From contig CAIUPE010000050.1 of NCBI GenBank assembly GCA_903900975.1, positions 1 through 62,913 on the forward strand: a stretch of 62,913 nucleotides of DNA, read 5' to 3'. The stretch comes from an uncultured Hyphomicrobiales bacterium (lineage in GTDB: Bacteria > Pseudomonadota > Alphaproteobacteria > Rhizobiales > Beijerinckiaceae). Positions 1 through 62,913 of the stretch are shown here, piece after piece. Position numbers and translations under genes: made by a program. Below the pieces are notes generated by a model. The model had not been told where the DNA came from. It ran no database searches and was given only the letters and a program-made list of their open reading frames with translations. Every line of letters starts with the position of its first letter. Position 1 is the stretch's first letter.

Positions 1-16
1 CGCTCGCAATTGTGTG

Positions 17-160
17 TTTGAAGTGTGTTAATTTGGAGGTGGGTGGGGACCGTTCGCAATGAGGTCTCGTACGACCGTCGTCATCTCGGTTCCCCACCCG
101 GCTTCCCGACCGCTTGAATGGTAGGAAGGGTCTGACGCCCGCACACAATCGAAAGCAAGA
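17..160 (+). ncRNA. Predicted IS110 bridge RNA (limits approximate)
   Basis: A target-binding loop is closed by an 11-bp stem, 41-51 with 88-99 (one bulge), and capped by hairpin GGTC-TCGTAC-GACC (63-76). Its left guide CGTTCGCAATGA (51-62) matches the rejoined target in the same sense at 11 of 12 bases. Its right guide CGTCAT (79-84) is the complement of ATGACG at the right junction (1130-1135). The donor-binding loop has left guide ATGGTAG (118-124), identical to the right end 1123-1129, and right guide CACACAAT (142-149), complement of the left end 9-16. A small hairpin GGGT-CTGAC-GCCC (128-140) lies between the donor guides. Bridge RNA in the left noncoding end is the known arrangement for the IS110 group. 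Transcript ends are not visible. Confidence 0.7.
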
Positions 161-169
161 GGCCATCCC

Positions 170-1129
170 ATGCAGATGATACATTTTTTAGGCGTTGATG
201 TCAGCCAGGATTGGTTTGATGTCGCTATTTTTGGCTCGGCAAAGCCTGCGCAGTTCCAAAATAGCGAAGCAGGCTTTGACGCTTTCGCACAGCACTGCGT
301 TGACCTTGATTGGTCCAAATGCTTTGTCGTTGTGGAGGCAACGGGCGGATATGAGACCCGTTTGTTGCGGTATCTGATCGCTCAAGGGGCACACGTGCAT
401 CGCGCAACGCCCTTGCATGCCAAGCATTTTATCAGGTCACTCGGCCTCAAAGCAAAGACCGATAAGATCGATGCTTTGGCTCTTGCCCGCTATGCCGTTG
501 AGCGCCATGCTGAGCTGCCTGTTTTTGTTTTTCCAGATGAAGAGCAAAGCGCTTTCAATGACTTAATGATGCGGAGGGGCGATTTAGTAGCCTTTGCCGC
601 TGCCGAGAAGGCGCGCGCTTCACAACCGCGTTACAAAGATGCGGCCTCCTCCGTTATGCAATCCATTGAGGCGATGCTCGGCTTTATTGAGGCCCAAATC
701 GCCGCCATTGAGGCCGAACTTGATGCCCTTGTGGAAGCCTCTCCAACCTTAAGCCGCCGCATCGAGACCCTACGCACAGTCAAAGGCGTCGGACGGCTCA
801 GCGCCTATGCTTTGCAAGCCTTCATGCCAGAACTTGGAACCTTGACACGCCGAACCGCGGCAAGTTTGGCAGGATGTGCACCTCACCCCCGCGATAGCGG
901 TATCAAAAACCGAAAGCGAAGCGTCTTCGGTGGAAGAGGTACCGTTAAACGAATGCTCTTCCTCGCCGCCATGACCGCGCGGCGATACGAGCCAGCCCTC
1001 AAAGCCTTCTTCGAAAAACTCGTCGCAACCGGAAAGCCAAAAATGGTCGCACTAACCGCTCTCATGCGAAAAATTATCGTCATCGCAAATGCACGATTGA
1101 AAGAATTGAATCTTCAATCATCATGGTAG
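170..1129 (+). CDS. IS110-family transposase (bridge-RNA-guided recombinase)
   Basis: This 319-residue protein has the two-domain IS110 architecture. The N-terminal RuvC-like DEDD domain shows D10 in GVDVSQDWFDVA, E56 in VVVEATGG, and D98/D101 in KTDKIDALALARYA. The C-terminal Transposase_20 domain (about 195-290) contains LRTVKGVGRLSAYAL and the SG motif at S243, the likely catalytic serine. Length is normal and no frame is broken, so the enzyme is probably active. An AGAGG ribosome site (158-162) precedes the ATG at 170; the ATG at 176 is an alternative. Known function in the family is excision as a circle and RNA-guided insertion without target duplication. Confidence 0.95.
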   Translation: MQMIHFLGVDVSQDWFDVAIFGSAKPAQFQNSEAGFDAFAQHCVDLDWSKCFVVVEATGGYETRLLRYLIAQGAHVHRATPLHAKHFIRSLGLKAKTDKIDALALARYAVERHAELPVFVFPDEEQSAFNDLMMRRGDLVAFAAAEKARASQPRYKDAASSVMQSIEAMLGFIEAQIAAIEAELDALVEASPTLSRRIETLRTVKGVGRLSAYALQAFMPELGTLTRRTAASLAGCAPHPRDSGIKNRKRSVFGGRGTVKRMLFLAAMTARRYEPALKAFFEKLVATGKPKMVALTALMRKIIVIANARLKELNLQSSW

Positions 1130-1141
1130 ATGACGCAATAG

Positions 1142-1168
1142 AAATGCTGCGCAGCAAAAAGCCCGCTT
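1142..1168. repeat. Left copy of a 27-base direct repeat flanking the yefM-yoeB cassette
   Basis: This segment, beginning AAATGCTGCGCAGC and ending AAAAAGCCCGCTT, is a near copy of 1938-1964, which forms the 5' part of the purC terminator. Three mismatches or gaps separate them. It starts eleven bases after the IS110 core. Only one arm of the terminator hairpin is present here, so it would not terminate transcription. Confidence 0.6.
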
Positions 1169-1198
1169 AGCAGTCGCGCTTCAAGAGTGATTGGAAAA

Positions 1199-1459
1199 TT
1201 AATAATGATACCGGCACGCGGTTATAACAACGGTGCTTGCCTCAACCGCATAAACAAGTCGATGTGTATCATCGATGCGGCGTGACCAATATCCCGAAAG
1301 GTTTTCCCGTAATGGCTCAGGCTTGCCGATGCCCGTAAACGGCTCGCGCAAGATATCCCGCACCAATTGATTGATCCGCTTCAGCGTCTTTTTATCTTGG
1401 ACCTGCCAGTAGAGATAATCTTCCCAGCCGTCTGGCGTAAAAGTGAGCCGTCTAGTCAT
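1199..1459 (-). CDS. yoeB: YoeB-family mRNA interferase toxin
   Basis: This 86-residue protein matches YoeB along its whole length, including DGWEDYLYWQ, IGKPEPLRENLSGYWSRRID, and the terminal CRYHY. The residues matching the catalytic E46, R65 and H83 of E. coli YoeB are all present. YoeB cleaves mRNA at the ribosomal A site when released from YefM. The ATG at 1459 overlaps the end of the antitoxin gene by 8 bases, so the two are translationally coupled with the antitoxin first. Nothing suggests inactivation. Confidence 0.95.
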   Translation of the reverse strand: MTRRLTFTPDGWEDYLYWQVQDKKTLKRINQLVRDILREPFTGIGKPEPLRENLSGYWSRRIDDTHRLVYAVEASTVVITACRYHY

Positions 1460-1709
1460 CAATCAACGACTGCTCAACGGCTTCGCCTGCGCGATGTTGC
1501 TTAATCGAACGCGCCAGACGTTGCGCATTGGCGGGAGACTTCAAGAGATAGGCCGTCTCCATGATGCTATTATAGGTGTCCAGCGACATCACAACGGCAT
1601 TCGGCGCATCGCGCCGCGCGATGATGGTCACATTCGCATCGTCTACGACCTTGTCGAGAACACTTTTGAGATTGTTCCGCGCTTCCGTGAAATTAACAAC
1701 ATCAAGCAT
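1452..1709 (-). CDS. yefM: YefM-family antitoxin
   Basis: This 85-residue Phd/YefM protein begins MLDVVNFTEARNNLKSVLDKV and carries the VMSLDTYNSIMETAYLL core of YefM. The N-terminal half dimerises and binds DNA; the C-terminal part (about 60-85) wraps the toxin. In-frame TTG and GTG codons lie just upstream (1715, 1712), but the ATG at 1709 fits family length and has an AAGG site at suitable distance. It is the first gene of the pair and, as in the family, should repress its own promoter through the palindrome at 1742-1767. Confidence 0.93.
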   Translation of the reverse strand: MLDVVNFTEARNNLKSVLDKVVDDANVTIIARRDAPNAVVMSLDTYNSIMETAYLLKSPANAQRLARSIKQHRAGEAVEQSLIDD

Positions 1710-1741
1710 CACCAACGAACCTTGTTACATGATCAGTATAT

Positions 1742-1767
1742 GGTACATGTGTAACACATGCGGTACC
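1742..1767 (-). promoter_or_regulatory. Nested palindrome, likely YefM operator
   Basis: The inner palindrome CATGTGT-A-ACACATG (1746-1760) is perfect, and is enclosed by GGTAC (1742-1746) and GTACC (1763-1767). It lies about 35 bases upstream of the yefM start codon, where autorepression operators of YefM-YoeB systems sit. Function is inferred from position and symmetry. Confidence 0.55.
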
Positions 1768-1792
1768 TTGATTCAAGGCATCGCGAACCTTT

Positions 1793-1849
1793 GGACCGCG
1801 CGCCTCCTGGCTCGCATTCTTAAGAAGCGCGCCGGGAGGCGCGCGGTCC
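1793..1849. repeat. REP-like palindromic element, copy 1
   Basis: The 57-base unit starts GGACCGCGCGCCTCC and ends GGGAGGCGCGCGGTCC, so the arms fold into a strong GC-rich hairpin around an AT-richer centre containing GCATTCTTAAG. A second copy with the same end sequences and a shared CGCATT centre lies at 44671-44723. Two unlinked intergenic copies in one window indicate a dispersed repeat family. No RayT-like transposase is present in the window. Confidence 0.7.
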
Positions 1850-1937
1850 AACTACTCCAGCAATCCATAAAAATTGCTGCGCAGCAATTGTGCAGCATAA
1901 ATTTATCAACCCCTTGAAATAAAAGCCATTTCACAAA

Positions 1938-1964
1938 AATGCTGCTCAACAAAAAAGCCCGCTT
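1938..1964. repeat. Right copy of the 27-base direct repeat
   Basis: This copy overlaps the purC terminator and is the likely parent of the copy at 1142-1168. A related perfect palindrome, ATTGCTGC-GCAGCAAT, lies nearby at 1873-1888 and shares the GCTGCGCAGC core of the left copy (1146-1155). Confidence 0.6.
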
Positions 1965-1977
1965 TGTAGCGGGCTTT
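1954..1977 (-). terminator. Rho-independent terminator of purC
   Basis: AAAGCCCGCT (1954-1963) and AGCGGGCTTT (1968-1977) form a perfect 10-bp stem with a four-base loop. Read on the minus strand the stem runs into a T tract (complement of 1951-1956). It lies 37 bases beyond the purC stop. Confidence 0.85.
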
Positions 1978-2013
1978 CCTGAATTATTGTGCGGTGCAAT
2001 ATAATTGCCTAAT

Positions 2014-2778
2014 TTACTGGACTAGCTTCGGTCCACCGCCGGCAACCGGCTCGTTCTCGGCCAGAATGCCGAGGCGGCGAGCAACTTCGGTATAGGCTTC
2101 GACCAGATTGCCGAGATCGCGGCGGAAGAGGTCTTTATCGAGCTTGTCGTTCGATTTTACGTCCCACAACCTGGCGGAATCGGGCGAGATCTCGTCGGCA
2201 AGGACGATGCGCATCATTTCGCCCTCCCAGAGCCTGCCACATTCGATCTTGAAATCGACGAGCTTGATACCAGCACCCAGAAAGAGGCCCGTCAGGAAAT
2301 CATTGACGCGAAGCGCTAAGGCCATGATGTCGTCGAGTTCCTGCGGCGTGGCCCATCCGAACGCCGTAATGTGCTCTTCTGAAACCATTGGATCGTTTAG
2401 CGCATCGTTCTTGTAATAGAACTCGATGATTGAGCGCGGCAGCGGTGTGCCCTCTTCCAACCCGAGACGGGTGGCGAGCGAACCCGCGGCAATGTTGCGA
2501 ACAACCACTTCAAGCGGAATAATTTCCACTTCGCGGATCAGCTGTTCGCGCATATTGAGCCGCCGGATGAAATGCGTTGGCACTCCAATGGCGTTCAAAT
2601 GGTTGAAGATAAATTCGGAGATGCGATTGTTCAACACGCCCTTGCCTTCCAAGACAGCGTGCTTCTTGGCGTTAAAGGCGGTGGCATCATCCTTGAAGTG
2701 CTGGACGAGGGTGCCAGGCTCAGGACCCTCATAGAGGATCTTCGCCTTGCCCTCGTAAATGCGACGGCGGCGGTTCAT
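2014..2778 (-). CDS. purC: Phosphoribosylaminoimidazole-succinocarboxamide synthase
   Basis: PurC joins CAIR and aspartate to give SAICAR in purine synthesis. The 254-residue protein starts [18 protein letters not shown], the standard alphaproteobacterial start, and contains [40 protein letters not shown] and VDFKIECGR, which form the ATP and CAIR sites. In-frame ATGs at 2784 and 2808 exist; the one at 2778 was chosen on family length, although its ribosome site is weak. The gene appears to be transcribed alone and ends in a strong terminator. Confidence 0.96.
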
Positions 2779-3047
2779 CGACATATACCGTTGTTTGAGG
2801 AAATCCATAACCGGAAATCTATCCTTACAGGAAAACCCATCTGATTTGCAACGCAACATATCGATTTTTGCGGGGCATTACAAAAGTGTTCCCTCCCTTT
2901 TTCCAACGAGGGACCCCAACGCGGGTCTCCCTAGGTTGAAGGCAAGACTTTTTAATCTTATCTCTATCGAACGGATAGGCGATTCAAGCTGCAGCCTTGA
3001 TCTGGATGTTGCCTTAGATCAGAGTTGGTAAAATGGGGAGTAAAGTA

Positions 3048-3371
3048 ATGAGTTCATTTGATGATCGGGAACGTGGCTATGAGGCGAAATTTGCGCATGA
3101 TCAGGAGCTTAACTTCCGAATTCTCGCGAGGCGGAACCATTTGCTCGGTGTCTGGGCAGGCGAATTGCTCGGCTATCACGGCGGCGAATTAGCCCATTAT
3201 GCGGACACTGTCATTTCGGCTGATCTGACGGAACCAGGCGATGACGACGTCTTACAAAAAATTGCAAAGGACTTTTCCGAGCGGCATATTGCCAAATCTA
3301 CGATAGAAATCCGCGCTGAAATGGAACAACTTTACAGCGTCGCTAAACGAGAAGTTTTAACAGGCGAATAA
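3048..3371 (+). CDS. DUF1476 protein, F1-ATPase inhibitor zeta subunit
   Basis: This 107-residue protein is a canonical DUF1476 member, beginning MSSFDDRERGYEAKFAHDQE. In Paracoccus and relatives this family is the zeta subunit, whose N-terminal inhibitory region blocks the F1-ATPase in the hydrolytic direction. A GGGGAG site at 3035-3040 decides for the ATG at 3048 over the one at 3033. A paralogue follows 147 bases downstream. No ATP synthase gene lies in the window. Confidence 0.9.
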   Translation: MSSFDDRERGYEAKFAHDQELNFRILARRNHLLGVWAGELLGYHGGELAHYADTVISADLTEPGDDDVLQKIAKDFSERHIAKSTIEIRAEMEQLYSVAKREVLTGE

Positions 3372-3518
3372 AAATTTTTGGCATTTTCGCCCAAAATTAT
3401 GCGGTACCAACAATTCTAATCTTTGCCACAACGGTCAAGTCATCAGTTGCGGATAGGACGGCAAAACGGCTTCGGCATGCAGCCAAGCAAGATTTCCGGA
3501 CGTTGGGAGAACCGCACG

Positions 3519-3842
3519 ATGACGAATCTCGATTTGCACCAAAATGCCCATGAATATCGTTTTGCTCACGATGAATTGTTCCGCTTTCGGGTCAACGCCC
3601 GTAGCGCCCGCTTGTTTGGCCTCTGGGTGGGCAAAATCTTGGGGCTAGCGGGCGACGGACTCGAAGATTATGCCAGCAGAATCATGAGTGCCTCGGTTAC
3701 CCATGCCCACGCAGCCGATATTCTCGATCACTTGGCCAGTGAATTAGCCCGCCGCGAAATCATGATCACAAAGGCGCAATTGATCGCGCACCAAGACACG
3801 CTCCGTGAACAAGCCAAGGCGGAGTTAACAGCGCATGTCTAA
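3519..3842 (+). CDS. Second, divergent DUF1476 (zeta-like) protein
   Basis: The protein has exactly the same length (107 residues) and the same fold signature as its neighbour: FAHDELFRFRVNARSARLFGLWVGKILG aligns with the neighbour's FAHDQ...RRNHLLGVWAGELLG. The N-terminal FDDRERGYE segment is replaced by LDLHQNAHEY. In the family that segment carries inhibition, so this copy may bind F1 differently or have lost inhibition; that is inference. A GGGAG site at 3505-3509 supports the ATG at 3519. Confidence 0.82.
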   Translation: MTNLDLHQNAHEYRFAHDELFRFRVNARSARLFGLWVGKILGLAGDGLEDYASRIMSASVTHAHAADILDHLASELARREIMITKAQLIAHQDTLREQAKAELTAHV

Positions 3843-3938
3843 CGGCATGAGAACCGGCCTTGTTTCCAGACCATATTCCCGCTTAGACTTTCGGGCGTTG
3901 GTCTCGAAACGACGTTGACCCCGAAGGAGTATGGTTGA

Positions 3939-4718
3939 ATGGCCCATCTTGAAACGATCCGCTCGCTTGCTAATCGCATGGGCGGCGGATCTGGCCTTCT
4001 CACGGCTTGGGTGGGCATCCCCGATCCGCTCGTTGCCGGCATGCTGGCTTCGGAAGATTTCGATACGGTGACGCTCGATATGCAGCACGGGGCGCATGAT
4101 ATCCAATCGGTTGGCCTCGGGATTACCCGTATTACACTTGCAGGAAAGCCCACCCTTGTGCGCATCCCCGTCGGTCAATTCGCCATTGCGTCAAGGGTTC
4201 TCGACCTAGGGGCTGCCGGCGTGATTGCTCCCATGATCAACAGCCAAAAGGATGCAGCGGCGTTTGCTTCGTTTATGAAATATCCTCCGATCGGTGAACG
4301 CAGCTGGGGACCCACGATCGCCTCGGGTCTTACAGGCACAGAGGGCAATGTCTATCTATCGTCTGGCAATGGCATGGCGGTTTCGATTGCCATGATTGAA
4401 ACGCGGGAAGCACTATCGGCGCTGGACGATATTTTGATAACACCCGGCATTGATGCCGTTTTTGTCGGCCCTTCGGACCTATCGATCGCGTTATCGAATG
4501 GAGCAAATGTCGATCCAGGCCGCAAGGACGTGGCTGATGCCCTAGACCATGTCGTTGCCCGCTGCCGCGTCCACGGTAAATCAGCGTGTTGTTTTGCTCC
4601 CACACCACAAGCGGCGCGGGATCTCGCGAAAAAGGGATATGATTTGATGGCCATCGGTACCGATTTCGGCCAGCTCCGGAGTGGTGCTCGCGCCCAGATC
4701 GAAATCGCGCGAGGCTGA
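3939..4718 (+). CDS. HpcH/HpaI-family aldolase
   Basis: This 259-residue protein is a class II (metal-dependent) pyruvate aldolase of the HpcH/HpaI family, with a TIM-barrel fold. Visible site residues are the general base H50 (LDMQHGAHD), R75 (LVRIP), metal ligands E154 (AMIETREAL) and D180 (VFVGPSDLSIAL). Family members cleave 4-hydroxy-2-oxo acids to pyruvate and an aldehyde; the substrate here cannot be told and no catabolic cluster surrounds it. AAGGAG at 3924-3929 gives a strong ribosome site. The gene stands alone and ends at a symmetric hairpin. Confidence 0.88.
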   Translation: MAHLETIRSLANRMGGGSGLLTAWVGIPDPLVAGMLASEDFDTVTLDMQHGAHDIQSVGLGITRITLAGKPTLVRIPVGQFAIASRVLDLGAAGVIAPMINSQKDAAAFASFMKYPPIGERSWGPTIASGLTGTEGNVYLSSGNGMAVSIAMIETREALSALDDILITPGIDAVFVGPSDLSIALSNGANVDPGRKDVADALDHVVARCRVHGKSACCFAPTPQAARDLAKKGYDLMAIGTDFGQLRSGARAQIEIARG

Positions 4719-4725
4719 CTGAGGA

Positions 4726-4757
4726 TCACCGCGAACAGAAGTTTCCATTCGCGGTGA
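4726..4757. terminator. Hairpin between convergent genes, probable bidirectional terminator
   Basis: TCACCGCGAA (4726-4735) and TTCGCGGTGA (4748-4757) form a perfect 10-bp stem with a 12-base loop, between the stop codons of the aldolase gene (+) and the Spy-like gene (-). The T tracts are weak on both sides. Confidence 0.55.
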
Positions 4758-4768
4758 CAAAATCAACT

Positions 4769-5257
4769 TTATTGGGCTTTAGGCGCGTCGTCCGTCATCC
4801 CGTGATGATGGTGTTCCCAGCCGAAGGGCGATGACCACCGCAACGCATCGCGCTGCTTTTCGTCGAGCTTGGCATAAAGGGCATCAAACGCAGGCCGAAC
4901 AGTCTTCACGGCGCTTAGCATCGCGGTCAGATGTTGTTCCATACCGGCCAGCATTGCAGGTGGCGTGTGATCAACCGATGCAGGATCGGCAGGACAGGTT
5001 GCCTTCACGGTTGCTTCTGCTGATACGAGGGCCGCTTTCAACGCATCAAATTCCGGCTTTTGCGCGTCGGTCGGCTTAATCTCCCGCTGGAGGCGATCCA
5101 ATAAATGCTGGCCAATTGGTTCTTTGGCATCACAGATCCGTCCCATCGGGCCAAACATTTCACGATGATGCATGCTTTGCGCAAAGGCGGCTAATCCACC
5201 GCCCGCCACCAGCACAACCACTGCTCCGGCCATCAACGTCTTTTTACCAAATTTCAT
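4769..5257 (-). CDS. Spy/CpxP-like (LTXXQ) periplasmic protein
   Basis: The 162-residue protein starts MKFGKKTLMAGAVVVLVAGG, a clear signal peptide with cleavage near AFAQS. The rest is mostly helical with no cysteine pair beyond two isolated cysteines, and a histidine-rich C-terminus (WEHHHHGMTDD). The segment IKPTDAQKPEFDALK and the length fit the Spy/CpxP LTXXQ group of envelope-stress chaperones or metal-binding proteins. AAGGAG lies six bases before the ATG at 5257. The specific role is not known from sequence. Confidence 0.7.
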   Translation of the reverse strand: MKFGKKTLMAGAVVVLVAGGGLAAFAQSMHHREMFGPMGRICDAKEPIGQHLLDRLQREIKPTDAQKPEFDALKAALVSAEATVKATCPADPASVDHTPPAMLAGMEQHLTAMLSAVKTVRPAFDALYAKLDEKQRDALRWSSPFGWEHHHHGMTDDAPKAQ

Positions 5258-5393
5258 CGGGTTTCTCCTTTTGCTAGCCCCTTGAAGGCGATGCATCGAT
5301 TAAGCCGACATTCACCTTATGGTGCCGTGACGCTAAGATTAATATTTGTTGAGGTTCGATTAACCTGTCCCATCGGCCAGTCCACGCGAAGCG

Positions 5394-6269
5394 TTACGAA
5401 TTTTCTCGAACACCTAGCGCATCGGCAAGACGCTTCACGGCCGAACCCGGCTTCAAAGGCTTTTGCTGGCTCTCATGGGGCACCCAGCCTGAAATCCAAA
5501 CCAGTTCGAAGGTTGCGCGTACGCGGCCATCGGGGTCGGAAAAGCGTTCGCCGTAAATCTCAATGGCGCGGAGCAGCGTCGCCCGTCGCAACGGCGTTTT
5601 GCGGCGTTGTGCCAACATATTGGTGGCACCCATTCGGCGAAGGTCATGCATCAAACCAAGGGGACTTGCATACCGGACCGTGAATCGATCAACATCGGAA
5701 ACTGGAAGGGCAAAGCCCGCCCGCTGTAATAAGCCGCCGAGATCACCGATATCCGCAAAAGGTGCTACGCGCGGACTGATGCCACCCTCGATTTCGCTTT
5801 CCGCTGCGGCCATGCTTTGGCGAAGTTCCAGCAGGCTAGCTCCGCCGACGAGACATGCCATAAACAAACCGTCAGGCCGAAGGGCGCGGCGAATTTGAAG
5901 CAAGACACCGGGGAGATCGTCGACGGTCTGAAGCGCCAAGAGCGAAATGACGGCATCGAGGCTTTCGGCACCAAACGGAACCAAACCCGGATCGGTAACG
6001 ATGGAAAGTTTAGAATTGGCCATTTCCATAATCGGTGCGGCATGGATCACCTGCCCCACTTTGCCCGACGCCTGCAAGGCCATCTTTGCGTGATACCCCG
6101 GTGTACCAAGATCGAGCACAATTTCAAAATGCCGCAACAATGCGCCAAGCCGATCCGACAGATCCGCACCCGCACGGGCAAGCAGAAAATCTTCTGCCCT
6201 TTGCCCGATCGCGCGGCGAAGCCGAACGCGGACCAAACCTTGATCGAAAAGACGTGGGGTTTCACTCAT
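5394..6269 (-). CDS. SAM-dependent methyltransferase, NDUFAF5/BioC-like
   Basis: This 291-residue class I methyltransferase has motif I VLDLGTPGYHAK, with GTPG where GxGxG is typical, and the Methyltransf_11 segment SLDAVISLLALQTVDDLPGVLLQIRRALRPDGLF. The N-terminal MSETPRLFDQGLVRVRLRRA matches the alphaproteobacterial group related to mitochondrial NDUFAF5, a complex I assembly factor; that functional link is inference. It is divergent from comF across 45 bases, the usual order in this class of bacteria. Confidence 0.82.
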   Translation of the reverse strand: MSETPRLFDQGLVRVRLRRAIGQRAEDFLLARAGADLSDRLGALLRHFEIVLDLGTPGYHAKMALQASGKVGQVIHAAPIMEMANSKLSIVTDPGLVPFGAESLDAVISLLALQTVDDLPGVLLQIRRALRPDGLFMACLVGGASLLELRQSMAAAESEIEGGISPRVAPFADIGDLGGLLQRAGFALPVSDVDRFTVRYASPLGLMHDLRRMGATNMLAQRRKTPLRRATLLRAIEIYGERFSDPDGRVRATFELVWISGWVPHESQQKPLKPGSAVKRLADALGVRENS

Positions 6270-6314
6270 GGCTTTGGTGTATCATTCTTTCGCGAACGAA
6301 GGTCAAAGGCTGTG

Positions 6315-7085
6315 ATGGGGATGATACAACGTTGGGACATTTTCAAAGGGCTTGGTGGATTTAAGGGAATTGGCCAACGCTTGGTCAACCTTGTTTATCC
6401 ACCCTCGTGCATCGCATGTAGCGCCGCGCTGGCGGACGAAGACGGGCTTTGCCCGGCCTGTTGGCGACAAATTCCCTTCATCACCCACCCTTTTTGCGCG
6501 CGATACGGCACGCCTCTCCCCGTCGATCATGGCGGGATGATGCTCTCCCCCCTAGCCATCGCCGATCCACCGGTATTCGGCCGCGCAAGAGCGGTGGCGC
6601 GTTACGATGGCATCGCGCGCGACCTTGTCCACGGGTTGAAATATGGCGATCGGGTCGAACTTGCCCGTATCATGGCGCAATGGATGGTACGCGAAGGCAG
6701 CGACTTATTGGCCGACTGTACCTTGCTGGTTCCGGTGCCGCTCCATCGATTTCGCCTTTGGCGTCGACGCTTCAATCAGGCGGCGGCTTTGGCGGAGGGG
6801 ATTGGACGGCAAACCGGCATCCCGGTCGGCTATGAATCCTTACTCCGTGTCAAAGCCACGCGGCCGCAAGTGGGGCTGACACGAAGCGAGCGCTCGACCA
6901 ATCTTGAAAAGGCCTTCAAGGCCAATCCGGTCGATCTAACCCGAATTGCGGGTGCGCGGATCGTCCTCATCGACGACGTGATGACGACAGCCGCAACAGG
7001 CAACGCAACAGCGCGGACCTTATTGAAAGCAGGCGCTGCATCCGTTGATCTTCTTGTGTTCGCGCTGGTGGCGAAAGCCGGATAA
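6315..7085 (+). CDS. comF: ComF-family phosphoribosyltransferase-like protein
   Basis: The 256-residue protein has an N-terminal zinc-ribbon with C32, C35, C46, C49 (CIAC, CPAC) and a C-terminal type I PRTase domain with RIVLIDDVMTTAATG. ComF homologues take part in DNA uptake in competent bacteria; in alphaproteobacteria the role is unproven. The reading frame is open much further upstream, but that part lies opposite the methyltransferase gene and lacks similarity; the ATG at 6315 (or 6321) fits the family. Confidence 0.88.
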   Translation: MGMIQRWDIFKGLGGFKGIGQRLVNLVYPPSCIACSAALADEDGLCPACWRQIPFITHPFCARYGTPLPVDHGGMMLSPLAIADPPVFGRARAVARYDGIARDLVHGLKYGDRVELARIMAQWMVREGSDLLADCTLLVPVPLHRFRLWRRRFNQAAALAEGIGRQTGIPVGYESLLRVKATRPQVGLTRSERSTNLEKAFKANPVDLTRIAGARIVLIDDVMTTAATGNATARTLLKAGAASVDLLVFALVAKAG

Positions 7086-7128
7086 TCATCCTATATTAAC
7101 GTAGAACCACCGATAAGGAATGACGACG

Positions 7129-7386
7129 ATGCAAGCTGTTACGATTTACACAAAGTCATGGTGCCCCTATTGCCACTCGGCGCTCGACCTTCTGAAAAAG
7201 AAGGGCGTGACCTATGAGCAGATCGACGTTTCAGCAGGAGGCGACGCTCAGGCTGCGATGGCTGTGCGGGCCAATGGCCGTTCGTCCGTGCCGCAGATTT
7301 TCGTGGGATCAACCCATGTGGGCGGCTGCGACGACCTCTACGCTTTGGACAGCGCGGGCAAACTAGATCCCTTGTTGAACGCTTAA
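7129..7386 (+). CDS. grxC: Glutaredoxin 3
   Basis: This 85-residue dithiol glutaredoxin carries the CPYC active site at residues 12-15, the TVP-like cis-proline in SSVPQIFVG, and the GGCDDLYAL glutathione site. It reduces disulfides and mixed glutathione disulfides. The ATG at 7129 has AAGGA eight bases upstream; the ATG at 7120 directly abuts the same site and is less likely. It leads a run with the nitrilase and DUF1178 genes. Confidence 0.95.
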   Translation: MQAVTIYTKSWCPYCHSALDLLKKKGVTYEQIDVSAGGDAQAAMAVRANGRSSVPQIFVGSTHVGGCDDLYALDSAGKLDPLLNA

Positions 7387-7400
7387 GGAGCCTAACGGTC

Positions 7401-8243
7401 ATGTCCGCTACCTTCACCGCCGCGTGCGTCCAAATGTGTGGTAAACGCGATCCAGCCGAAAATCTGACGGATGCTGTTCGGATGATCCGCGAGGCGGCAA
7501 ATGCGGGGGCGACTTATATTCAGACGCCTGAAATTTCCAACATCGTCAACCGCGACCGCCCTGCATTGCTCGCTTCCATCCGGACCGAAGCGGAAGACCC
7601 GATGCTCGCAGCCTTTCAAAAGCTGGCCAATGAACTCGCCATTCACCTTCATATTGGTTCGCTTGCGATTAAAAATGGCGAAAAGGTTGCTAATCGCGCC
7701 TTTGTGATCGGCGCTGATGGCGCGGTGCGGGCGCGCTATGACAAGATTCATCTGTTCGATGTCAATTTACCAAATGGCGAAACATGGCGGGAATCCAATA
7801 CATTTACGGGCGGTACCGGTGCGGTCGCTGTCGACCTACCCTATGCCCGCCTTGGCCTTGCCATCTGCTATGATGTGCGGTTCCCGTATTTGTTTCGGGC
7901 GTTAGCCGATGCGGGTTGCACCGTCTTATCGGCCCCAGCCTGTTTCACGAAGCAAACGGGCGAAGCGCATTGGAACGTATTGCAGCGCGCGCGGGCCATT
8001 GAGAATGGAGCCTTTATGATTTCCGCTGCTCAAGCGGGCCTGCATGAAGACGGTCGTGAAACTTATGGACACTCCATAATCGTCGATCCTTGGGGGAACG
8101 TACTGGCCGAAGCCGGACGTGAACCCGGCATTATCTTGGCGGAAATTGATTTGACCGCGGTTAATGACGCGCGGAGCCGGATTCCGGCGCTGCGCCATAC
8201 CCGTCCTGTTACGGTAATGCGTGCTGGTGAGCCTTTAGTATGA
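7401..8243 (+). CDS. Carbon-nitrogen hydrolase, probable deaminated glutathione amidase
   Basis: The 280-residue nitrilase-superfamily protein has the full catalytic set E44 (TPEIS), K115 (RYDKIHLFDV) and C156 (AICYDVRFP). These match the Nit1/Nit2 branch, in which Nit1 hydrolyses deaminated glutathione. Position directly after a glutaredoxin gene fits a role in glutathione repair. It starts 15 bases after grxC and its stop overlaps the next gene by 4 bases (ATGA), so the three genes are probably one operon. Confidence 0.87.
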   Translation: MSATFTAACVQMCGKRDPAENLTDAVRMIREAANAGATYIQTPEISNIVNRDRPALLASIRTEAEDPMLAAFQKLANELAIHLHIGSLAIKNGEKVANRAFVIGADGAVRARYDKIHLFDVNLPNGETWRESNTFTGGTGAVAVDLPYARLGLAICYDVRFPYLFRALADAGCTVLSAPACFTKQTGEAHWNVLQRARAIENGAFMISAAQAGLHEDGRETYGHSIIVDPWGNVLAEAGREPGIILAEIDLTAVNDARSRIPALRHTRPVTVMRAGEPLV

Positions 8244-8704
8244 TCAAATATGGTCTGGTCTGCGACAAGGGCCACACGTTCGAAGGTTGGTTTAAATCGA
8301 GTGATGGCTTTGACACCCAGAAGCGACGTGGCTTGGTGGAATGCCCACATTGTGGTTCAATCCACATTGATCGAGCAATTATGGCACCTGCCGTAGCCCG
8401 TACTGATAAAACCCCCGCTCTTCCGTTAGCCAACGAGGGAGAATGGGTCAGCTCGAGCCAAGAAATGACTATTTTGTCCAGCGAGGAACGCGAGTTACGG
8501 GCAAAACTGGCCGAGCTTCGGCTGGAAATGATCAAAAATGCGGATAATGTCGGCGATGATTTTGCCGAGGAAGCACGCCGGATTCATTTCGGCGAGGCCG
8601 AGCGTCGGCAAATTTATGGTCAGACCTCTTTAGATGAAGCACGCAATCTGATCGAGGAAGGTGTCGATATTTTCCCGTTACCTCCCGGCACCGACCACAA
8701 CTAG
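8240..8704 (+). CDS. DUF1178 protein
   Basis: The 154-residue protein begins MIKYGLVCDKGHTFEGWFKS and has a paired-cysteine motif, C8...H12 and CPHCGS (about residues 35-40), which looks like a small zinc-binding site. The C-terminal half is helical (EERELRAKLAELRLEM). DUF1178 proteins are widespread in alphaproteobacteria and have no established function. The ATGA overlap with the nitrilase gene indicates coupled translation. Confidence 0.9.
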   Translation: MIKYGLVCDKGHTFEGWFKSSDGFDTQKRRGLVECPHCGSIHIDRAIMAPAVARTDKTPALPLANEGEWVSSSQEMTILSSEERELRAKLAELRLEMIKNADNVGDDFAEEARRIHFGEAERRQIYGQTSLDEARNLIEEGVDIFPLPPGTDHN

Positions 8705-8707
8705 GCG

Positions 8708-9454
8708 TCACACCCGCTTTATAGCGCTCAGCATATAATTGACGTCCATGTCCCGAGACAGCTTCCAGATGTTTCGAAGTGGATGAAAAACAACGCCAGT
8801 TCGGTAGTCTATTTCCATTCCGCCCTTGGTTATTGCTGCCTCCAGCTCGCTAGGCGTAACGAATTTTTCCCATTGGTGCGTGCCTTTCGGCAGCCAGCCA
8901 AGCACAAATTCTGCACCGACAATCGCCAACGCAAACGCCTTGAGCGTGCGGTTCAGCGTCGCCATGAACAACTGGCCACCGGGCGCAACGGCCGCGGTGC
9001 AAGCGGCAACAAAGGCACCGACATCAGCGACATGCTCGACCACCTCCATCGCCAAAACGATGTCAAAGCGCTCACCCGCCGCCACCAAGGCTTCGACCGT
9101 CGTCTGGCGGTAATCAATCGCCAGTCCCGATTGACTCGCATGAAGCTTGGCGACCTCGACATTTGTTGGGGCGGGATCAATGCCCGTGACTTTGGCCCCC
9201 AGACGGGTCAAAGGCTCACATAGCAGCCCACCGCCGCAACCAATATCGAGAATCTTCAGCCCCTGAAGTGGTCGTCCATGCTCAATTGTCCGGCTAAAAT
9301 GGCTGGCTGCATGATCGCGGATGACCTGCAGGCGGACTGGATTGAATTTATGCAGCACGCCCATCGGGCCCGCTTGGTCCCACCAAGTCTTGGCGATTCG
9401 GTCAAATCGCGCGACCTCATCGTTATCGACACTGGTCTGAAAGGTGTTATCCAT
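8708..9454 (-). CDS. ubiG: Ubiquinone biosynthesis O-methyltransferase
   Basis: UbiG carries out the two O-methylation steps of ubiquinone synthesis. The 248-residue protein has motif I ILDIGCGGG (68-76), VTGIDPAPTN, and AMEVVEHVADV, plus the family ends FDRIAKTWWDQAGPMGVLHK and NIWKLSRDMDVNYM. AGGAG eight bases before the ATG at 9454 fixes the start. It converges on DUF1178 with three bases between stops and diverges from lysC. Confidence 0.96.
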   Translation of the reverse strand: MDNTFQTSVDNDEVARFDRIAKTWWDQAGPMGVLHKFNPVRLQVIRDHAASHFSRTIEHGRPLQGLKILDIGCGGGLLCEPLTRLGAKVTGIDPAPTNVEVAKLHASQSGLAIDYRQTTVEALVAAGERFDIVLAMEVVEHVADVGAFVAACTAAVAPGGQLFMATLNRTLKAFALAIVGAEFVLGWLPKGTHQWEKFVTPSELEAAITKGGMEIDYRTGVVFHPLRNIWKLSRDMDVNYMLSAIKRV

Positions 9455-9606
9455 TCCGCTGCTCCTGCCATAGGGTCGCAAAATTCACGCCCGATCCTGT
9501 TGACAGCGCAAGGTTGCACCGTCATGGATGTGCGCCTTTTTCACCTCGGAAGCGGATCGACGCAAGGCCGCATTCGCTTCCCTCAACCGAAATGACGCGA
9601 TTGCCT

Positions 9607-10860
9607 ATGTCAGCGCCAACAAAAAAAAGCCTCGTTATGAAGTTTGGCGGAACTTCAGTCGCCAATCTCGACCGTATTCGTAATGTCGCCCTGCACGTAA
9701 AGCGCGAGGTTGAGGCTGGCTATGATGTGGCGGTGGTGGTTTCGGCCATGTCGGGCAAGACGAACGAACTCGTCGCCTGGTGCAAGGACGCCTCGGCGCT
9801 CTATGATATGAGCGAATATGATGCGGTGGTTGCATCAGGTGAACAGGTCACCTCCGGCCTTTTAGCCATTGCGCTGCAAAACATTGGAATCAAAGCGCGA
9901 AGCTGGCAGGGCTGGCAAATCCCGATTCAGACCGACGACGCCCATGGCTCGGCCCGTATTCTTGGGATTGATGGCTCGCGTTTGAAGGATAGCTTTACCA
10001 ACCAAGGCGAAGTAGCGGTCATCGCCGGCTTTCAGGGCATTCATGAAGCGACAGGCCGTTTAACAACCTTGGGACGTGGCGGTTCGGATACCAGCGCGGT
10101 GGCAATAGCGGCCGGAATCGGCGCTGAACGCTGCGACATTTATACCGATGTGGACGGTGTCTACACGACCGATCCGCGTATTGTGCCGAAAGCTAAGCGG
10201 CTGGAAAAGGTTGCTTTCGAAGAAATGCTTGAAATGGCCTCGATGGGAGCGAAAGTGCTTCAAGTCCGTTCTGTCGAACTCGCGATGACCCATCGCATGC
10301 CGACCTATGTCCGGTCGTCGTTTGACGATCCGGCGGACCCGAAGCCCGGCACCCTCATCTGTGGCGAGGAGGATATTGTGGAACAACAGATCATCACCGG
10401 AATTGCCTATTCGAAAGATGAGGCACAAATCACGCTTCGCCGTGTGGCCGACAAGCCCGGTATCGCAGCGGCTATTTTCGTGCCTCTGGCGGACGCCAAC
10501 ATTAATGTCGACATGATCATTCAGGTCGTTTCCGACGATACGACGACCACCGATATCACGTTTACGGTCCCGACCGCGGATTTCGAGCGCGCCAAGACGA
10601 TTTTGGAAGGCCTCCGGTCCACCATCGGATATGCCACCTTGCAGGGTGCCAATGATGTGGTGAAAGTTTCAGCAATTGGCGTAGGTATGCGCAGCCATGC
10701 CGGTGTCGCTGCCCGAGCCTTTAAGGCGTTGGCCGATAAAGGAATTAATATTCGGGCGATTACTACTTCCGAAATCAAATTCTCTGTTTTGATCGATAGC
10801 GCCTATACGGAGCTGGCGGTGCGCACCCTTCATTCACTTTACGGCCTTGATCAAGCCTGA
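9607..10860 (+). CDS. lysC: Aspartate kinase
   Basis: LysC phosphorylates aspartate, the entry step to lysine, threonine, methionine and diaminopimelate. KFGGTSVANLDRIRN (from residue 12), GRGGSDTSAVAIAAG and DVDGVYTTDPR mark the kinase domain; two ACT domains follow (about 265-410), implying feedback control. The protein is 417 residues from the ATG at 9607; the ATG at 9592 is possible and neither has a strong ribosome site. A hairpin at 10887-10912 ends the unit. Confidence 0.95.
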   Translation: MSAPTKKSLVMKFGGTSVANLDRIRNVALHVKREVEAGYDVAVVVSAMSGKTNELVAWCKDASALYDMSEYDAVVASGEQVTSGLLAIALQNIGIKARSWQGWQIPIQTDDAHGSARILGIDGSRLKDSFTNQGEVAVIAGFQGIHEATGRLTTLGRGGSDTSAVAIAAGIGAERCDIYTDVDGVYTTDPRIVPKAKRLEKVAFEEMLEMASMGAKVLQVRSVELAMTHRMPTYVRSSFDDPADPKPGTLICGEEDIVEQQIITGIAYSKDEAQITLRRVADKPGIAAAIFVPLADANINVDMIIQVVSDDTTTTDITFTVPTADFERAKTILEGLRSTIGYATLQGANDVVKVSAIGVGMRSHAGVAARAFKALADKGINIRAITTSEIKFSVLIDSAYTELAVRTLHSLYGLDQA

Positions 10861-10886
10861 CTTAAAGTGCCTGCGAGAATTATAAT

Positions 10887-10912
10887 GCCGCGTCAATCCG
10901 CATTGGCGCGGC
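10887..10912 (+). terminator. Terminator-like hairpin after lysC
   Basis: GCCGCGTCAAT and ATTGGCGCGGC pair over 11 bp with one wobble around a CCGC loop, starting 27 bases after the lysC stop. The following tract CTTTGCATT is only weakly T-rich. Confidence 0.6.
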
Positions 10913-11025
10913 CTTTGCATTAAGGTTGAAGAATCGGTAAAGCATAGTGGCAAGAACCCCGCCCAGTGGGTTCGCTATGGTGGAATTGCCCGCCGTCGTG
11001 ATGTCGGCATAGAAAGCTGAGAATA

Positions 11026-13293
11026 ATGCGGTCTACGCTTGGCGAACCAAGAGTTCTGTTACGTCGCCTCCGCGAAGTCATGGCGGAGCCGGTCAGCGCA
11101 CAGGCACGCCTTGATAAAATCGTGATGGTGATCGCGGCCAATATGGTCGCCGAAGTGTGCTCGTTCTATGTGATGCGGGCCGACAACACGATGGAGCTGT
11201 TTGCCACCGAAGGTTTGAAGCGCGAAGCCGTTCATATCACCACCATGAATGCGGGCGAGGGTCTCGTCGGCCTCATCGCCCGGCAAGCGGAGCCATTAAA
11301 CCTATCTAACGCCCAAGCGCATCCGGCCTTCTCGTACCGGCCGGAGACAGGCGAAGAGATATACCAATCCTTCCTCGGCGTTCCGGTGCTCCGTTCCGGC
11401 AACACGCTAGGCGTGCTGGTGGTGCAGAACCGCGCGCACCGCGTTTACACGGAAGAAGAAGTTGAAGCCCTGCAAACCACTGCAATGGTGCTCGCCGAAA
11501 TTATCGCTTCCGGTGAATTGCAGGCACTGGCCGAACCCGGAACGGGAATAGCGCTTCGCCGTCCGATGACGTTAAGCGGCCAGAGCCTTGCCGATGGCGT
11601 TGGGCTTGGCCACGCCGTGCTGCACGAGCCACGCGTCGTCATTTCTAATTTGATTGCGGATGATCCTGCAGTTGAACAAAGACGCCTCGATTCCGCCATT
11701 TCCGACTTACGCAAATCGATTGATCAACTGGTTGATCGCGGCGACATCTCCCATGTCGGCGAGCATCGCGAAGTGCTCGAAACCTATCGCATGTTCGCCA
11801 ATGACCCCGGCTGGACGCGACGTCTGCGCGAGGCGGTGCAAACCGGTCTGACGGCAGAAGCGGCGGTTGAGCGCGTCCAATCGGATAATCGCGCGCGGAT
11901 GCTGCGCCAAACCGACCCCTATTTGCGCGAACGCCTGCATGACCTCGACGAATTGGCTAACCGCTTGCTTCATCGGTTGCTCGGTCGCGACATGATTGAT
12001 GGTCGGGTTCAACTCCCTGACAACGCGATTCTGATTGCCCGCTCTATGGGACCCGCAGCATTACTCGATTATGATCGCTCTAAACTGCGCGGTCTGGTGC
12101 TGGAAGAAGGCGGACCGACAAGCCATATCGCTATCGTTGCGCGGGCTCTGGGCATTCCGGCGGTCGGAACGATTGAAAACATCACTGGTTCGGTTGAACA
12201 AGGCGATGCCATCATTGTAGATGGCGGCGCTGGCCAAGTTCATGTTCGCCCGCAAGGCGATGTCGAAGACGCGTTCAAGGAAAAGGCCAAGCTACGGGCC
12301 CGTCGACAGGAACAATATCGCAAACTCCGAGATGTGCCGTCCCACACCAAAGATGGCGTTCCCATTGCGCTTAATCTGAATGCCGGCCTGTTGATCGACT
12401 TGCCGCATATGGACGAAACAGGTGCCCAAGGCATCGGACTTTTCCGGACCGAACTGCAATTCATGATCTCGGCACGGATGCCAACGACAACCGAACAAAT
12501 GGCGCTTTATCGCACGGTATTTGATGCAACGCGCGGCAGGCCAGTGACTTTCCGCACGCTGGATATCGGCGGCGACAAGATTTTGCCATATCTCCGGACC
12601 GCTGAAGAAGAAAATCCGGCTTTAGGCTGGCGGGCAATCCGGATCGGTTTGGACCGCCCAGGCCTGTTGCGCGCGCAACTGCGGGCTATGCTAAAAGCGG
12701 CATCCGGACAGCATTTACGGGTTATGTTTCCGATGGTGGCCGTTGTCGATGAATTCGATCGCGCCAAGGCGCTCGTTCAGCGCGAAATGGACCATCTGGA
12801 GCGCTATGGCTATAAATTGCCGACGAGTATCAAGCTGGGTGTCATGGTTGAAGTGCCCTCGCTGTTGTTCGAGATCGACGAAATTGCCCAGCGGGCGGAT
12901 TTTCTCTCGGTCGGGTCCAATGATCTGATGCAATTCCTGTTCGCGGCCGATCGTGAAAATCCGTTGATGACGGCCCGCTTCGACACCTTGAGCCCATCCT
13001 GTTTGCGCGCGCTGCGTTTGGTGGCGCAAGCAGGTAAAAAGGCAGGAATTCCTGTAACGCTATGTGGTGAGCTTGCCAGCATTCCATTAGAAGCCATGGT
13101 TCTCGTTGGCTTGGGCTATCGCTCGCTTTCCATGTCCCCAGCTTCCATAGGGCCGGTCAAGGCAATGCTCCTCAATCTCAATGCAGCTGCGATTGAAGCC
13201 CATATGGAGCGATTGCTCGCCGACGCGAATGGCGTGTTGACCTTAAGACCGGACATTGAGGCGTTCGCTCGCGATCATGGTGTGCCGGTCTAG
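11026..13293 (+). CDS. ptsP: Phosphoenolpyruvate-protein phosphotransferase, nitrogen-type EI
   Basis: EI-Ntr takes phosphate from PEP and passes it to NPr, feeding the regulatory nitrogen PTS. The 755-residue protein has an N-terminal GAF domain (about 25-165), the HPr-binding and phosphohistidine region with H367 in GGPTSHIAIVARALG, and the C-terminal PEP barrel (GLFRTELQFM, TFRTLDIGGDK, LCGELAS). The GAF domain separates it from ordinary EI. Neighbours lysC and prfA are the usual ones in this group; no NPr or EIIA gene is in the window. Confidence 0.95.
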   Translation: MRSTLGEPRVLLRRLREVMAEPVSAQARLDKIVMVIAANMVAEVCSFYVMRADNTMELFATEGLKREAVHITTMNAGEGLVGLIARQAEPLNLSNAQAHPAFSYRPETGEEIYQSFLGVPVLRSGNTLGVLVVQNRAHRVYTEEEVEALQTTAMVLAEIIASGELQALAEPGTGIALRRPMTLSGQSLADGVGLGHAVLHEPRVVISNLIADDPAVEQRRLDSAISDLRKSIDQLVDRGDISHVGEHREVLETYRMFANDPGWTRRLREAVQTGLTAEAAVERVQSDNRARMLRQTDPYLRERLHDLDELANRLLHRLLGRDMIDGRVQLPDNAILIARSMGPAALLDYDRSKLRGLVLEEGGPTSHIAIVARALGIPAVGTIENITGSVEQGDAIIVDGGAGQVHVRPQGDVEDAFKEKAKLRARRQEQYRKLRDVPSHTKDGVPIALNLNAGLLIDLPHMDETGAQGIGLFRTELQFMISARMPTTTEQMALYRTVFDATRGRPVTFRTLDIGGDKILPYLRTAEEENPALGWRAIRIGLDRPGLLRAQLRAMLKAASGQHLRVMFPMVAVVDEFDRAKALVQREMDHLERYGYKLPTSIKLGVMVEVPSLLFEIDEIAQRADFLSVGSNDLMQFLFAADRENPLMTARFDTLSPSCLRALRLVAQAGKKAGIPVTLCGELASIPLEAMVLVGLGYRSLSMSPASIGPVKAMLLNLNAAAIEAHMERLLADANGVLTLRPDIEAFARDHGVPV

Positions 13294-13350
13294 CGACGGA
13301 CCACACGCCTCCGCTCGCTTTTCGGCCCCTCCTGCATTATCTGGCTCCTC

Positions 13351-14430
13351 ATGCACTTTGATTCCCGCAAACTTGACGCCATTCTCGCGCGCCACGCCGT
13401 CGTCTCCGACCGTTTAAACAGCGGCCCGGATGCGGAGACCTTTGTCGCTTTGTCGCGGGAACTCTCCGATCTTGATCCGGTGGTTGGGGCCATCCTAACG
13501 GTCAGGGATATCGAAAAAGACATTGCAGGGCTTGATGAGCTGATCGCTGACGCCACAACCGACTCGGAGATGCGCGGATTGGCCGAAGACGAGCGCCGCG
13601 AAGCGCTGACCCGCCAATCAGAAGCCGAGCACACCCTCAGGCTGATGCTGCTGCCCAAAGATGCCGCCGATGAGCGCGGTGCCATTCTGGAAGTGCGCGC
13701 AGGCACCGGCGGTGATGAGGCTGCACTATTCGCGGGCGATCTGTTCCGCATGTATCAGCGTTATGCCGAAGGCCGCCGCTGGACGGTGGAAGTGCTCTCC
13801 GCATCTGAAGGTACCATGGGCGGGTATAAGGAAATTATCGCCGAACTGAACGGTGTTGGCGTGTTCGGTCGGCTAAAGTTTGAAAGTGGCGTACACCGCG
13901 TTCAACGCGTGCCGGATACAGAAACCCAAGGCCGCATCCATACGTCGGCCGCAACCGTCGCCGTATTACCCATTGCCGAACCTCTCGATCTGACGATTGA
14001 TGATAAAGACCTCGTGATCGAGACGATGCGCGCCCAAGGGGCGGGCGGTCAGCACGTCAACAAGACCGAAAGCGCGATTCGGATGACGCATACGCCGTCC
14101 GGTATTGTGGTGATGATGCAGGATGAGCGCTCCCAACATCGCAACCGCGCCAAGGCGATGGATGTGCTGCGGACAAGGCTGTTTGATATGCAGCGCCGTA
14201 AACAAGCCGATGCGGAGGCCGAAAACCGCCGTGGACAGGTAGGCTCAGGCGACCGGTCCGAGCGAATCCGAACCTATAATTTTCCCCAAGGGCGGCTGAC
14301 CGATCACCGGATCAACCTGACCCTCTATAAATTACCCGAAATTATCACCGGCCTCGCGCTTGATGAGGTGATTGATCCGTTGATCGCCGAACATCAGGCC
14401 GAATTGCTGGGAGCCGAGGACCGCGCATGA
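13351..14430 (+). CDS. prfA: Peptide chain release factor 1
   Basis: RF1 ends translation at UAA and UAG. The 359-residue protein carries the GGQ motif at 232-234 ([14 protein letters not shown]), where Q234 would be methylated by PrmC, and the N-terminal coiled domain. The start [12 protein letters not shown] is typical. The stop overlaps the prmC start by 4 bases (ATGA), so factor and methylase are made together. Confidence 0.96.
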
Positions 14431-15302
14431 GTGCTATTTCTGATCAAATGACGCGTATCGAAGCGTTAAAACATCTCGGCGAAGTGTTCCGTACCATCGG
14501 CATCGAGACCGCCCAGCGGGACGCCCGCCTCTTGATGCTGGATGCGGCCGGCATCGTGCACGCCGATTTGATTCGCAGTCCGCGCGAGGCGATTGGTGCG
14601 GAGGCCGCACAAAAATTGGCTTCCCATGTAGAGAAGCGCCTCACCCGCGTGCCGGTGGCGCGTATTCTCGGCGAATGGGAATTCTGGAGCCTGCCCTTCA
14701 CCTTGGTGGCCGAAACCCTCGTGCCGCGCCCTGACAGCGAAACCGTGGTCGCCGCGGCCCTTATCGCCTTAAAAGACCGGCGTCATGCCAGCGAAGGCTT
14801 GCGCATTCTGGATCTCGGCACCGGATCGGGCTGTTTGCTCGTTTCCTTGCTGCATGAATTGCCAGGAGCCACGGGCGTAGGCGTCGACATCGCAGCGGGT
14901 GCGGTCGAGACGGCCCGCCTTAATGCCGAGCGCAACCATGTCGGGGACCGCGCCGAGTTTCATCAGGCCAATTGGGCCGAGGCCCTAACGGGGCCGTTTG
15001 ATCTGATTGTGTCGAACCCTCCCTACATTGCTGACCCGATTATCGACACGCTTGAGGTGGAAGTGCGCGTGCACGACCCAAGGCTCGCTTTATCGGGTGG
15101 TCATGATGGGTTGGATGCGTATCGGGCGATTGCAGAAGCAATCCCCGCTTTGCTCGCTCCGGGTGGTGTTGTGGCACTCGAAATCGGCTCGGATCAGTCG
15201 GAATCGGTTCCAAAAATCTTTTCTGGGCTGGGTTATACCCTTGAAGGCCCGTTTGCAGATTTTGGTGCAAGGCCACGCGCCATCGTTTTACGCCGTCCGT
15301 AA
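14427..15302 (+). CDS. prmC: Release factor glutamine methyltransferase
   Basis: PrmC methylates the glutamine of the GGQ motif of RF1 and RF2. The 291-residue protein has the N-terminal helical domain, SAM motif [12 protein letters not shown] (127-138) and the substrate-binding NPPY at 197-200 ([11 protein letters not shown]). [14 protein letters not shown] is the standard linker. The gene is coupled to prfA. About 250 bases without a gene follow; I see no clear signal in them. Confidence 0.96.
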
Positions 15303-15579
15303 GAGTGGATGTGAAGAGTACAAAAAATGCATTTGCAGGCAACGCCTCAGCAGTGTACATAGATGGCGTGGATCGTTGGCCGTGAGGCTGGCCGGGCAAA
15401 TATGCGCCGAGCGAACGATCCTACGGCCCACCTCGTCGTTACAGTAAACCAGTTGCTGCTGTTGTTTGGCCCTTGGGCCGCTTTGCATGCAACCGGAAGC
15501 CGAGTTGCACCGGCCCATGAACCCCTAAAGGTCCAAAAAATTACACACCATGAATGATTATAGACAAGATGGACGTTCG

Positions 15580-16590
15580 ATGAGACCTAATCATCAGAAC
15601 AAGCGCATGCGTGGTCGCAACCGGGGAAGCAGTGGCGGCGGCGGTGGTGGTGGCAAAGGTCCCAATCCTCTTACGCGTTCTTACGAATCAAACGGTCCCG
15701 ATGTGAAAGTGCGCGGCACTGCGCAAAGCATTGCCGAGAAATACGTGCAGCTTGGTCGTGACGCTCAGGCAACGGGCGACTATGTCGCGGCTGAGAGTTT
15801 CTTCCAGCATGCTGAGCATTATTTCCGGCTGATCGCGGCCGCTCAGGAACAATTCCGAATTGCCAATCCGGGCTTCCGTGGCTTTGATCAGCCCGAAGGC
15901 GATGAGGATGAGGGCGAAGGCGAAACACCTTTCGGCCAAGGCCAGGTCCAGTCCGAGAACCGGAATTTCAACCCCGCCTCCGGTGAAGGCGAAGAAGAGC
16001 AACCGCAAGGCGACTACCAGCCGCGCGATCAGGCTTATCAGCCCCGCGAGCAGCGCGACCAACGGGGTCCGCGTCCACCGCGTGACAACCGCAACTTCCA
16101 GCCGCGTGAGCCCCGCGAGTATCAACCGCGTGACCAGCAGCCTCGCGAACAGGCTTCGGGCGGACCAGATGCGCAGCCCCGCGAACAGCGGGAATTCCCA
16201 CCGCGCGAGCCGCGTCCGCCAAGAGAGCATCAAACAAGAGAGCATCAGCCAAGGGAACACCAGCCCCGCGAGCCTCGCGAGTTTCAACCGCGTGACCAGC
16301 AGCCGCGTGAACCGCGTCCGCCGCGCGAGGGGGGCCGGTTTGACCGTGACAATCGCGAGCAGCGTTTCCAGCGTCCCGCTCCTATGCCGCTTGAGGCCGA
16401 GCAGCCCGGCTTGCCATCCTTCATCACAGCGCCCGTCCGGACGCCTGTTGTGACGGAAGCTCCCGTTGAGCCCGTGATGGTTCAGCCTTCGCTCCCCATC
16501 GATGTTCCGGGTGCCGAGCCCGTCGTAGCGCGCCGCCGTGGCCGCCCGCCGAAGGTGCAGCCAGCCAGCGATGTATCGGGCGCAGAATAA
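15580..16590 (+). CDS. DUF4167 protein with long disordered repeat tail
   Basis: The protein starts MRPNHQNKRMRGRNRG, then a glycine run, then the conserved DUF4167 core NPLTRSYESNGPDVKVRG...YFRLIAAAQEQFR (about 35-95). From about residue 140 to 270 it is a low-complexity tract of short units such as QPREP, QPRDQ and PPRE, rich in arginine, proline and glutamine. The C-terminus has RRRGRPPK, an AT-hook-like motif. Function is unknown; the composition suggests RNA or DNA binding. An ATG at 15550 would add ten residues; the start at 15580 matches relatives. A strong terminator follows. Confidence 0.85.
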   Translation: MRPNHQNKRMRGRNRGSSGGGGGGGKGPNPLTRSYESNGPDVKVRGTAQSIAEKYVQLGRDAQATGDYVAAESFFQHAEHYFRLIAAAQEQFRIANPGFRGFDQPEGDEDEGEGETPFGQGQVQSENRNFNPASGEGEEEQPQGDYQPRDQAYQPREQRDQRGPRPPRDNRNFQPREPREYQPRDQQPREQASGGPDAQPREQREFPPREPRPPREHQTREHQPREHQPREPREFQPRDQQPREPRPPREGGRFDRDNREQRFQRPAPMPLEAEQPGLPSFITAPVRTPVVTEAPVEPVMVQPSLPIDVPGAEPVVARRRGRPPKVQPASDVSGAE

Positions 16591-16613
16591 TCGCTCGTAT
16601 TCATACCGATATG

Positions 16614-16643
16614 AAAAGGGGGTCTTTGGGCCCCCTTTTTTTT
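16614..16643 (+). terminator. Rho-independent terminator after the DUF4167 gene
   Basis: AAAAGGGGG (16614-16622) pairs with CCCCCTTTT (16631-16639) and is followed by a continued run of T to 16643. It begins 24 bases after the stop codon. Confidence 0.9.
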
Positions 16644-16661
16644 CGTAAAAAATTTTCACCC

Positions 16662-16690
16662 CTTCCGCTCAAGCCATCGCGTTCCTATCT
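16662..16690 (+). promoter_or_regulatory. Candidate RpoH (sigma-32) heat-shock promoter of clpB
   Basis: CTTC (16662-16665), an 18-base spacer and CCTATCT (16684-16690) resemble the alphaproteobacterial RpoH pattern CTTG-N17/18-CYTATNT, with one mismatch in the -35 box. It would start transcription near 16697, leaving a leader of about 95 bases before clpB, a typical RpoH target. Confidence 0.5.
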
Positions 16691-16790
16691 CATAGAGGAA
16701 GGGTTGCCTCGCTATGGGGGACCCGGTCGAGGAGCGACTATCCGAGCCAAGCATAAGGGCGGTTAGGGCGCGGCCACAGGGAGAATACAG

Positions 16791-19409
16791 ATGGATTTTG
16801 AAAAATATACCGACAGAGCCAAAGGCTTCGTTCAATCGGCACAGATGCTCGCAACCCGCGAGGGACATCCGCAATTGATGCCGGAGCACCTGTTAAAGGT
16901 TCTGCTCGATGACAATGAAGGCCTCGCTGCCGGTTTGATCGGGCGAGCAGGCGGCAATGCCAAGCAGGCTTTGGTGCTGGTCGAAGAGGCATTAGCCAAG
17001 CAAGCTAAAGTGTCGGGCGCAGCTTCCCAGCCCCAGCCGAGCCGTGATCTGGTCCGTCTGTTCGATACAGCGCAGAAAATTGCGGTCAAAGCGGGCGATT
17101 CCTATGTCACCGTTGAACGCATGCTGCTGGCGCTGGCAACCGAGAAGGATATGGAAGCAGGCAAACTGCTCGCAAAAGCGGGCGTAACGCCGCAAGCGCT
17201 TAACAGCGCGATCAATGATCTTCGCAAAGGCCGCACCGCCGATAATGCCACAGCAGAAAATGCTTATGAGGCGTTGAAAAAATATACCCGCGATCTGACC
17301 CAAGCCGCCCGTGATGGCAAGCTGGACCCTGTCATCGGTCGTGACGAGGAAATCCGCCGCGCCATCCAAGTTCTCTCGCGCCGCACCAAGAACAACCCTG
17401 TTCTCATCGGCGAGCCGGGCGTGGGCAAAACCGCGATTGCGGAAGGCTTGGCGCTGCGCATCGTCAATGGCGATGTGCCCGAAAGCCTATCCGACAAAAA
17501 GCTCCTCTCGCTCGATATGGGCTCGCTGATTGCGGGCGCTAAATATCGCGGCGAGTTCGAGGAGCGGCTTAAATCCGTCCTCTCCGAGGTCACCTCGGCA
17601 GAAGGCGGCATTATTCTTTTCATCGACGAAATGCACACGCTGGTAGGCGCTGGCAAAGGCGAAGGCGCGATGGATGCGTCTAACTTGTTAAAACCCGCTC
17701 TGGCGCGTGGCGAATTGCACTGCGTCGGCGCGACGACGCTGGATGAATACCGCAAACATGTCGAAAAGGACGCAGCACTCGCCCGCCGATTCCAGCCTAT
17801 TTTCGTGAGCGAACCCACCGTTGAAGATACGGTGTCGATCCTGCGCGGCTTGAAGGAGAAATATGAACTCCATCACGGTGTGCGGATTACGGATGCGGCC
17901 ATCGTCGCCGCAGCCACGCTTTCAAACCGTTACATCACGGACCGCTTCTTGCCGGATAAAGCCATCGACCTTGTCGATGAGGCGTCCGCGCGGCTTCGTA
18001 TGCAGGTCGATTCGAAGCCCGAAGAACTCGACGAGCTTGATCGCCGCATTGTGCAGCTTCGCATCGAGCAGGAAGCCTTGAAAAAGGAAACGGATCCGGG
18101 CTCCAAAGACCGGCTCGGCAAGATCGAGGTTGAGCTGGCAGGATTGGAGGAAAAATCCGCCTCGCTCACGCAACGCTGGAAAGCCGAGAAGGACAAGTTG
18201 GGCGCCGCCCAGAAGATCAAGGAACAGCTCGAACAGGCCCGCACCGATCTCGCCAATGCGCAGCGCAAGGGCGAATATCAAAAAGCCGGTGAGCTCGCTT
18301 ACGGACTAATCCCCGATCTTGAGAAAAAACTGGCCGCCAATGAGGGGGCGGATGCCTCCGGCGCAATGGTCGCCGAAGCCGTGACCGCCAACGACGTGGC
18401 GCAAGTCGTCTCGCGCTGGACCGGCGTGCCGGTTGATCGCATGTTGGAGGGTGAAAAAGACAAGCTCCTGAAAATGGAGCAGGAAATCGGCAAACGCGTT
18501 GTCGGCCAAGAAGAAGCCGTGATCGCCGTTTCCACTGCCATCCGTCGCGCGCGCGCAGGTTTACAAGATCCACATCGGCCGATCGGTTCCTTCATGTTTT
18601 TGGGGCCAACCGGCGTCGGCAAGACAGAGCTCACCAAGGCGCTGGCCTCCTATATGTTCGACGACGACACCGCGATGGTCCGCATCGACATGTCCGAATA
18701 TATGGAAAAGCACTCGGTTGCCCGGCTGATCGGGGCTCCTCCCGGCTATGTCGGCTATGAGGAAGGCGGGGCTCTGACCGAAGCCGTAAGGCGCAGGCCC
18801 TATCAGGTGATCCTGTTCGACGAGATTGAGAAAGCGCATCCGGACGTGTTCAACGTGCTGTTGCAGGTGCTTGACGATGGCCGTCTCACCGACGGACAAG
18901 GCCGCGCGGTCGATTTCCGCAACACGCTGATCATCATGACGTCGAATCTCGGCGCGGAATTCCTCGTGCATCAGGCCGAGGGCGAGGATTCGGATGAAGT
19001 CCGCGATGAGGTGATGGGCGTGGTGAGAAGCCATTTCCGGCCGGAATTTCTCAACCGTGTGGACGAGATCATCCTGTTCCACAGGCTGAAGCGCGATCAG
19101 ATGGGTGCCATCGTCGACATTCAGATGAAGCGGCTCGACCAGCTTTTGGCGGATCGCAAAATCGTGATCGCGGTGGAGCCGGATGCCCGTGAATGGCTGG
19201 CCGAGAAGGGCTATGATCCTGCCTATGGCGCACGTCCTTTAAAGCGCGTGATCCAAAAAAATGTGCAGGATGCTTTGGCTGAACTCATCCTCTCCGGCGC
19301 GGTGAAAGATGGTGATCATGTCCCAATTAAAGCAGGCCCCTTCGGCCTGCTGATCGGCGAACACGCGGTTAGCGTGGAGCGGCCACCACGGGGTGTTAAA
19401 TTGAACTGA
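16791..19409 (+). CDS. clpB: ATP-dependent disaggregase ClpB (Hsp100)
   Basis: ClpB pulls proteins out of aggregates together with DnaK. The 872-residue protein has the N domain, first AAA+ module ([15 protein letters not shown]), a long coiled-coil middle domain (about 410-520) and second AAA+ module ([14 protein letters not shown]). Start [18 protein letters not shown] is standard and a GGGAG site precedes it. It is a single-gene unit between the terminator at 16614 and the inverted repeat at 19426. Confidence 0.98.
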
Positions 19410-19425
19410 CACCGCGAAGTCTTTT

Positions 19426-19547
19426 TCCGTCCTTGCGAGCGAACGCGAAGCAATCCAGCTAGTCAATCTTAGGAAAGTGCAACGGTTCGTTGTCGCTTTT
19501 CCATGAAACATCAGCTGGATTGCTTCGCGTTCGTTCGCAAGGACGGA
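19426..19547. repeat. Long inverted repeat, 35-base arms
   Basis: Arms at 19426-19460 and 19513-19547 are complementary at 34 of 35 positions, separated by 52 bases. The left arm contains CCTTGCGAGCGAACGCGAAG then CAATCCAGCT. Similar CATTGCGAGCGAAGCGAAGC-CAATCC motifs recur as intergenic repeats in many alphaproteobacterial genomes (from memory, not checked). It lies between convergent clpB and the acyl-CoA synthetase gene, so it may also stop transcription both ways. Confidence 0.85.
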
Positions 19548-19550
19548 TGC

Positions 19551-21356
19551 CTAAAGCCGCAGCCTACCTTCCATAATCTCGCGGCGCGTATCCGGATCAA
19601 GCACCCGATAATGGCCTGAGGCATGGTCGAGCCACAACACGGTCTCATCTGAATCCGACGGCTCAATGCCCTCACGCACAAGGTCAATCTTGCGTAGTTT
19701 GAACGTGCCCGTCATATCCATTTCGCGGCGAATACGCAGGAAAACAGGCCGCGCATGATGCGGCAGATTGCGGGCCAGATGCTCGGCCAACGCTTTGAGA
19801 TCCAAAAACTCCTCATCGGATGGCAAAATGGCAGCCATCCCCGCTTTCCCATCTTGGCCCGGCAGGGCAACGCCATAGACGGCGCAAGCCACTACGCCTG
19901 AATGCACATTGATCGTCTCGGCCACCTCGGAGGTTGCAACATTCTCCCCCTTCCAGCGGAATGTGTCGCCGATCCGGTCGACAAAATAGAAATAGCCTTG
20001 CTCGTCCCGCGTCACGAGATCGCCGGAACGGAACCAAGCATCGCCTTTGCGAAACGCATCACGCAGGATTTTGGCCTCATCCGCCTTTTTATCGGCATAA
20101 CCCTCGAAGCGATTAGCCGGCGCCATCGGATCATCAATAATCTCGCCGATGATTTCGCCGACTTCACCCGGTCCGCACGGGATGCAGTGGCCGTTAGAAT
20201 CCCGCATCGGCCGCTCATTTTCGACATCAAAGCGCACGACTTTGACGACAAAGCGCTTCTCGGCCCATTTCGGAATGCGCCCGATGGCACCGGGGCGGGA
20301 ATCGAAATTAAACAGCGCAATATTGCCTTCGGTCGCCCCATAAAATTCGCGAATATGACGAATACCGAAGCGCGCCGAAAACGCCCGCCAAATATCGGGG
20401 CGTAAGCCATTGCCGCAAATCAGGCGGATCGAATGCGCCTGATCCAGCGGGCTTGGCGGCGCACTCAACAGATAGCGGCAGAGCTCCCCAATGTAGAAAA
20501 ACAGCGTGCAGCCGTGCTTAACGATATCGGGCCAGAATTCACGCGCCGAAAATTTCTCGCGGATGACGACACTGCCGCCTTGCACGAGCACGCCCAGCGT
20601 CGAGAGAATGCCGCCATTGGAATGATACATCGGCAGGCAATCATAAAGCCGGTCGCCCTCTTTGACCTCCATCACCGCTGAAAAGCCAAGCGCCATTGCG
20701 CTAACGCGGTAATGGTTGATATTGGCCGCCTTTGGCAGTCCCGTTGTTCCCGAGGTGTAAATATAAAGGCATTTATCATCGAGGGTGAGGGTGACGCGCT
20801 CCTCAGCTGTCAGCGCATCGGCGGAATACTGCATCACCGCTTCATCGGCACGCGGGGCGGACATCTCGGAAGCACCATGGACAAAAAGCTCGGGCGGGTT
20901 TTCCAAAAACGGCAAAGCACTTTGGTAAGCCTCCAATAATTCAGCGGCAATGATTGCGATTTTCGGCTTCACAATCGCAATCGAATGGGCGAGCGCTTGG
21001 CCGGTCTGGCTCGTGTTCAGCAACGCGGTTGCGCCGCCCGAACGCGCCACACCCATCCAAATGGCGAGATATTCCGGCCGATTGGGCATTAAAAGCGCAA
21101 CAGTTTCGTTCCGGCCAATGCCTTCCGCACACGAAAACCGCGCATAGCGATTGGCGCGTCCATTATAGTCGCCATAGGTGAAGGTCTCATGCTCCGAGAT
21201 CAGCGCGACGCGGTCGGGATGACGGTTAGCCACCTCTTCCATCCGCTCGCACATTGTGCGGTTAGGCGTGGCTTTGATTGGCTTGACGCGATTAAGCGTG
21301 CGCAGTGCGCCCCGCAAATAGGCGAGTTCGCTGGTGACGCGTTCGAGCAAACCCAT
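19551..21356 (-). CDS. Long/very-long-chain fatty acyl-CoA synthetase, FATP type
   Basis: The 601-residue AMP-forming enzyme has YTSGTTGLPK at 200-209 (P-loop-like AMP motif), FYGATEGN, and the later WFRSGDLVTRDEQGYFYFVDRIGDTFRWKGENV block with the conserved adenylation-site aspartate. Length and the C-terminal MDMTGTFKLRKIDLVREG point to the FATP/FadD6 branch rather than FadD. It activates fatty acids with CoA and ATP. AGGGGA lies six bases before the ATG at 21356. Downstream in an apparent run with the GTPase and exporter genes. Confidence 0.88.
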   Translation of the reverse strand: MGLLERVTSELAYLRGALRTLNRVKPIKATPNRTMCERMEEVANRHPDRVALISEHETFTYGDYNGRANRYARFSCAEGIGRNETVALLMPNRPEYLAIWMGVARSGGATALLNTSQTGQALAHSIAIVKPKIAIIAAELLEAYQSALPFLENPPELFVHGASEMSAPRADEAVMQYSADALTAEERVTLTLDDKCLYIYTSGTTGLPKAANINHYRVSAMALGFSAVMEVKEGDRLYDCLPMYHSNGGILSTLGVLVQGGSVVIREKFSAREFWPDIVKHGCTLFFYIGELCRYLLSAPPSPLDQAHSIRLICGNGLRPDIWRAFSARFGIRHIREFYGATEGNIALFNFDSRPGAIGRIPKWAEKRFVVKVVRFDVENERPMRDSNGHCIPCGPGEVGEIIGEIIDDPMAPANRFEGYADKKADEAKILRDAFRKGDAWFRSGDLVTRDEQGYFYFVDRIGDTFRWKGENVATSEVAETINVHSGVVACAVYGVALPGQDGKAGMAAILPSDEEFLDLKALAEHLARNLPHHARPVFLRIRREMDMTGTFKLRKIDLVREGIEPSDSDETVLWLDHASGHYRVLDPDTRREIMEGRLRL

Positions 21357-21379
21357 GCGCTTCCCCTTATTTTAAAGTA

Positions 21380-22516
21380 TCAGTCTCGTCTGAGCGAGAG
21401 CGGATTATCCAGCATGGCCGAGCGGTCGGGCGTGTCAATCCCCGGACGGCCGAGAAAGGCGTTCCAGAGCCCCTCAACAAAGCGCTCATCAAGGTCTTTG
21501 GTGATGAAAACCATCCGCGTGCGGTGGTCCGCATCAGGCCAGGCGGCTAGCGCGACGGGGGGATGAAAAACATGCTGGACGCCATGCAGAATAATCGGCT
21601 TGTCGGGCGTCTCAGCCAGTTTGATAATGCCCTTTATCCGCAGCAATTTCTCGCCATGGGCCGAGCGCAGCAAGGATAAAAACATCTCGAAGGCGGAAGA
21701 TGGAATAGCGTCATCGGTCGTCAGGCAAAACGCACGGATATGCGCATCATGCCGGTTCACATCATGCGCGTGCTGGCCTTCAGGGCCATCATGGTGATGG
21801 TGATCATGACCATGCCCGTGGTGGTGGTGATGATCCTGATAGGCTTCCGCATGCAACCAGGCTGCGACATCGGGTGTCTTGTTCGCAAGATCAAAAGGGC
21901 CAGTGCCAATGAGCGCCTCTGCGGAGGCCTCGCCCTTCGTCGCATCCAGAAGCGGTGCCGCCGGATTAAGCGCCTGTAAGCGCGCCCGTAGCAACGCTGT
22001 ATCCGCCACCAAATCGGCTTTCGTCAGCACGATCCGATCTGCAATTGCGGCCTGTTTAACGGCTTCCATATGGTTATCAAGCGTTGCCGAACCATTGACC
22101 GCATCAACCAAGGTCACCACCCCATCCAGCGCATAGCGAGCGGCAAGGTAGGGATGCGCCAGAAGCGATTGCAAAATGGGTGCGGGATCCGCCAACCCCG
22201 TCGTCTCGATCACGATACGCTTGAATTCCGATAGTTTACCGGTATCGCGCTTCTTCATCAGATCATCGAGCGTATCAACAAGATCGCCCCGAATAGTGCA
22301 GCACAGACAGCCCGACGCCATCAAAATCATGCCGTCATCGCGTGTCTCGATGAAGAGATGATCGAGCCCAATTTCTCCAAACTCGTTCACGATAACGATA
22401 GAATCAGAAAGCGCCGGATCTTTCAAAAGCCGATTGAGCAAAGTCGTTTTGCCCGCGCCCAGAAAGCCGGTGATGATGGTGACCGGAACGGAAGGAATGA
22501 GCCTCGATGCCGTCAT
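21380..22516 (-). CDS. CobW/COG0523 metallochaperone GTPase
   Basis: The 378-residue GTPase has Walker A GFLGAGKT (17-24), the metal-binding GCLCC (C70, C72, C73), and a histidine-rich loop (about residues 240-275) with alternating H, G and D. The CobW C-terminal domain follows. COG0523 proteins deliver metals such as Zn or Co to target enzymes. Though cobS/cobT lie 3 kb away, its neighbours here are transporters, so a cobalamin role is unproven. Its start overlaps the upstream transporter gene by 4 bases. Confidence 0.87.
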   Translation of the reverse strand: MTASRLIPSVPVTIITGFLGAGKTTLLNRLLKDPALSDSIVIVNEFGEIGLDHLFIETRDDGMILMASGCLCCTIRGDLVDTLDDLMKKRDTGKLSEFKRIVIETTGLADPAPILQSLLAHPYLAARYALDGVVTLVDAVNGSATLDNHMEAVKQAAIADRIVLTKADLVADTALLRARLQALNPAAPLLDATKGEASAEALIGTGPFDLANKTPDVAAWLHAEAYQDHHHHHGHGHDHHHHDGPEGQHAHDVNRHDAHIRAFCLTTDDAIPSSAFEMFLSLLRSAHGEKLLRIKGIIKLAETPDKPIILHGVQHVFHPPVALAAWPDADHRTRMVFITKDLDERFVEGLWNAFLGRPGIDTPDRSAMLDNPLSLRRD

Positions 22517-23394
22517 ATCGTCCGTCTCCGTTCGACAAACGCATTGGCGATAATGGCAAAAATCACAATCGCTCCGCCCACATATTGGATAGGGGCCAAA
22601 CGCTCGCCAAGCACCAAGGCGGAGGTAATGGCGGCAACCACCGGTTCAAGGCAGAAGGCCAAACCCGCCACCGATGCTGAAATGCGCGCCAACGCCAAAA
22701 CCTGACACCCGAAGCCAAACACAAACCCGCCAATGGTCAGCCAAATCGGAATCAGAGCCACGATTTGCGTATCCAGCGTCATCACCGCTCCGGTGAAATA
22801 GAGCGTTACCAGCGCACTCGGCAAAACGATCAATTGCGTGATGACAACCTTAGCCGCCGTTCCCGTTTGGCGGCATCGTGTGCCCGAGAAAAACTGTAAG
22901 GCAGCCGAAACACTGGCACCCGCCGCCAGCAACAAACCGCGCGGATCAAGCCCCGCATCGGTCGAGCCTAGGACGAGAACAACGCCTATAAAAGCTAAAA
23001 CGACAATGCCCATCATCGCAATCGTCAAAGGCTTCTTGTCCACCAACGGACTCAACAGAACGATCAGGATCGGGAAAGTGTAAAAAATGACCGCCGCAAT
23101 TGTTATCGGGATAAACGCAACAGACGATAAATAGCAGATTGATACGCCTGTGCTGCCAATGCCAAGGCCAAAAAGCGGCAGGCGTTCAGCCTTCGGAACG
23201 GCAAACGAGGCCTTCGTGGCAATCCCGAAGATCAACCCAATCGCGATCATCACAAGAACGCGCTCGGCCACGATCATCGGCCCGCCGACACCGAGGCCAG
23301 AGGCAATTTTGGCGAAGGTAATGTTGAAGCCATAAAAAAATGCACCAGAAAGCGCGAGCGTAAGCCCTGCTCCGCTGCGTGAAACCCGCTCCAT
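22513..23394 (-). CDS. EamA/DMT-family transporter
   Basis: The 293-residue protein has ten predicted membrane helices as two EamA repeats, e.g. GAFFYGFNITFAKIASGLG at the start and VLGERLAPIQYVGGAIVIFA near the end. DMT proteins export metabolites; the substrate cannot be told. It is first in a unit with the COG0523 GTPase (4-base overlap), and divergent from another DMT gene 110 bases away. Confidence 0.85.
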   Translation of the reverse strand: MERVSRSGAGLTLALSGAFFYGFNITFAKIASGLGVGGPMIVAERVLVMIAIGLIFGIATKASFAVPKAERLPLFGLGIGSTGVSICYLSSVAFIPITIAAVIFYTFPILIVLLSPLVDKKPLTIAMMGIVVLAFIGVVLVLGSTDAGLDPRGLLLAAGASVSAALQFFSGTRCRQTGTAAKVVITQLIVLPSALVTLYFTGAVMTLDTQIVALIPIWLTIGGFVFGFGCQVLALARISASVAGLAFCLEPVVAAITSALVLGERLAPIQYVGGAIVIFAIIANAFVERRRTI

Positions 23395-23504
23395 CCCGGC
23401 CCATCCTCACCTTAAACTTACTGACGTCTTTCCCCCTTCTATCCTGCGCCATGGCGTGACGAAAGCGGCAAACAGGGCTAAGGGACAAAGAAAGGAAGCA
23501 AACA

Positions 23505-24413
23505 ATGACACTCTATTGGGTCTTGGCCACCATCATTGGAGCCGCCGGACTAACCACCCGCAATGCGATGCAACGCAATTTGACGAAAGTGATTGGCACC
23601 GTGGGTGCCACACAGGTCCGCTTTCTTTATGGCCTGCCCTTCTCTGTCCTCTTCCTCGGGATCAGCGCGTGGATCACCGGCCATGCTGTGCCTGTTCTTA
23701 ACGGCACCATGCTCGCCTTTTCGCTGAGCGGGGCTGTTACCCAAATCATCGCAACGGCTTTGATGCTGCTGGCCATGAAGGAACGTTCCTTTGCGGTTAC
23801 GACCGCTTACACGAAAACTGAACCCGTTCAGGTTGCGATTTTCAGTGTTGTGGTTTTGGGCGATAAGATCGGCGTGCTGGCCGGTTTAGCTATAATTACC
23901 GCAACCATCGGCGTGATCTTGATGGCAGTTAAGCCCGGCGATAGCTGGACGAAAAGCGGATTAAGACCGGTCGCCTACGGCATTATCTCCGGCACCTTTT
24001 TCGCGCTGTCTGCCGTTTCCTATCGGGGCGGCATTCTGGCACTCAATGACACACCCTTTTTACTGGCCGCCAGCACCACGCTTGTTACAGCACTCAGCAT
24101 GCAAACGGCGATCTTGCTTGCCTATATGGCGCTTTTTAACCGATCGGCGCTAATGGGCAGCCTCACCGTCTGGCGGGCATCGCTTTTAGCAGGGTTTGTT
24201 GGGGCTTTTGCCTCGCAAGCGTGGTTTATCGGCTTTTCGCTGACCTCTGCCGCCAATATTCGAACGCTGGGCTTGGTGGAAATGATTTTTGCACAAATCA
24301 TCACGCGACGGGTGCTTAAAGAACAAACCGCAGGTCGCGAATGGATCGGAATGGCACTTATTTTAGCCGGTGTCGCGGCCCTGCTCGCCTCGGCTAACCC
24401 GCCCGCGCACTAA
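23505..24413 (+). CDS. EamA/DMT-family transporter
   Basis: This 302-residue protein also has about ten membrane helices and two EamA repeats, but a different sequence from its divergent neighbour, so the pair is not a recent duplication. The first helix is MTLYWVLATIIGAAGLTTRN. AAAGGAAG gives a good ribosome site. The 3' end overlaps the convergent bolA gene by 20 bases. Confidence 0.85.
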   Translation: MTLYWVLATIIGAAGLTTRNAMQRNLTKVIGTVGATQVRFLYGLPFSVLFLGISAWITGHAVPVLNGTMLAFSLSGAVTQIIATALMLLAMKERSFAVTTAYTKTEPVQVAIFSVVVLGDKIGVLAGLAIITATIGVILMAVKPGDSWTKSGLRPVAYGIISGTFFALSAVSYRGGILALNDTPFLLAASTTLVTALSMQTAILLAYMALFNRSALMGSLTVWRASLLAGFVGAFASQAWFIGFSLTSAANIRTLGLVEMIFAQIITRRVLKEQTAGREWIGMALILAGVAALLASANPPAH

Positions 24414-24654
24414 TCGCCAAGGCATGCACGCGCTCGGCCAACTCTTGGGCCAAAACGGCATTAATCGCGCGATGCATATCGACTCTGCTTTTCCCAACAA
24501 AAGCAGGGCTCGCAATGGTCACAGTAAAATGCGTCTCGCCACCTTCGCGTGAACCGCTATGGCCAGCGTGATGATGCGAATCATCGGCAACCGACAAAAA
24601 AGACGGGGAAAATGCCGCGGTGAGTTTGGCTTCTATTCTCTCGCGCATAGTCAT
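24394..24654 (-). CDS. BolA-family protein
   Basis: The 86-residue protein has the BolA fold signature SHHHAGH...THFTVTIASPAFVGKSRVDMHRAINAVLAQEL. BolA proteins bind monothiol glutaredoxins and iron-sulfur clusters. The conserved histidine in RVHALAI is present. It is divergent from a J-domain gene by roughly 95 bases, and its 3' end overlaps the DMT gene by 20 bases. MTMRERIEAKL could start at 24654 or 24648. Confidence 0.92.
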   Translation of the reverse strand: MTMRERIEAKLTAAFSPSFLSVADDSHHHAGHSGSREGGETHFTVTIASPAFVGKSRVDMHRAINAVLAQELAERVHALAISARAG

Positions 24655-24749
24655 TTTTCCATCTCCGATTGCAATGTTTTGACTTAATCTCGCATCAAGT
24701 GGAAGGCAAGGCTTGCCCCAACCACCTCTCGCCGACTATGACAGCAGCC

Positions 24750-25373
24750 ATGAACCCTACGTCTAAACTTTTCGACAAGATTCGGATCGGCCCGCGTAAG
24801 CGCCGCATCGCGGAAGCCGCGACGCCACCACGCTGCGACCGGCCCGGTTGTGAAGCACCTGCGCCCCATCGGGCACCGCGCGGACGCGACGCCGAAGGCA
24901 AATTCTGGAATTTCTGCATGGATCATGTGCGGGAATATAACCAGTCGTATAATTATTTTGCCGGCATGACGGATAACGCGATCTCGTCCTATCAAAAGGA
25001 TGCGATGATCGGGCACCGTCCCACGTGGAAGCTCGGCGAGAACGCCGCCAGCGGCAAGCGTAGCCCGCGTACCAAAGCACCACCAACCGATGAGGCCTAT
25101 GTCGATCCGTTCGATTTATTTGCGGCCAGCGGCCAAAAGCGGCCTGGTCCCAAAGCGGAGCCAGCTAAACCCAAATTTGGTCCTATCGCACTTAAAGCCT
25201 TCGAGACACTATCGCTTGAGACTTCGGCTGATTCAGTCACCATCCGTTTGCGTTACAAGGAGCTGGTCAAACAGTTCCATCCGGACGCGAATGGCGGCGA
25301 TCGGTCGCTGGAAGATCGGTTACGCGAAATTATTAATGCGTATAATACGTTGAAAGCGGCGGGCTTGGCCTGA
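24750..25373 (+). CDS. J-domain (DnaJ-like) protein upstream of cobS
   Basis: The 207-residue protein ends in a J domain (about 145-207) with the HPD motif in LVKQFHPDANGGDRS, so it should stimulate an Hsp70. The N-terminal part has a conserved cluster CDRPGCEAPAPHRAPR and FWNFCMDHVREYNQSYNYF, which looks like a metal or cluster site. This gene commonly precedes cobS in alphaproteobacteria, but its link to cobalamin is not established. The start could also be the ATG at 24738; no ribosome site decides. Confidence 0.85.
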   Translation: MNPTSKLFDKIRIGPRKRRIAEAATPPRCDRPGCEAPAPHRAPRGRDAEGKFWNFCMDHVREYNQSYNYFAGMTDNAISSYQKDAMIGHRPTWKLGENAASGKRSPRTKAPPTDEAYVDPFDLFAASGQKRPGPKAEPAKPKFGPIALKAFETLSLETSADSVTIRLRYKELVKQFHPDANGGDRSLEDRLREIINAYNTLKAAGLA

Positions 25374-25484
25374 TAGAGTGGCTTCGTCTTCCTATGTTTG
25401 GATTATCCCTGCACCCGCGGATGATGGGTTACGGTCATCCGGCGACGGCCTAAAGCCGCCGCACTTTGATATGAGGTATGTTAA

Positions 25485-26468
25485 GTGACTGCCACCCATA
25501 CGGTTCCCGCTATGCCCGATATTACCGTGTCGGCCCGCGACATGTTCGGCATCGACAGTGATATGATGGTTCCCGCCTATTCGGTAGCCGACGCCCATGT
25601 CCCTGATCTTGATCCCGATTATCTGTTTGATCGCCAGAACACGCTCGCCATTCTCGCAGGATTTGCCAGAAACCGCCGCGTCATGGTCAGCGGTTATCAT
25701 GGCACCGGCAAATCAACCCATATCGAGCAAATTGCCGCTCGGCTGAAATGGCCGTGTATCCGCATCAACCTGGACAGCCACGTCTCTCGTATCGATCTCG
25801 TCGGCAAAGACGCGATTGTGTTGAAAGACGGCAAGCAGATTACCGAATTCCAGGATGGCATCCTTCCTTGGGCGCTGCAGAACAATATCGCGCTTGTGTT
25901 CGACGAATATGATGCGGGTCGCCCGGACGTGATGTTCGTGATCCAGCGCGTATTGGAACTTTCCGGCAAGCTCACTTTGCTTGATCAGAAGCGCGTTATC
26001 CGCCCGCACCCTGCCTTCCGACTGTTTGCCACCGCCAACACGGTTGGTCTGGGTGACACCTCAGGCCTTTACCATGGCACGCAGCAGATCAATCAAGGCC
26101 AGATGGACCGTTGGTCGATTGTCACCACGCTGAATTATCTGCCGCATGACAAGGAAGTCGATATCGTGCTGGCTAAATCCAAGCACTATACGGGCAAAGA
26201 AGGGCGCGACATCGTCAACCGGATGGTGCGCCTTGCTGATCTCACCCGTTCGGCCTTCATCAATGGCGATCTATCGACCGTGATGAGCCCACGCACCGTG
26301 ATTACCTGGGCGGAGAATGCGGATATTTTCAAAGATATCGGCATGGCCTTCCGCCTGACCTTCTTGAACAAATGCGACGAGCTGGAGCGGCCATTGGTCG
26401 CCGAGTTCTATCAGCGTTCGTTCGGCGAGGAATTGCCGGAAAGCGCGCTGAATGTCGCATTGAGCTGA
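25485..26468 (+). CDS. cobS: Cobaltochelatase subunit CobS
   Basis: CobS is the AAA+ ATPase of the aerobic CobNST complex that inserts cobalt into hydrogenobyrinic acid diamide. The 327-residue protein has Walker [10 protein letters not shown] (70-78), Walker [12 protein letters not shown] and the MoxR-like arrangement, with the CobS signature RKWPC-like region [21 protein letters not shown]. The start is GTG with GAGG eight bases upstream. Normally cobT follows closely; here two accessory genes intervene. Confidence 0.96.
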
Positions 26469-26495
26469 AAGCCATAGGGCAAGAAAATTGAACAC

Positions 26496-26756
26496 GTGCC
26501 GACCATTGCCTATTTTTATGGCATCGCCATTCAGATGTTCTGGCAAGATCACGCACCGCCGCATTTCCATGCCCTTTATGGCGAAGACGAAGTTCTTATT
26601 TCGATTAGGACTCTTGAAGTTCTGGAAGGCAGAATGCCCAAACGGGCCTTGGCTTTGGTTCTTGAATAGGCTCAAGAGCACCGGAACGAATTATTAGAGG
26701 ATTGGAATTTATGCGCGACCAATCAGCACCCGAAGAAAATCGAACCTTTGCGCTAG
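26496..26756 (+). pseudogene. DUF4160 gene interrupted by an amber codon
   Basis: Frame 26496-26756 reads VPTIAYFYGIAIQMFWQDHA, then PPHFHALYGEDEVLISI, and LEVLEGRMPKRALALVLE, then TAG at 26667-26669, then [18 protein letters not shown]4160 proteins have EWA at that place, so one G-to-A change turned the tryptophan codon 58 into a stop. The rest of the frame is intact for 28 more codons and runs into the DUF2442 gene, the usual overlap for this pair. DUF4160-DUF2442 pairs look like toxin-antitoxin modules, without firm proof. Confidence 0.85.
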
Positions 26757-27055
26757 GCGAGCTTCCCATGTCGCGCGCGCCATGGCGGGTTGCGGCTGTC
26801 GAAGCGCATGAAGGCTTTGTTCTGGCCGTTCGGTTTTTAGATGGCGTTGAAGGTACCGTTGACCTCTCAGCCCTCGTCTCGTCCCCTTCGGCAGGCGTCT
26901 TTGCCGACCTTCGCGATGAAACGATTTTTGCAGCGGCACGCGTCGAGAGTGGCGTTGTTACTTGGCCGAATGGCCTCGATTTAGCCCCCGATGCGATGTA
27001 CCGCGCGATTGGTAAAACCGGAACATTCCAACCAAATCCGGAAATTGCCGCATGA
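26711..27055 (+). CDS. DUF2442 protein
   Basis: The 114-residue protein contains the DUF2442 core [32 protein letters not shown]...[19 protein letters not shown]. It begins inside the tail of the broken DUF4160 frame, and its stop overlaps the cobT start (ATGA, 27052-27055). A GAGG site precedes the ATG at 26711; the ATG at 26768 is an alternative closer to usual family length. Function is unknown; it may be the surviving antitoxin-like half of the pair. Confidence 0.85.
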
Positions 27056-28938
27056 CCACCTCCAACCGCAAACCGGCCCAAGCGAAAGAAGCCCCAACCG
27101 AGCCGTTCAAGCGGGCGGTGGGCGGGGCTATGCGGGCTATTGCAGGTAAAGCGGAACTCGATATCTCATTTGCTAATGATCGTCCGGCGCTCTTAGGCGA
27201 TAAAGCCCGTCTGCCCGAACCTCCCCGCAAGATGACGGCTGCGGACGCCGCCATTGTGCGTGGCCATGCCGATTCCATGGCGCTCAGGCTTTCCTGCCAT
27301 GATGCGAACGTGCATCGTCGCATGTTGCCAGAAGGGCAAACGGCGCGTGCGGTTTATGATGCGGTTGAACAATCGCGCGTTGAATCCATCGGTTCGCGTC
27401 GCATGGATGGTGTCGCCTCCAACATCTCGGCGATGCTGGAAGACAAGTTTCATCGCGGCAATTTTCAAGATGTTCGCGACGTCGCCGACGCTCCAATTGA
27501 AGATGCGATCGCCATGATTGTGCGCGAGCGGCTCACAGGTATGGCGCCGCCACCCTCGGCCCGTGCCGTGGTCGATTTATGGCGTCCCCATATTGAAGAA
27601 AAGGCCGGTGTGACGCTCGATACGCTGACGGGGCAAATCGGCGATCAGCGTGCCTTTTCCCGCGTTGTTCGCGATCTCCTCGTCAAGCTCGAAATGGCCG
27701 AGCAGGCTGAAGGTGAGCCCGAAGCTGACGAGAGCGAAAACCAGGACGAGCAGCAAAGCGAGAGCGAAGAGCAAAATCAGGGCGAAGCCGAAGAACAGGC
27801 CTCAACTGAAAAAGCCGAGGCTTCAAGCGCCGAGGATTCATCCGACGACATCGAAGACGGCACAGCAGAATCGGAAGACGGCCCCACCGGCGAAATGCCG
27901 GAAGAGCAGGAGGGCATGGATTCAGACGATTCTTCTGAATCAAGCCGTCCGCCGCAATCATCCGGGCGCGAAAGCCGCGTTACCGATTATATGCCCTTCA
28001 CCACGAAATTCGACGAGACGATTTCGGCCGAAGATCTGTGCGATGCGGAAGAGCTTACGCGCCTACGCGCCTATCTCGACAAGCAGATCAGCCATCTGCA
28101 AGGCGTGGTCGCACGCCTCGCAAACCGTCTGCAGCGCCGCCTGATGGCGCAGCAGAACCGCGCATGGGAATTTGATCTCGAAGAGGGTACGCTCGACCCT
28201 GCGCGTCTTCCCCGCATCGTGATTGACGCGCAGCAGCCACTTTCCTTCAAACGCGAGAAGGATACGAATTTCCGCGATACGGTTGTCACGCTGGTAATCG
28301 ATAATTCCGGCTCGATGCGCGGCAGGCCAATCTCGGTTGCAGCCACTTGCGCCGATATTTTGGCCCGCACGCTGGAGCGTTGCGGCGTCAAGACCGAAAT
28401 TTTGGGCTTCACCACGCGTGCGTGGAAAGGTGGCCAGTCCCGCGAGCTTTGGTTGCAATCGGGTAAGCCACCAATGCCCGGGCGTTTGAACGATCTGCGC
28501 CACATCATCTATAAATCAGCCGATTCGCCGTGGCGTCGGGCCCGCAAAAATTTGGGCCTGATGATGCGCGAGGGCTTACTGAAAGAAAATATCGACGGCG
28601 AGGCCCTCGATTGGGCGCATAAGCGTCTGCTCGCCCGCCCCGAGCAGCGCAAGATTTTGATGATGATTTCGGATGGCGCGCCCGTCGATGATTCAACCCT
28701 ATCGGTTAATCCGGGTAATTATCTTGAAAAGCATCTCCGCTTCATCATTGAAGAGATCGAGACACGCTCGCCCGTCGAGCTAATCGCCATCGGCATCGGC
28801 CATGACGTGACGCGCTATTACAAGCGCGCGGTGACGATTGTGGATGCCGAGGAATTAGGCGGCGCCATGACCGAAAAGCTCGCCGAGCTATTTGAAGAAA
28901 ACGCACCAACACGCGGGCGCGGCAAGAAGGCAGCGTGA
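27052..28938 (+). CDS. cobT: Cobaltochelatase subunit CobT
   Basis: CobT works with CobS as the chaperone-like part of the cobalt chelatase. The 628-residue protein has an N-terminal domain, a very acidic glutamate/serine-rich linker (about 220-305), and a C-terminal von Willebrand A domain with the MIDAS motif DNSGSMRG (near residue 416). The start codon overlaps the DUF2442 stop, so translation of cobT now depends on that gene. cobN is not in the window. Confidence 0.96.
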
Positions 28939-28980
28939 AGATTTATTTGCCGCCTTTTGACAATGTAAAATTATAAAGAC

Positions 28981-29583
28981 TTAAACGGCGGCTTTCTCAG
29001 CCCGTTCCATCGGCATAATAGCGCTCATAAGCGCGCCATATGGGATCAGCGCCAGAAGGGCCACCAGCATCTTCACTGCAAAATCGAAGATTGCGAGGCT
29101 CTGCCAAAGCGGCAAGGTCACCCCGAACACGGGGACTGGGACCGACATATCCTCAATGCCCGCAAAGGCCAGCGAGAAGAACAGTGCGGTATCGAGTGCC
29201 GAACCCACTACGCTGCCCGCTAGCGGGGCATGCCACCAGCTTTGCCGGCGCAAGCGATTAAACACGGTAATGTCGAGAAGCTGGCCGACAAGGAAGGCCG
29301 TTCCGGATGCCAGTGCGATCCGCGGCGTAGCCAGCCAGACCGATAACCTAACAGCGATGATGAAGCCAACAATGACCAATTGGCGGGCAATTGAAGCCCC
29401 ATAACGTCGATTGGTCAGATCGGTCACCAAAAACGCGACCGGATAGGAAAACGCTCCCCAAGTGAGATAATCACCCAGACCGAACGGCTCAAATGGATAT
29501 CGGACGAGAACATTGGAGGCCACGACGACCAACGTCATGGCCAAAACCGGCACGACAAGCCGGCGAAACGACAAATTCAACAT
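28981..29583 (-). CDS. Queuosine precursor transporter (YhhQ/VUT family)
   Basis: The 200-residue protein has about six membrane helices and the family segments SYPVAFLVTDLTNRRYG, ASGTAFLVGQLLDITVFN and GSALDTALFF. E. coli YhhQ imports preQ0/preQ1 for tRNA queuosine. AAAGGAAG precedes the ATG. No preQ1 riboswitch is recognisable upstream; two small tandem hairpins lie there instead. Confidence 0.9.
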   Translation of the reverse strand: MLNLSFRRLVVPVLAMTLVVVASNVLVRYPFEPFGLGDYLTWGAFSYPVAFLVTDLTNRRYGASIARQLVIVGFIIAVRLSVWLATPRIALASGTAFLVGQLLDITVFNRLRRQSWWHAPLAGSVVGSALDTALFFSLAFAGIEDMSVPVPVFGVTLPLWQSLAIFDFAVKMLVALLALIPYGALMSAIMPMERAEKAAV

Positions 29584-29598
29584 GATAGGCTTCCTTTA

Positions 29599-29663
29599 GC
29601 TTACGGCAGAGCGCCGACGCCTTATCGTTTGCAACGAATGGCTGACGGCAAAGGGCCGACGCC
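29599..29663. repeat. Two tandem mini-hairpin repeats
   Basis: Units at 29599-29621 and 29641-29663 agree at 20 of 23 positions, 42 bases apart. Each folds as CGGC-N5-GCCG and ends CCGACGCC. They lie in the short gap between rpmB and the transporter gene, both read leftwards, so they would be in the same transcript. Confidence 0.5.
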
Positions 29664-29680
29664 GGTAGGCAAGCTTGGTA

Positions 29681-29968
29681 TCAGTGAGCAGCGAGCTTCT
29701 TCTCGATGTCGCGCTTCAAATGACGCGCATTGAGCGAGAGGTCTTCCGAAGCTGCCTTGATCAGGAACGCGTCGAGGCCACCGCGATGCTCTACGGAGCG
29801 AAGTGCATGGGCTGTCACGCGAAGGCTGACGGCACGGCCAAGCGCTTCCGACTGAAGCGTAACCTGGCACAAGTTCGGGCGGAACTTGCGCTTGGTCTTG
29901 TGGTTTGAATGGCTCACGAGCTGTCCGCTCTGAACGGCCTTGCCCGACAATTCGCAACGGCGTGCCAT
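29681..29968 (-). CDS. rpmB: Large ribosomal subunit protein bL28
   Basis: The 95-residue protein starts [20 protein letters not shown] and contains [17 protein letters not shown], diagnostic of L28. Length is normal for alphaproteobacteria. It is followed at 98 bases by the transporter gene on the same strand and is divergent from DUF3108. Confidence 0.97.
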
Positions 29969-30237
29969 GGTCTTAATCCCTTATCGACTGAAGGCGTTGG
30001 ATGGAGCGTCCTACAACAGGACAAGACAGCCAAAGCCACCCTTTTCATCAAGCGCCCGAAAAAACAGATTGGGGTCTATAGGGTAGAAGATTGGGAAGCG
30101 TCAAGCGAAACATCGGGAAAGTGCAGAATTTGGGTCCCAAAAGCAAAGACAATGGGAGCCAAAACCGGTAGATTGAAGACGGATCGGCTTGGCTTGCCGA
30201 AACCAATCCCCTCCGAAGTAGGACAGAAACCATCGCC

Positions 30238-31095
30238 ATGGTAAGCTTTTTTCGCTCCAATCTGCCTTTATCGATCCTTTTATCGTTATCGACGGGCTTT
30301 TTTAGCGCAGTGTCACAGGCTGCCAGCATTCCTTCAAACGAGAGAGTAAAGTCGCTTACCATTACCTATGAGGTGTCGATCGCTCATCTTCAAATCGGCA
30401 CCGCGCAATTTTCCCAAAATTTTATCGGATCTGCCTATAAACTTCATCTGTCCGCGGAATTCATTGGACTCGTTAGCGTGTTTTTCGCCCCAAGCCTTTC
30501 GGCAGACGCCGAAGGTATCGATGCGGGCAGCCATTTGCTCGCCCAGCACTATCAAATGTCGGTCAATCATCCTGATGATCCGCAGCGCGTAGATATGAGG
30601 ATGGCAAGCGGAACGGTTATCCGTTCGGATCTCGATCCGCCGCTGCCCGAGCGGGCCGACCGTGTGCCGGTTCTGCCCGAACACAAAAAAGGAATTATCG
30701 ATCCTTTAAGCGGGTTTCTCATTCCCTTCCCTCCGGCGACGCCACACACCACGCAACAATGCGACCATGTTCTTCCGATCTTTGACGGCGCAGGTCGGTT
30801 TGACATCACGCTTATGCCGGACACCGACCTCACCTTTAAAACAGAGGGCTACGAGGGCGCAGCCATAAGCTGTCTCGTCCGTTACACGGCCATTTCAGGC
30901 CATCGTGCGCAAAAGACCAACGTGACTTATATGGAGAACAACCGCGATATCATGGTGACGCTCGCTCCAGTGCCCGGAAAGCCCTATCTCGTACCACTGG
31001 AAATTTCGGTTGCCACGCTGATCGGAAATCTTCGCCTAACCGCCATAAAGGTCGACGGAATGGCCTCAACTGCCGCCGTTCAAGCTGGGGATTGA
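30238..31095 (+). CDS. DUF3108 exported protein
   Basis: The 285-residue protein has a signal peptide (SNLPLSILLSLSTGFFSAVSQAA) and a DUF3108 domain beginning SLTITYEVSIAHLQIGTAQF. Beta-rich composition and the lipoprotein-localisation-like fold reported for the family suggest a periplasmic role, not known in detail. Gene order rpmB / DUF3108 / helicase is the usual one in this class. The ribosome site is weak. Confidence 0.85.
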   Translation: MVSFFRSNLPLSILLSLSTGFFSAVSQAASIPSNERVKSLTITYEVSIAHLQIGTAQFSQNFIGSAYKLHLSAEFIGLVSVFFAPSLSADAEGIDAGSHLLAQHYQMSVNHPDDPQRVDMRMASGTVIRSDLDPPLPERADRVPVLPEHKKGIIDPLSGFLIPFPPATPHTTQQCDHVLPIFDGAGRFDITLMPDTDLTFKTEGYEGAAISCLVRYTAISGHRAQKTNVTYMENNRDIMVTLAPVPGKPYLVPLEISVATLIGNLRLTAIKVDGMASTAAVQAGD

Positions 31096-31205
31096 CCGTT
31101 CGATGTTCCATTTTGGGACGATAAGATTAAAATTGCCCAATTGGTTCACTTTTTAACGATCTAAACCGCCGCCGCGATCACACCCCCAAGCACAGGCGAG
31201 AGCGG

Positions 31206-31261
31206 TAACGAATCATTTTTTTGCCGATTTGACCCCTTTCCGTTCGCGCTTCGAGCTAAAG
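31206..31261. repeat. GANTC hairpin repeat, copy A (degenerate)
   Basis: It shares ACGAATC, a T-run, CCGATT and CGTTCG with the other copies. GAATC is at 31210-31214; the partner at 31226-31230 is GATTT, so one GANTC site is lost. The distance between the two half-sites, 16 bases, equals that of the other copies. Confidence 0.6.
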
Positions 31262-31392
31262 ATGAAGGCGGACCCTAAAATACCGGGGGTTAATCGTCAT
31301 CTTTTGTTAAGGTTCGCCGTGGCGGCCAATCCTCAGCAAAAGTTAATACCGGTAATCGGGCCAGCCGCACGAACGGCGACTGAAAAGGCAAG

Positions 31393-31401
31393 TTATCCAC
31401 A
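31393..31401. promoter_or_regulatory. Consensus DnaA box
   Basis: TTATCCACA matches the high-affinity DnaA-binding consensus exactly. It lies 11 bases before repeat copy B. I found no second consensus box in the gap, so a full replication origin is not supported. Confidence 0.55.
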
Positions 31402-31412
31402 GCCCACCTATG

Positions 31413-31474
31413 AAACGAATCGCTCTTTTTCCGATTCGGACATGCTTCGTTCCTCGCTCGTTCGAAAGGTTAAC
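31413..31474. repeat. GANTC hairpin repeat, copy B
   Basis: This 62-base copy pairs CGAATCG (31416-31422) with CGATTCG (31432-31438), a perfect 7-bp stem with GANTC sites at 31417-31421 and 31433-31437. Downstream it carries TTCGTTC...CGTTCGAA and ends GGTTAAC. It has the same length as copy C and about 80% identity. Confidence 0.8.
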
Positions 31475-31534
31475 AGCAGCCGATAAAATAGTCCCGAAAT
31501 GAGAAAATAAGAGCTAATTTCGTTCCTTAAGACG

Positions 31535-31596
31535 AAACGAATCAGTTTCTTTCCGATTCGGGCCCGTTTCGTTCCACCCTCGTTCGAAGGTTTAAC
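31535..31596. repeat. GANTC hairpin repeat, copy C
   Basis: It pairs CGAATC (31538-31543) with GATTCG (31555-31560), with GANTC sites at 31539-31543 and 31555-31559. An extra inverted pair, TTTCGT (31518-31523) with ACGAAA, precedes it. It lies 150 bases before the helicase start. Confidence 0.8.
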
Positions 31597-31746
31597 GCCC
31601 TACCTTCCTTTCGTACCATAACGGGACATAACCTGCGGCAATTTCGCACCCAAGGTGCCAAATGATCGACAGGGTTTGACTCTTGGCAGGGCAGTCGGGC
31701 AGGGTCTTACTGAATTCATCCGACGGGACACAGAATACACGGTATC

Positions 31747-34700
31747 ATGGCACCCTTGTCCCTTTTGCCTCAGCAGCGCGCCCGCGGCGTCACCGCCATA
31801 TTGGGGCCAACCAATACGGGTAAAACACATCTCGCTATCGAACGGATGCTCGGCCACCCGTCGGGCATGATTGGTCTGCCGTTGCGCCTTCTCGCTCGCG
31901 AGGTTTACGGCCGCGTCGTTGAGCGCGTTGGTGCGCCGGCTGTAGCCCTCATTACTGGGGAAGAGAAAATCAAGCCGCCAGGCGCACGATATTGGATTTG
32001 TACCGTTGAAGCGATGCCGCGCGACATCGACGTGTCCTTTATTGCGATCGACGAGGTACAATTGGCGGCTGATTTCGATCGCGGGCACGTTTTCACCGAT
32101 CGAGTCCTCAATCTTCGCGGTTACGCCGAAACCATGCTCATCGGGGCCGATACGATGCGAGCGCGGATTGAAGAATTGATCCCCGGGGTCCACATCACGT
32201 CGCGGCCACGTCTATCGCAGCTTACCTTTGCGGGCGAAAAGAAAATCAGCCGCCTTCCGCGGCGCAGTGCCATTGTCGCCTTTTCAGCCGAAGAGGTTTA
32301 CGCCATCGCTGAATTGATCCGTCGGCAGAGCGGTGGAGCTGCCGTCGTACTCGGCGCTCTTTCACCCCGAACCCGCAATGCGCAAGTTGACCTATTTCAA
32401 TCAGGCGATGTCGATTATCTGATCGCGACCGATGCGGTCGGCATGGGGCTAAATCTTGATGTCGATCATGTTGCGTTTGCGGGCGACCGGAAATTTGATG
32501 GCGTTAAATTTCGTCGCCTTGTACCAGCGGAGTTCGGTCAGATCGCCGGCCGAGCTGGACGACACCTCCGCGATGGCACTTTTGGTACGACGGGTCGCTG
32601 TCCCGGATTTGAGCCCGAACTAGTCGAAGCGCTCGAGGCGCACCGTTTTGAACAGATTTCTATGTTGCAATGGCGCAACACTTCGCTTGATTTTTCAAAT
32701 ATTCCGTCGCTTTTACGCTCGCTCGATAAGACTCCTATTGAGCCCGGCCTTACCCGCGCCCCGCTCTCTGACGACCTTCGATCGTTAGAAGCAGCAGCGC
32801 GGGATAGCGAGATAAGAGACCTCGTTACTGAAAAAAGCCACGTCGAACGCCTCTGGGAAGTCTGCCAAGTACCTGATTATCGGAAGGTTTCTCCTCAAGC
32901 CCATGCCGATCTGGTTCAAACGATCTTTTCGTATCTGATGCGACGCGGGCATTTGCCGGATGACTGGTTCAAACGCCAAATTGTCGAAATTGACCGAACC
33001 GATGGCGATATCGATACGTTATCGGCGCGAATTGCGCAGGTGCGCACGTGGACTTTTGTTGCTAATCGAAATGATTGGTTACGTGATCCTTTGCATTGGC
33101 AGGAGGTTACGCGACAGGTAGAAGATTCATTGTCGGACGCTCTTCACGAGCGTTTGGCGCAACGGTTTGTGGACCGGCGCACCAGCGTGCTGATGCGTCG
33201 CCTGAGAGAGAATGCAATGCTCGAAGCGGAAATTACGGCGACAGGCGACGTCCTTGTCGAGGCTCATCCTGTTGGCCGTCTCATCGGTTTCCAATTCGTA
33301 CCTGAATCAGACACTGGTTCGACCGAAGGTCGGGCCTTGCGGGCAGCCGCACTCAAGGCCCTTGCCGGCGAGTTCAGCCAGCGGGCCACGCGCGTATCGA
33401 ACGCTGTCGACGAAGCCTTTGCCTTGAGCAATGACGGGTCACTACGTTTCCTGGGCGAACCCATTGCAAAACTTTATGCCGGTGAAAAGACGCTGGAGCC
33501 TCGGCTTCGCATTCTGGCAGACGAGCATCTGGATGCCCCCGCCCGTGAAATGGTGCAAAATCGGATCGATATATGGCTGAAAGCCCATGTCGAAAAATTG
33601 CTCGGACCGCTCCTGAAGCTGGAGACATCCGAAGCGCTGACCGGCATTGCGCGTGGCATTGCCTTCCAGTTAGCCGAAGATCTTGGCGTTCTCGATCGCG
33701 CCAAAGTTGCCGACGACATGAAGACGCTGGATCAAGATCAACGCTCCGCCTTGCGTGCGCTGGGTGTGCGATTTGGTGCCTATCATCTCACCGTCCCTGC
33801 GCTGTTAAAGCCAGCCCCGCGCGGTTTAGCCTGCCAGCTCTGGGCGTTGAAAGAGGGTGGCGCAGAGCTGGTCGGTCTTGATGATATCCTGCATCTTGCT
33901 TCGTCCGGCCGGACTTCCATGCCGGTTAATCCCGAAACACCAAAAGCGCTTTATCGCGCAGCAGGCTTTCGCGTATGCGGCAATCGGGCCGTTCGGGTTG
34001 ATATCTTGGAAAGATTGGCCGATTTGATCCGTCCTGCGATCCAATATCGCCCGGGGCTGACGGTTGGCGAACCACCATCTGGTACAGCCGATGGAGACGG
34101 CTTTGTCGTAACCACGGCGATGACATCGCTATGCGGTTGTGCAGGCGAAGATTTTGCCTCTATTCTCAAATCGCTCGGCTATGTCATGGAGCGCCGGATC
34201 GGTGCCGCCATCACCAAGGATTTGGCAAAGCCCGCATCGACGGAACCTCTAGCGCCGGTTCAGACCAAGTCCGAAGGCGCTCCCGAGGCGAGCGATTTGG
34301 CCATCGACCACTCGGTTGAAGTCGTCGCAACTGATACAGTTCATGCCGAACCGGTAGACGACGCTCAATCGGAATCGGTCGAAGCACCAACGACCGAGCC
34401 AACCGTCGAGACGGTCATGACAGAAGTCTGGCGACAGCAGCGCCATCGTCAACATGCACCACGTCATCACCGCCATAAATCAGCGGCGAACCAGACCGCT
34501 GCTACACCGTCGACGACTGACGCGGGACAAGGCGCGGCACCTCAACAAGCTCTGCCGAAGCATGCACGGACGGGGCATGAGCGGCCGCGTCGGGATGGGC
34601 ACGCCGATTCAGGTGAGAAGCGCGAAAGCCGTCCACAGCGGGTTGAAGGCCAACAGGAGCGGCGCGGGCCGCGTCCTGCGCGGCCGGACCAAAAACAGGG

Positions 34701-34872
34701 CGAAAGGAAATCGGATGATCGGCGGTTTGGAGATCGCCGGCAGCCGGAAAGCCGCGGATGGCAAGACCCACCAAAGGCGCGTCCTGACACCAAGATGCCT
34801 GATCCCAATTCGCCATTCGCAAAATTATTAGCGCTAAAGGCCGAGCTTGAATCGAAAGGTAAGAAGGGCTGA
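31747..34872 (+). CDS. SUV3-like DExH RNA helicase with long disordered tail
   Basis: The 1041-residue protein has Walker A GPTNTGKTH (20-28), motif II DEVQ (102-105), motif VI QIAGRAGRHLRDG (near 262) and ATDAVGMGLNLD, all as in the mitochondrial SUV3 degradosome helicase. A helical middle region follows. From about residue 830 the sequence becomes low-complexity, ending in an R/Q/P-rich basic tail such as RRGPRPARPDQKQGERK, likely for RNA or protein contacts. SUV3 partners with an exoribonuclease; none lies nearby. The long upstream gap probably holds its regulation. Confidence 0.92.
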   Translation: MAPLSLLPQQRARGVTAILGPTNTGKTHLAIERMLGHPSGMIGLPLRLLAREVYGRVVERVGAPAVALITGEEKIKPPGARYWICTVEAMPRDIDVSFIAIDEVQLAADFDRGHVFTDRVLNLRGYAETMLIGADTMRARIEELIPGVHITSRPRLSQLTFAGEKKISRLPRRSAIVAFSAEEVYAIAELIRRQSGGAAVVLGALSPRTRNAQVDLFQSGDVDYLIATDAVGMGLNLDVDHVAFAGDRKFDGVKFRRLVPAEFGQIAGRAGRHLRDGTFGTTGRCPGFEPELVEALEAHRFEQISMLQWRNTSLDFSNIPSLLRSLDKTPIEPGLTRAPLSDDLRSLEAAARDSEIRDLVTEKSHVERLWEVCQVPDYRKVSPQAHADLVQTIFSYLMRRGHLPDDWFKRQIVEIDRTDGDIDTLSARIAQVRTWTFVANRNDWLRDPLHWQEVTRQVEDSLSDALHERLAQRFVDRRTSVLMRRLRENAMLEAEITATGDVLVEAHPVGRLIGFQFVPESDTGSTEGRALRAAALKALAGEFSQRATRVSNAVDEAFALSNDGSLRFLGEPIAKLYAGEKTLEPRLRILADEHLDAPAREMVQNRIDIWLKAHVEKLLGPLLKLETSEALTGIARGIAFQLAEDLGVLDRAKVADDMKTLDQDQRSALRALGVRFGAYHLTVPALLKPAPRGLACQLWALKEGGAELVGLDDILHLASSGRTSMPVNPETPKALYRAAGFRVCGNRAVRVDILERLADLIRPAIQYRPGLTVGEPPSGTADGDGFVVTTAMTSLCGCAGEDFASILKSLGYVMERRIGAAITKDLAKPASTEPLAPVQTKSEGAPEASDLAIDHSVEVVATDTVHAEPVDDAQSESVEAPTTEPTVETVMTEVWRQQRHRQHAPRHHRHKSAANQTAATPSTTDAGQGAAPQQALPKHARTGHERPRRDGHADSGEKRESRPQRVEGQQERRGPRPARPDQKQGERKSDDRRFGDRRQPESRGWQDPPKARPDTKMPDPNSPFAKLLALKAELESKGKKG

Positions 34873-34876
34873 ACCT

Positions 34877-37261
34877 TCAGTCCTTCGATTCAGACCCATC
34901 CGAAACAAGGATCGTTTTATGCACAATATCGCCGAGACCATTGTCTCGTAGCGCGTGATCAACCGCGAGCAAAAGATCGCTCCCTACTTTCCCGGTTTGA
35001 TCGACATCGGCGATGAAGCAAATCAACTCGAATTCTTTTGATGTTTCGCCCAGTTTGCGAAAAAGAACGACTGGCGAATTATCACGCAAAATATCGTGAT
35101 TAGCCTCGGCAACGCCTGTTATCAATCGGACGACAAGATCGGGATCGGCATAACGCGCCACAGGAATTGTTACCACAACGCGTCCTGTCCGGTCATTATG
35201 GACGCGGTTTTTAACCACACCGGAAACCAGATTGGAATTCGGAACAATCAAGACTGAACGATCAAAGGTTTCGATTTCGGTAGCCCGTACATTAATCCGC
35301 TTGACGAGGCCTTGTTCGTCCCCAACGACAATCCAATCCCCTACCCGTATGCCGCGCTCCCACAACAGGATAAGCCCCGACACGAAATTGTTAACGATGG
35401 ATTGTAAGCCAAAACCGATACCGACTGACAAAGCACCCGCAACAATCGTTACTTTTTCTAGGCTAAGTCCCAAAACGCTAAGCGCAATGCCGGTTGCCAC
35501 GATAAAGCCCAGATAGCCAACGCCTGTCACAATCGAGTTTCGGAGACCGGAATCAAGCTCGGTATGCGGCAAATAACTATTGGTCAGCCAGCGCTGCATG
35601 CCACGCGTGAATAAGATGCCCAATCCGAGCAGCACAATCGAAAACAGCGCCGCGCCAAATGAAATCGTAACTTCCCCAATCGTGAAACCGAAAATCAGCG
35701 CTTTGAGCGGCAATAAAATATCGCCGGAATCGACCCGCCAGGGCGCCAGCGCAAAGGTCGCAAAGATGCCAATAATCAATAATTGCGTGAGGCCGGATAG
35801 AATAACCGCCAATTGCTCGACCGATTGCCGCGAAAGCCCCGATGCGGATTGGATCGACCGGAACAATTTGGTCGTCGGCGATAAAAGCTGATCAAACACA
35901 GCGTTTGAAATCTGCAAGGCGAGAAACGTCAGCGCGGCAAGAATGGTTAGTGTTGCAAGCTGGTCACTCAAAAATGCCGCCAGCGCGGGATAGCCAAACA
36001 AGGCGGCAGTAACGATGCCAATCACAATCATCCAGGCAAACATTCTGGCCGCAACGATCCAGATCGGACGCTGCTCGGGTGGCACATAAAACTCACCGGC
36101 AGACACTTTGTCTTCCGGCTTGATCGCATGAAGACCGGCGGCCAAGACCATCGCCACCAGCAAGGCAAAAACGGATTTGGAAACAACGGAAAGCCCGAGC
36201 CCGGCTACAATCGCTTGATTAACAGTATCCAAAATACGGCCAGCCACGATGACGAGGGCAACGCGACCGGCAAGCTTGGAAATCCGGCTGGCCGTCCGAT
36301 CGGGAACCATTAAAATTCGCCATTCGGATTTCGTTGTCGCCAAAAGCCCTTCAGCCAGGCCACGAATGACGCTGATAAACACAGCGCCATGCAAGATCAC
36401 TTCCAGAACTTTGCCAATTCGAACCGGCAGAATATCGGCAGCGTCAACCGCTTGACCGATCGCATAGATACCCGCTGCCGGAATCAAAAACCCGATGCCG
36501 CCAAAGGCCACCGCGCGCAGCGCCTTTTGCAGACGGGTGGGATTACCGAACAGGGTCGTGCGTTCCAGCGCGGCCAGTACTTTGCGGCGGGCGAAAGCCG
36601 TTGCTGCAGCCGTAGCGACCAATCCAAGCAAGAATAACAGGCCGCCGATCAATCCCGCGCGATCAACAGCGCGCTCGTAAGTATCGGCAGCGACAAAGAG
36701 GAGTGCACGAATATCGTGGCCGAGATTTATGGCGACATCTCCCCACAACGAGGGCGACAAAATGCTCGACGACGGCGTAAACAATTGATCGGTAAACAGG
36801 GCGCGCCTTTTATCGGATATCGCCGTTCCGAGCTGATCGGATTGCACCAGCAAAGCGCGTGCAAATTTAACCGTTTCCTCGATATCTTTTAGTGATTTTT
36901 CGCGCTCATCCCGTTCTTTGGTGATTTCCGGGCTTTCAGGCGGCGCTTTATCGTCCGGTCGCGGTCCCAATTCCTTCAGGCGCGAGCGAACGGCTTCAGC
37001 CCGTGGTGATTGTTCATCGGCAATGGTCTTCACGTCGACAGCGATTTGGTCGACCCGCTTACGGTTGGCCTGAAGTGCGGAATCCGACGTCAAGCGCGTC
37101 GTAACTGCCGTCTCGATCTGATCAAGTTCCAGCCGCAACCCGTCGAGCTTCGCCCGTATCGTGGACTGCTCCTGAGCTTGAACAGGGCCAACACTGCCCA
37201 TCAAAACGAAGGCAATGGCGATAAAGGCGGAAAGGCTCAAAAAGCGACGCATATATAACAC
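34877..37261 (-). CDS. Large MscS-family mechanosensitive channel with DUF3772 domain
   Basis: The 794-residue protein has a signal peptide (SAFIAIAFVLMGSVGPVQAQ), a periplasmic coiled-coil/DUF3772 region (about 30-190), about ten membrane helices, and the C-terminal MscS core with GIGFGLQSIVNNFVSGLILL and GDWIVVGDEQGLVKRI. Such channels relieve hypo-osmotic stress. A GAGGG site five bases before GTG (37261) supports that start; the ATG at 37252 is the alternative. It converges on the helicase gene with four bases between. Confidence 0.92.
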   Translation of the reverse strand: MLYMRRFLSLSAFIAIAFVLMGSVGPVQAQEQSTIRAKLDGLRLELDQIETAVTTRLTSDSALQANRKRVDQIAVDVKTIADEQSPRAEAVRSRLKELGPRPDDKAPPESPEITKERDEREKSLKDIEETVKFARALLVQSDQLGTAISDKRRALFTDQLFTPSSSILSPSLWGDVAINLGHDIRALLFVAADTYERAVDRAGLIGGLLFLLGLVATAAATAFARRKVLAALERTTLFGNPTRLQKALRAVAFGGIGFLIPAAGIYAIGQAVDAADILPVRIGKVLEVILHGAVFISVIRGLAEGLLATTKSEWRILMVPDRTASRISKLAGRVALVIVAGRILDTVNQAIVAGLGLSVVSKSVFALLVAMVLAAGLHAIKPEDKVSAGEFYVPPEQRPIWIVAARMFAWMIVIGIVTAALFGYPALAAFLSDQLATLTILAALTFLALQISNAVFDQLLSPTTKLFRSIQSASGLSRQSVEQLAVILSGLTQLLIIGIFATFALAPWRVDSGDILLPLKALIFGFTIGEVTISFGAALFSIVLLGLGILFTRGMQRWLTNSYLPHTELDSGLRNSIVTGVGYLGFIVATGIALSVLGLSLEKVTIVAGALSVGIGFGLQSIVNNFVSGLILLWERGIRVGDWIVVGDEQGLVKRINVRATEIETFDRSVLIVPNSNLVSGVVKNRVHNDRTGRVVVTIPVARYADPDLVVRLITGVAEANHDILRDNSPVVLFRKLGETSKEFELICFIADVDQTGKVGSDLLLAVDHALRDNGLGDIVHKTILVSDGSESKD

Positions 37262-37416
37262 CCAATCCCTCAGCCAAATTGGAACAGGTCACCGACATGA
37301 CACAGAATAAGCATGCCGCGAATTGACGCGGCTTCACTATCGCGATTCTGCCGGTGACACACAAGGCTGGGTAGCTAAGAAAGTCCAATCATGGCCTTAG
37401 CATGACATAGAATAGC

Positions 37417-37950
37417 TTATTTGGTGCTTTTAGCTCGTTCGATCCCATCCAGAATCAAGGATTTGGCTTCGTCGGCATTGCCCCAACGCACAATCTTAAC
37501 CCATTTTCCGGGCTCAAGATCCTTATAGTGTTCAAAAAAATGCTCAATCTGGTGCAACGTGATTTCCGGCAGATCGGTGTAATTTTCGACGCCCTCATAG
37601 CGGCGTGTCAATTTAACGCTCGGTACAGCCACGATTTTTTCGTCCATGCCTGCTTCGTCTTCCATGATCAAAACACCGACAGGCTTCACGCTCATAATAG
37701 CACCCGGGATGATAGCGCGGGTATTGGCAACGATCACATCGCAGGGATCGCCGTCATCCGATAACGTGCCCGGAATAAAGCCATAATTTCCCGGATACCG
37801 CATCGAGGTATACAGGAAGCGATCCACCACGAGGGCACCAGCTGCTTTATCCATCTCATATTTGATCGGCTCGCCGCCGATCGGTACCTCGATCACCACG
37901 TTGACGTCATGAGGCACGTTGGTTCCGAGAGAAATGGCCGAAATATTCAT
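37417..37950 (-). CDS. ppa: Inorganic pyrophosphatase
   Basis: The 177-residue family I pyrophosphatase has the metal-binding [12 protein letters not shown], the [15 protein letters not shown] and [20 protein letters not shown] segments. It hydrolyses PPi in the cytosol. The start MNISAISLG matches relatives; an ATG at 37968 would add six residues. Single-gene unit. Confidence 0.96.
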
Positions 37951-38096
37951 CGTAATCTTCGCTTTCAATTCGTTTGCAATATGAGCATCTCTCTAAGTTC
38001 CACAACGCCGACGCGCAAGAACGACTTTGTACGAAAGAGGGAGGCAAGGACATAACGCTTTGACATCACGGCTTAGACTCCCCATCTTCAGCGCAC

Positions 38097-39107
38097 ATGA
38101 CCCATGATTCCCCGCCCCCGCGCAAAAGCCGCAATCCTTACTATCAAGGACCGGTTACCGACCATTTTGACGGCGAGCATTTTTTCAACCCGGGAAGGCG
38201 TTGGAAGAAGTCGCCGCGTGATATGGTCAAATGGCTGTTGGAACCGAAAGCGGCGCGGTGGCCCTTGGCCCATCCAAGTCCGTTCTCGGATCGCCCACCC
38301 CGGCGGGTGATCGGGCGTAATATTCGGCTAAGCTTTGTCGGCCATGCGAGTTTTTTGTTACAAACAGCGGGTCTTAATATCTTGCTCGACCCGGTCTGGT
38401 CGGAACGGGTGTCTCCCTTCAGCTTCGCCGGTCCGAAGCGGGTGAATGCACCGGGTATCGAATTTTCTCGCTTGCCCCCAATTGATATCGTGTTGGTCTC
38501 CCATAACCATTACGATCATCTCGACCTCGCAACGCTCCGCCGTCTACATGCCGATCATGCGCCGCGTTTCATCACGCCGCTCGGCAATGATACGATTATC
38601 CGTCAGGCCCATGATGGTATTCGTACGGAGGCTCACGATTGGGGGGACCGAGTTGATCTCGGTAATGGCGTTTTCGTCCATCTCGAGGAGGCCTATCACT
38701 GGTCAGCGCGAGGTGTGCGCGACCGCCTAAGGGCGCTTTGGGCTGCTTTTCTCATAGAAACACCCGGCGGGCGAATTTACCATATCGGCGACACTGGCTT
38801 CCATGATGGGAAGATTTTTCCCGCGGTCCACGAAAAACATGGTGCGATCAAACTCGCGATTTTACCAATCGGGGCATACGAACCACGCTGGTTTATGGCC
38901 GAACAGCACATGAACCCCGAAGAGGCGGTGCGTGCCTTTATCGCATCAGGTGCGGAGCGCGCGGTTGCCCATCATTGGGGAACGTTCCAATTGACCAATG
39001 AAGGGGTAACCGCCCCCCCCAACGATCTCCGCGAAGCATTACAAATCCATGGCATCGCGGAGCATCGCTTCACAGTTCTTAAGCCCGGCGAGGCGCTTTC
39101 GCTATAG
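38097..39107 (+). CDS. MBL-fold hydrolase, NAPE-PLD/UlaG-like
   Basis: The 336-residue protein has the metallo-beta-lactamase motif HNHYDHLD (H136, H138, D140, H141), later HIGDTGFHDG and AVAHHWGTF. The N-terminal NPGRRWKKSPRDMVKWLLEP and LSFVGHASFLLQTAGLNILLDPVWSER are typical of NAPE-hydrolysing phospholipase D relatives. It may cleave phospholipid headgroups; the substrate is not shown. Confidence 0.87.
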   Translation: MTHDSPPPRKSRNPYYQGPVTDHFDGEHFFNPGRRWKKSPRDMVKWLLEPKAARWPLAHPSPFSDRPPRRVIGRNIRLSFVGHASFLLQTAGLNILLDPVWSERVSPFSFAGPKRVNAPGIEFSRLPPIDIVLVSHNHYDHLDLATLRRLHADHAPRFITPLGNDTIIRQAHDGIRTEAHDWGDRVDLGNGVFVHLEEAYHWSARGVRDRLRALWAAFLIETPGGRIYHIGDTGFHDGKIFPAVHEKHGAIKLAILPIGAYEPRWFMAEQHMNPEEAVRAFIASGAERAVAHHWGTFQLTNEGVTAPPNDLREALQIHGIAEHRFTVLKPGEALSL

Positions 39108-39117
39108 GGGATCGACG

Positions 39118-39909
39118 TCACTTTTTCGGCTGAACAAAAATATTGATGGTCGTCGCCGGCGATGCACTCGTGTCTCCAAAAACGAGATATTCCTCGATGA
39201 AAGCGTCTTTGACGACAATATCTTTGGCATCGAGATAGGCCGTGATCTGTTCATAGGCACCATCAATCTCGTCATACGAGGCAAGATGCGCAAACCGGAT
39301 CGCCTTGCCCGCAGGTGTCGTGCCAAGACGCGTATCGGTTGGAAAATCGACGGGTGTCAATTCTGGAACCGATGCAACAGGTAAGATCGCGTCATAAGTG
39401 AACGACGTATCATTGGTATCGACGAATACCGTAACGGGATATCCGGTAATAACCAATCCAGCCTTTTCAGCCGATGCCCTGCCGCGAGAAAATGCGTCGC
39501 GAATTTCATTATAAGCCGATTCCCATTGTGCTTTACCATGTACGATCACGGCAGGCTTAGGCTGCAATTCGAGCGGATCAGGTAACGTGGCTTCCGAGAC
39601 CGGCGGTGCAAGACTGGTGAGCGTGGGCGTAGGCGTGGGTAGCGTTGGCGCAATTGTCGGCACCACCGTCGTGACTTGGGGAACCGGCGACGGAGCTGCA
39701 GCAGGCGGCGACTCCACTTTTGGAACATCTACCCCTGAAACAGGCTGGGACGCAGTAGCCGGAGCCGGAGCCGAAAGTGGCACCGTTTCAATAACAGTGG
39801 CCGACGGCGGTGCGGGTGATATGGATTGTGCAACGGCTGACATCACCGTCAACGCCACCCATAGGGGTGCCATGGCCATCACTGCCGTGCTCGAAATTCT
39901 TAGCCCCAT
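39118..39909 (-). CDS. Exported GyrI-like effector-binding-domain protein
   Basis: The 263-residue protein starts MGLRISSTAVMAMAPLWVAL, a signal peptide, continues with a proline/threonine/alanine-rich linker (about 30-115), and ends in a GyrI-like domain (about 120-260) with ASYDEIDGAYEQITAYLDAKD and EEYLVFGDTSASPATTINIF. GyrI-like domains bind small molecules and are mostly cytosolic parts of regulators; export is unusual. GAGGGG six bases before the ATG at 39909 fixes the start. Confidence 0.75.
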   Translation of the reverse strand: MGLRISSTAVMAMAPLWVALTVMSAVAQSISPAPPSATVIETVPLSAPAPATASQPVSGVDVPKVESPPAAAPSPVPQVTTVVPTIAPTLPTPTPTLTSLAPPVSEATLPDPLELQPKPAVIVHGKAQWESAYNEIRDAFSRGRASAEKAGLVITGYPVTVFVDTNDTSFTYDAILPVASVPELTPVDFPTDTRLGTTPAGKAIRFAHLASYDEIDGAYEQITAYLDAKDIVVKDAFIEEYLVFGDTSASPATTINIFVQPKK

Positions 39910-40053
39910 TCCAAACCCCTCCCACAGCCGCACTGATTCGCTGCGTTTCTTGCATTTCGACGATAGAACGTGGCGATGACGCGGTCGAGACAGGTTCTGA
40001 CTCGCGTCACACGCCCCAACCATGATATGCGGCGGACAGTGATGGAAGTTCAT

Positions 40054-40926
40054 ATGACAAGCGCATTAATCGGACGCCCCTTTCTTAAGATGAACGGGGC
40101 CGGGAATGAAATAACCATTTTGGACCTGCGCGGCAGCGGGCTAGCCATTGAGCCTGCGGAGGCGCGCGCGATAGCTCGACATTCAGCCACAGCCTTTGAT
40201 CAACTTATGGTGCTGTTTGATCCGCAAACACCGGGCACGGATGCCTTTATGCGAATTTTCAATACCGATGGCAGCGAATCGTCTGCCTGCGGCAATGGCA
40301 CACGCTGCGTCAGCTGGTATCTGCTGGAGGGGCAAGTTCGGGACCAGCTCATCCTTGAAACGGCTGCCGGGCGACTTGACGCCCGCCGCGATGGGCCGCT
40401 GACCTTCACCATCGATATGGGCCGTCCGCGCTTCGGTTGGCAGGATATTCCCCTTTCACGGCCCGTGGCTTCCATTGATTCGGTGGATTTTTCGTTTGAG
40501 ACGTCGAATGGAATGACTCTGACACATCCAGCTTGTGTGAATATGGGGAATCCGCATGCCATTTTCTTTGTCGAGGATGTCGAGGCCTATGCACTTGATG
40601 TGAATGGCCCCTTGCTAGAACATAATTCTCTCTTTCCAGAGCGTGCCAATATTTCCTTGGTTCACGTCGTTGATCGTCACCATCTGATCCAGAAAGTATG
40701 GGAACGAGGCGCTGGTCTGACATTGGCCTGCGGGTCTGGCGCATGTGCTGCGGCTATCGCTGCCGCCCGCAAGGGGTTGGCCGAGCGCAAGGTGCGCATC
40801 AGCCTACCGGGCGGTGACTTGATGATCGAATGGCGAGCGAGCGACGACCATGTGCTGATGACGGGGCCAGTGGCGCTCGAGCATCGCGGGACACTTGACG
40901 CCGAACTGTTCCGGACACTCGCCTGA
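40054..40926 (+). CDS. dapF: Diaminopimelate epimerase
   Basis: DapF converts LL- to meso-diaminopimelate for lysine and cell wall. The 290-residue protein has both catalytic cysteines: C79 (SESSACGNGTRCV) and C226 (LACGSGACAAAIAA). Start MTSALIGRPFLKMNGAGNE fits the family and GGAAG lies upstream. The stop overlaps the mtaB start by one base. Confidence 0.95.
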   Translation: MTSALIGRPFLKMNGAGNEITILDLRGSGLAIEPAEARAIARHSATAFDQLMVLFDPQTPGTDAFMRIFNTDGSESSACGNGTRCVSWYLLEGQVRDQLILETAAGRLDARRDGPLTFTIDMGRPRFGWQDIPLSRPVASIDSVDFSFETSNGMTLTHPACVNMGNPHAIFFVEDVEAYALDVNGPLLEHNSLFPERANISLVHVVDRHHLIQKVWERGAGLTLACGSGACAAAIAAARKGLAERKVRISLPGGDLMIEWRASDDHVLMTGPVALEHRGTLDAELFRTLA

Positions 40927-42176
40927 TGGGCGTCGACCTTGTTACCTTCGGCTGCCGGTTGAATGGCGTGGAATCAGAAGCCATGAAGCGGGCGGCTTCC
41001 GCCACTGCCACCGATGACCTCATCATTATTAACACCTGTGCAGTGACGAGCGAGGCCGTGCGCCAAGCCCGCCAGACCATCCGCCGTCTCAAACGCGAGC
41101 GCCCCGAGGCTAGGATCATCGTAACCGGTTGCGCCGCGCAAATTGAACCCGAACGCTTCGCCGAAATGCCCGAGGTTTCGAGCGTAATCGGCAATGAAGG
41201 CAAAACCAACCCTGATACTTGGGCAGCCCTTGGCGATCCGAGCTATGGCAGCGAGCGCGTCAAAGTCTCCGATATTATGGCTGTAAGGGAAATGGCACCG
41301 CATCTGGTCGAGGCCTTTGAAGGCCATACCCGTGCCTTTGTCGAAGTCCAAAATGGCTGCGACCACCGATGCACCTTTTGCATTATCCCTTATGGGCGCG
41401 GCAATTCGCGTTCAGTACCGATGGGGGCCGTTACGGACCAAATCGCGCGGCTTGTTGATGCCGGCCACAAGGAAGCCGTGCTAACCGGCGTTGATTTAAC
41501 CAGCTATGGTACCGATTTGCCGGGCGCACCAAAATTTGGGGCCTTGGTCAAAGCGATCTTGCGGCATGTACCGGCGTTGAAGCGTTTAAGGATTTCGTCG
41601 ATTGATTCTGTTGAGGCCGATGCTGATCTCATCGATGCCATCGCCACCGAGCAGCGCCTGATGCCGCATTTGCATCTCTCGTTGCAAGCCGGCGATGATA
41701 TGATTTTGAAGCGCATGAAGCGCCGCCATTCACGCGCCGATGCAATTCGTTTCTGCATCGACATGCGTCAAGCGAGGCCCGATCTCATCTATGGAGCTGA
41801 TATCATTGCGGGCTTTCCAACCGAGACCGAGGCGATGTTCGAGCAGTCGTTGACGCTGATCGAAGAATGCTCGCTCTCGTTTCTCCATGTGTTCCCTTAT
41901 TCGAAGCGTCCCGGCACACCGGCGGCCAAAATGCCCCAAGTCAAAGGCGAGATCATCAAAGAACGTGCACGGCGCTTACGGGAAGCGGGCGATCGAGCTT
42001 TACAGACGCATCTCACACGGCTGGTTGGCACGGAACAGGACGTTCTGGTCGAACGCGGCGGAATAGCCCGGACGCCCTGCTTTACGCCGGTAAAAGTGGG
42101 CGATCAATTCGAGGCGGGGCATATCGAAAAGGTCCGCATCGCTAGAATTGCAACGAACGGTATGCTCACCATTTGA
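40926..42176 (+). CDS. mtaB: tRNA t6A37 methylthiotransferase
   Basis: MtaB converts t6A37 to ms2t6A in tRNA-Lys. The 416-residue radical SAM enzyme has the three N-terminal cluster cysteines C10, C38 and C69, the radical SAM triad C145, C149, C152 (CDHRCTFC), and a C-terminal TRAM domain. GCRLN at the start and the absence of an extended tail place it with MtaB rather than MiaB. Coupled to dapF, a standard pairing. Confidence 0.93.
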   Translation: MGVDLVTFGCRLNGVESEAMKRAASATATDDLIIINTCAVTSEAVRQARQTIRRLKRERPEARIIVTGCAAQIEPERFAEMPEVSSVIGNEGKTNPDTWAALGDPSYGSERVKVSDIMAVREMAPHLVEAFEGHTRAFVEVQNGCDHRCTFCIIPYGRGNSRSVPMGAVTDQIARLVDAGHKEAVLTGVDLTSYGTDLPGAPKFGALVKAILRHVPALKRLRISSIDSVEADADLIDAIATEQRLMPHLHLSLQAGDDMILKRMKRRHSRADAIRFCIDMRQARPDLIYGADIIAGFPTETEAMFEQSLTLIEECSLSFLHVFPYSKRPGTPAAKMPQVKGEIIKERARRLREAGDRALQTHLTRLVGTEQDVLVERGGIARTPCFTPVKVGDQFEAGHIEKVRIARIATNGMLTI

Positions 42177-42190
42177 TGACAGGCGGCACC

Positions 42191-42769
42191 CTAAGGCCGC
42201 CGCCAATGAAAAATCCATTTCGGTTCGTCGCATTTAAGCCAGTTGATATAATTTCCCGGTAGGTTGAAGGGGCTCATCCGGAGATCGACAGGACGTAACG
42301 ACCCAGCCGAAATATCGCTGTTGATCAAATGACTGAGCGACGGATGAAATCCGTTCGTGATCAAAGCCTGTTGAAAATTAGCTAATCGCGGCAAAAAAGT
42401 GAGGATATCGTCGTTCGACCAGTGCTGCATAACGTCTTTCATGATCAGCAGGTCAGCCGTTGGGAGTGTTTCGGTTAGGGCATCGGCGTGGAGAAAACTC
42501 ACGCCGTCGCGGGCAAAGGACTGGGTGTTGGATAACACAACATCCGAAACGTCGATGCCGATATAGCGGATGCCCTGCCAATCGATCAGCTTTGAAAATT
42601 GCCAGTCGCCACACCCGATATCCACAACCGATCTAATCTGGTTGGTTCGAATAAAATTATGCAGATAATGCCGGTAAGCCACCGTATTCTCGGCAAGTGA
42701 GCCCGAGCCCGAGCCATGCCCCCAGAGATTGTTGCTATAAATAGCATTGAAAATATCGCGGTGATTCAA
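42191..42769 (-). CDS. Class I SAM-dependent methyltransferase
   Basis: The 192-residue protein has motif I VVDIGCGDWQFSK (48-60), IGIDVSDVVL and a catalytic-region segment ADLLIMKDVMQHW. The first 40 residues (FNAIYSNNLWGHGSGSG) resemble small stand-alone methyltransferases of surface-sugar or accessory loci. The substrate is unknown. The gene is alone between convergent mtaB and an AT-rich 116-base gap. Confidence 0.8.
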   Translation of the reverse strand: MNHRDIFNAIYSNNLWGHGSGSGSLAENTVAYRHYLHNFIRTNQIRSVVDIGCGDWQFSKLIDWQGIRYIGIDVSDVVLSNTQSFARDGVSFLHADALTETLPTADLLIMKDVMQHWSNDDILTFLPRLANFQQALITNGFHPSLSHLINSDISAGSLRPVDLRMSPFNLPGNYINWLKCDEPKWIFHWRRP

Positions 42770-42885
42770 CCATCGCTCCGATCTTTAAGCAATCTTACGT
42801 TGCGTAATTTAATCGGATACAAAACGCAAATAAAAAGCAGACCGGAATGATACCAACGCCCCATCAAGGGGCCACAACTGTGCGG

Positions 42886-43581
42886 CTAAGAAGAAACGTG
42901 CCAACCACACGCGACCATCTTGGCGATCATATGATCGGGAGGCGGCGCCTCGACGCGGATCGGCGCTTTGTTCTTATACAGAGGAACGGTGATTGAGCGG
43001 GCATGAAGATGCAGCCGCTCTCCGGTCTGGCGGCCATCGCCATAGATCGGATCACCGATAATCGGCCAACCCATCGCCTGCGTATGAACGCGAAGCTGAT
43101 GGGTGCGACCTGTCTTTGGCATCAACAGTATAAAGGCCATTCCCGCTGCCCGCCCGAGTACTTTCCAAGCCGTTTGAGCGGGCAAGCCGTCCGGATCGGG
43201 CTTCATCCACCAGCCTTTCGACTGGTCGAGCCGGCCTAAAGCCATGTCGATAAAGCCTTCGTCCTCGCTGGGTCCGCCTTTGACAACAGCCCAATACGAT
43301 TTTTCCATTCTCCCTTCACGGAAGAGCTTGGAGAGATCATCTAGCGCTTTACGGTGCCGCCCGAGCACGAGACACCCCGAAGTGTCCTTATCGAGCCGGT
43401 GAGCCAATTGCGGCGGCTTTGGCAAGCCGAATTGTAAAGCTGGAAAAAATTGTTCCATATGCACGTCGCGGTTAACGGCATTGGGGTGCGATTGATGCAC
43501 GGCGATGCCCGCCGGCTTGTTGATCACAAGCATCAACGCATCGCGGTATAAAATTCGACCTTGGATTTCTTCTGGCGTCAT
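42886..43581 (-). CDS. RluA-family pseudouridine synthase
   Basis: The 231-residue protein has the catalytic motif HRLDKDTSG (61-69, D64) and the family segments NKPAGIAVHQ and PKTGRTHQLRVH. There is no S4 domain, as in RluA/TruC-like members. It modifies uridine in rRNA or tRNA; the target cannot be told. It is divergent from ftsY. Confidence 0.9.
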   Translation of the reverse strand: MTPEEIQGRILYRDALMLVINKPAGIAVHQSHPNAVNRDVHMEQFFPALQFGLPKPPQLAHRLDKDTSGCLVLGRHRKALDDLSKLFREGRMEKSYWAVVKGGPSEDEGFIDMALGRLDQSKGWWMKPDPDGLPAQTAWKVLGRAAGMAFILLMPKTGRTHQLRVHTQAMGWPIIGDPIYGDGRQTGERLHLHARSITVPLYKNKAPIRVEAPPPDHMIAKMVACGWHVSS

Positions 43582-43634
43582 GGCGTTGCTTCCTAACCCT
43601 TTCCTGTTGGACGCGAAAGCGTTATCGAGAGGGC

Positions 43635-44648
43635 ATGAACGACGAAACCATCAAAAAGCTCGGCCTGATCTCCCGCCTGTTCGGTGGCGGCCACGCGCCT
43701 GCCGCACCTGAAGACGTACCTGACGCCCCGAAACTGTCGTGGTGGCAGCGACTGAAAGGTGGGCTTGCCCGCTCCTCATCCTCCATTGGTCAGGGCATTA
43801 CCGACCTTTTCACCAAGCGCAAACTCGATGCTGGAACGCTGGAAGACTTCGAGGACGTGCTGATCCGCGCCGATCTCGGGCTGCCGGTGGCGACCCGCAT
43901 CGTCGAAGCAGTCGGCAAAGGCCGCTATGGCAAGGAAATTGAAGGCGAGGAAGTCAAAGCGATTTTGGCGGCTGAAGTCACCAAATCCCTGCTTCCGGTC
44001 GCCAAGCCCCTGGTGATCGACGAAACGAAAACCCCCTTCGTGATTTTGATGGTAGGCGTTAACGGATCGGGCAAAACCACGACAATCGGTAAACTTACAG
44101 CCAAATTCTCGAGCGAAGGGCGCAAGGTGATGCTGGCGGCGGGGGACACGTTCCGCGCTGCGGCCATCGAACAATTACAGGTCTGGGGCAACCGCACCGG
44201 CGCGCCCGTGATCACGCGGCCACAAGGCTCGGATGCGTCGGGTCTCGTTTTTGACGCGCTCGATCAGGCCACCAAAGCGGGTAGTGATGTGCTCTTGATC
44301 GATACCGCAGGACGCTTACAAAACCGCACGGAATTGATGGCCGAACTTGAGAAAGTGATCCGCGTCATCAAGAAAAAGGACGAGAGTGCTCCACATGCCG
44401 TCTTGCTTGTTCTGGATGCGACCGTTGGTCAAAACGCCCTTTCGCAGGTTGAGATTTTCGGTAAAATAGCGGGCGTTACCGGCCTGGTGATGACCAAACT
44501 CGATGGCACGGCACGCGGCGGCATACTGGTGGCACTGGCGGAAAAATTTGGTCTACCCGTGCATTTCATTGGCGTCGGCGAAGCGGTGGATGATTTGGAG
44601 CCGTTCAACGCGGATGAATTTGGGCGGGCGATTGCAGGGTTGGATTAG
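43635..44648 (+). CDS. ftsY: Signal recognition particle receptor FtsY
   Basis: FtsY docks ribosome-SRP complexes at the membrane. The 337-residue protein has the SRP-type GTPase: GVNGSGKTTT (141-150), DTFRAAAIEQL, DTAGRL and TKLDGTARGG. The acidic A domain is short, as in many alphaproteobacteria. A REP-like palindrome follows 22 bases after the stop. Confidence 0.97.
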   Translation: MNDETIKKLGLISRLFGGGHAPAAPEDVPDAPKLSWWQRLKGGLARSSSSIGQGITDLFTKRKLDAGTLEDFEDVLIRADLGLPVATRIVEAVGKGRYGKEIEGEEVKAILAAEVTKSLLPVAKPLVIDETKTPFVILMVGVNGSGKTTTIGKLTAKFSSEGRKVMLAAGDTFRAAAIEQLQVWGNRTGAPVITRPQGSDASGLVFDALDQATKAGSDVLLIDTAGRLQNRTELMAELEKVIRVIKKKDESAPHAVLLVLDATVGQNALSQVEIFGKIAGVTGLVMTKLDGTARGGILVALAEKFGLPVHFIGVGEAVDDLEPFNADEFGRAIAGLD

Positions 44649-44670
44649 AATTCGCGATATTAGCACCATC

Positions 44671-44723
44671 GGACCGCGTGGCTCCTGCCACGCATTGCAT
44701 GCGAGCCGGGAGGCTCGCGGTCC
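44671..44723. repeat. REP-like palindromic element, copy 2
   Basis: This 53-base unit begins GGACCGCGTGGCTCC and ends GGGAGGCTCGCGGTCC, matching the outer arms of copy 1 (1793-1849), with a shared CGCATT centre. It sits between the convergent ftsY and rlmN genes and may act as a bidirectional terminator. Confidence 0.75.
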
Positions 44724-44749
44724 GATGTTAATTGCTCGATAACGAGGCG

Positions 44750-46018
44750 TTAATCTTCACCACTGCCCAGCGCATAAACGCCCTCAGCTCCGATGCCTTC
44801 TTCCAGCATCATGCGCGCACGCGCACGGAGCTTTTCTGTTTCGCTCTTTAACTGGCCGCAGGCGGCAAAAATATCGCGGCCCCGTGGTGTACGAACCGGC
44901 GAGGCGTAACCGGCGCGGAACACGACATCCGAGAATTCTTCGATTCGTCCCCAATCTGAACACTGATATTTTGTGCCTGGCCAAGGATTGAATGGGATAA
45001 GATTGATCTTCGCCGGAATGCCGTTCAAAAGCCGCACAAGCTCCCGCGCGTCCTTCAAGCTATCATTGACGCCATCGAGCATGACATATTCAAAGGTAAT
45101 CCGGCGAGCGTTCGAAAGGCCGGGATAGGCGCGGCAGGCCTCCAACAAATCCTTGATCGGATATTTTTTGTTGATCGGCACCAGCTCGTTGCGCAATTCG
45201 TCACGCACGGCATGGAGCGAAATGGCCAACATAGACCCGATCTCGTTGCCGGCTCGCTCGATCATTGGCACCACACCGGAGGTTGAAAGCGTGATCCGGC
45301 GACGGGAAAGGGATAGCCCTTCGCCATCGGTAACCACGGCCATCGCATCGCGAACATGATCGAAATTATAAAGCGGCTCACCCATGCCCATCAGCACGAC
45401 ATTCGATACTGCGCGCTCGGCATCGGGCACCAATCCGTCGGTGGGTCGAACAGCGCCTGGAAAATCGCCCAAACGATCACGCGCAATCAGGACCTGCGCC
45501 ACAATTTCCGCCGAAGTCAGATTACGCACGAGGCGTTGCGTGCCTGTATGACAGAAGGTGCAAGTGAGCGTGCAGCCGACTTGCGAGGAAATGCATAGCG
45601 TTCCACGATCCGATTCAGGGATATACACCGTCTCAATTTCGGCCCCCTTATCATGCGGGCCCGCCGGTGGCATGCGGATCAACCATTTGCGCGTACCATC
45701 GATCGAAATTTGTTCGGAAACTATTTCGGGACGCGCGAGTGTGAAATTCTGGTCGAGAATGCCACGCATCTCTTTCGAGACATTAAGCATCTCGTCAAAG
45801 GATTGGACGCCGCGATGGTAGATCCAGTGCCACAATTGCCCCGTGCGCATCCGCAATTCGCGCGCGGGAACGCCAATCGCCGCCAATTTTTCGGAAATTT
45901 CCGATCGACCAAGGCCCGCCAATGATGCCTTGGTACCCTCAGGAAGCGCCGCGGGTACCAAAATATCGGGAGTCTTCTCGATCCCATCGAGGATCGATGC
46001 CGTGTGACTCAACGTCAC
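44750..46018 (-). CDS. rlmN: Dual-specificity RNA methyltransferase RlmN
   Basis: RlmN methylates C2 of A2503 in 23S rRNA and A37 of some tRNAs. The radical SAM triad is C149, C153, C156 ([11 protein letters not shown]); the catalytic cysteine near the C-terminus lies in FAACGQLK. The best start is GTG at 46018, with AGGAAGG seven bases upstream; the GTG overlaps the TGA of ialB (GTGA), so the two are coupled. The protein is 422 residues. Confidence 0.95.
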
Positions 46019-46602
46019 GGACAAGCCTTCCTGACCTGATCAAGCGCCTGACCAAACCCAGCCAACGCATAGGTTTCCGTCAGCGCATTGCCACGCTTAG
46101 ACGTTACTTTTAACGACAAAAGCGGATTTTTCTTCATTTGATCGATGACTGCTGCGTTGTCCTGCGGGTTTTTTAGCCACGCGACAAAGGTATTGGCTTG
46201 AACTTTCGGCGTTGTAACGAACGTAGATTTACCGATTACCAATTGGGCATCTGCCCCTTCTTTGGCGGGAAAGCCGAGCAAAATGCTCAATTCATCACGA
46301 ACATTTTCCTTTGGCCGCGAGGAGACAAAGAAATACCCCGGGTCGCGCTTGAGGTTGGCAGGCAGACGCTCCTTGGGAATAGCCAACGCATAGCAAACGC
46401 GGCCATTCGCCGTATCCGATGCATAGACATTCCAACTGCCAAACGTCCCCAGCTGAGTCGGCTGCCCCTCAACCGCAGCGACCGCGGGCTTTGCAGCCTC
46501 CGGCTTCTTGGTTTGGGCGTTGGCTTCTGGCGCAAGCGCAAAAAAGCCAGAGAGGACGATAGCCGCTAATGCGGAAATCCGAACGAAAGAACGATGTGTC
46601 AT
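46015..46602 (-). CDS. Invasion-associated locus B (IalB) family protein
   Basis: The 195-residue exported protein has a signal peptide ([20 protein letters not shown]) followed by the IalB domain [23 protein letters not shown]. IalB was described in Bartonella erythrocyte invasion, but the family is common in free-living Hyphomicrobiales, where its role is not known. It is translationally coupled to rlmN. The ATG at 46602 has GGAGG about ten bases upstream. Confidence 0.88.
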
Positions 46603-46779
46603 GGGCGTATCAGCCTCCAACGGAATCAATGCGCAAGTCAGCGCCTACCTTAAACCGACACCAGAGGAAACCAAAATTGTGGCTTCGACAAGAAAACTGC
46701 GTTCCAAATGACGCAATTTCATGCCATTACTGCTGCCACAACTCGTTTTTCCCAATGAATTGGGGCAAGGAAGTTAAGG

Positions 46780-47355
46780 TTGTCGACACATCAGCAGCTC
46801 GGCGAGCTCGTTCTTGCCGTGGCCAATAACCGCGACCGTGCGGCTTTTGCACAGCTTTTCGACCATTTTGGTCCGCGTTTGCATGCCTATTTGGTCCGAT
46901 TGGGCTCTGACCCGGCATCGGCTGACGAAATCATGCAAGATGTGATGACGACGCTGTGGACCAAATCCCATTTATTTGACCCTACAAAGTCCTCGATCGG
47001 GACCTGGCTTTACCGAATCGCCCGCAATCGACGAATCGATACGTTACGCCGTGACCGTCTGGATTTTTTTGATCCGATGGAAGCACCCGATATTCCCGCA
47101 GAAGATGCCGGCACTGATCGTAAGATCGATATGCAATATCGCGAAGAGCAAATCACGGAATCGCTTTCAGCTTTACCGGATGAACAGTTAAAATTGATTC
47201 GGATGGCATTTTTCGATGAGCTCTCTCATAGCGAAATTGCGCTTAAAACCGGGCTGCCGCTTGGTACGGTCAAATCCCGGATCCGGCTTGCCTTCAGCAA
47301 ACTTCGCCGCCAACTGGAAACGAGTGGCGTGATTGACGCTGGCTCTGAAAATTAG
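46780..47355 (+). CDS. ECF-family RNA polymerase sigma factor
   Basis: The 191-residue protein has sigma region 2 (LFDHFGPRLHAYLVRLG...DEIMQDVMTTLWTKS, WLYRIARNRRIDTLRR) and region 4 (ALPDEQLKLIRMAFFDELSHSEIALKTGLPLGTVKSRIRLAFSKLR). It starts with TTG at 46780, preceded by AAGGAAG. No anti-sigma gene is adjacent, unlike RpoE-ChrR or EcfG-NepR loci. The 3' end overlaps phhB by four bases. Confidence 0.92.
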   Translation: MSTHQQLGELVLAVANNRDRAAFAQLFDHFGPRLHAYLVRLGSDPASADEIMQDVMTTLWTKSHLFDPTKSSIGTWLYRIARNRRIDTLRRDRLDFFDPMEAPDIPAEDAGTDRKIDMQYREEQITESLSALPDEQLKLIRMAFFDELSHSEIALKTGLPLGTVKSRIRLAFSKLRRQLETSGVIDAGSEN

Positions 47356-47666
47356 CCTTCGACGCCTGAGGTCGCCGCCAGTTCATCGATAAATCGGGCG
47401 AGCATAACATCACGACGTGACAGACCTTTCACATCATGGCTCGTGAGGACGATATCAACGGTGCGGTATACATTTGACCATTCCGGATGATGATCCCTTT
47501 TTTCAGCTTCCATGGCTATGCGGGTCATGAAACCGAAAGCGGCATTGAAGTTTTTAAACACAAATCTGCGATAGATTGCATCACGATGCTCCAAGATCGA
47601 CCACGCCTGCAATTCAGCTAGCGCATTCTCTCGCTCGTGCTCGTTCAGTCTATCATGCTCGCTCAT
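47352..47666 (-). CDS. phhB: Pterin-4a-carbinolamine dehydratase
   Basis: The 104-residue protein carries the active-site motif EKRDHHPEWSNVY (H59, H60, P61). The enzyme regenerates dihydropterin after aromatic amino acid hydroxylation; no phhA is nearby. It converges with the sigma factor gene with overlapping stops, and thpR lies 12 bases upstream in the same direction, so the two may form a unit. Confidence 0.92.
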   Translation of the reverse strand: MSEHDRLNEHERENALAELQAWSILEHRDAIYRRFVFKNFNAAFGFMTRIAMEAEKRDHHPEWSNVYRTVDIVLTSHDVKGLSRRDVMLARFIDELAATSGVEG

Positions 47667-47678
47667 TGTAATATCCTA

Positions 47679-48248
47679 TTATGCCCAGCGTAATTGACGC
47701 TGATCGACCCCTTTGCCTATCAAAGGATAACTAGCCTCTACCACATAGGGTCCGCCTCCGGTCGAGGCACGGGACGAAAAAACATGGAATGCTTCGGCCA
47801 TAAAATGCATAGGTGGCATATGGCCAATACCGCCGAGAAAATTGGCCAGTTCGAAGGGTGACGTATCGCGCAGTCGCGCCAGCGTCAGATGGGGTGTGTA
47901 TTTGCGCGACTCCGGTGGCAAACCCATCCTGCGTATTAGCCGTTCATGTTCCGCCTGTATTTCCATCAAAGCGGGGTTTGGTGCGACTTTCGCCACCAAG
48001 GCCCGCGGCCTGTCGCCGCCAAACGCCATGATACCCTCGATTGTCACTGGAATTGGACCCCGCGGTACACGGCCTAAAAGGGTATAAATCTCGTAAGCCG
48101 TTCCCTCACCAATATCACCAATAAAGCGCAGCGTGATGTGGTAATTATCAGGCGTTATCCAACGCGCGCCGGCAAGTCCGCCCCGCACAGTTTCGAGCCG
48201 CTCGGCCACGTCAACGGGAATTTCGAGACCGGTAAAGAGGCGGGGCAT
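47679..48248 (-). CDS. thpR: RNA 2',3'-cyclic phosphodiesterase
   Basis: The 189-residue 2H phosphoesterase has both catalytic motifs, HITL (37-40) and HLTL (120-123). It opens 2',3'-cyclic phosphate ends in RNA. AAGGAGGA upstream of the ATG at 48248 decides the start. Confidence 0.92.
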   Translation of the reverse strand: MPRLFTGLEIPVDVAERLETVRGGLAGARWITPDNYHITLRFIGDIGEGTAYEIYTLLGRVPRGPIPVTIEGIMAFGGDRPRALVAKVAPNPALMEIQAEHERLIRRMGLPPESRKYTPHLTLARLRDTSPFELANFLGGIGHMPPMHFMAEAFHVFSSRASTGGGPYVVEASYPLIGKGVDQRQLRWA

Positions 48249-48375
48249 AGGCTCCTCCTTCGACGGCCGCGGCCGCATAAAGGGCACGAATCAATCGGTT
48301 GCAGTGCAGCACAGCGCCAACCATCCGACAAGACGGAGAGGTACCATCCGCCTTACATCTCAAGAAAGTGGATCA

Positions 48376-49272
48376 TCAAAAGCGCTGTAATCGGCGCGAT
48401 TTTAGTCCTTCCACCACAATCAAGGCCATGCCGCTAAAAATGATCAGCCCCGCTCCCATGAAAATGGCCGCAGGGGGCCAATCACCCCAAATTAAGAAGC
48501 CCCATAAAAAGGACCAGATTAGCGTGATATATTCAAAGGGTGCCACCGCGGAGGCCGGGGCTAACCGATACCCCTCAAACATCAGAAACTGGCCTGACGC
48601 CCCGACCACACCCAAAAGCAAAATCAGCAGCATCCCGTTTAGATCCGGCGTTACCCATACGAACGGTAAAGTTACACCGCAAACCAAAATGACCACGCCA
48701 TTGCTGGCCAGCATCAGACTGAGGGAAGATTCCTTGCGGCTGATTAATCGAACCAAGATATTTGTCCACGCCCAACAAAAGGCAGCAACCAGCACCAAGA
48801 TTACCGGGACGAGATTAATTGCTCCGGCAGGCTCTGCCGCAATCACAACGCCAACAAAGCCCAACAATGTTGCTCCCCATCGCACGAGACCTACAGTTTC
48901 CTTCAATACTAAAATGGAAAGAACAACGGCAAAAATCGGTGCCGAAAAATACAACGTCACCATTTCGGCCAGGTGCAGTGAGCGCGAGGCTGTAAAATAG
49001 GCAAGCCATGCCACAAGGATCAATGCCGACCGGATGAGTAGTGCATTACGGTTGGAGCTTTGCGCCAGCTCGACCATGCGTCGTGGTCCGGTGATCGATA
49101 AGCATAGGATAACGATCCATAGGCTGCGCGAAAACAACACTTCCCAGACCGGAAGCGAGGTCACAAGCCATTTGACCGTGGCATCCTGAATGGAAAAAAT
49201 GGAAAATCCGGCCAGCGCATAGCCAATGCCCGCCATGGTGCGGGTTTGTAAATCTTTTGCTTCTTGGGACAT
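48376..49272 (-). CDS. EamA/DMT-family transporter
   Basis: The 298-residue protein has ten membrane helices in two EamA repeats, with MAGIGYALAGFSIFSIQDATVKW at the start and PPAAIFMGAGLIIFSGMALIV at the end. It is the third DMT transporter in the window and not closely similar to the other two. Starts at 49302 or 49272 are both open; the latter fits the family. It is divergent from the DeoR gene. Confidence 0.85.
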   Translation of the reverse strand: MSQEAKDLQTRTMAGIGYALAGFSIFSIQDATVKWLVTSLPVWEVLFSRSLWIVILCLSITGPRRMVELAQSSNRNALLIRSALILVAWLAYFTASRSLHLAEMVTLYFSAPIFAVVLSILVLKETVGLVRWGATLLGFVGVVIAAEPAGAINLVPVILVLVAAFCWAWTNILVRLISRKESSLSLMLASNGVVILVCGVTLPFVWVTPDLNGMLLILLLGVVGASGQFLMFEGYRLAPASAVAPFEYITLIWSFLWGFLIWGDWPPAAIFMGAGLIIFSGMALIVVEGLKSRRLQRF

Positions 49273-49410
49273 TGGATGCCTGATGGAATAAAGGTGCATC
49301 AAGATTAGGCAGCATAAGCTTGATCCGGCAAGGTGTTTATCTCAGCTCTAGGCGCGGCAGCTTTAATCCCATATAAAGTCACAAAATGTCACATCACTCC
49401 GAAGGCTGCG

Positions 49411-50175
49411 ATGAATCGTCCGCTCGCCATTGATCGACTGAACCATATATTGCACGCGCTCGAAGAAGGCGGCTCCGTCAGCGTCGGCGCGTTGGCGGAC
49501 AGATTTGCGGTATCGAAAGAAACCATCCGACGCGACCTCAAACTTCTCTCCGATCAGGGCCGTGTCAGCCTCGTGCATGGCGGTGCCACCGCAGGAATTC
49601 CGGCCGAGCCGTCGCTTTCGCGACGCGAAGCGAATAACGCAACAGGCAAAGCTGCTATTGGGCGTAAAGCCGCGAGCCTTGTCCGGGACGGCATGGTGGT
49701 GCTGATTGATTCGGGCTCGACAACCCTTTTTCTGGCCGAAGCGCTGGCAAGCCGCGAGCATCTGACCGTCATCACCAATAGCCTGCCCATCGCCTTGACG
49801 CTCTGCCGGACGCAAGGGGTTAAAACCATTATGCTGGGTGGGGAAATCCACGCCAATGATGAAGCCGCCTTCGGCGTCGATACGCTTCAACTTCTAACCC
49901 ATTATCACGTTGATCTCGCCTTTGTCGGGGCGGGGGGCATATCGGAAGACGGCGATTTTACCGATTATTCGAGGCTCGCGGCCGAACAACGGCATTTGAT
50001 GCTCGAAGCTGGACGCAAGGCCTTTATGCTGGCCGACCATACAAAATTCGACCGGAAAACACCGGTGATCATACCGCCAAGTCCGCGCATGGCCGGATTG
50101 ATCGTTGACCATTTGCCGGAGGGTTTGGCTGCTACTGCGGCCGCCCAACGACGCTGGCCCATCATCCTCGCCTGA
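49411..50175 (+). CDS. DeoR-family transcriptional regulator, likely phosphonate regulator
   Basis: The 254-residue protein has the DeoR helix-turn-helix (NHILHALEEGGSVSVGALADRFAVSKETIRRDLKLLSDQG) and the effector domain with VLIDSGSTTLFLAEAL and DLAFVGAGGIS. DeoR regulators sense phosphorylated metabolites. It directly precedes phnW in the same direction with a palindrome between, so it probably controls the phn genes; that is inference. GAAGG supports the ATG at 49411. Confidence 0.88.
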   Translation: MNRPLAIDRLNHILHALEEGGSVSVGALADRFAVSKETIRRDLKLLSDQGRVSLVHGGATAGIPAEPSLSRREANNATGKAAIGRKAASLVRDGMVVLIDSGSTTLFLAEALASREHLTVITNSLPIALTLCRTQGVKTIMLGGEIHANDEAAFGVDTLQLLTHYHVDLAFVGAGGISEDGDFTDYSRLAAEQRHLMLEAGRKAFMLADHTKFDRKTPVIIPPSPRMAGLIVDHLPEGLAATAAAQRRWPIILA

Positions 50176-50195
50176 CCCCCGCCTTAGGCGACCTC

Positions 50196-50224
50196 TTTTG
50201 ACACAGTGCCCCGATGTGTCAAAA
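50196..50224. promoter_or_regulatory. Perfect inverted repeat upstream of phnW, candidate operator
   Basis: TTTTGACACA (50196-50205) and TGTGTCAAAA (50215-50224) are exact inverted repeats with a 9-base gap. They lie between the regulator gene and the candidate phnW promoter. Symmetry and position fit a DeoR-family operator. A terminator for the regulator gene is the other option, but no T-run follows directly. Confidence 0.55.
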
Positions 50225-50230
50225 TGTTGT

Positions 50231-50271
50231 TTTTTGTGGTATATTGACTGTTTTTGTGGAACGCGTTAAGA
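50231..50271 (+). promoter_or_regulatory. phnW: Candidate phnW promoter with direct repeats
   Basis: TTGACT (50244-50249), a 16-base spacer and TTAAGA (50266-50271) form a plausible housekeeping promoter. TTTTTGTGG occurs at 50231-50239 and again at 50251-50259, exactly 20 bases apart (two helical turns), the second inside the spacer; this suggests a regulator site. Confidence 0.45.
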
Positions 50272-50333
50272 CAATTTGAACCTCAGGATTACGGCACTTG
50301 GTCTAGACCATACCCCTTTCAGGAGACGATCGC

Positions 50334-51482
50334 ATGACACGCGCCTTTCGCGGCCCTTTAGGTCAAGAAACCACCCCCTATCTACTCACCCCTGGCCCAT
50401 TGACGACAACACCCGCCGTCAAACAAGCCATGCTGCGCGATTGGGGTTCATGGGACGTCGATTTGCGCAAGGTAGTGGCCGATATCCGCGAGCATTTGCT
50501 TGAGATTGCAGACGCCTCAAATGGTTTCGAATGTGTGCTGTTGCAGGGCTCCGGCTCCTACGGGGTTGAAGCCGCCTTGGGGAATTTTGCGCCCAAAGAC
50601 AAAAAGACGTTGATGCTAACGAATGGGGCATATGGCGAGCGCGCCATCAAAGCACTCGCCTATATGAACCGCGATTTCATCAGCTACGAGACCGACGAGC
50701 TTGAAGCGCCCTCAGCCGATGAAGTGGCAGCGCTTTTAAAAGCAAATCCGGATATCGGCGCGGTTTTCCTCGTCCAATGCGAAACCACCAGCGGCATCGT
50801 CAACCCGATTGAGGATATTGCAGCGGTTGCGCAAAAGGCCGGTTGCGTGGTGATTCTCGATGCCATGTCGAGCTTCGGCGCGATGGATATTTCGATGAAG
50901 CGGATGGGCATTGATGTGGTCATCTCATCGGCCAATAAATGCATCGAGGGCGTACCGGGCTTTACCTATGTCATCGCCCGCCGCGATCTGCTCGAAGCCT
51001 CGCAAGGCATGTCCCATTCGCTCGCGCTCGATCTCTATGAGCAATGGGCCTACATGCAAAAAAGCGGGCAGTTCCGCTTTACCCCGCCGACCCATACGCT
51101 GGTTGCCTTTGCGGTTGCGCTTGAGCAACACGCCGCTGAAGGTGGCGCGCCGGGTCGCTTGAAGCGGTATCAGAAAACCGCAAAGGCTTTGCGTGATGGC
51201 ATGCGGCGGATCGGGCTTTCGCCGCTCCTAAGCGATAATGAGACCGGCCCCATTATCCAGACCTTTGCCACGCCTCGCGATGCGCATTTTGATTTTACGG
51301 TCTTTTATGAGGGCCTCAAAAAGCGCGGCTTCATCATTTATCCCGGCAAGCTCACCAAAAAGCCAAGCTTCCGCGTCGGCAATATGGGCGCGCTCGATTG
51401 GGAGGTGATGGAGATGCTGGTGGATGCCACGGCAGCAACGCTCAAAGAAATGAACGTCACCGATCTTACGCCAGCGGATTAA
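50334..51482 (+). CDS. phnW: 2-aminoethylphosphonate-pyruvate transaminase
   Basis: PhnW converts 2-aminoethylphosphonate and pyruvate to phosphonoacetaldehyde and alanine. The 382-residue fold-type I PLP enzyme has LLTPGPLTTTPAVK, the PLP aspartate D176 (VILDAMSSFG) and Schiff-base lysine K202 (ISSANKCIEGVPGF). CAGGAG lies eight bases before the ATG. First gene of phnW-phnA-phnY. Confidence 0.95.
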   Translation: MTRAFRGPLGQETTPYLLTPGPLTTTPAVKQAMLRDWGSWDVDLRKVVADIREHLLEIADASNGFECVLLQGSGSYGVEAALGNFAPKDKKTLMLTNGAYGERAIKALAYMNRDFISYETDELEAPSADEVAALLKANPDIGAVFLVQCETTSGIVNPIEDIAAVAQKAGCVVILDAMSSFGAMDISMKRMGIDVVISSANKCIEGVPGFTYVIARRDLLEASQGMSHSLALDLYEQWAYMQKSGQFRFTPPTHTLVAFAVALEQHAAEGGAPGRLKRYQKTAKALRDGMRRIGLSPLLSDNETGPIIQTFATPRDAHFDFTVFYEGLKKRGFIIYPGKLTKKPSFRVGNMGALDWEVMEMLVDATAATLKEMNVTDLTPAD

Positions 51483-51487
51483 ACATC

Positions 51488-52726
51488 ATGACCAAAGCCC
51501 CGATCACCATCAATGGCCGCACCTTCGCTTGGCCGAAGCGCACCCTCGTCGTGATTTGCCTCGATGGCTCCGAGCCTGCTTACACCGATGAGGCCCGCAA
51601 ACGCGGTCTAATGCCAAACCTCGAAAAACTGATCGTGAAAGGCGGCGAATACCGCGCAGACAGCGTGATCCCGAGCTTCACCAACCCGAACAATCTCTCC
51701 ATCGTCACCGGACGTCCGCCGGAAGTGCACGGCATTTGCGGTAATTATCTCATCGACCCGGAGACGGGGTTAGAGACGATGATGAATGATCCGAAATGGC
51801 TCCGCGCGCCCACCATTTTTGCCGAGTTCCAGAAAGAAGGGGCTCGCATTTTGATGGTAACGGCGAAAGACAAACTCCGCCTCCTGCTCTCGAAAGGTCT
51901 TGTCTATGATGGCAGCGCGATTGCGTTCTCTTCCGAGAAGGCCAACATCGCAACGCTTGCGGCCAATGGCATTGATAATCCTTGCGCGGCATGGGGCATG
52001 GCTTTGCCGGATGTCTATTCGGGCGACCTCTCCGAATTCGTGTTCGCAGCGGGCGTGAAATTGATCCCTGAAATGAAACCTGATTTGGTCTATCTCTCGA
52101 CGACCGATTTCATCCAACACAAATTCAGCCCAACAGAAAAAGGCGCGCTTGATTTCTACGCTATGTTTGACCGTTATGTCGGCGAACTCGATGCGCTGGG
52201 CGTTACCCTCATCATCACCGCCGATCACGGCATGAACGATAAACACACCGCCGACGGCAAGCCTGACGTGCTCTATTTACAAGATGCACTGGATGCCAAA
52301 TTCGGCGCAGGCAAAAGCAAAGTTATTCTCCCGATCACCGATCCCTATGTCGTCCACCACGGCGCGCTTGGCTCGTATGCCGCGATCTATCTTTATGGCG
52401 CGGATGCTGACGCGGTAGGCGATTATATTCGCTCGCTTAAAGGCATTGATGTGGTGCTTTCAAAGGCTGATGCTTGCGCCCGTTTCGGACTGCCCCCTGA
52501 TCGTACAGGCGATCTCGTTGCCGTATCCGGTGGCCCGAACAAAACCAAAGTCATTGGCACGTCGGCCTCGGCGCATGATCTCTCAGGCCTTGATGTGCCC
52601 TTGCGCTCGCATGGTGGTTTGACCGAACAGAATGTTCCTTTCTTTATCAACGGACCCGTGAGCAATTTGCCGCAGGGCCTGCGCAATTTCGACGCGTTTT
52701 TTGTCGGCTGCACCTGTGCGGAGTGA
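51488..52726 (+). CDS. phnA: Phosphonoacetate hydrolase
   Basis: PhnA splits phosphonoacetate to acetate and phosphate. The 412-residue alkaline-phosphatase-superfamily protein has metal ligand D26 (CLDGSEP), nucleophile T65 (PSFTNPNN), [17 protein letters not shown] and LRSHGGL, the full two-zinc site. The frame is open further upstream inside phnW, but the ATG at 51488, five bases after the phnW stop, is the real start. Confidence 0.94.
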
Positions 52727-52731
52727 ATGAT

Positions 52732-54174
52732 ATGAGCAAGATCATCAAAGAAACCATGCGGATCGGTGGCAAGAATGTTTCGACCGATGGCGTCGTCAAC
52801 GTTCATTATCCCTACACCAATGAGGTCATCGGCACCGTACCCGCCGGTCGAGCAGAACATGCGCGCGAGGCGTTCAAAATTGCGGCCAATTACAAGCCTA
52901 AATTGACCCGCTATGAGCGGCAGAAAATTCTGTTCCGCACCGCTGAATTGATCAATGCCAAGAAGGACACGCTCGCACCCTTGATCACCAGCGAACTCGG
53001 CATCTCGCTCAAAGACTCGCTTTATGAATGTGGCCGCGCCTATGACGTATTCACCCTCGCGGGCCAGCTTGCCATTCTCGATGACGGCCAGATCTTTTCC
53101 TGCGATCTGACGCCGCATGGCAAGTCGCGCAAAATCTACACCAAGCGCGAACCGGTGCGGGCGATCTCGGCAATTACACCATTCAACCATCCGCTCAACA
53201 TGGTGTCGCATAAATTGGCCCCTGCGATCGCGACCAATAATTGCGTCGTGTGCAAACCAACCGAGCTGACACCCCTCACCGCCATCGCCCTTGCCGATAT
53301 CCTCTATGAAGCAGGCCTGCCGCCCGAAATGGTGCAGATGGTCACCGGCATGCCCGACGATATCGGCGACGAGATGATCACCAATCCCGATATCTCACTT
53401 ATCACCTTTACGGGCGGTGTGAAGGTCGGCAAGATGATTGCCAACAAAGCCGGCTATAAACGCGCGGCGCTTGAACTTGGTGGCAATGACCCCCTCATCA
53501 TTTGTGACGATCTTTCCGATAGCGATCTCGACAAAGCGGCAGAACTCGCGGTCCAAGGCGCAACCAAAAATTCCGGCCAGCGCTGCACCGCCGTTAAGCG
53601 TATTCTGGTGATGGAACGTGTCGCCGATGCGTTCGTCGAGAAGGTTCTGGCCAAAGCCAAAAAAATCAAATTCGGGGATCCGATGGACCCCGACACCGAT
53701 CTTGGCACCGTGGTGCATGAGCAAGCCGCTGCGCTCTTTGAAAAGCGCGTGTTCATGGCGGAAGAACAGGGCGCGAAAATCCTCTACCATCCAGGACGAC
53801 AAGGCGCGTTACTACCGCCCATCGTGGTGGATTTTGTGCCGCATGGTTCCGAGCTTGTGCTGGAAGAAACCTTCGGCCCGATCATCCCGATCATCCGCGT
53901 GCCCAACGATGTCGAAAAGGTCATCGAGATTTCAAACTCGACCGCTTTCGGCCTCTCCTCCGGCGTCTGCACCAACAGGCTCGACCGCATCACGGCCTTC
54001 ATCGAAGGGCTGGATGTCGGCACCGTGAACATCTGGGAAGTGCCGGGTTACCGGATCGAAATGTCCCCTTTCGGCGGCATCAAGGATTCCGGCAATGGCA
54101 TTAAGGAAGGCGTGTTGGAGGCGATGAAATTCTTCACCAATGTGAAGACCTACTCGCTGCCTTGGCCTGCTTGA
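52732..54174 (+). CDS. phnY: Phosphonoacetaldehyde dehydrogenase
   Basis: PhnY oxidises phosphonoacetaldehyde to phosphonoacetate. The 480-residue aldehyde dehydrogenase has general base E248 (ALELGGNDP) and nucleophile C285 ([11 protein letters not shown]). An [12 protein letters not shown]-site segment is present. Context with phnW and phnA supports the assignment over other aldehyde dehydrogenases. The start is ATG at 52732 with GGAG upstream. Confidence 0.93.
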
Positions 54175-54209
54175 GCGACGTGTTGCACGGAAGGCCAGAG
54201 AGATTTAAA

Positions 54210-54234
54210 CTACGCCCTTTCGGAAAGGGCGTAG
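54210..54234 (+). promoter_or_regulatory. Perfect hairpin covering the mntA ribosome site
   Basis: CTACGCCCTTT (54210-54220) and AAAGGGCGTAG (54224-54234) pair over 11 bp with a CGG loop. The mntA ATG starts two bases later and its only ribosome site, AAAGGG, lies in the right arm. The hairpin may block translation of mntA, or be the phnY terminator with no T-run. Confidence 0.6.
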
Positions 54235-54235
54235 A

Positions 54236-54526
54236 ATGAAGCCTTCGGCGGCACTTTTAAAAAAAATGGATGCGGTTAAAGCCCTGGCAGAGCGTTTCCC
54301 TGTCAAAAACCCTCGCCTATTTGGCTCTGCTCTAACCAAAAGAGACCGTGAGCATAGCGATATCGATTTGCTAGTAGATGCCTTGCCCGGCGCCACGCTG
54401 TTTGATCTCGGTGGATTGCAGGTTGAACTCGAAGATTTGCTCGGATGTCGGGTTGATCTGGTAACGCCCGAGGATTTGCCCGCTTCATTTCGCGCGCGGG
54501 TCTTGGCCGAAGCTAAACCACTGTGA
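54236..54526 (+). CDS. mntA: MntA-type nucleotidyltransferase antitoxin
   Basis: The 96-residue minimal nucleotidyltransferase has the GS...DxD motif (G30, S31, D42, D44 in FGSALTKRDREHSDIDLLVD). In MntA/HepT systems it AMPylates a tyrosine of the toxin and so inactivates it. The stop overlaps the hepT start by one base. A start at ATG 54266 would escape the upstream hairpin but shorten the protein by ten residues. Confidence 0.92.
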   Translation: MKPSAALLKKMDAVKALAERFPVKNPRLFGSALTKRDREHSDIDLLVDALPGATLFDLGGLQVELEDLLGCRVDLVTPEDLPASFRARVLAEAKPL

Positions 54527-54873
54527 TGGAAGATCGTCTGGCCGTTTATCTCGGCCATATCGTGGATGCCGCCAGAGACGCCCTTATTTACACCGAAGGA
54601 ATGACGAAGGAAGACTTCCAGTCTGATCGTCGGACACAACAGGCGATCATCCTTAACCTGCTGATCATCGGTGAATCGGCGACCAAACTCATTCAAAACC
54701 ATTCCGGTTTTGTAGAAAAACATCGTCATATTGCTTGGCAGAGTATGCGCGGTATGCGCAATCGGATCGCGCACGGCTATTTTGACATCAATATCGAAAT
54801 CGTCTGGGAAACCGTGATATCCGAGCTTCCAAAGTTAATACGCGAGCTTGAAGCTATTCAGAAACAAGATTGA
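54526..54873 (+). CDS. hepT: HepT-family toxin RNase (HEPN domain)
   Basis: The 115-residue all-helical HEPN protein has the catalytic RX4-6HXY motif as R78...H83-G-Y85 (RNRIAHGYFD). The tyrosine is the AMPylation target in characterised HepT. Both active sites appear intact, so the pair is probably functional. It follows phnY and precedes the convergent zapE gene. Confidence 0.92.
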   Translation: MEDRLAVYLGHIVDAARDALIYTEGMTKEDFQSDRRTQQAIILNLLIIGESATKLIQNHSGFVEKHRHIAWQSMRGMRNRIAHGYFDINIEIVWETVISELPKLIRELEAIQKQD

Positions 54874-54911
54874 CGCAGCCTAAGACATTAAATAGGACGC
54901 GTTGACGGCTA

Positions 54912-56093
54912 TCAGGATTTTTCGGTGCCTTGACCTGCCTGAATATTCGCAACCCGCTCACCATGCGGCAATGCCCTATAATCCGCCGATTGCATCTCGA
55001 TCAAACGTGACGCCGTGCGATCAAACTCAAACGCTTCACGGCCACTCTCGGCACGATAGATGTTCTGTGGCTCGACCTCGGCTGAAGCGTAGAGTTTGAC
55101 GCTCTGATCATAAAGCGCATCAATCAATGCGATAAAGCGCTTCGCTTCATTTCGGCTCTCGGCTGGGATGACGGGAATGCCGTCAATCATCACCGTATGA
55201 TAGGCACGCGCGATCGCCAGAAAATCGAGATTGCCGAGCGCTGCCTTGCAGAGGGCTTCATAAGGAAAGCGCGCAATGCCATTACCCGCCAACGGCACGA
55301 TCAATTTTCGGCCCTTTACCAACAGCGTATCGGGTGCGGCCACAACCCCGCCCAGTATCGAGCGAAAGACTGCATCCAACGCGGCTTGGGCTTGTCCATC
55401 CGCAGGCACATGATAGACCTTTGAGCCGCCGAGCTTTTCAAGGCGATAATCCGTCCTTGCATCAACCTCAAAGATTTCGACACGTTGCTTCAACAGCGCA
55501 ACAAAGGGCATAAACAAAGCGCGGTTGAGGCCGCCTTCATAGAGCCTGTCCGGCTCGACATTCGAGGTCGCCACCAGCACCAAACCGCGCGCAAACAGCG
55601 CCTCGAACAGGCGCGCTAAAATCATCGCATCGGCGATATCGGTGACGGCGAATTCATCCAGACAAAGAAGCTGCGTCTCGGCCACAAATTCGGCAGCGAT
55701 TGGCGGCATCGGATCGGTGTCTTTCCGCTCACCACTTTTCACGCTTTCACGAAAACGATGAATGCGGTTATGGATATCCGCCATGAAGGCTTGGAAATGC
55801 AGCCTCTGCTTTTTCTCAAGCGGTGCTGCCTCCAGCATCAAATCCATCAGCATGGTTTTGCCGCGACCCACCGACCCCCACATATAAAGCCCGATAGGTG
55901 CTTCCGGTCTTTTGCGCTGGAGCAGACGGGCAAGCTTGCCGCTTTTACCATCCATCGCAGCCAAGCGGTGGCAAAGATCATCCATGCGTTCAAGCGCCAA
56001 GCGTTGGGAAAAGTCTGGCTCCACAACGCCGGACGCGATCAGCTCCCGATAGGCCTCGCTGGGCAATAGACCGGTTGAACCTGCCACTGACAT
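54912..56093 (-). CDS. zapE: Cell division ATPase ZapE (AFG1-like)
   Basis: The 393-residue AAA+ protein has Walker A GSVGRGKT (73-80), Walker B LLCLDEFAVTD and the AFG1 C-terminal segments. In E. coli ZapE acts on the FtsZ ring; the mitochondrial homologue Afg1 handles membrane protein turnover. Start MSVAGSTGLLPSEAYREL is normal. Confidence 0.92.
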   Translation of the reverse strand: MSVAGSTGLLPSEAYRELIASGVVEPDFSQRLALERMDDLCHRLAAMDGKSGKLARLLQRKRPEAPIGLYMWGSVGRGKTMLMDLMLEAAPLEKKQRLHFQAFMADIHNRIHRFRESVKSGERKDTDPMPPIAAEFVAETQLLCLDEFAVTDIADAMILARLFEALFARGLVLVATSNVEPDRLYEGGLNRALFMPFVALLKQRVEIFEVDARTDYRLEKLGGSKVYHVPADGQAQAALDAVFRSILGGVVAAPDTLLVKGRKLIVPLAGNGIARFPYEALCKAALGNLDFLAIARAYHTVMIDGIPVIPAESRNEAKRFIALIDALYDQSVKLYASAEVEPQNIYRAESGREAFEFDRTASRLIEMQSADYRALPHGERVANIQAGQGTEKS

Positions 56094-56239
56094 TGTTTCC
56101 CACCCGACGCGAACGTCTCACGCGGCGGATCAAGCATGAAGTGCCGCTTGCTGCAAGCTTTCTACCTGTGGCACAGTCGCATCCAGTGAACCAAAGCCGC
56201 CGATGCGGCGTAATTTGTACGTCTTTTGGAGTGTCCTTC

Positions 56240-56626
56240 ATGCCTATCGCAGCTTGGTGCTTGTTAATTATTGTAATCATGCCGCTTGTGGCCGTAGGCT
56301 TTGCCAAAGCCGGTGCAGGTTATGACAACCAGGAACCGCGCCTCTGGATGCAGACGCTCGAAGGCGCGCGTCGTCGCGCCTATGCCGCGCATATCAATTG
56401 CTATGAAGCACTGATGGTATTTCTCGCCTGCCTGTTTATTGCGGTTTGGACGGATGCACCCTCGCCTCTTGTTGATGCGCTGGCGGTGATATTCGTGCTG
56501 GCGCGTATCGGCTATGTAGCCGCATATATCGGCGACAGACCCGCTGCCCGTTCGTTTGTCTGGGGCGTGGCCTATTTATCCGCGCTGGCGATGGCACTGA
56601 GCAGCCTTATTCCGCACGCCGGATAA
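56240..56626 (+). CDS. MAPEG-family membrane protein
   Basis: The 128-residue protein has four membrane helices and the family segment RRRAYAAHINCYEALMVFLACLF...RIGYVAAYIGDRPAARS. MAPEG members act on eicosanoids and glutathione; bacterial functions vary. The frame is open upstream opposite zapE, but the ATG at 56240 with GGAG at eight bases is the start. Confidence 0.87.
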   Translation: MPIAAWCLLIIVIMPLVAVGFAKAGAGYDNQEPRLWMQTLEGARRRAYAAHINCYEALMVFLACLFIAVWTDAPSPLVDALAVIFVLARIGYVAAYIGDRPAARSFVWGVAYLSALAMALSSLIPHAG

Positions 56627-56629
56627 AGC

Positions 56630-57922
56630 TCAGGGGCGTGTCTGCCCCGTTCCATGCACCCGATATTTGAACGAGGTGAGCTGGTCGACCCCGACCGGTC
56701 CGCGCGCATGCATGCGGCCAGTGGCAATGCCAATTTCCGCACCAAAGCCAAACTCGCCACCATCGGCAAATTGCGTCGAGGCGTTGTGCAACACAATGGC
56801 TGAATCAACGCTGTTTAAAAACGCCTCTGCCGCCGCGTGATCATCCGTGATGATGGCTTCGGTATGATGCGAGCCATAGGTTTCGATATGGTCGATCGCC
56901 TCGTCGAGCCCCGAAACCACTTTAACCGAGATTATCGCATCGAGATATTCCGTCCGCCAATCAGCCTCCGTTGCCTCCGTCGCGCGGGGATCAGCAGCCA
57001 TCACCTGTGCATCACCGCGAATGGAGCAGCCTTTATCGATCAAGGCGGCCAGCAGCGGCTTTAAATGCGTTGCCACAACCGATTGATCCATCAACAGCGT
57101 CTCGGCCGAACCGCACACACCGGTACGGCGCAGCTTGGCGTTCAGTACAATCGAAACCGCCATAGCGAGATCGGCTTTCGCGTGAACATAGACGTGGCAA
57201 ATCCCCTCCAGATGCGCAAACACCGGCACCCGCGCCTCATTCTGCACGCGGGCAACAAGGCTTTTGCCTCCACGCGGCACGATGACATCGATATTGCCGT
57301 CGAGCCCCTTCAGCATGAGGCCAACCGCCTCACGCGCGCGCGTTGGCACCAGCTGAATGGCGTCTTCCGGCAAACCTGCAGCGCGCAACCCCGCACGCAT
57401 CGCCTCAGCGATCACCGATGAAGTGCGGAAACTTTCCGAGCCCGCGCGGAGGATCGACGCATTACCACTCTTAAGACAAAGCGCGCCCGCATCTGCCGTT
57501 ACATTGGGACGGCTTTCAAAAATCACGCCGATCACGCCGAGCGGCGTCGATACCCGCTCGAACCGCAAGCCGTTGGGCTGTGTCCACTCTGCCAGCATAC
57601 GGCCCACCGGATCATGCAAGGCGGCGATGTCGGCCACAGCCTTGGCGATGGCGTCGATCCGCGAAGCATCCAGCATCAAACGGTCAAGAAACGAGCCCTT
57701 AATGCCTTTAGCCTCCGCATCGGCCATATCGGCAGCATTCGCGATTAGAAGTTCCGGCAGGCGCGCGCGTAATTCAGCGGCGGCCATCAACAGCGCTTCG
57801 TTTTTCTGGATAGCAGACGCGTTGGCAAGAATGCGCGCGGCACCACGAGCGCGGCGGCCCATTTCGCCCATCAGCGCCTCTAGGCCCTGATTATCCTGAT
57901 CTTCGGTCGCAACCATGCGCAT
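56630..57922 (-). CDS. proA: Gamma-glutamyl phosphate reductase
   Basis: ProA reduces gamma-glutamyl phosphate, the second step of proline synthesis. The 430-residue aldehyde-dehydrogenase-fold protein has the catalytic cysteine in [12 protein letters not shown] and the [10 protein letters not shown]-type segment [12 protein letters not shown]. It lies 12 bases after proB in an obgE-proB-proA unit. Confidence 0.95.
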
Positions 57923-57934
57923 CGTGTATCGTCC

Positions 57935-59059
57935 TCAGGCGCTGCCCAGCGCCATATCGTCGCGATGAATAAGTTCGGCCCGCCCTGCATAGCCCAAAAT
58001 CTCGGTAATGTCGCGCGAGGAGCGCCCTGCGAGCTGCACGGTCTCGTTGGAATCATAGCCAATCAGACCACGGCCCAATTCGCCGCCATCAGGCGCACGC
58101 ATCACCACCGCATCGCCACGTTCAAACGTGCCTTCGATCCGCTTCACGCCCGCAGGCAATAGGCTCTTGCCCGAGCGGATGGCACTTGCAGCGCCTGAGT
58201 CAAGATGAAGCACGCCCTTAGGCTCCAAAGCGCCCGCAATCCATGTCTTACGCGCCGAGACGGGATTGGAACCCGTGAGGAACCAGCTGCACGGCTTGCC
58301 CTCCATAATCGCCTTCAGCGGATGCGAAACCCTGCCATCGGCAATCACCATATGGGTACCGCCCGCAGTCGCAATTTTCGCCGCCTCAATCTTGGTTCGC
58401 ATGCCGCCGCGCGAAAATTCCGAGGCCGCACCGCCCGCCATCGCTTCGATCTCGGCGGTAATCCTCGGAATAACAGGGATCAGCTTTGCAGCCGGATCAT
58501 CGCCGGGTGGGGCCGTATAGAGGCCATCAATATCAGACAGCAAAACCAGCAAATCCGCACCCGCCATCGTCGCCACGCGGGCGGCTAACCGATCATTATC
58601 GCCATAGCGGATTTCATTGGTTGCGACCGTGTCATTCTCGTTCACCACCGGCAGGGCTTTGAGATCCAGCAACCGGCCAATGGTGGCGCGGGCATTGAGA
58701 TAGCGCTGCCGCTCCTCGGTATCGCCAAGGGTTACAAGAATTTGCCCAGTTGTAATGCCGCGCGCGCCAAGCACTTCCGCCCAGGCTTTTGACAAAGCGA
58801 TCTGGCCGACGGCCGCAGCAGCCTGGCTTTCCTCCAGCTTCAGCCCACCGCGAGGCAGACCCAGCACGCCGCGACCCAGCGCAATAGCGCCCGATGACAC
58901 CACCAGCACATCGACACCGCGCTCACGCCAATCCGCGATATCGCTGCCAAGCGCCAAAAGCCATTCCGCGCGCAAGCCATGCACCGGATCGACCAGCAAA
59001 GACGATCCGACCTTGATCACGACCCGACGAAAAGAACCAAAGTCAGGCCGCTTTGTCAT
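57935..59059 (-). CDS. proB: Glutamate 5-kinase
   Basis: ProB phosphorylates glutamate, the regulated first step to proline. The 374-residue protein has an amino acid kinase domain ([32 protein letters not shown]) and a C-terminal PUA domain (about 280-365). It lies 13 bases after obgE. Confidence 0.96.
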
Positions 59060-59072
59060 GGCTGCAGGCTCA

Positions 59073-60110
59073 TCATGGATGCCACGCCTCGGGTGGTTTT
59101 GCAGCGGCTACTTCCTCGGCGGTCTTCTCATTAGCGATTGTAAAAATGGCCCGCAACGCCTCAGGCACACCCTGCCCCGTGGCCGCCGATAGCAGCATCG
59201 GCTCTTTTTTCGCCGCCCGCTTCAGACGTGCCTTTTGCTCCTTCAGCACTTCGGGCGTCACCGCATCGATTTTTGAAAGCGCCACGATCTCGGTTTTTTC
59301 TTCCAAACCATTGCCATAGGCATCAAGTTCGGCGCGAACAACCTTATAGGCTTTGCCCGCATGTTCGCAGGTTGCATCAACCAAATGCAGCAGTACGCGG
59401 CAACGCTCGACATGACCCAAGAAACGGTCGCCAAGACCCAAGCCCTCATGCGCTCCCTCGATCAAACCCGGAATATCGGCGAGCACGAATTCGCGCTCAT
59501 CGATCCGCACCACGCCAAGGCCCGGATGAAGCGTGGTAAACGGATAATCGGCAATCTTAGGCTTGGCCGAGGTGACGCTCGCCAAAAAGGTCGATTTGCC
59601 GGCATTGGGCAGACCCACAAGGCCAGCATCAGCAATCAGCTTCAGCCGCAGCCAGATCCAGCGCTCCTCGCCCTCAAGGCCCGGATTGGCGCGGCGAGGC
59701 GCACGGTTGGTGGAGGTGGCAAAATAGGCATTGCCGAAGCCGCCATTGCCGCCCTTGGCAAGCCGGATTTTCTGGCCGATCTCGGTCAGATCGGCGATTA
59801 GCGTTTCGCCGTCCTCATCGAAAATCTGGGTACCCTTCGGCACCTTGAGCAACACATCCTCGCCCTTGCCGCCCGCACGGTTTTTGCCCATGCCATGCGT
59901 GCCGGGACGCGCCTTGAAATGCTGCTGGTAGCGGTAATCGATGAGCGTGTTCAGCCCGTCGACGCATTCGACAAACACGTCGCCGCCACGTCCGCCGTCG
60001 CCCCCATCGGGACCGCCGAATTCGATGAATTTTTCGCGACGAAAGGAGATGCTACCTGCACCTCCATCGCCCGAGCGGATAAAGACTTTAGCCTGATCAA
60101 GAAATTTCAT
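59073..60110 (-). CDS. obgE: Obg-family GTPase
   Basis: ObgE/CgtA binds the 50S subunit and acts in ribosome assembly and stress control. The 345-residue protein has the glycine-rich Obg fold (1-157) and a GTPase domain with GLPNAGKST (166-174) and DIPGLIEGA. It leads the obgE-proB-proA unit. Confidence 0.97.
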
Positions 60111-60171
60111 GCGCTCTCTTTACAGCAATTTAGCCGAAAGGGGAGCGTGAATATGATGGTTTGTTTCAGCG

Positions 60172-60681
60172 TTAATTCCGCTTGATCGTGAGCTCGACCT
60201 CTCCCACCTTGATAAATCCAAGAAAATACACATCCGCCGTGTTTTGTACCGTCTTGGCATCGACCTGCGTCAGACGATCCTTGAAATTCAAATCATAGCC
60301 GCCGACTTTAGCCACATAGGCGAGCACAATATCATTATCGACCGAATTGATTTCGGCTTCGCCGATTACATCCTCACGCGTGCCGGAATAGGATGTATCG
60401 CCCAGCTTGGTAAAATTCCAAGTCTTCTGGTCGGTTTCTCCATCCGAGTAGGCAAAGTCTTCTTTGAGCGTGAGGGTTACTCCGTTCCATTTACCCTGCA
60501 TCTGGACCTTCATATCCCGACTAGCACCAGTCCATATATTCGTGAAATGCCCGTCAGCAACTAGCTTACCGGAAAAGAATTTTTCGAGCACCAAAGGTTT
60601 GGCGGTCTCCGCCTGGACCTGAGCCATAGACAAGCCCATCAGAGCCAGAACATACACGATATGAAAGGAAATAGGCCGCAT
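60172..60681 (-). CDS. DUF3833 exported protein
   Basis: The 169-residue protein has a signal peptide (FHIVYVLALMGLSMAQVQAE) and the DUF3833 segment LEKFFSGKLVADGHFTNIWTGASRDMKV. The mature protein is beta-rich. The family has no known function; it lies between obgE and a GNAT gene with no clear pairing. Confidence 0.88.
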   Translation of the reverse strand: MRPISFHIVYVLALMGLSMAQVQAETAKPLVLEKFFSGKLVADGHFTNIWTGASRDMKVQMQGKWNGVTLTLKEDFAYSDGETDQKTWNFTKLGDTSYSGTREDVIGEAEINSVDNDIVLAYVAKVGGYDLNFKDRLTQVDAKTVQNTADVYFLGFIKVGEVELTIKRN

Positions 60682-60716
60682 CCGTCAAACTCCATCTTTA
60701 GGGTTTACATCTCATC

Positions 60717-61328
60717 TTACGACACGGCATCTCTACTGGACCTGCTAGTCTCCCTGCCAGCATCCAGCGCCCAAGCCTGCCGCTCAAGTTCAAACCAATG
60801 GACCATATGAGAGCGGTTGCGTGCAGGCATAAAAGATTCTGCGTCATGCGTATAACGAAAGCCATTTCGTTCCAATACCCCCCGTGATGCTGGATTAATG
60901 GTTCGGACCGAGGCAACCACGCGGTTGGCAGGGCTCATACCGAACCCGATATCGAGCATGCCGCGAACCGCCTCGCTGGCGTAACCACGCCCCCAAAACG
61001 GCACGCCCACCCAATAGCCGATAACAAGTTCGCCCTCGACGTCGGTCGGCGCCAACGTAATGGCACCAATGGCCTGGTCGGGTTTCGCATTAGGGGTGAT
61101 AACAAGCCCGATCGACTTGCCTTCGCTGTTGTTTCGCCGCGTTTCAAAAACAAACCGTTCCGCCTCGTCCGGCGGATAGGGATGCGGAATACGCGACGTC
61201 ATTTTGGTGACGTCATGATCGGCTAAATAACGCGCGAGGTTCGGCGCGTCTGCCAGCTTAGGCCAACGCAGCCAGAGCTTTGGCGTTTCAAGGCGATAGA
61301 TATCGTCCCGCGCAAGGTCATGAAACAT
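60717..61328 (-). CDS. GNAT-family N-acetyltransferase
   Basis: The 203-residue protein has the RimJ/RimL-like core LETPKLWLRWPKLADAPNL and the acetyl-CoA motif GYWVGVPFWGRGYASEAVRGML. The substrate is unknown. GGAG eight bases before the ATG at 61328 fixes the start; the longer open frame runs into the rpmA terminator. Confidence 0.88.
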   Translation of the reverse strand: MFHDLARDDIYRLETPKLWLRWPKLADAPNLARYLADHDVTKMTSRIPHPYPPDEAERFVFETRRNNSEGKSIGLVITPNAKPDQAIGAITLAPTDVEGELVIGYWVGVPFWGRGYASEAVRGMLDIGFGMSPANRVVASVRTINPASRGVLERNGFRYTHDAESFMPARNRSHMVHWFELERQAWALDAGRETSRSSRDAVS

Positions 61329-61377
61329 GAGTTCAGCTCCGGCCACTTGAATATCGAGCGTAGAAAACAAAAACAAA

Positions 61378-61412
61378 AAAGCGGGGAATGTGATCACCAC
61401 ATTCCCCGCTTT
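61378..61412 (-). terminator. Rho-independent terminator of rplU-rpmA
   Basis: AAAGCGGGGAATGTG (61378-61392) and CACATTCCCCGCTTT (61398-61412) form a perfect 15-bp stem with a five-base loop. On the minus strand it is followed by a T-rich run. Confidence 0.93.
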
Positions 61413-61504
61413 GGTCCTTTCGGACGATACGGATCAAACCTTATGAAAAAGTCGATCTGCCGGGGTTTTCACCAAACCGGCGGGACCTTTTCGGTATCGC
61501 CGTC

Positions 61505-61771
61505 TTATTCTGCTGCCATTTTCGCGTGGACCGTAACATACATCCGGTCATTGGCCTTTTTCTGGAACTCGACCGTTCCGGTCGTGGTCGCAAACAAGGT
61601 GTGATCCTTGCCCATGCCGACATTGGCGCCCGGATGGACGCGCGTGCCGCGTTGGCGCACGATAATGTTGCCCGAGATCACGGCTTCGCCACCAAACTTC
61701 TTGACGCCAAGACGGCGGCCATCTGAGTCGCGACCGTTGCGGGATGAACCGCCTGCTTTTTTATGAGCCAT
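61505..61771 (-). CDS. rpmA: Large ribosomal subunit protein bL27
   Basis: The 88-residue protein starts [20 protein letters not shown], the glycine-rich N-terminus that reaches the peptidyl transferase centre. Forms an operon with rplU, 76 bases downstream of it. Confidence 0.98.
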
Positions 61772-61847
61772 TGTAGTGCTCCTGATCCTTTAGCGGGCCA
61801 TTATGACCCGGAAATGTCAAAATCGATGATTAATCGCTACGTTCTGC

Positions 61848-62231
61848 TCACGCAGAGGCGGCGATTTCAGCCTCGGCTTTAGCCTTCGGCGCCTTCTTGG
61901 CGGCCTTCGGTGCTTCGCCCGATGCGTTGATCGAGGTGATCCGGACCACGGTCAGATCCTGACGATGACCCTTCTTACGCTTCGAGTTCTGGCGGCGGCG
62001 CTTGACGAAATGGATCGACTTCTTTGACCGCGTCTGCTCGACGATCTCGCCCGTTACCGTTGCGCCCACAACGGTCGGCGCGCCGATTTCGCTGCCTGCG
62101 TCGGAGGTGATCATCAACACTTCGCCGAAGGAAACAGCCGCACCGGCCTCACCCTCAAGCTTTTCAATCGTAATCTTGTCGTCAGCGGCAACTTTGTACT
62201 GCTTGCCGCCGGTCTTGATAACTGCGAACAT
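61848..62231 (-). CDS. rplU: Large ribosomal subunit protein bL21
   Basis: The 127-residue protein starts MFAVIKTGGKQYKVAADDKI and contains KKSIHFVKRRRQNSKRKKGHRQ. An alanine/lysine-rich C-terminal extension (about 105-127) is common in alphaproteobacteria. First gene of rplU-rpmA. Confidence 0.98.
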   Translation of the reverse strand: MFAVIKTGGKQYKVAADDKITIEKLEGEAGAAVSFGEVLMITSDAGSEIGAPTVVGATVTGEIVEQTRSKKSIHFVKRRRQNSKRKKGHRQDLTVVRITSINASGEAPKAAKKAPKAKAEAEIAASA

Positions 62232-62536
62232 CTTCTTGTCCTTGTGTTCTAACGACTCTGGCCGCTTTTAATCGCGACCGGCCGTCTTTTTGGCAGTGGC
62301 CCGGCAACCGTCCCGCCTGCCCCTCACGGACAGACTTTGCGGCCTAACGCATCTTCATTTTCAGAAAATGCACACACGCGCGGAACCATAGGCCCCACGC
62401 GCGAGGAGAGCGTTCCTACGCTGCAGGCTGTTTTCTGTCAATCATCAGATGATGAAAGAGATACGCTTCGGACTTGTGAAACAGCAAACCACGTGCTATC
62501 TCGCCGCCCGACCATGGGTTTTACGGCCCATCCTAC
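62232..62536. other. rplU leader and divergent promoter region
   Basis: This 305-base gap separates rplU (-) from tRNA-Ser (+). It holds the rplU leader and a perfect palindrome CATTTTC-A-GAAAATG (62356-62370) of unknown role. I see no coding frame. Confidence 0.6.
62474..62501 (+). promoter_or_regulatory. Candidate promoter of tRNA-Ser
   Basis: TTGTGA (62474-62479), a 16-base spacer and CTATCT (62496-62501) resemble alphaproteobacterial housekeeping promoters and would start transcription about 30 bases before the tRNA. Confidence 0.4.
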
Positions 62537-62626
62537 GGAGAGGTGGCAGAGTGGTCGAATGCACCGCACTCGAAATGCGGCATAGGGGCAACCCTATCGG
62601 GAGTTCGAATCTCCCCTTCTCCGCCA
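62537..62626 (+). tRNA. tRNA-Ser(CGA)
   Basis: The 90-base gene has acceptor stem GGAGAGG/CTTCTCC, a long variable arm (CATAGGGGCAACCCTATCG region), T-arm with GTTCGAATC and an encoded CCA end. The anticodon loop CTCGAAA (62569-62575) gives anticodon CGA, reading UCG. Class II shape confirms serine. Confidence 0.97.
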
Positions 62627-62740
62627 TTATTTTTAAGCGATTGATTTAATTAGTATTTTTGGATTTTTAATCCGATTAGATACTTTTTGCGGTCGCCCCT
62701 TAGCCTTACATGCGGGGCACAACCATGATACGCACCGCTG

Positions 62741-62913
62741 ATGATTCATAGCCTCATTATTGTTTTGGATTGGTTTGGTATCTGCGTTTTCGCGGTTACG
62801 GGCGCGCTTGTGGCATCTCGCAAACAGATGGATATTGTCGGCTTTGCTATGCTCGGCAGCGTGACGGGAATCGGCGGAGGAACAATTCGCGATGTTTTAC
62901 TAGGCATTCAGCC
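62741..62913 (+). CDS. TRIC/UPF0126 cation-channel-like membrane protein, 5' part
   Basis: The visible 57 codons read MIHSLIIVLDWFGICVFAVT, then GALVASRKQMDIVGFAMLGS and VTGIGGGTIRDVLLGIQP, the first repeat of the bacterial trimeric intracellular cation channel family (YicG-like). GIGGGTIRD is the conserved glycine-rich motif. The gene is cut by the end of the window. Confidence 0.85.
   Translation, partial: MIHSLIIVLDWFGICVFAVTGALVASRKQMDIVGFAMLGSVTGIGGGTIRDVLLGIQ

Follow-up and report, generated by a model that had tools for sequence, protein, structure and literature searches.

A probable bridge RNA-guided IS110-group element of a Hyphomicrobiales bacterium targets the terminus of a palindromic repeat and appears to have a compact guide RNA

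The Element and Its Proposed Mechanism

The left end of the analyzed window, a 62.9-kb contig (C50) from a 2.9-Mb genome in 153 contigs, almost certainly carries an intact insertion sequence of the IS110 group that moves by bridge RNA-guided recombination. The element occupies positions 11–1129 (+), which gives 1119 bp between a left AT core at 9–10 and a right AT core at 1130–1131, both on the plus strand. In the mechanism that we propose, a circular form would join the right and left ends and thereby create a promoter across the AT core. A transcript of about 41–160 would fold into two loops, one binding the target and the other the donor. The left target guide (LTG, 53–60) would pair with CTCGCA-AT and the right target guide (RTG, 79–84) with AT-GACG, whereas the left donor guide (LDG, 118–124) would recognize the right end of the element itself and the right donor guide (RDG, 142–149) its left end. 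The recombinase would join the two DNAs at AT. In this scheme, transcription, formation of the circle, catalysis, and the order of steps are modeled on IS621. What the sequences show directly are the ends and the core, the empty sites, the matches of the guides together with their covariation, the homology of the RNA, and the presence of multiple copies.

The recombinase is encoded by an intact open reading frame of 319 amino acids at 170–1129 (+), in keeping with the initial annotation, which had described an intact-looking element and whose letters and coordinates all proved correct. The protein matches Pfam families PF01548 (DEDD_Tnp_IS110; 67.8 bits, cut-off 29) and PF02371 (Transposase_20; 43.5 bits, cut-off 21.3). 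It was aligned to IS621 (8wt6) and ISCro4 (9t56), the sole relatives with solved structures at E ≤ 0.001. The DEDD residues D10, E56, D98, and D101 and the catalytic serine S243, counted by hand on the translation, line up with those of IS621. In alignment A1, D98 and D101 are invariant and S243 is nearly so. A RuvC-like DEDD recombinase with a C-terminal serine domain is the arrangement of the IS110 family.

The stop codon TAG forms the final three bases of the element, so the right non-coding end has zero length, and the left non-coding end measures 159 nt. An RNA region upstream of the gene and a longer left end are the layout of the IS110 group. The IS1111 group, which is characterized by a guide RNA downstream of the gene and by subterminal inverted repeats of 7–17 bp, differs in layout; in the window element the stop codon adjoins the core, which leaves no non-coding region downstream of the gene.

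Bridge RNA

The left non-coding end contains a predicted bridge RNA at 36–156 (+), with a predicted 5' end at about 41. To represent its relatives we used a covariance model, R1, that was built from nine elements with the window excluded; their transposases are 35–45% identical to that of the window. In the 62.9-kb window, R1 has a sole match up to E = 1, at 36–156 on the plus strand, which is full length and scores 64 bits (E = 1e-14). This outcome favors the two-loop RNA of the initial annotation, which had suggested a check with a model of related copies. Matches at E ≤ 1e-4 occur in 10 of 385 genomes of the class, the own genome included. A search of the window with Rfam at gathering thresholds returned only a tRNA and no bridge RNA family.

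The target-binding loop (40–100, +) is predicted to consist of a stem at 40–52/87–100 and an apical stem at 63–66/73–76. The donor-binding loop (112–156, +), placed by the R1 alignment, has a closing stem at 112–115/153–156 and an apical stem at 128–131/137–140. The target loop region 34–104 folds with a z-score of -3.6, and none of 200 shuffles was as good. The donor loop alone (96–160) has a z-score of +1.5, no improvement on shuffles, and in the lowest-energy structure of 11–169 a portion of the RDG is instead paired with the left end. Over both loops, the alignment of the nine relatives contains 22 consensus pairs, 13 of them with compensatory changes. Three of these pairs connect LDG and RDG and are due to the guide sequences, not to a stem.

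All four guides can be read on the plus strand in the order LTG, RTG, LDG, RDG within the two internal loops. The LTG, TTCGCAAT at 53–60, has the same sense as CTCGCA-AT and matches it at 7 of 8 positions; the mismatch, T53 against C, may be a U-G wobble. The RTG, CGTCAT at 79–84, is the complement of AT-GACG (6/6). The LDG, ATGGTAG at 118–124, equals the right end at 1123–1129 (7/7), and the RDG, CACACAAT at 142–149, is the complement of 9–16 (8/8). These last three assignments stand exactly as first annotated. The LTG had been placed at 51–62 with 11 of 12 matches; its location holds, but that span includes two bases beyond the core, and by homology the guide runs from about 53 to 60.

For scoring, eight bases of left flank plus the core were compared with the LTG, the core plus four bases with the RTG, seven bases of right end with the LDG, and the core plus six bases with the RDG. 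The ordered matches are 9/10, 6/6, 7/7, and 8/8, a total of 30 of 31. Among 3,000 dinucleotide shuffles of 17–165 the mean score was 19.6 and the maximum 25, which bears out the IS621-type guide order and polarity claimed from the raw sequence. Other pairs of ends with equal dinucleotides (7,999 sampled of 10,568) gave a mean of 20.0 and a maximum of 27, and each of the five top-scoring pairs includes the true left end. The AT core lies within the LTG, RTG, and RDG pairings. The LDG excludes it, since ATGGTAG is followed by GA instead of AT; the IS621-type feature of a core in all four guide pairings is thus incomplete here, and the core match of the LDG is absent in several relatives as well.

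Covariation of Guides with Flanks and Ends

No variation of the guides was seen among the copies within the genome, so the evidence for covariation rests on relatives. A fixed four-guide scan was applied to 72 relative loci; 71 gave output, and 70 of these consisted of real letters (the best result for L154 was an N run). The scan scored higher than its reversed-region control at 49 of the 70 loci, equal at 14, and lower at seven. Of the 70, 56 score 27 or less, the controls ranging from 21 to 28, and six reach 29 or 30, two of which represent the same element. The scan thus reads some elements, mainly those of a clade with AT cores, and not most others.

The AT-core clade includes elements from a metagenome-assembled genome (MAG) designated CTSoil_106 (L086), Pannonibacter (L087 and L088), Pleomorphomonas (L089), and a Rhodospirillales MAG (L093), as well as L098, L032, L035, and others. 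The window element and nine relatives picked from the scanned loci were compared with guides cut by alignment column. Each element's own flanks and ends were the best in total for all ten, and the sum of 266 compares with a best of 255 in 100,000 permutations, although guide matches had helped to select the relatives and, in part, their ends (some ends were re-registered by homology), a selection that favors this result. The own sum for the LTG is 75/80 and for the RTG 58/60, reached by 0 and 263 of the 100,000 permutations, respectively. For the LDG it is 59/60 (25 permutations as good) and for the RDG 74/80 (none). Taken singly and with ties included, the own partner is best in 10 elements for the LTG, 8 for the RTG, 10 for the LDG, and 9 for the RDG.

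The donor guide sums bear on an alternative modeled on seekRNAs, in which the RNA would be processed to a short form that carries target matches only and the donor ends would be recognized otherwise. There is a precedent within the family, as ISEc21 is described as having a 74-nt RNA with target matches of which a 58-nt form is sufficient (PMC11187229). In the present elements, however, conservation extends to the donor-binding loop, and from one relative to the next the donor guides change with the ends, even allowing for ends that were partly guide-chosen. We consider this alternative unlikely.

Since the relatives and ends of the first test had been picked with the help of guide matches, a second test was run in which the left end was placed by the RDG alone and the LTG was scored afterward. 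A single left end emerged for 15 of 21 elements, and all of these but L204 (5/8), 14 in number, match the LTG at 7 or 8 of 8 positions. Two candidate left ends each were found for L086 and L098, one of which matches 8/8 in either case, and three for L092, the best at 6/8. Three elements could not be placed: L200 has six candidates, L031 is cut by the contig, and the donor guide of L099 is unreadable in its row. By eye, the flank of L099 matches fully and that of L200 fits its guide poorly; the transposase gene of L200 contains a stop codon. Eleven of the 21 elements had been chosen by the covariance model and not by guides, and among their eight unique left ends seven match.

Over 236 aligned bases counted from the left end, the sister elements L087 and L088 of Pannonibacter show six differences. 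Three of these fall within the target guide, and the flanks match at two of the three, among them the first base of the core. Element L087 has a left core GT and a right core AT, as if target and donor cores had differed at insertion. The sequence CCGGGATGAC is the end of the L087, L088, and L106 targets or close to it. It occurs at 144 and 134 places in two Pannonibacter genomes (reversed control 2 and 6) and at 17 and 20 in the genomes of L106 and L089 (reversed control 4 and 2).

Homologues at other targets therefore do change their guides with their flanks, subject to the misses and the selection caveat given above; a lack of such covariation was among the outcomes that the initial annotation had named as grounds for abandoning the bridge RNA. 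The covariation also weighs against the view that the recombinase protein chooses the target, with the RNA-like left end serving as a regulatory leader and the guide matches being coincidental or relics of ends. The failure of the isolated donor loop to fold better than shuffles would be in line with such a view, but the guide matches far exceed those of shuffles and the structure model, with its compensatory changes, is common to the relatives, and we regard a protein-chosen target as very improbable.

Copies, Target, and Empty Sites

In the genome, eight distinct left junctions (nine rows including the window, the left side of which is C41) and nine right junctions share the ends given above. 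The junctions mostly sit at contig ends. The genome accordingly holds at least nine copies, most of them broken by the assembly. Their visible coding parts are 94–100% identical to the window protein. Only eight bases of the window precede its left core (1–8, +; left target half CGCTCGCA), and the rest of its left flank, as synteny with relatives suggests, lies on C41, another contig of this genome.

The left flanks read CTCGCAAT in all nine rows. The two bases before it are CG in seven rows and AC in two, and two of the eight left flanks have ACCTCGCA in place of CGCTCGCA. On the right side, the genome was searched with a right-end pattern that itself contained ATGACG and tolerated two mismatches, which found 15 places, all ending in ATGACG; in the window, the right target half GACG lies at 1132–1135 (+). 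The 15 places comprise the nine junctions, two truncated remnants, and both arms of two palindromic remnants.

Of the query region, the truncated remnants L018 (C133) and L019 (C102) retain only the last 53–58 bases. These abut target-like sequence, and a short microhomology seems to have mediated the joining. The palindromic remnants L082 (C30:9766–9822) and L083 (C128:1230–1286) are identical, near-perfect palindromes without a transposase, built of two opposed right ends of the window element (CGTCAT-...-ATGACG). They would fit a deletion between two insertions that faced each other from either end of a single repeat unit, which may have proceeded via a 7-base GATTGAA repeat inside the right-end hairpin.

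Joining the left CTCGCAAT with the right ATGACG gives the target 12-mer CTCGCAATGACG, which is the end of a palindromic repeat of about 120 bp. Its uninterrupted occurrences in the genome number 41, against none for the reversed pattern. All 12 genus genomes contain it, at 4 to 57 sites, and the reversed control gave 0 in 11 of them and 1 in the other. The contexts of 30 of the 41 sites were examined; by a simple motif test, an adjoining repeat arm (TTGCTTCG-like) is present in 25 of these 30 and both arms in 19. Where both ends are exact, the repeat unit CGTCATTGCGAGCG...CGCTCGCAATGACG measures about 120 bp, and the 41 sites include six outward-facing pairs of 12-mers with starts 76–107 bp apart. 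The target is the end of a palindromic repeat that is frequent in the genus, and insertions consequently land in repeat DNA, mostly beside genes. The preferred target ending in AT-GACG that had been predicted from the window alone is the one found at junctions, empty sites, and uninterrupted genomic copies. At loci L052–L081 and in the genus genomes, the repeat has constant ends and a variable middle. A search for the Y1 (REP-associated) transposase PF01797 found none in the own genome, and the control search was positive in 5 of 14 genomes.

Eleven genus relatives, which are 78–100% complete, gave no match to the transposase at E ≤ 0.001. The flank genes were located in four of the genus relatives, and synteny pairs four insertions: C41|C50 (the window), C132|C119, C72|C47, and C68|C14. 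For C72|C47, the left flank aligns to L180 of genome G005 at 330–1832 and the right flank at 1831–3181, so that the overlap is exactly the two-base core AT. The window site in genome G007 reads TTCGCTCGCAATGACGAG without the element. This site is also without roughly 730 bp holding toxin-antitoxin genes that follow the element here. Of 22 orthologous stretches in the four genus relatives, seven contain exact CTCGCAATGACG and four TTCGCAATGACG; five hold variants with one or two changes, and six nothing closer than three mismatches. Relatives without the element thus hold its target, and the ends with an AT core proposed at the outset are borne out by junctions and empty sites alike. The AT-only overlap of flanks, the constant 12-bp target, and the lack of a long target duplication are as expected for insertions of the IS110 family.

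The toxin-antitoxin genes of the window (1199–1715, -), a YoeB toxin (PF06769) and a YefM-type antitoxin (PF02604), lie between the element and a SAICAR synthetase gene. The pair is absent from the site in G007 and G004, and similar sequence is present in G005 and partly in G010.

Spread of the copies by homologous recombination between palindromic repeats, which would also give constant borders, is very unlikely: many copies do lie in or adjoin the repeat and the remnants on C133, C102, C30, and C128 resemble products of recombination or slippage, but the flanks outside the 12-mer vary among copies, including the two ACCTCGCA flanks, relatives hold element-free target sites at the same places, and the C72|C47 insertion is exact to the core.

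A Possible Junction Promoter and a Seemingly Compact 5' End

In the bridge RNA-guided element, a promoter may form only in the circular form. A possible -10 box, TAATTT, lies at 29–34 (+), and a possible -35 box, TAGATT, spans 1127–1129, the core, and base 11. The boxes of the window are weak (6 of 12 consensus bases), and their layout is like that of ten relatives. In all 11 joined right-left ends, the -35 box falls across the core with a spacing of 17 bp (18 in two), which puts the start near base 31 of the left end. A transcript from such a junction promoter would start near position 41 of the window, and the RNA span of 17–160 suggested earlier is probably too long at its 5' end.

The left end could be located in 17 elements, and in 15 of these 58–131 nt precede the RNA match. 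These stretches fold at -20.6 to -94.1 kcal/mol, usually into a long hairpin, although the energies carry no shuffle control and grow with length. In the window element and in L203, only 26 nt precede the match, and they fold at -1.9 and -3.5 kcal/mol with no clear hairpin. The 5' stem-loop that precedes the target-binding loop in IS621-type RNAs is accordingly not apparent in the window element. Where shuffle controls were run, the hairpin stretches of L086, L092, L093, and L098 gave z-scores of -2.2 to -3.6 and that of L088 gave +0.6, so the hairpin of the Pannonibacter pair is less sure. Upstream of 2209 in L106, the hairpin stretch before the bridge RNA is duplicated in tandem.

The sister L203, from another genome of the class, is a mini-element with 267 bp between its cores (G241:C280, about 1380–1649, -), and it is the sole R1 match in that genome at E ≤ 1e-4. 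It contains the bridge RNA and the first codons of a transposase, with a stop after 31 amino acids. The left end is TGTGTG and the right end ACATGGTAG, and the donor guides are those of the window except for one base. The target, CTCAGA-AT-GACAAC, is matched by the guides TCAGAAT (full match) and GTTGTCAC (7/8). Presumably L203 needs a transposase in trans, and it is possibly a non-autonomous, RNA-carrying derivative.

IS110 orthologues are reported to conserve the structure of the 5' stem-loop, which is nonetheless not essential for IS621, where its deletion lowered RNA binding and slightly lowered recombination (PMC11208158). Set against this conservation, the short unfolded 26-nt stretches of the window element and L203 make their lineage look like a natural case without the stem-loop. 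We think it rather probable that this lineage lost the hairpin, which is often a long palindrome in relatives, and retained a working bridge RNA of about 116–120 nt that the recombinase binds without the helper hairpin. The transcript would then begin at the base of the target-binding stem. The window element, though apparently lacking the hairpin, has spread to no fewer than nine sites in one genome.

Comparison with Known Systems

In this study, the ends, core, target, and four guides of an IS110 element could be read from one raw sequence and were then borne out by empty sites and relatives. The work adds a clade of AT-core bridge RNA elements whose members appear to have been naturally re-aimed at repeat ends of their own hosts. 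This re-aiming appears to include two sister elements that differ at few guide bases, most of which match their flanks. Specialists may find the compact RNA the most unexpected feature; if it works as proposed, it would offer a natural test of the role of the 5' stem-loop and a shorter scaffold to study.

The IS110 elements in REP sequences had been described by 2006 (PMC1525189), and the bridge RNA mechanism was described in 2024 (PMC11208160). As reported for the genomes studied there, all copies of ISPpu9 (7/7), ISPpu10 (7/7), ISPa11 (6/6), and ISRm19 (4/4) lie in REP sequences (PMC1525189). These elements, compared here by their descriptions only, have other hosts and REPs and are different elements from that of the window. 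A text search of the literature for CGTCATTGCGAG gave one match, which is unrelated, and the element may still be described somewhere. Since IS110 elements with RNA guides and REP palindromes as targets have been described before, no novelty of kind is claimed; the window element is a well-supported further example.

The AT-core relatives share with the window the bridge RNA model, a left end starting with TGT, and the AT core. They differ in the longer stretch with a predicted hairpin before the RNA match and in their donor ends, which are mostly GAGTTG as opposed to ATGGTAG in the window.

Of the known systems, IS621 of E. coli is similar in the respects for which it has been described (PMC11208160, PMC11208158). 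The recombinase is of like size with DEDD and serine residues, and the RNA lies upstream of the gene. The guide order LTG, RTG, LDG, RDG, the strand polarity, and the 2-bp core are shared, as is insertion into repetitive palindromes, and a junction promoter like that of IS621 is possible. The core itself is AT in the window element and CT in IS621. IS621 has a 5' stem-loop at nt 1–33 (PMC11208158), whereas none is clear in the window element, and the donor loop is about 45 nt in the latter compared with 68 in the former. The two elements differ further in the right non-coding end, which has zero length in the window, and in their guide and target sequences.
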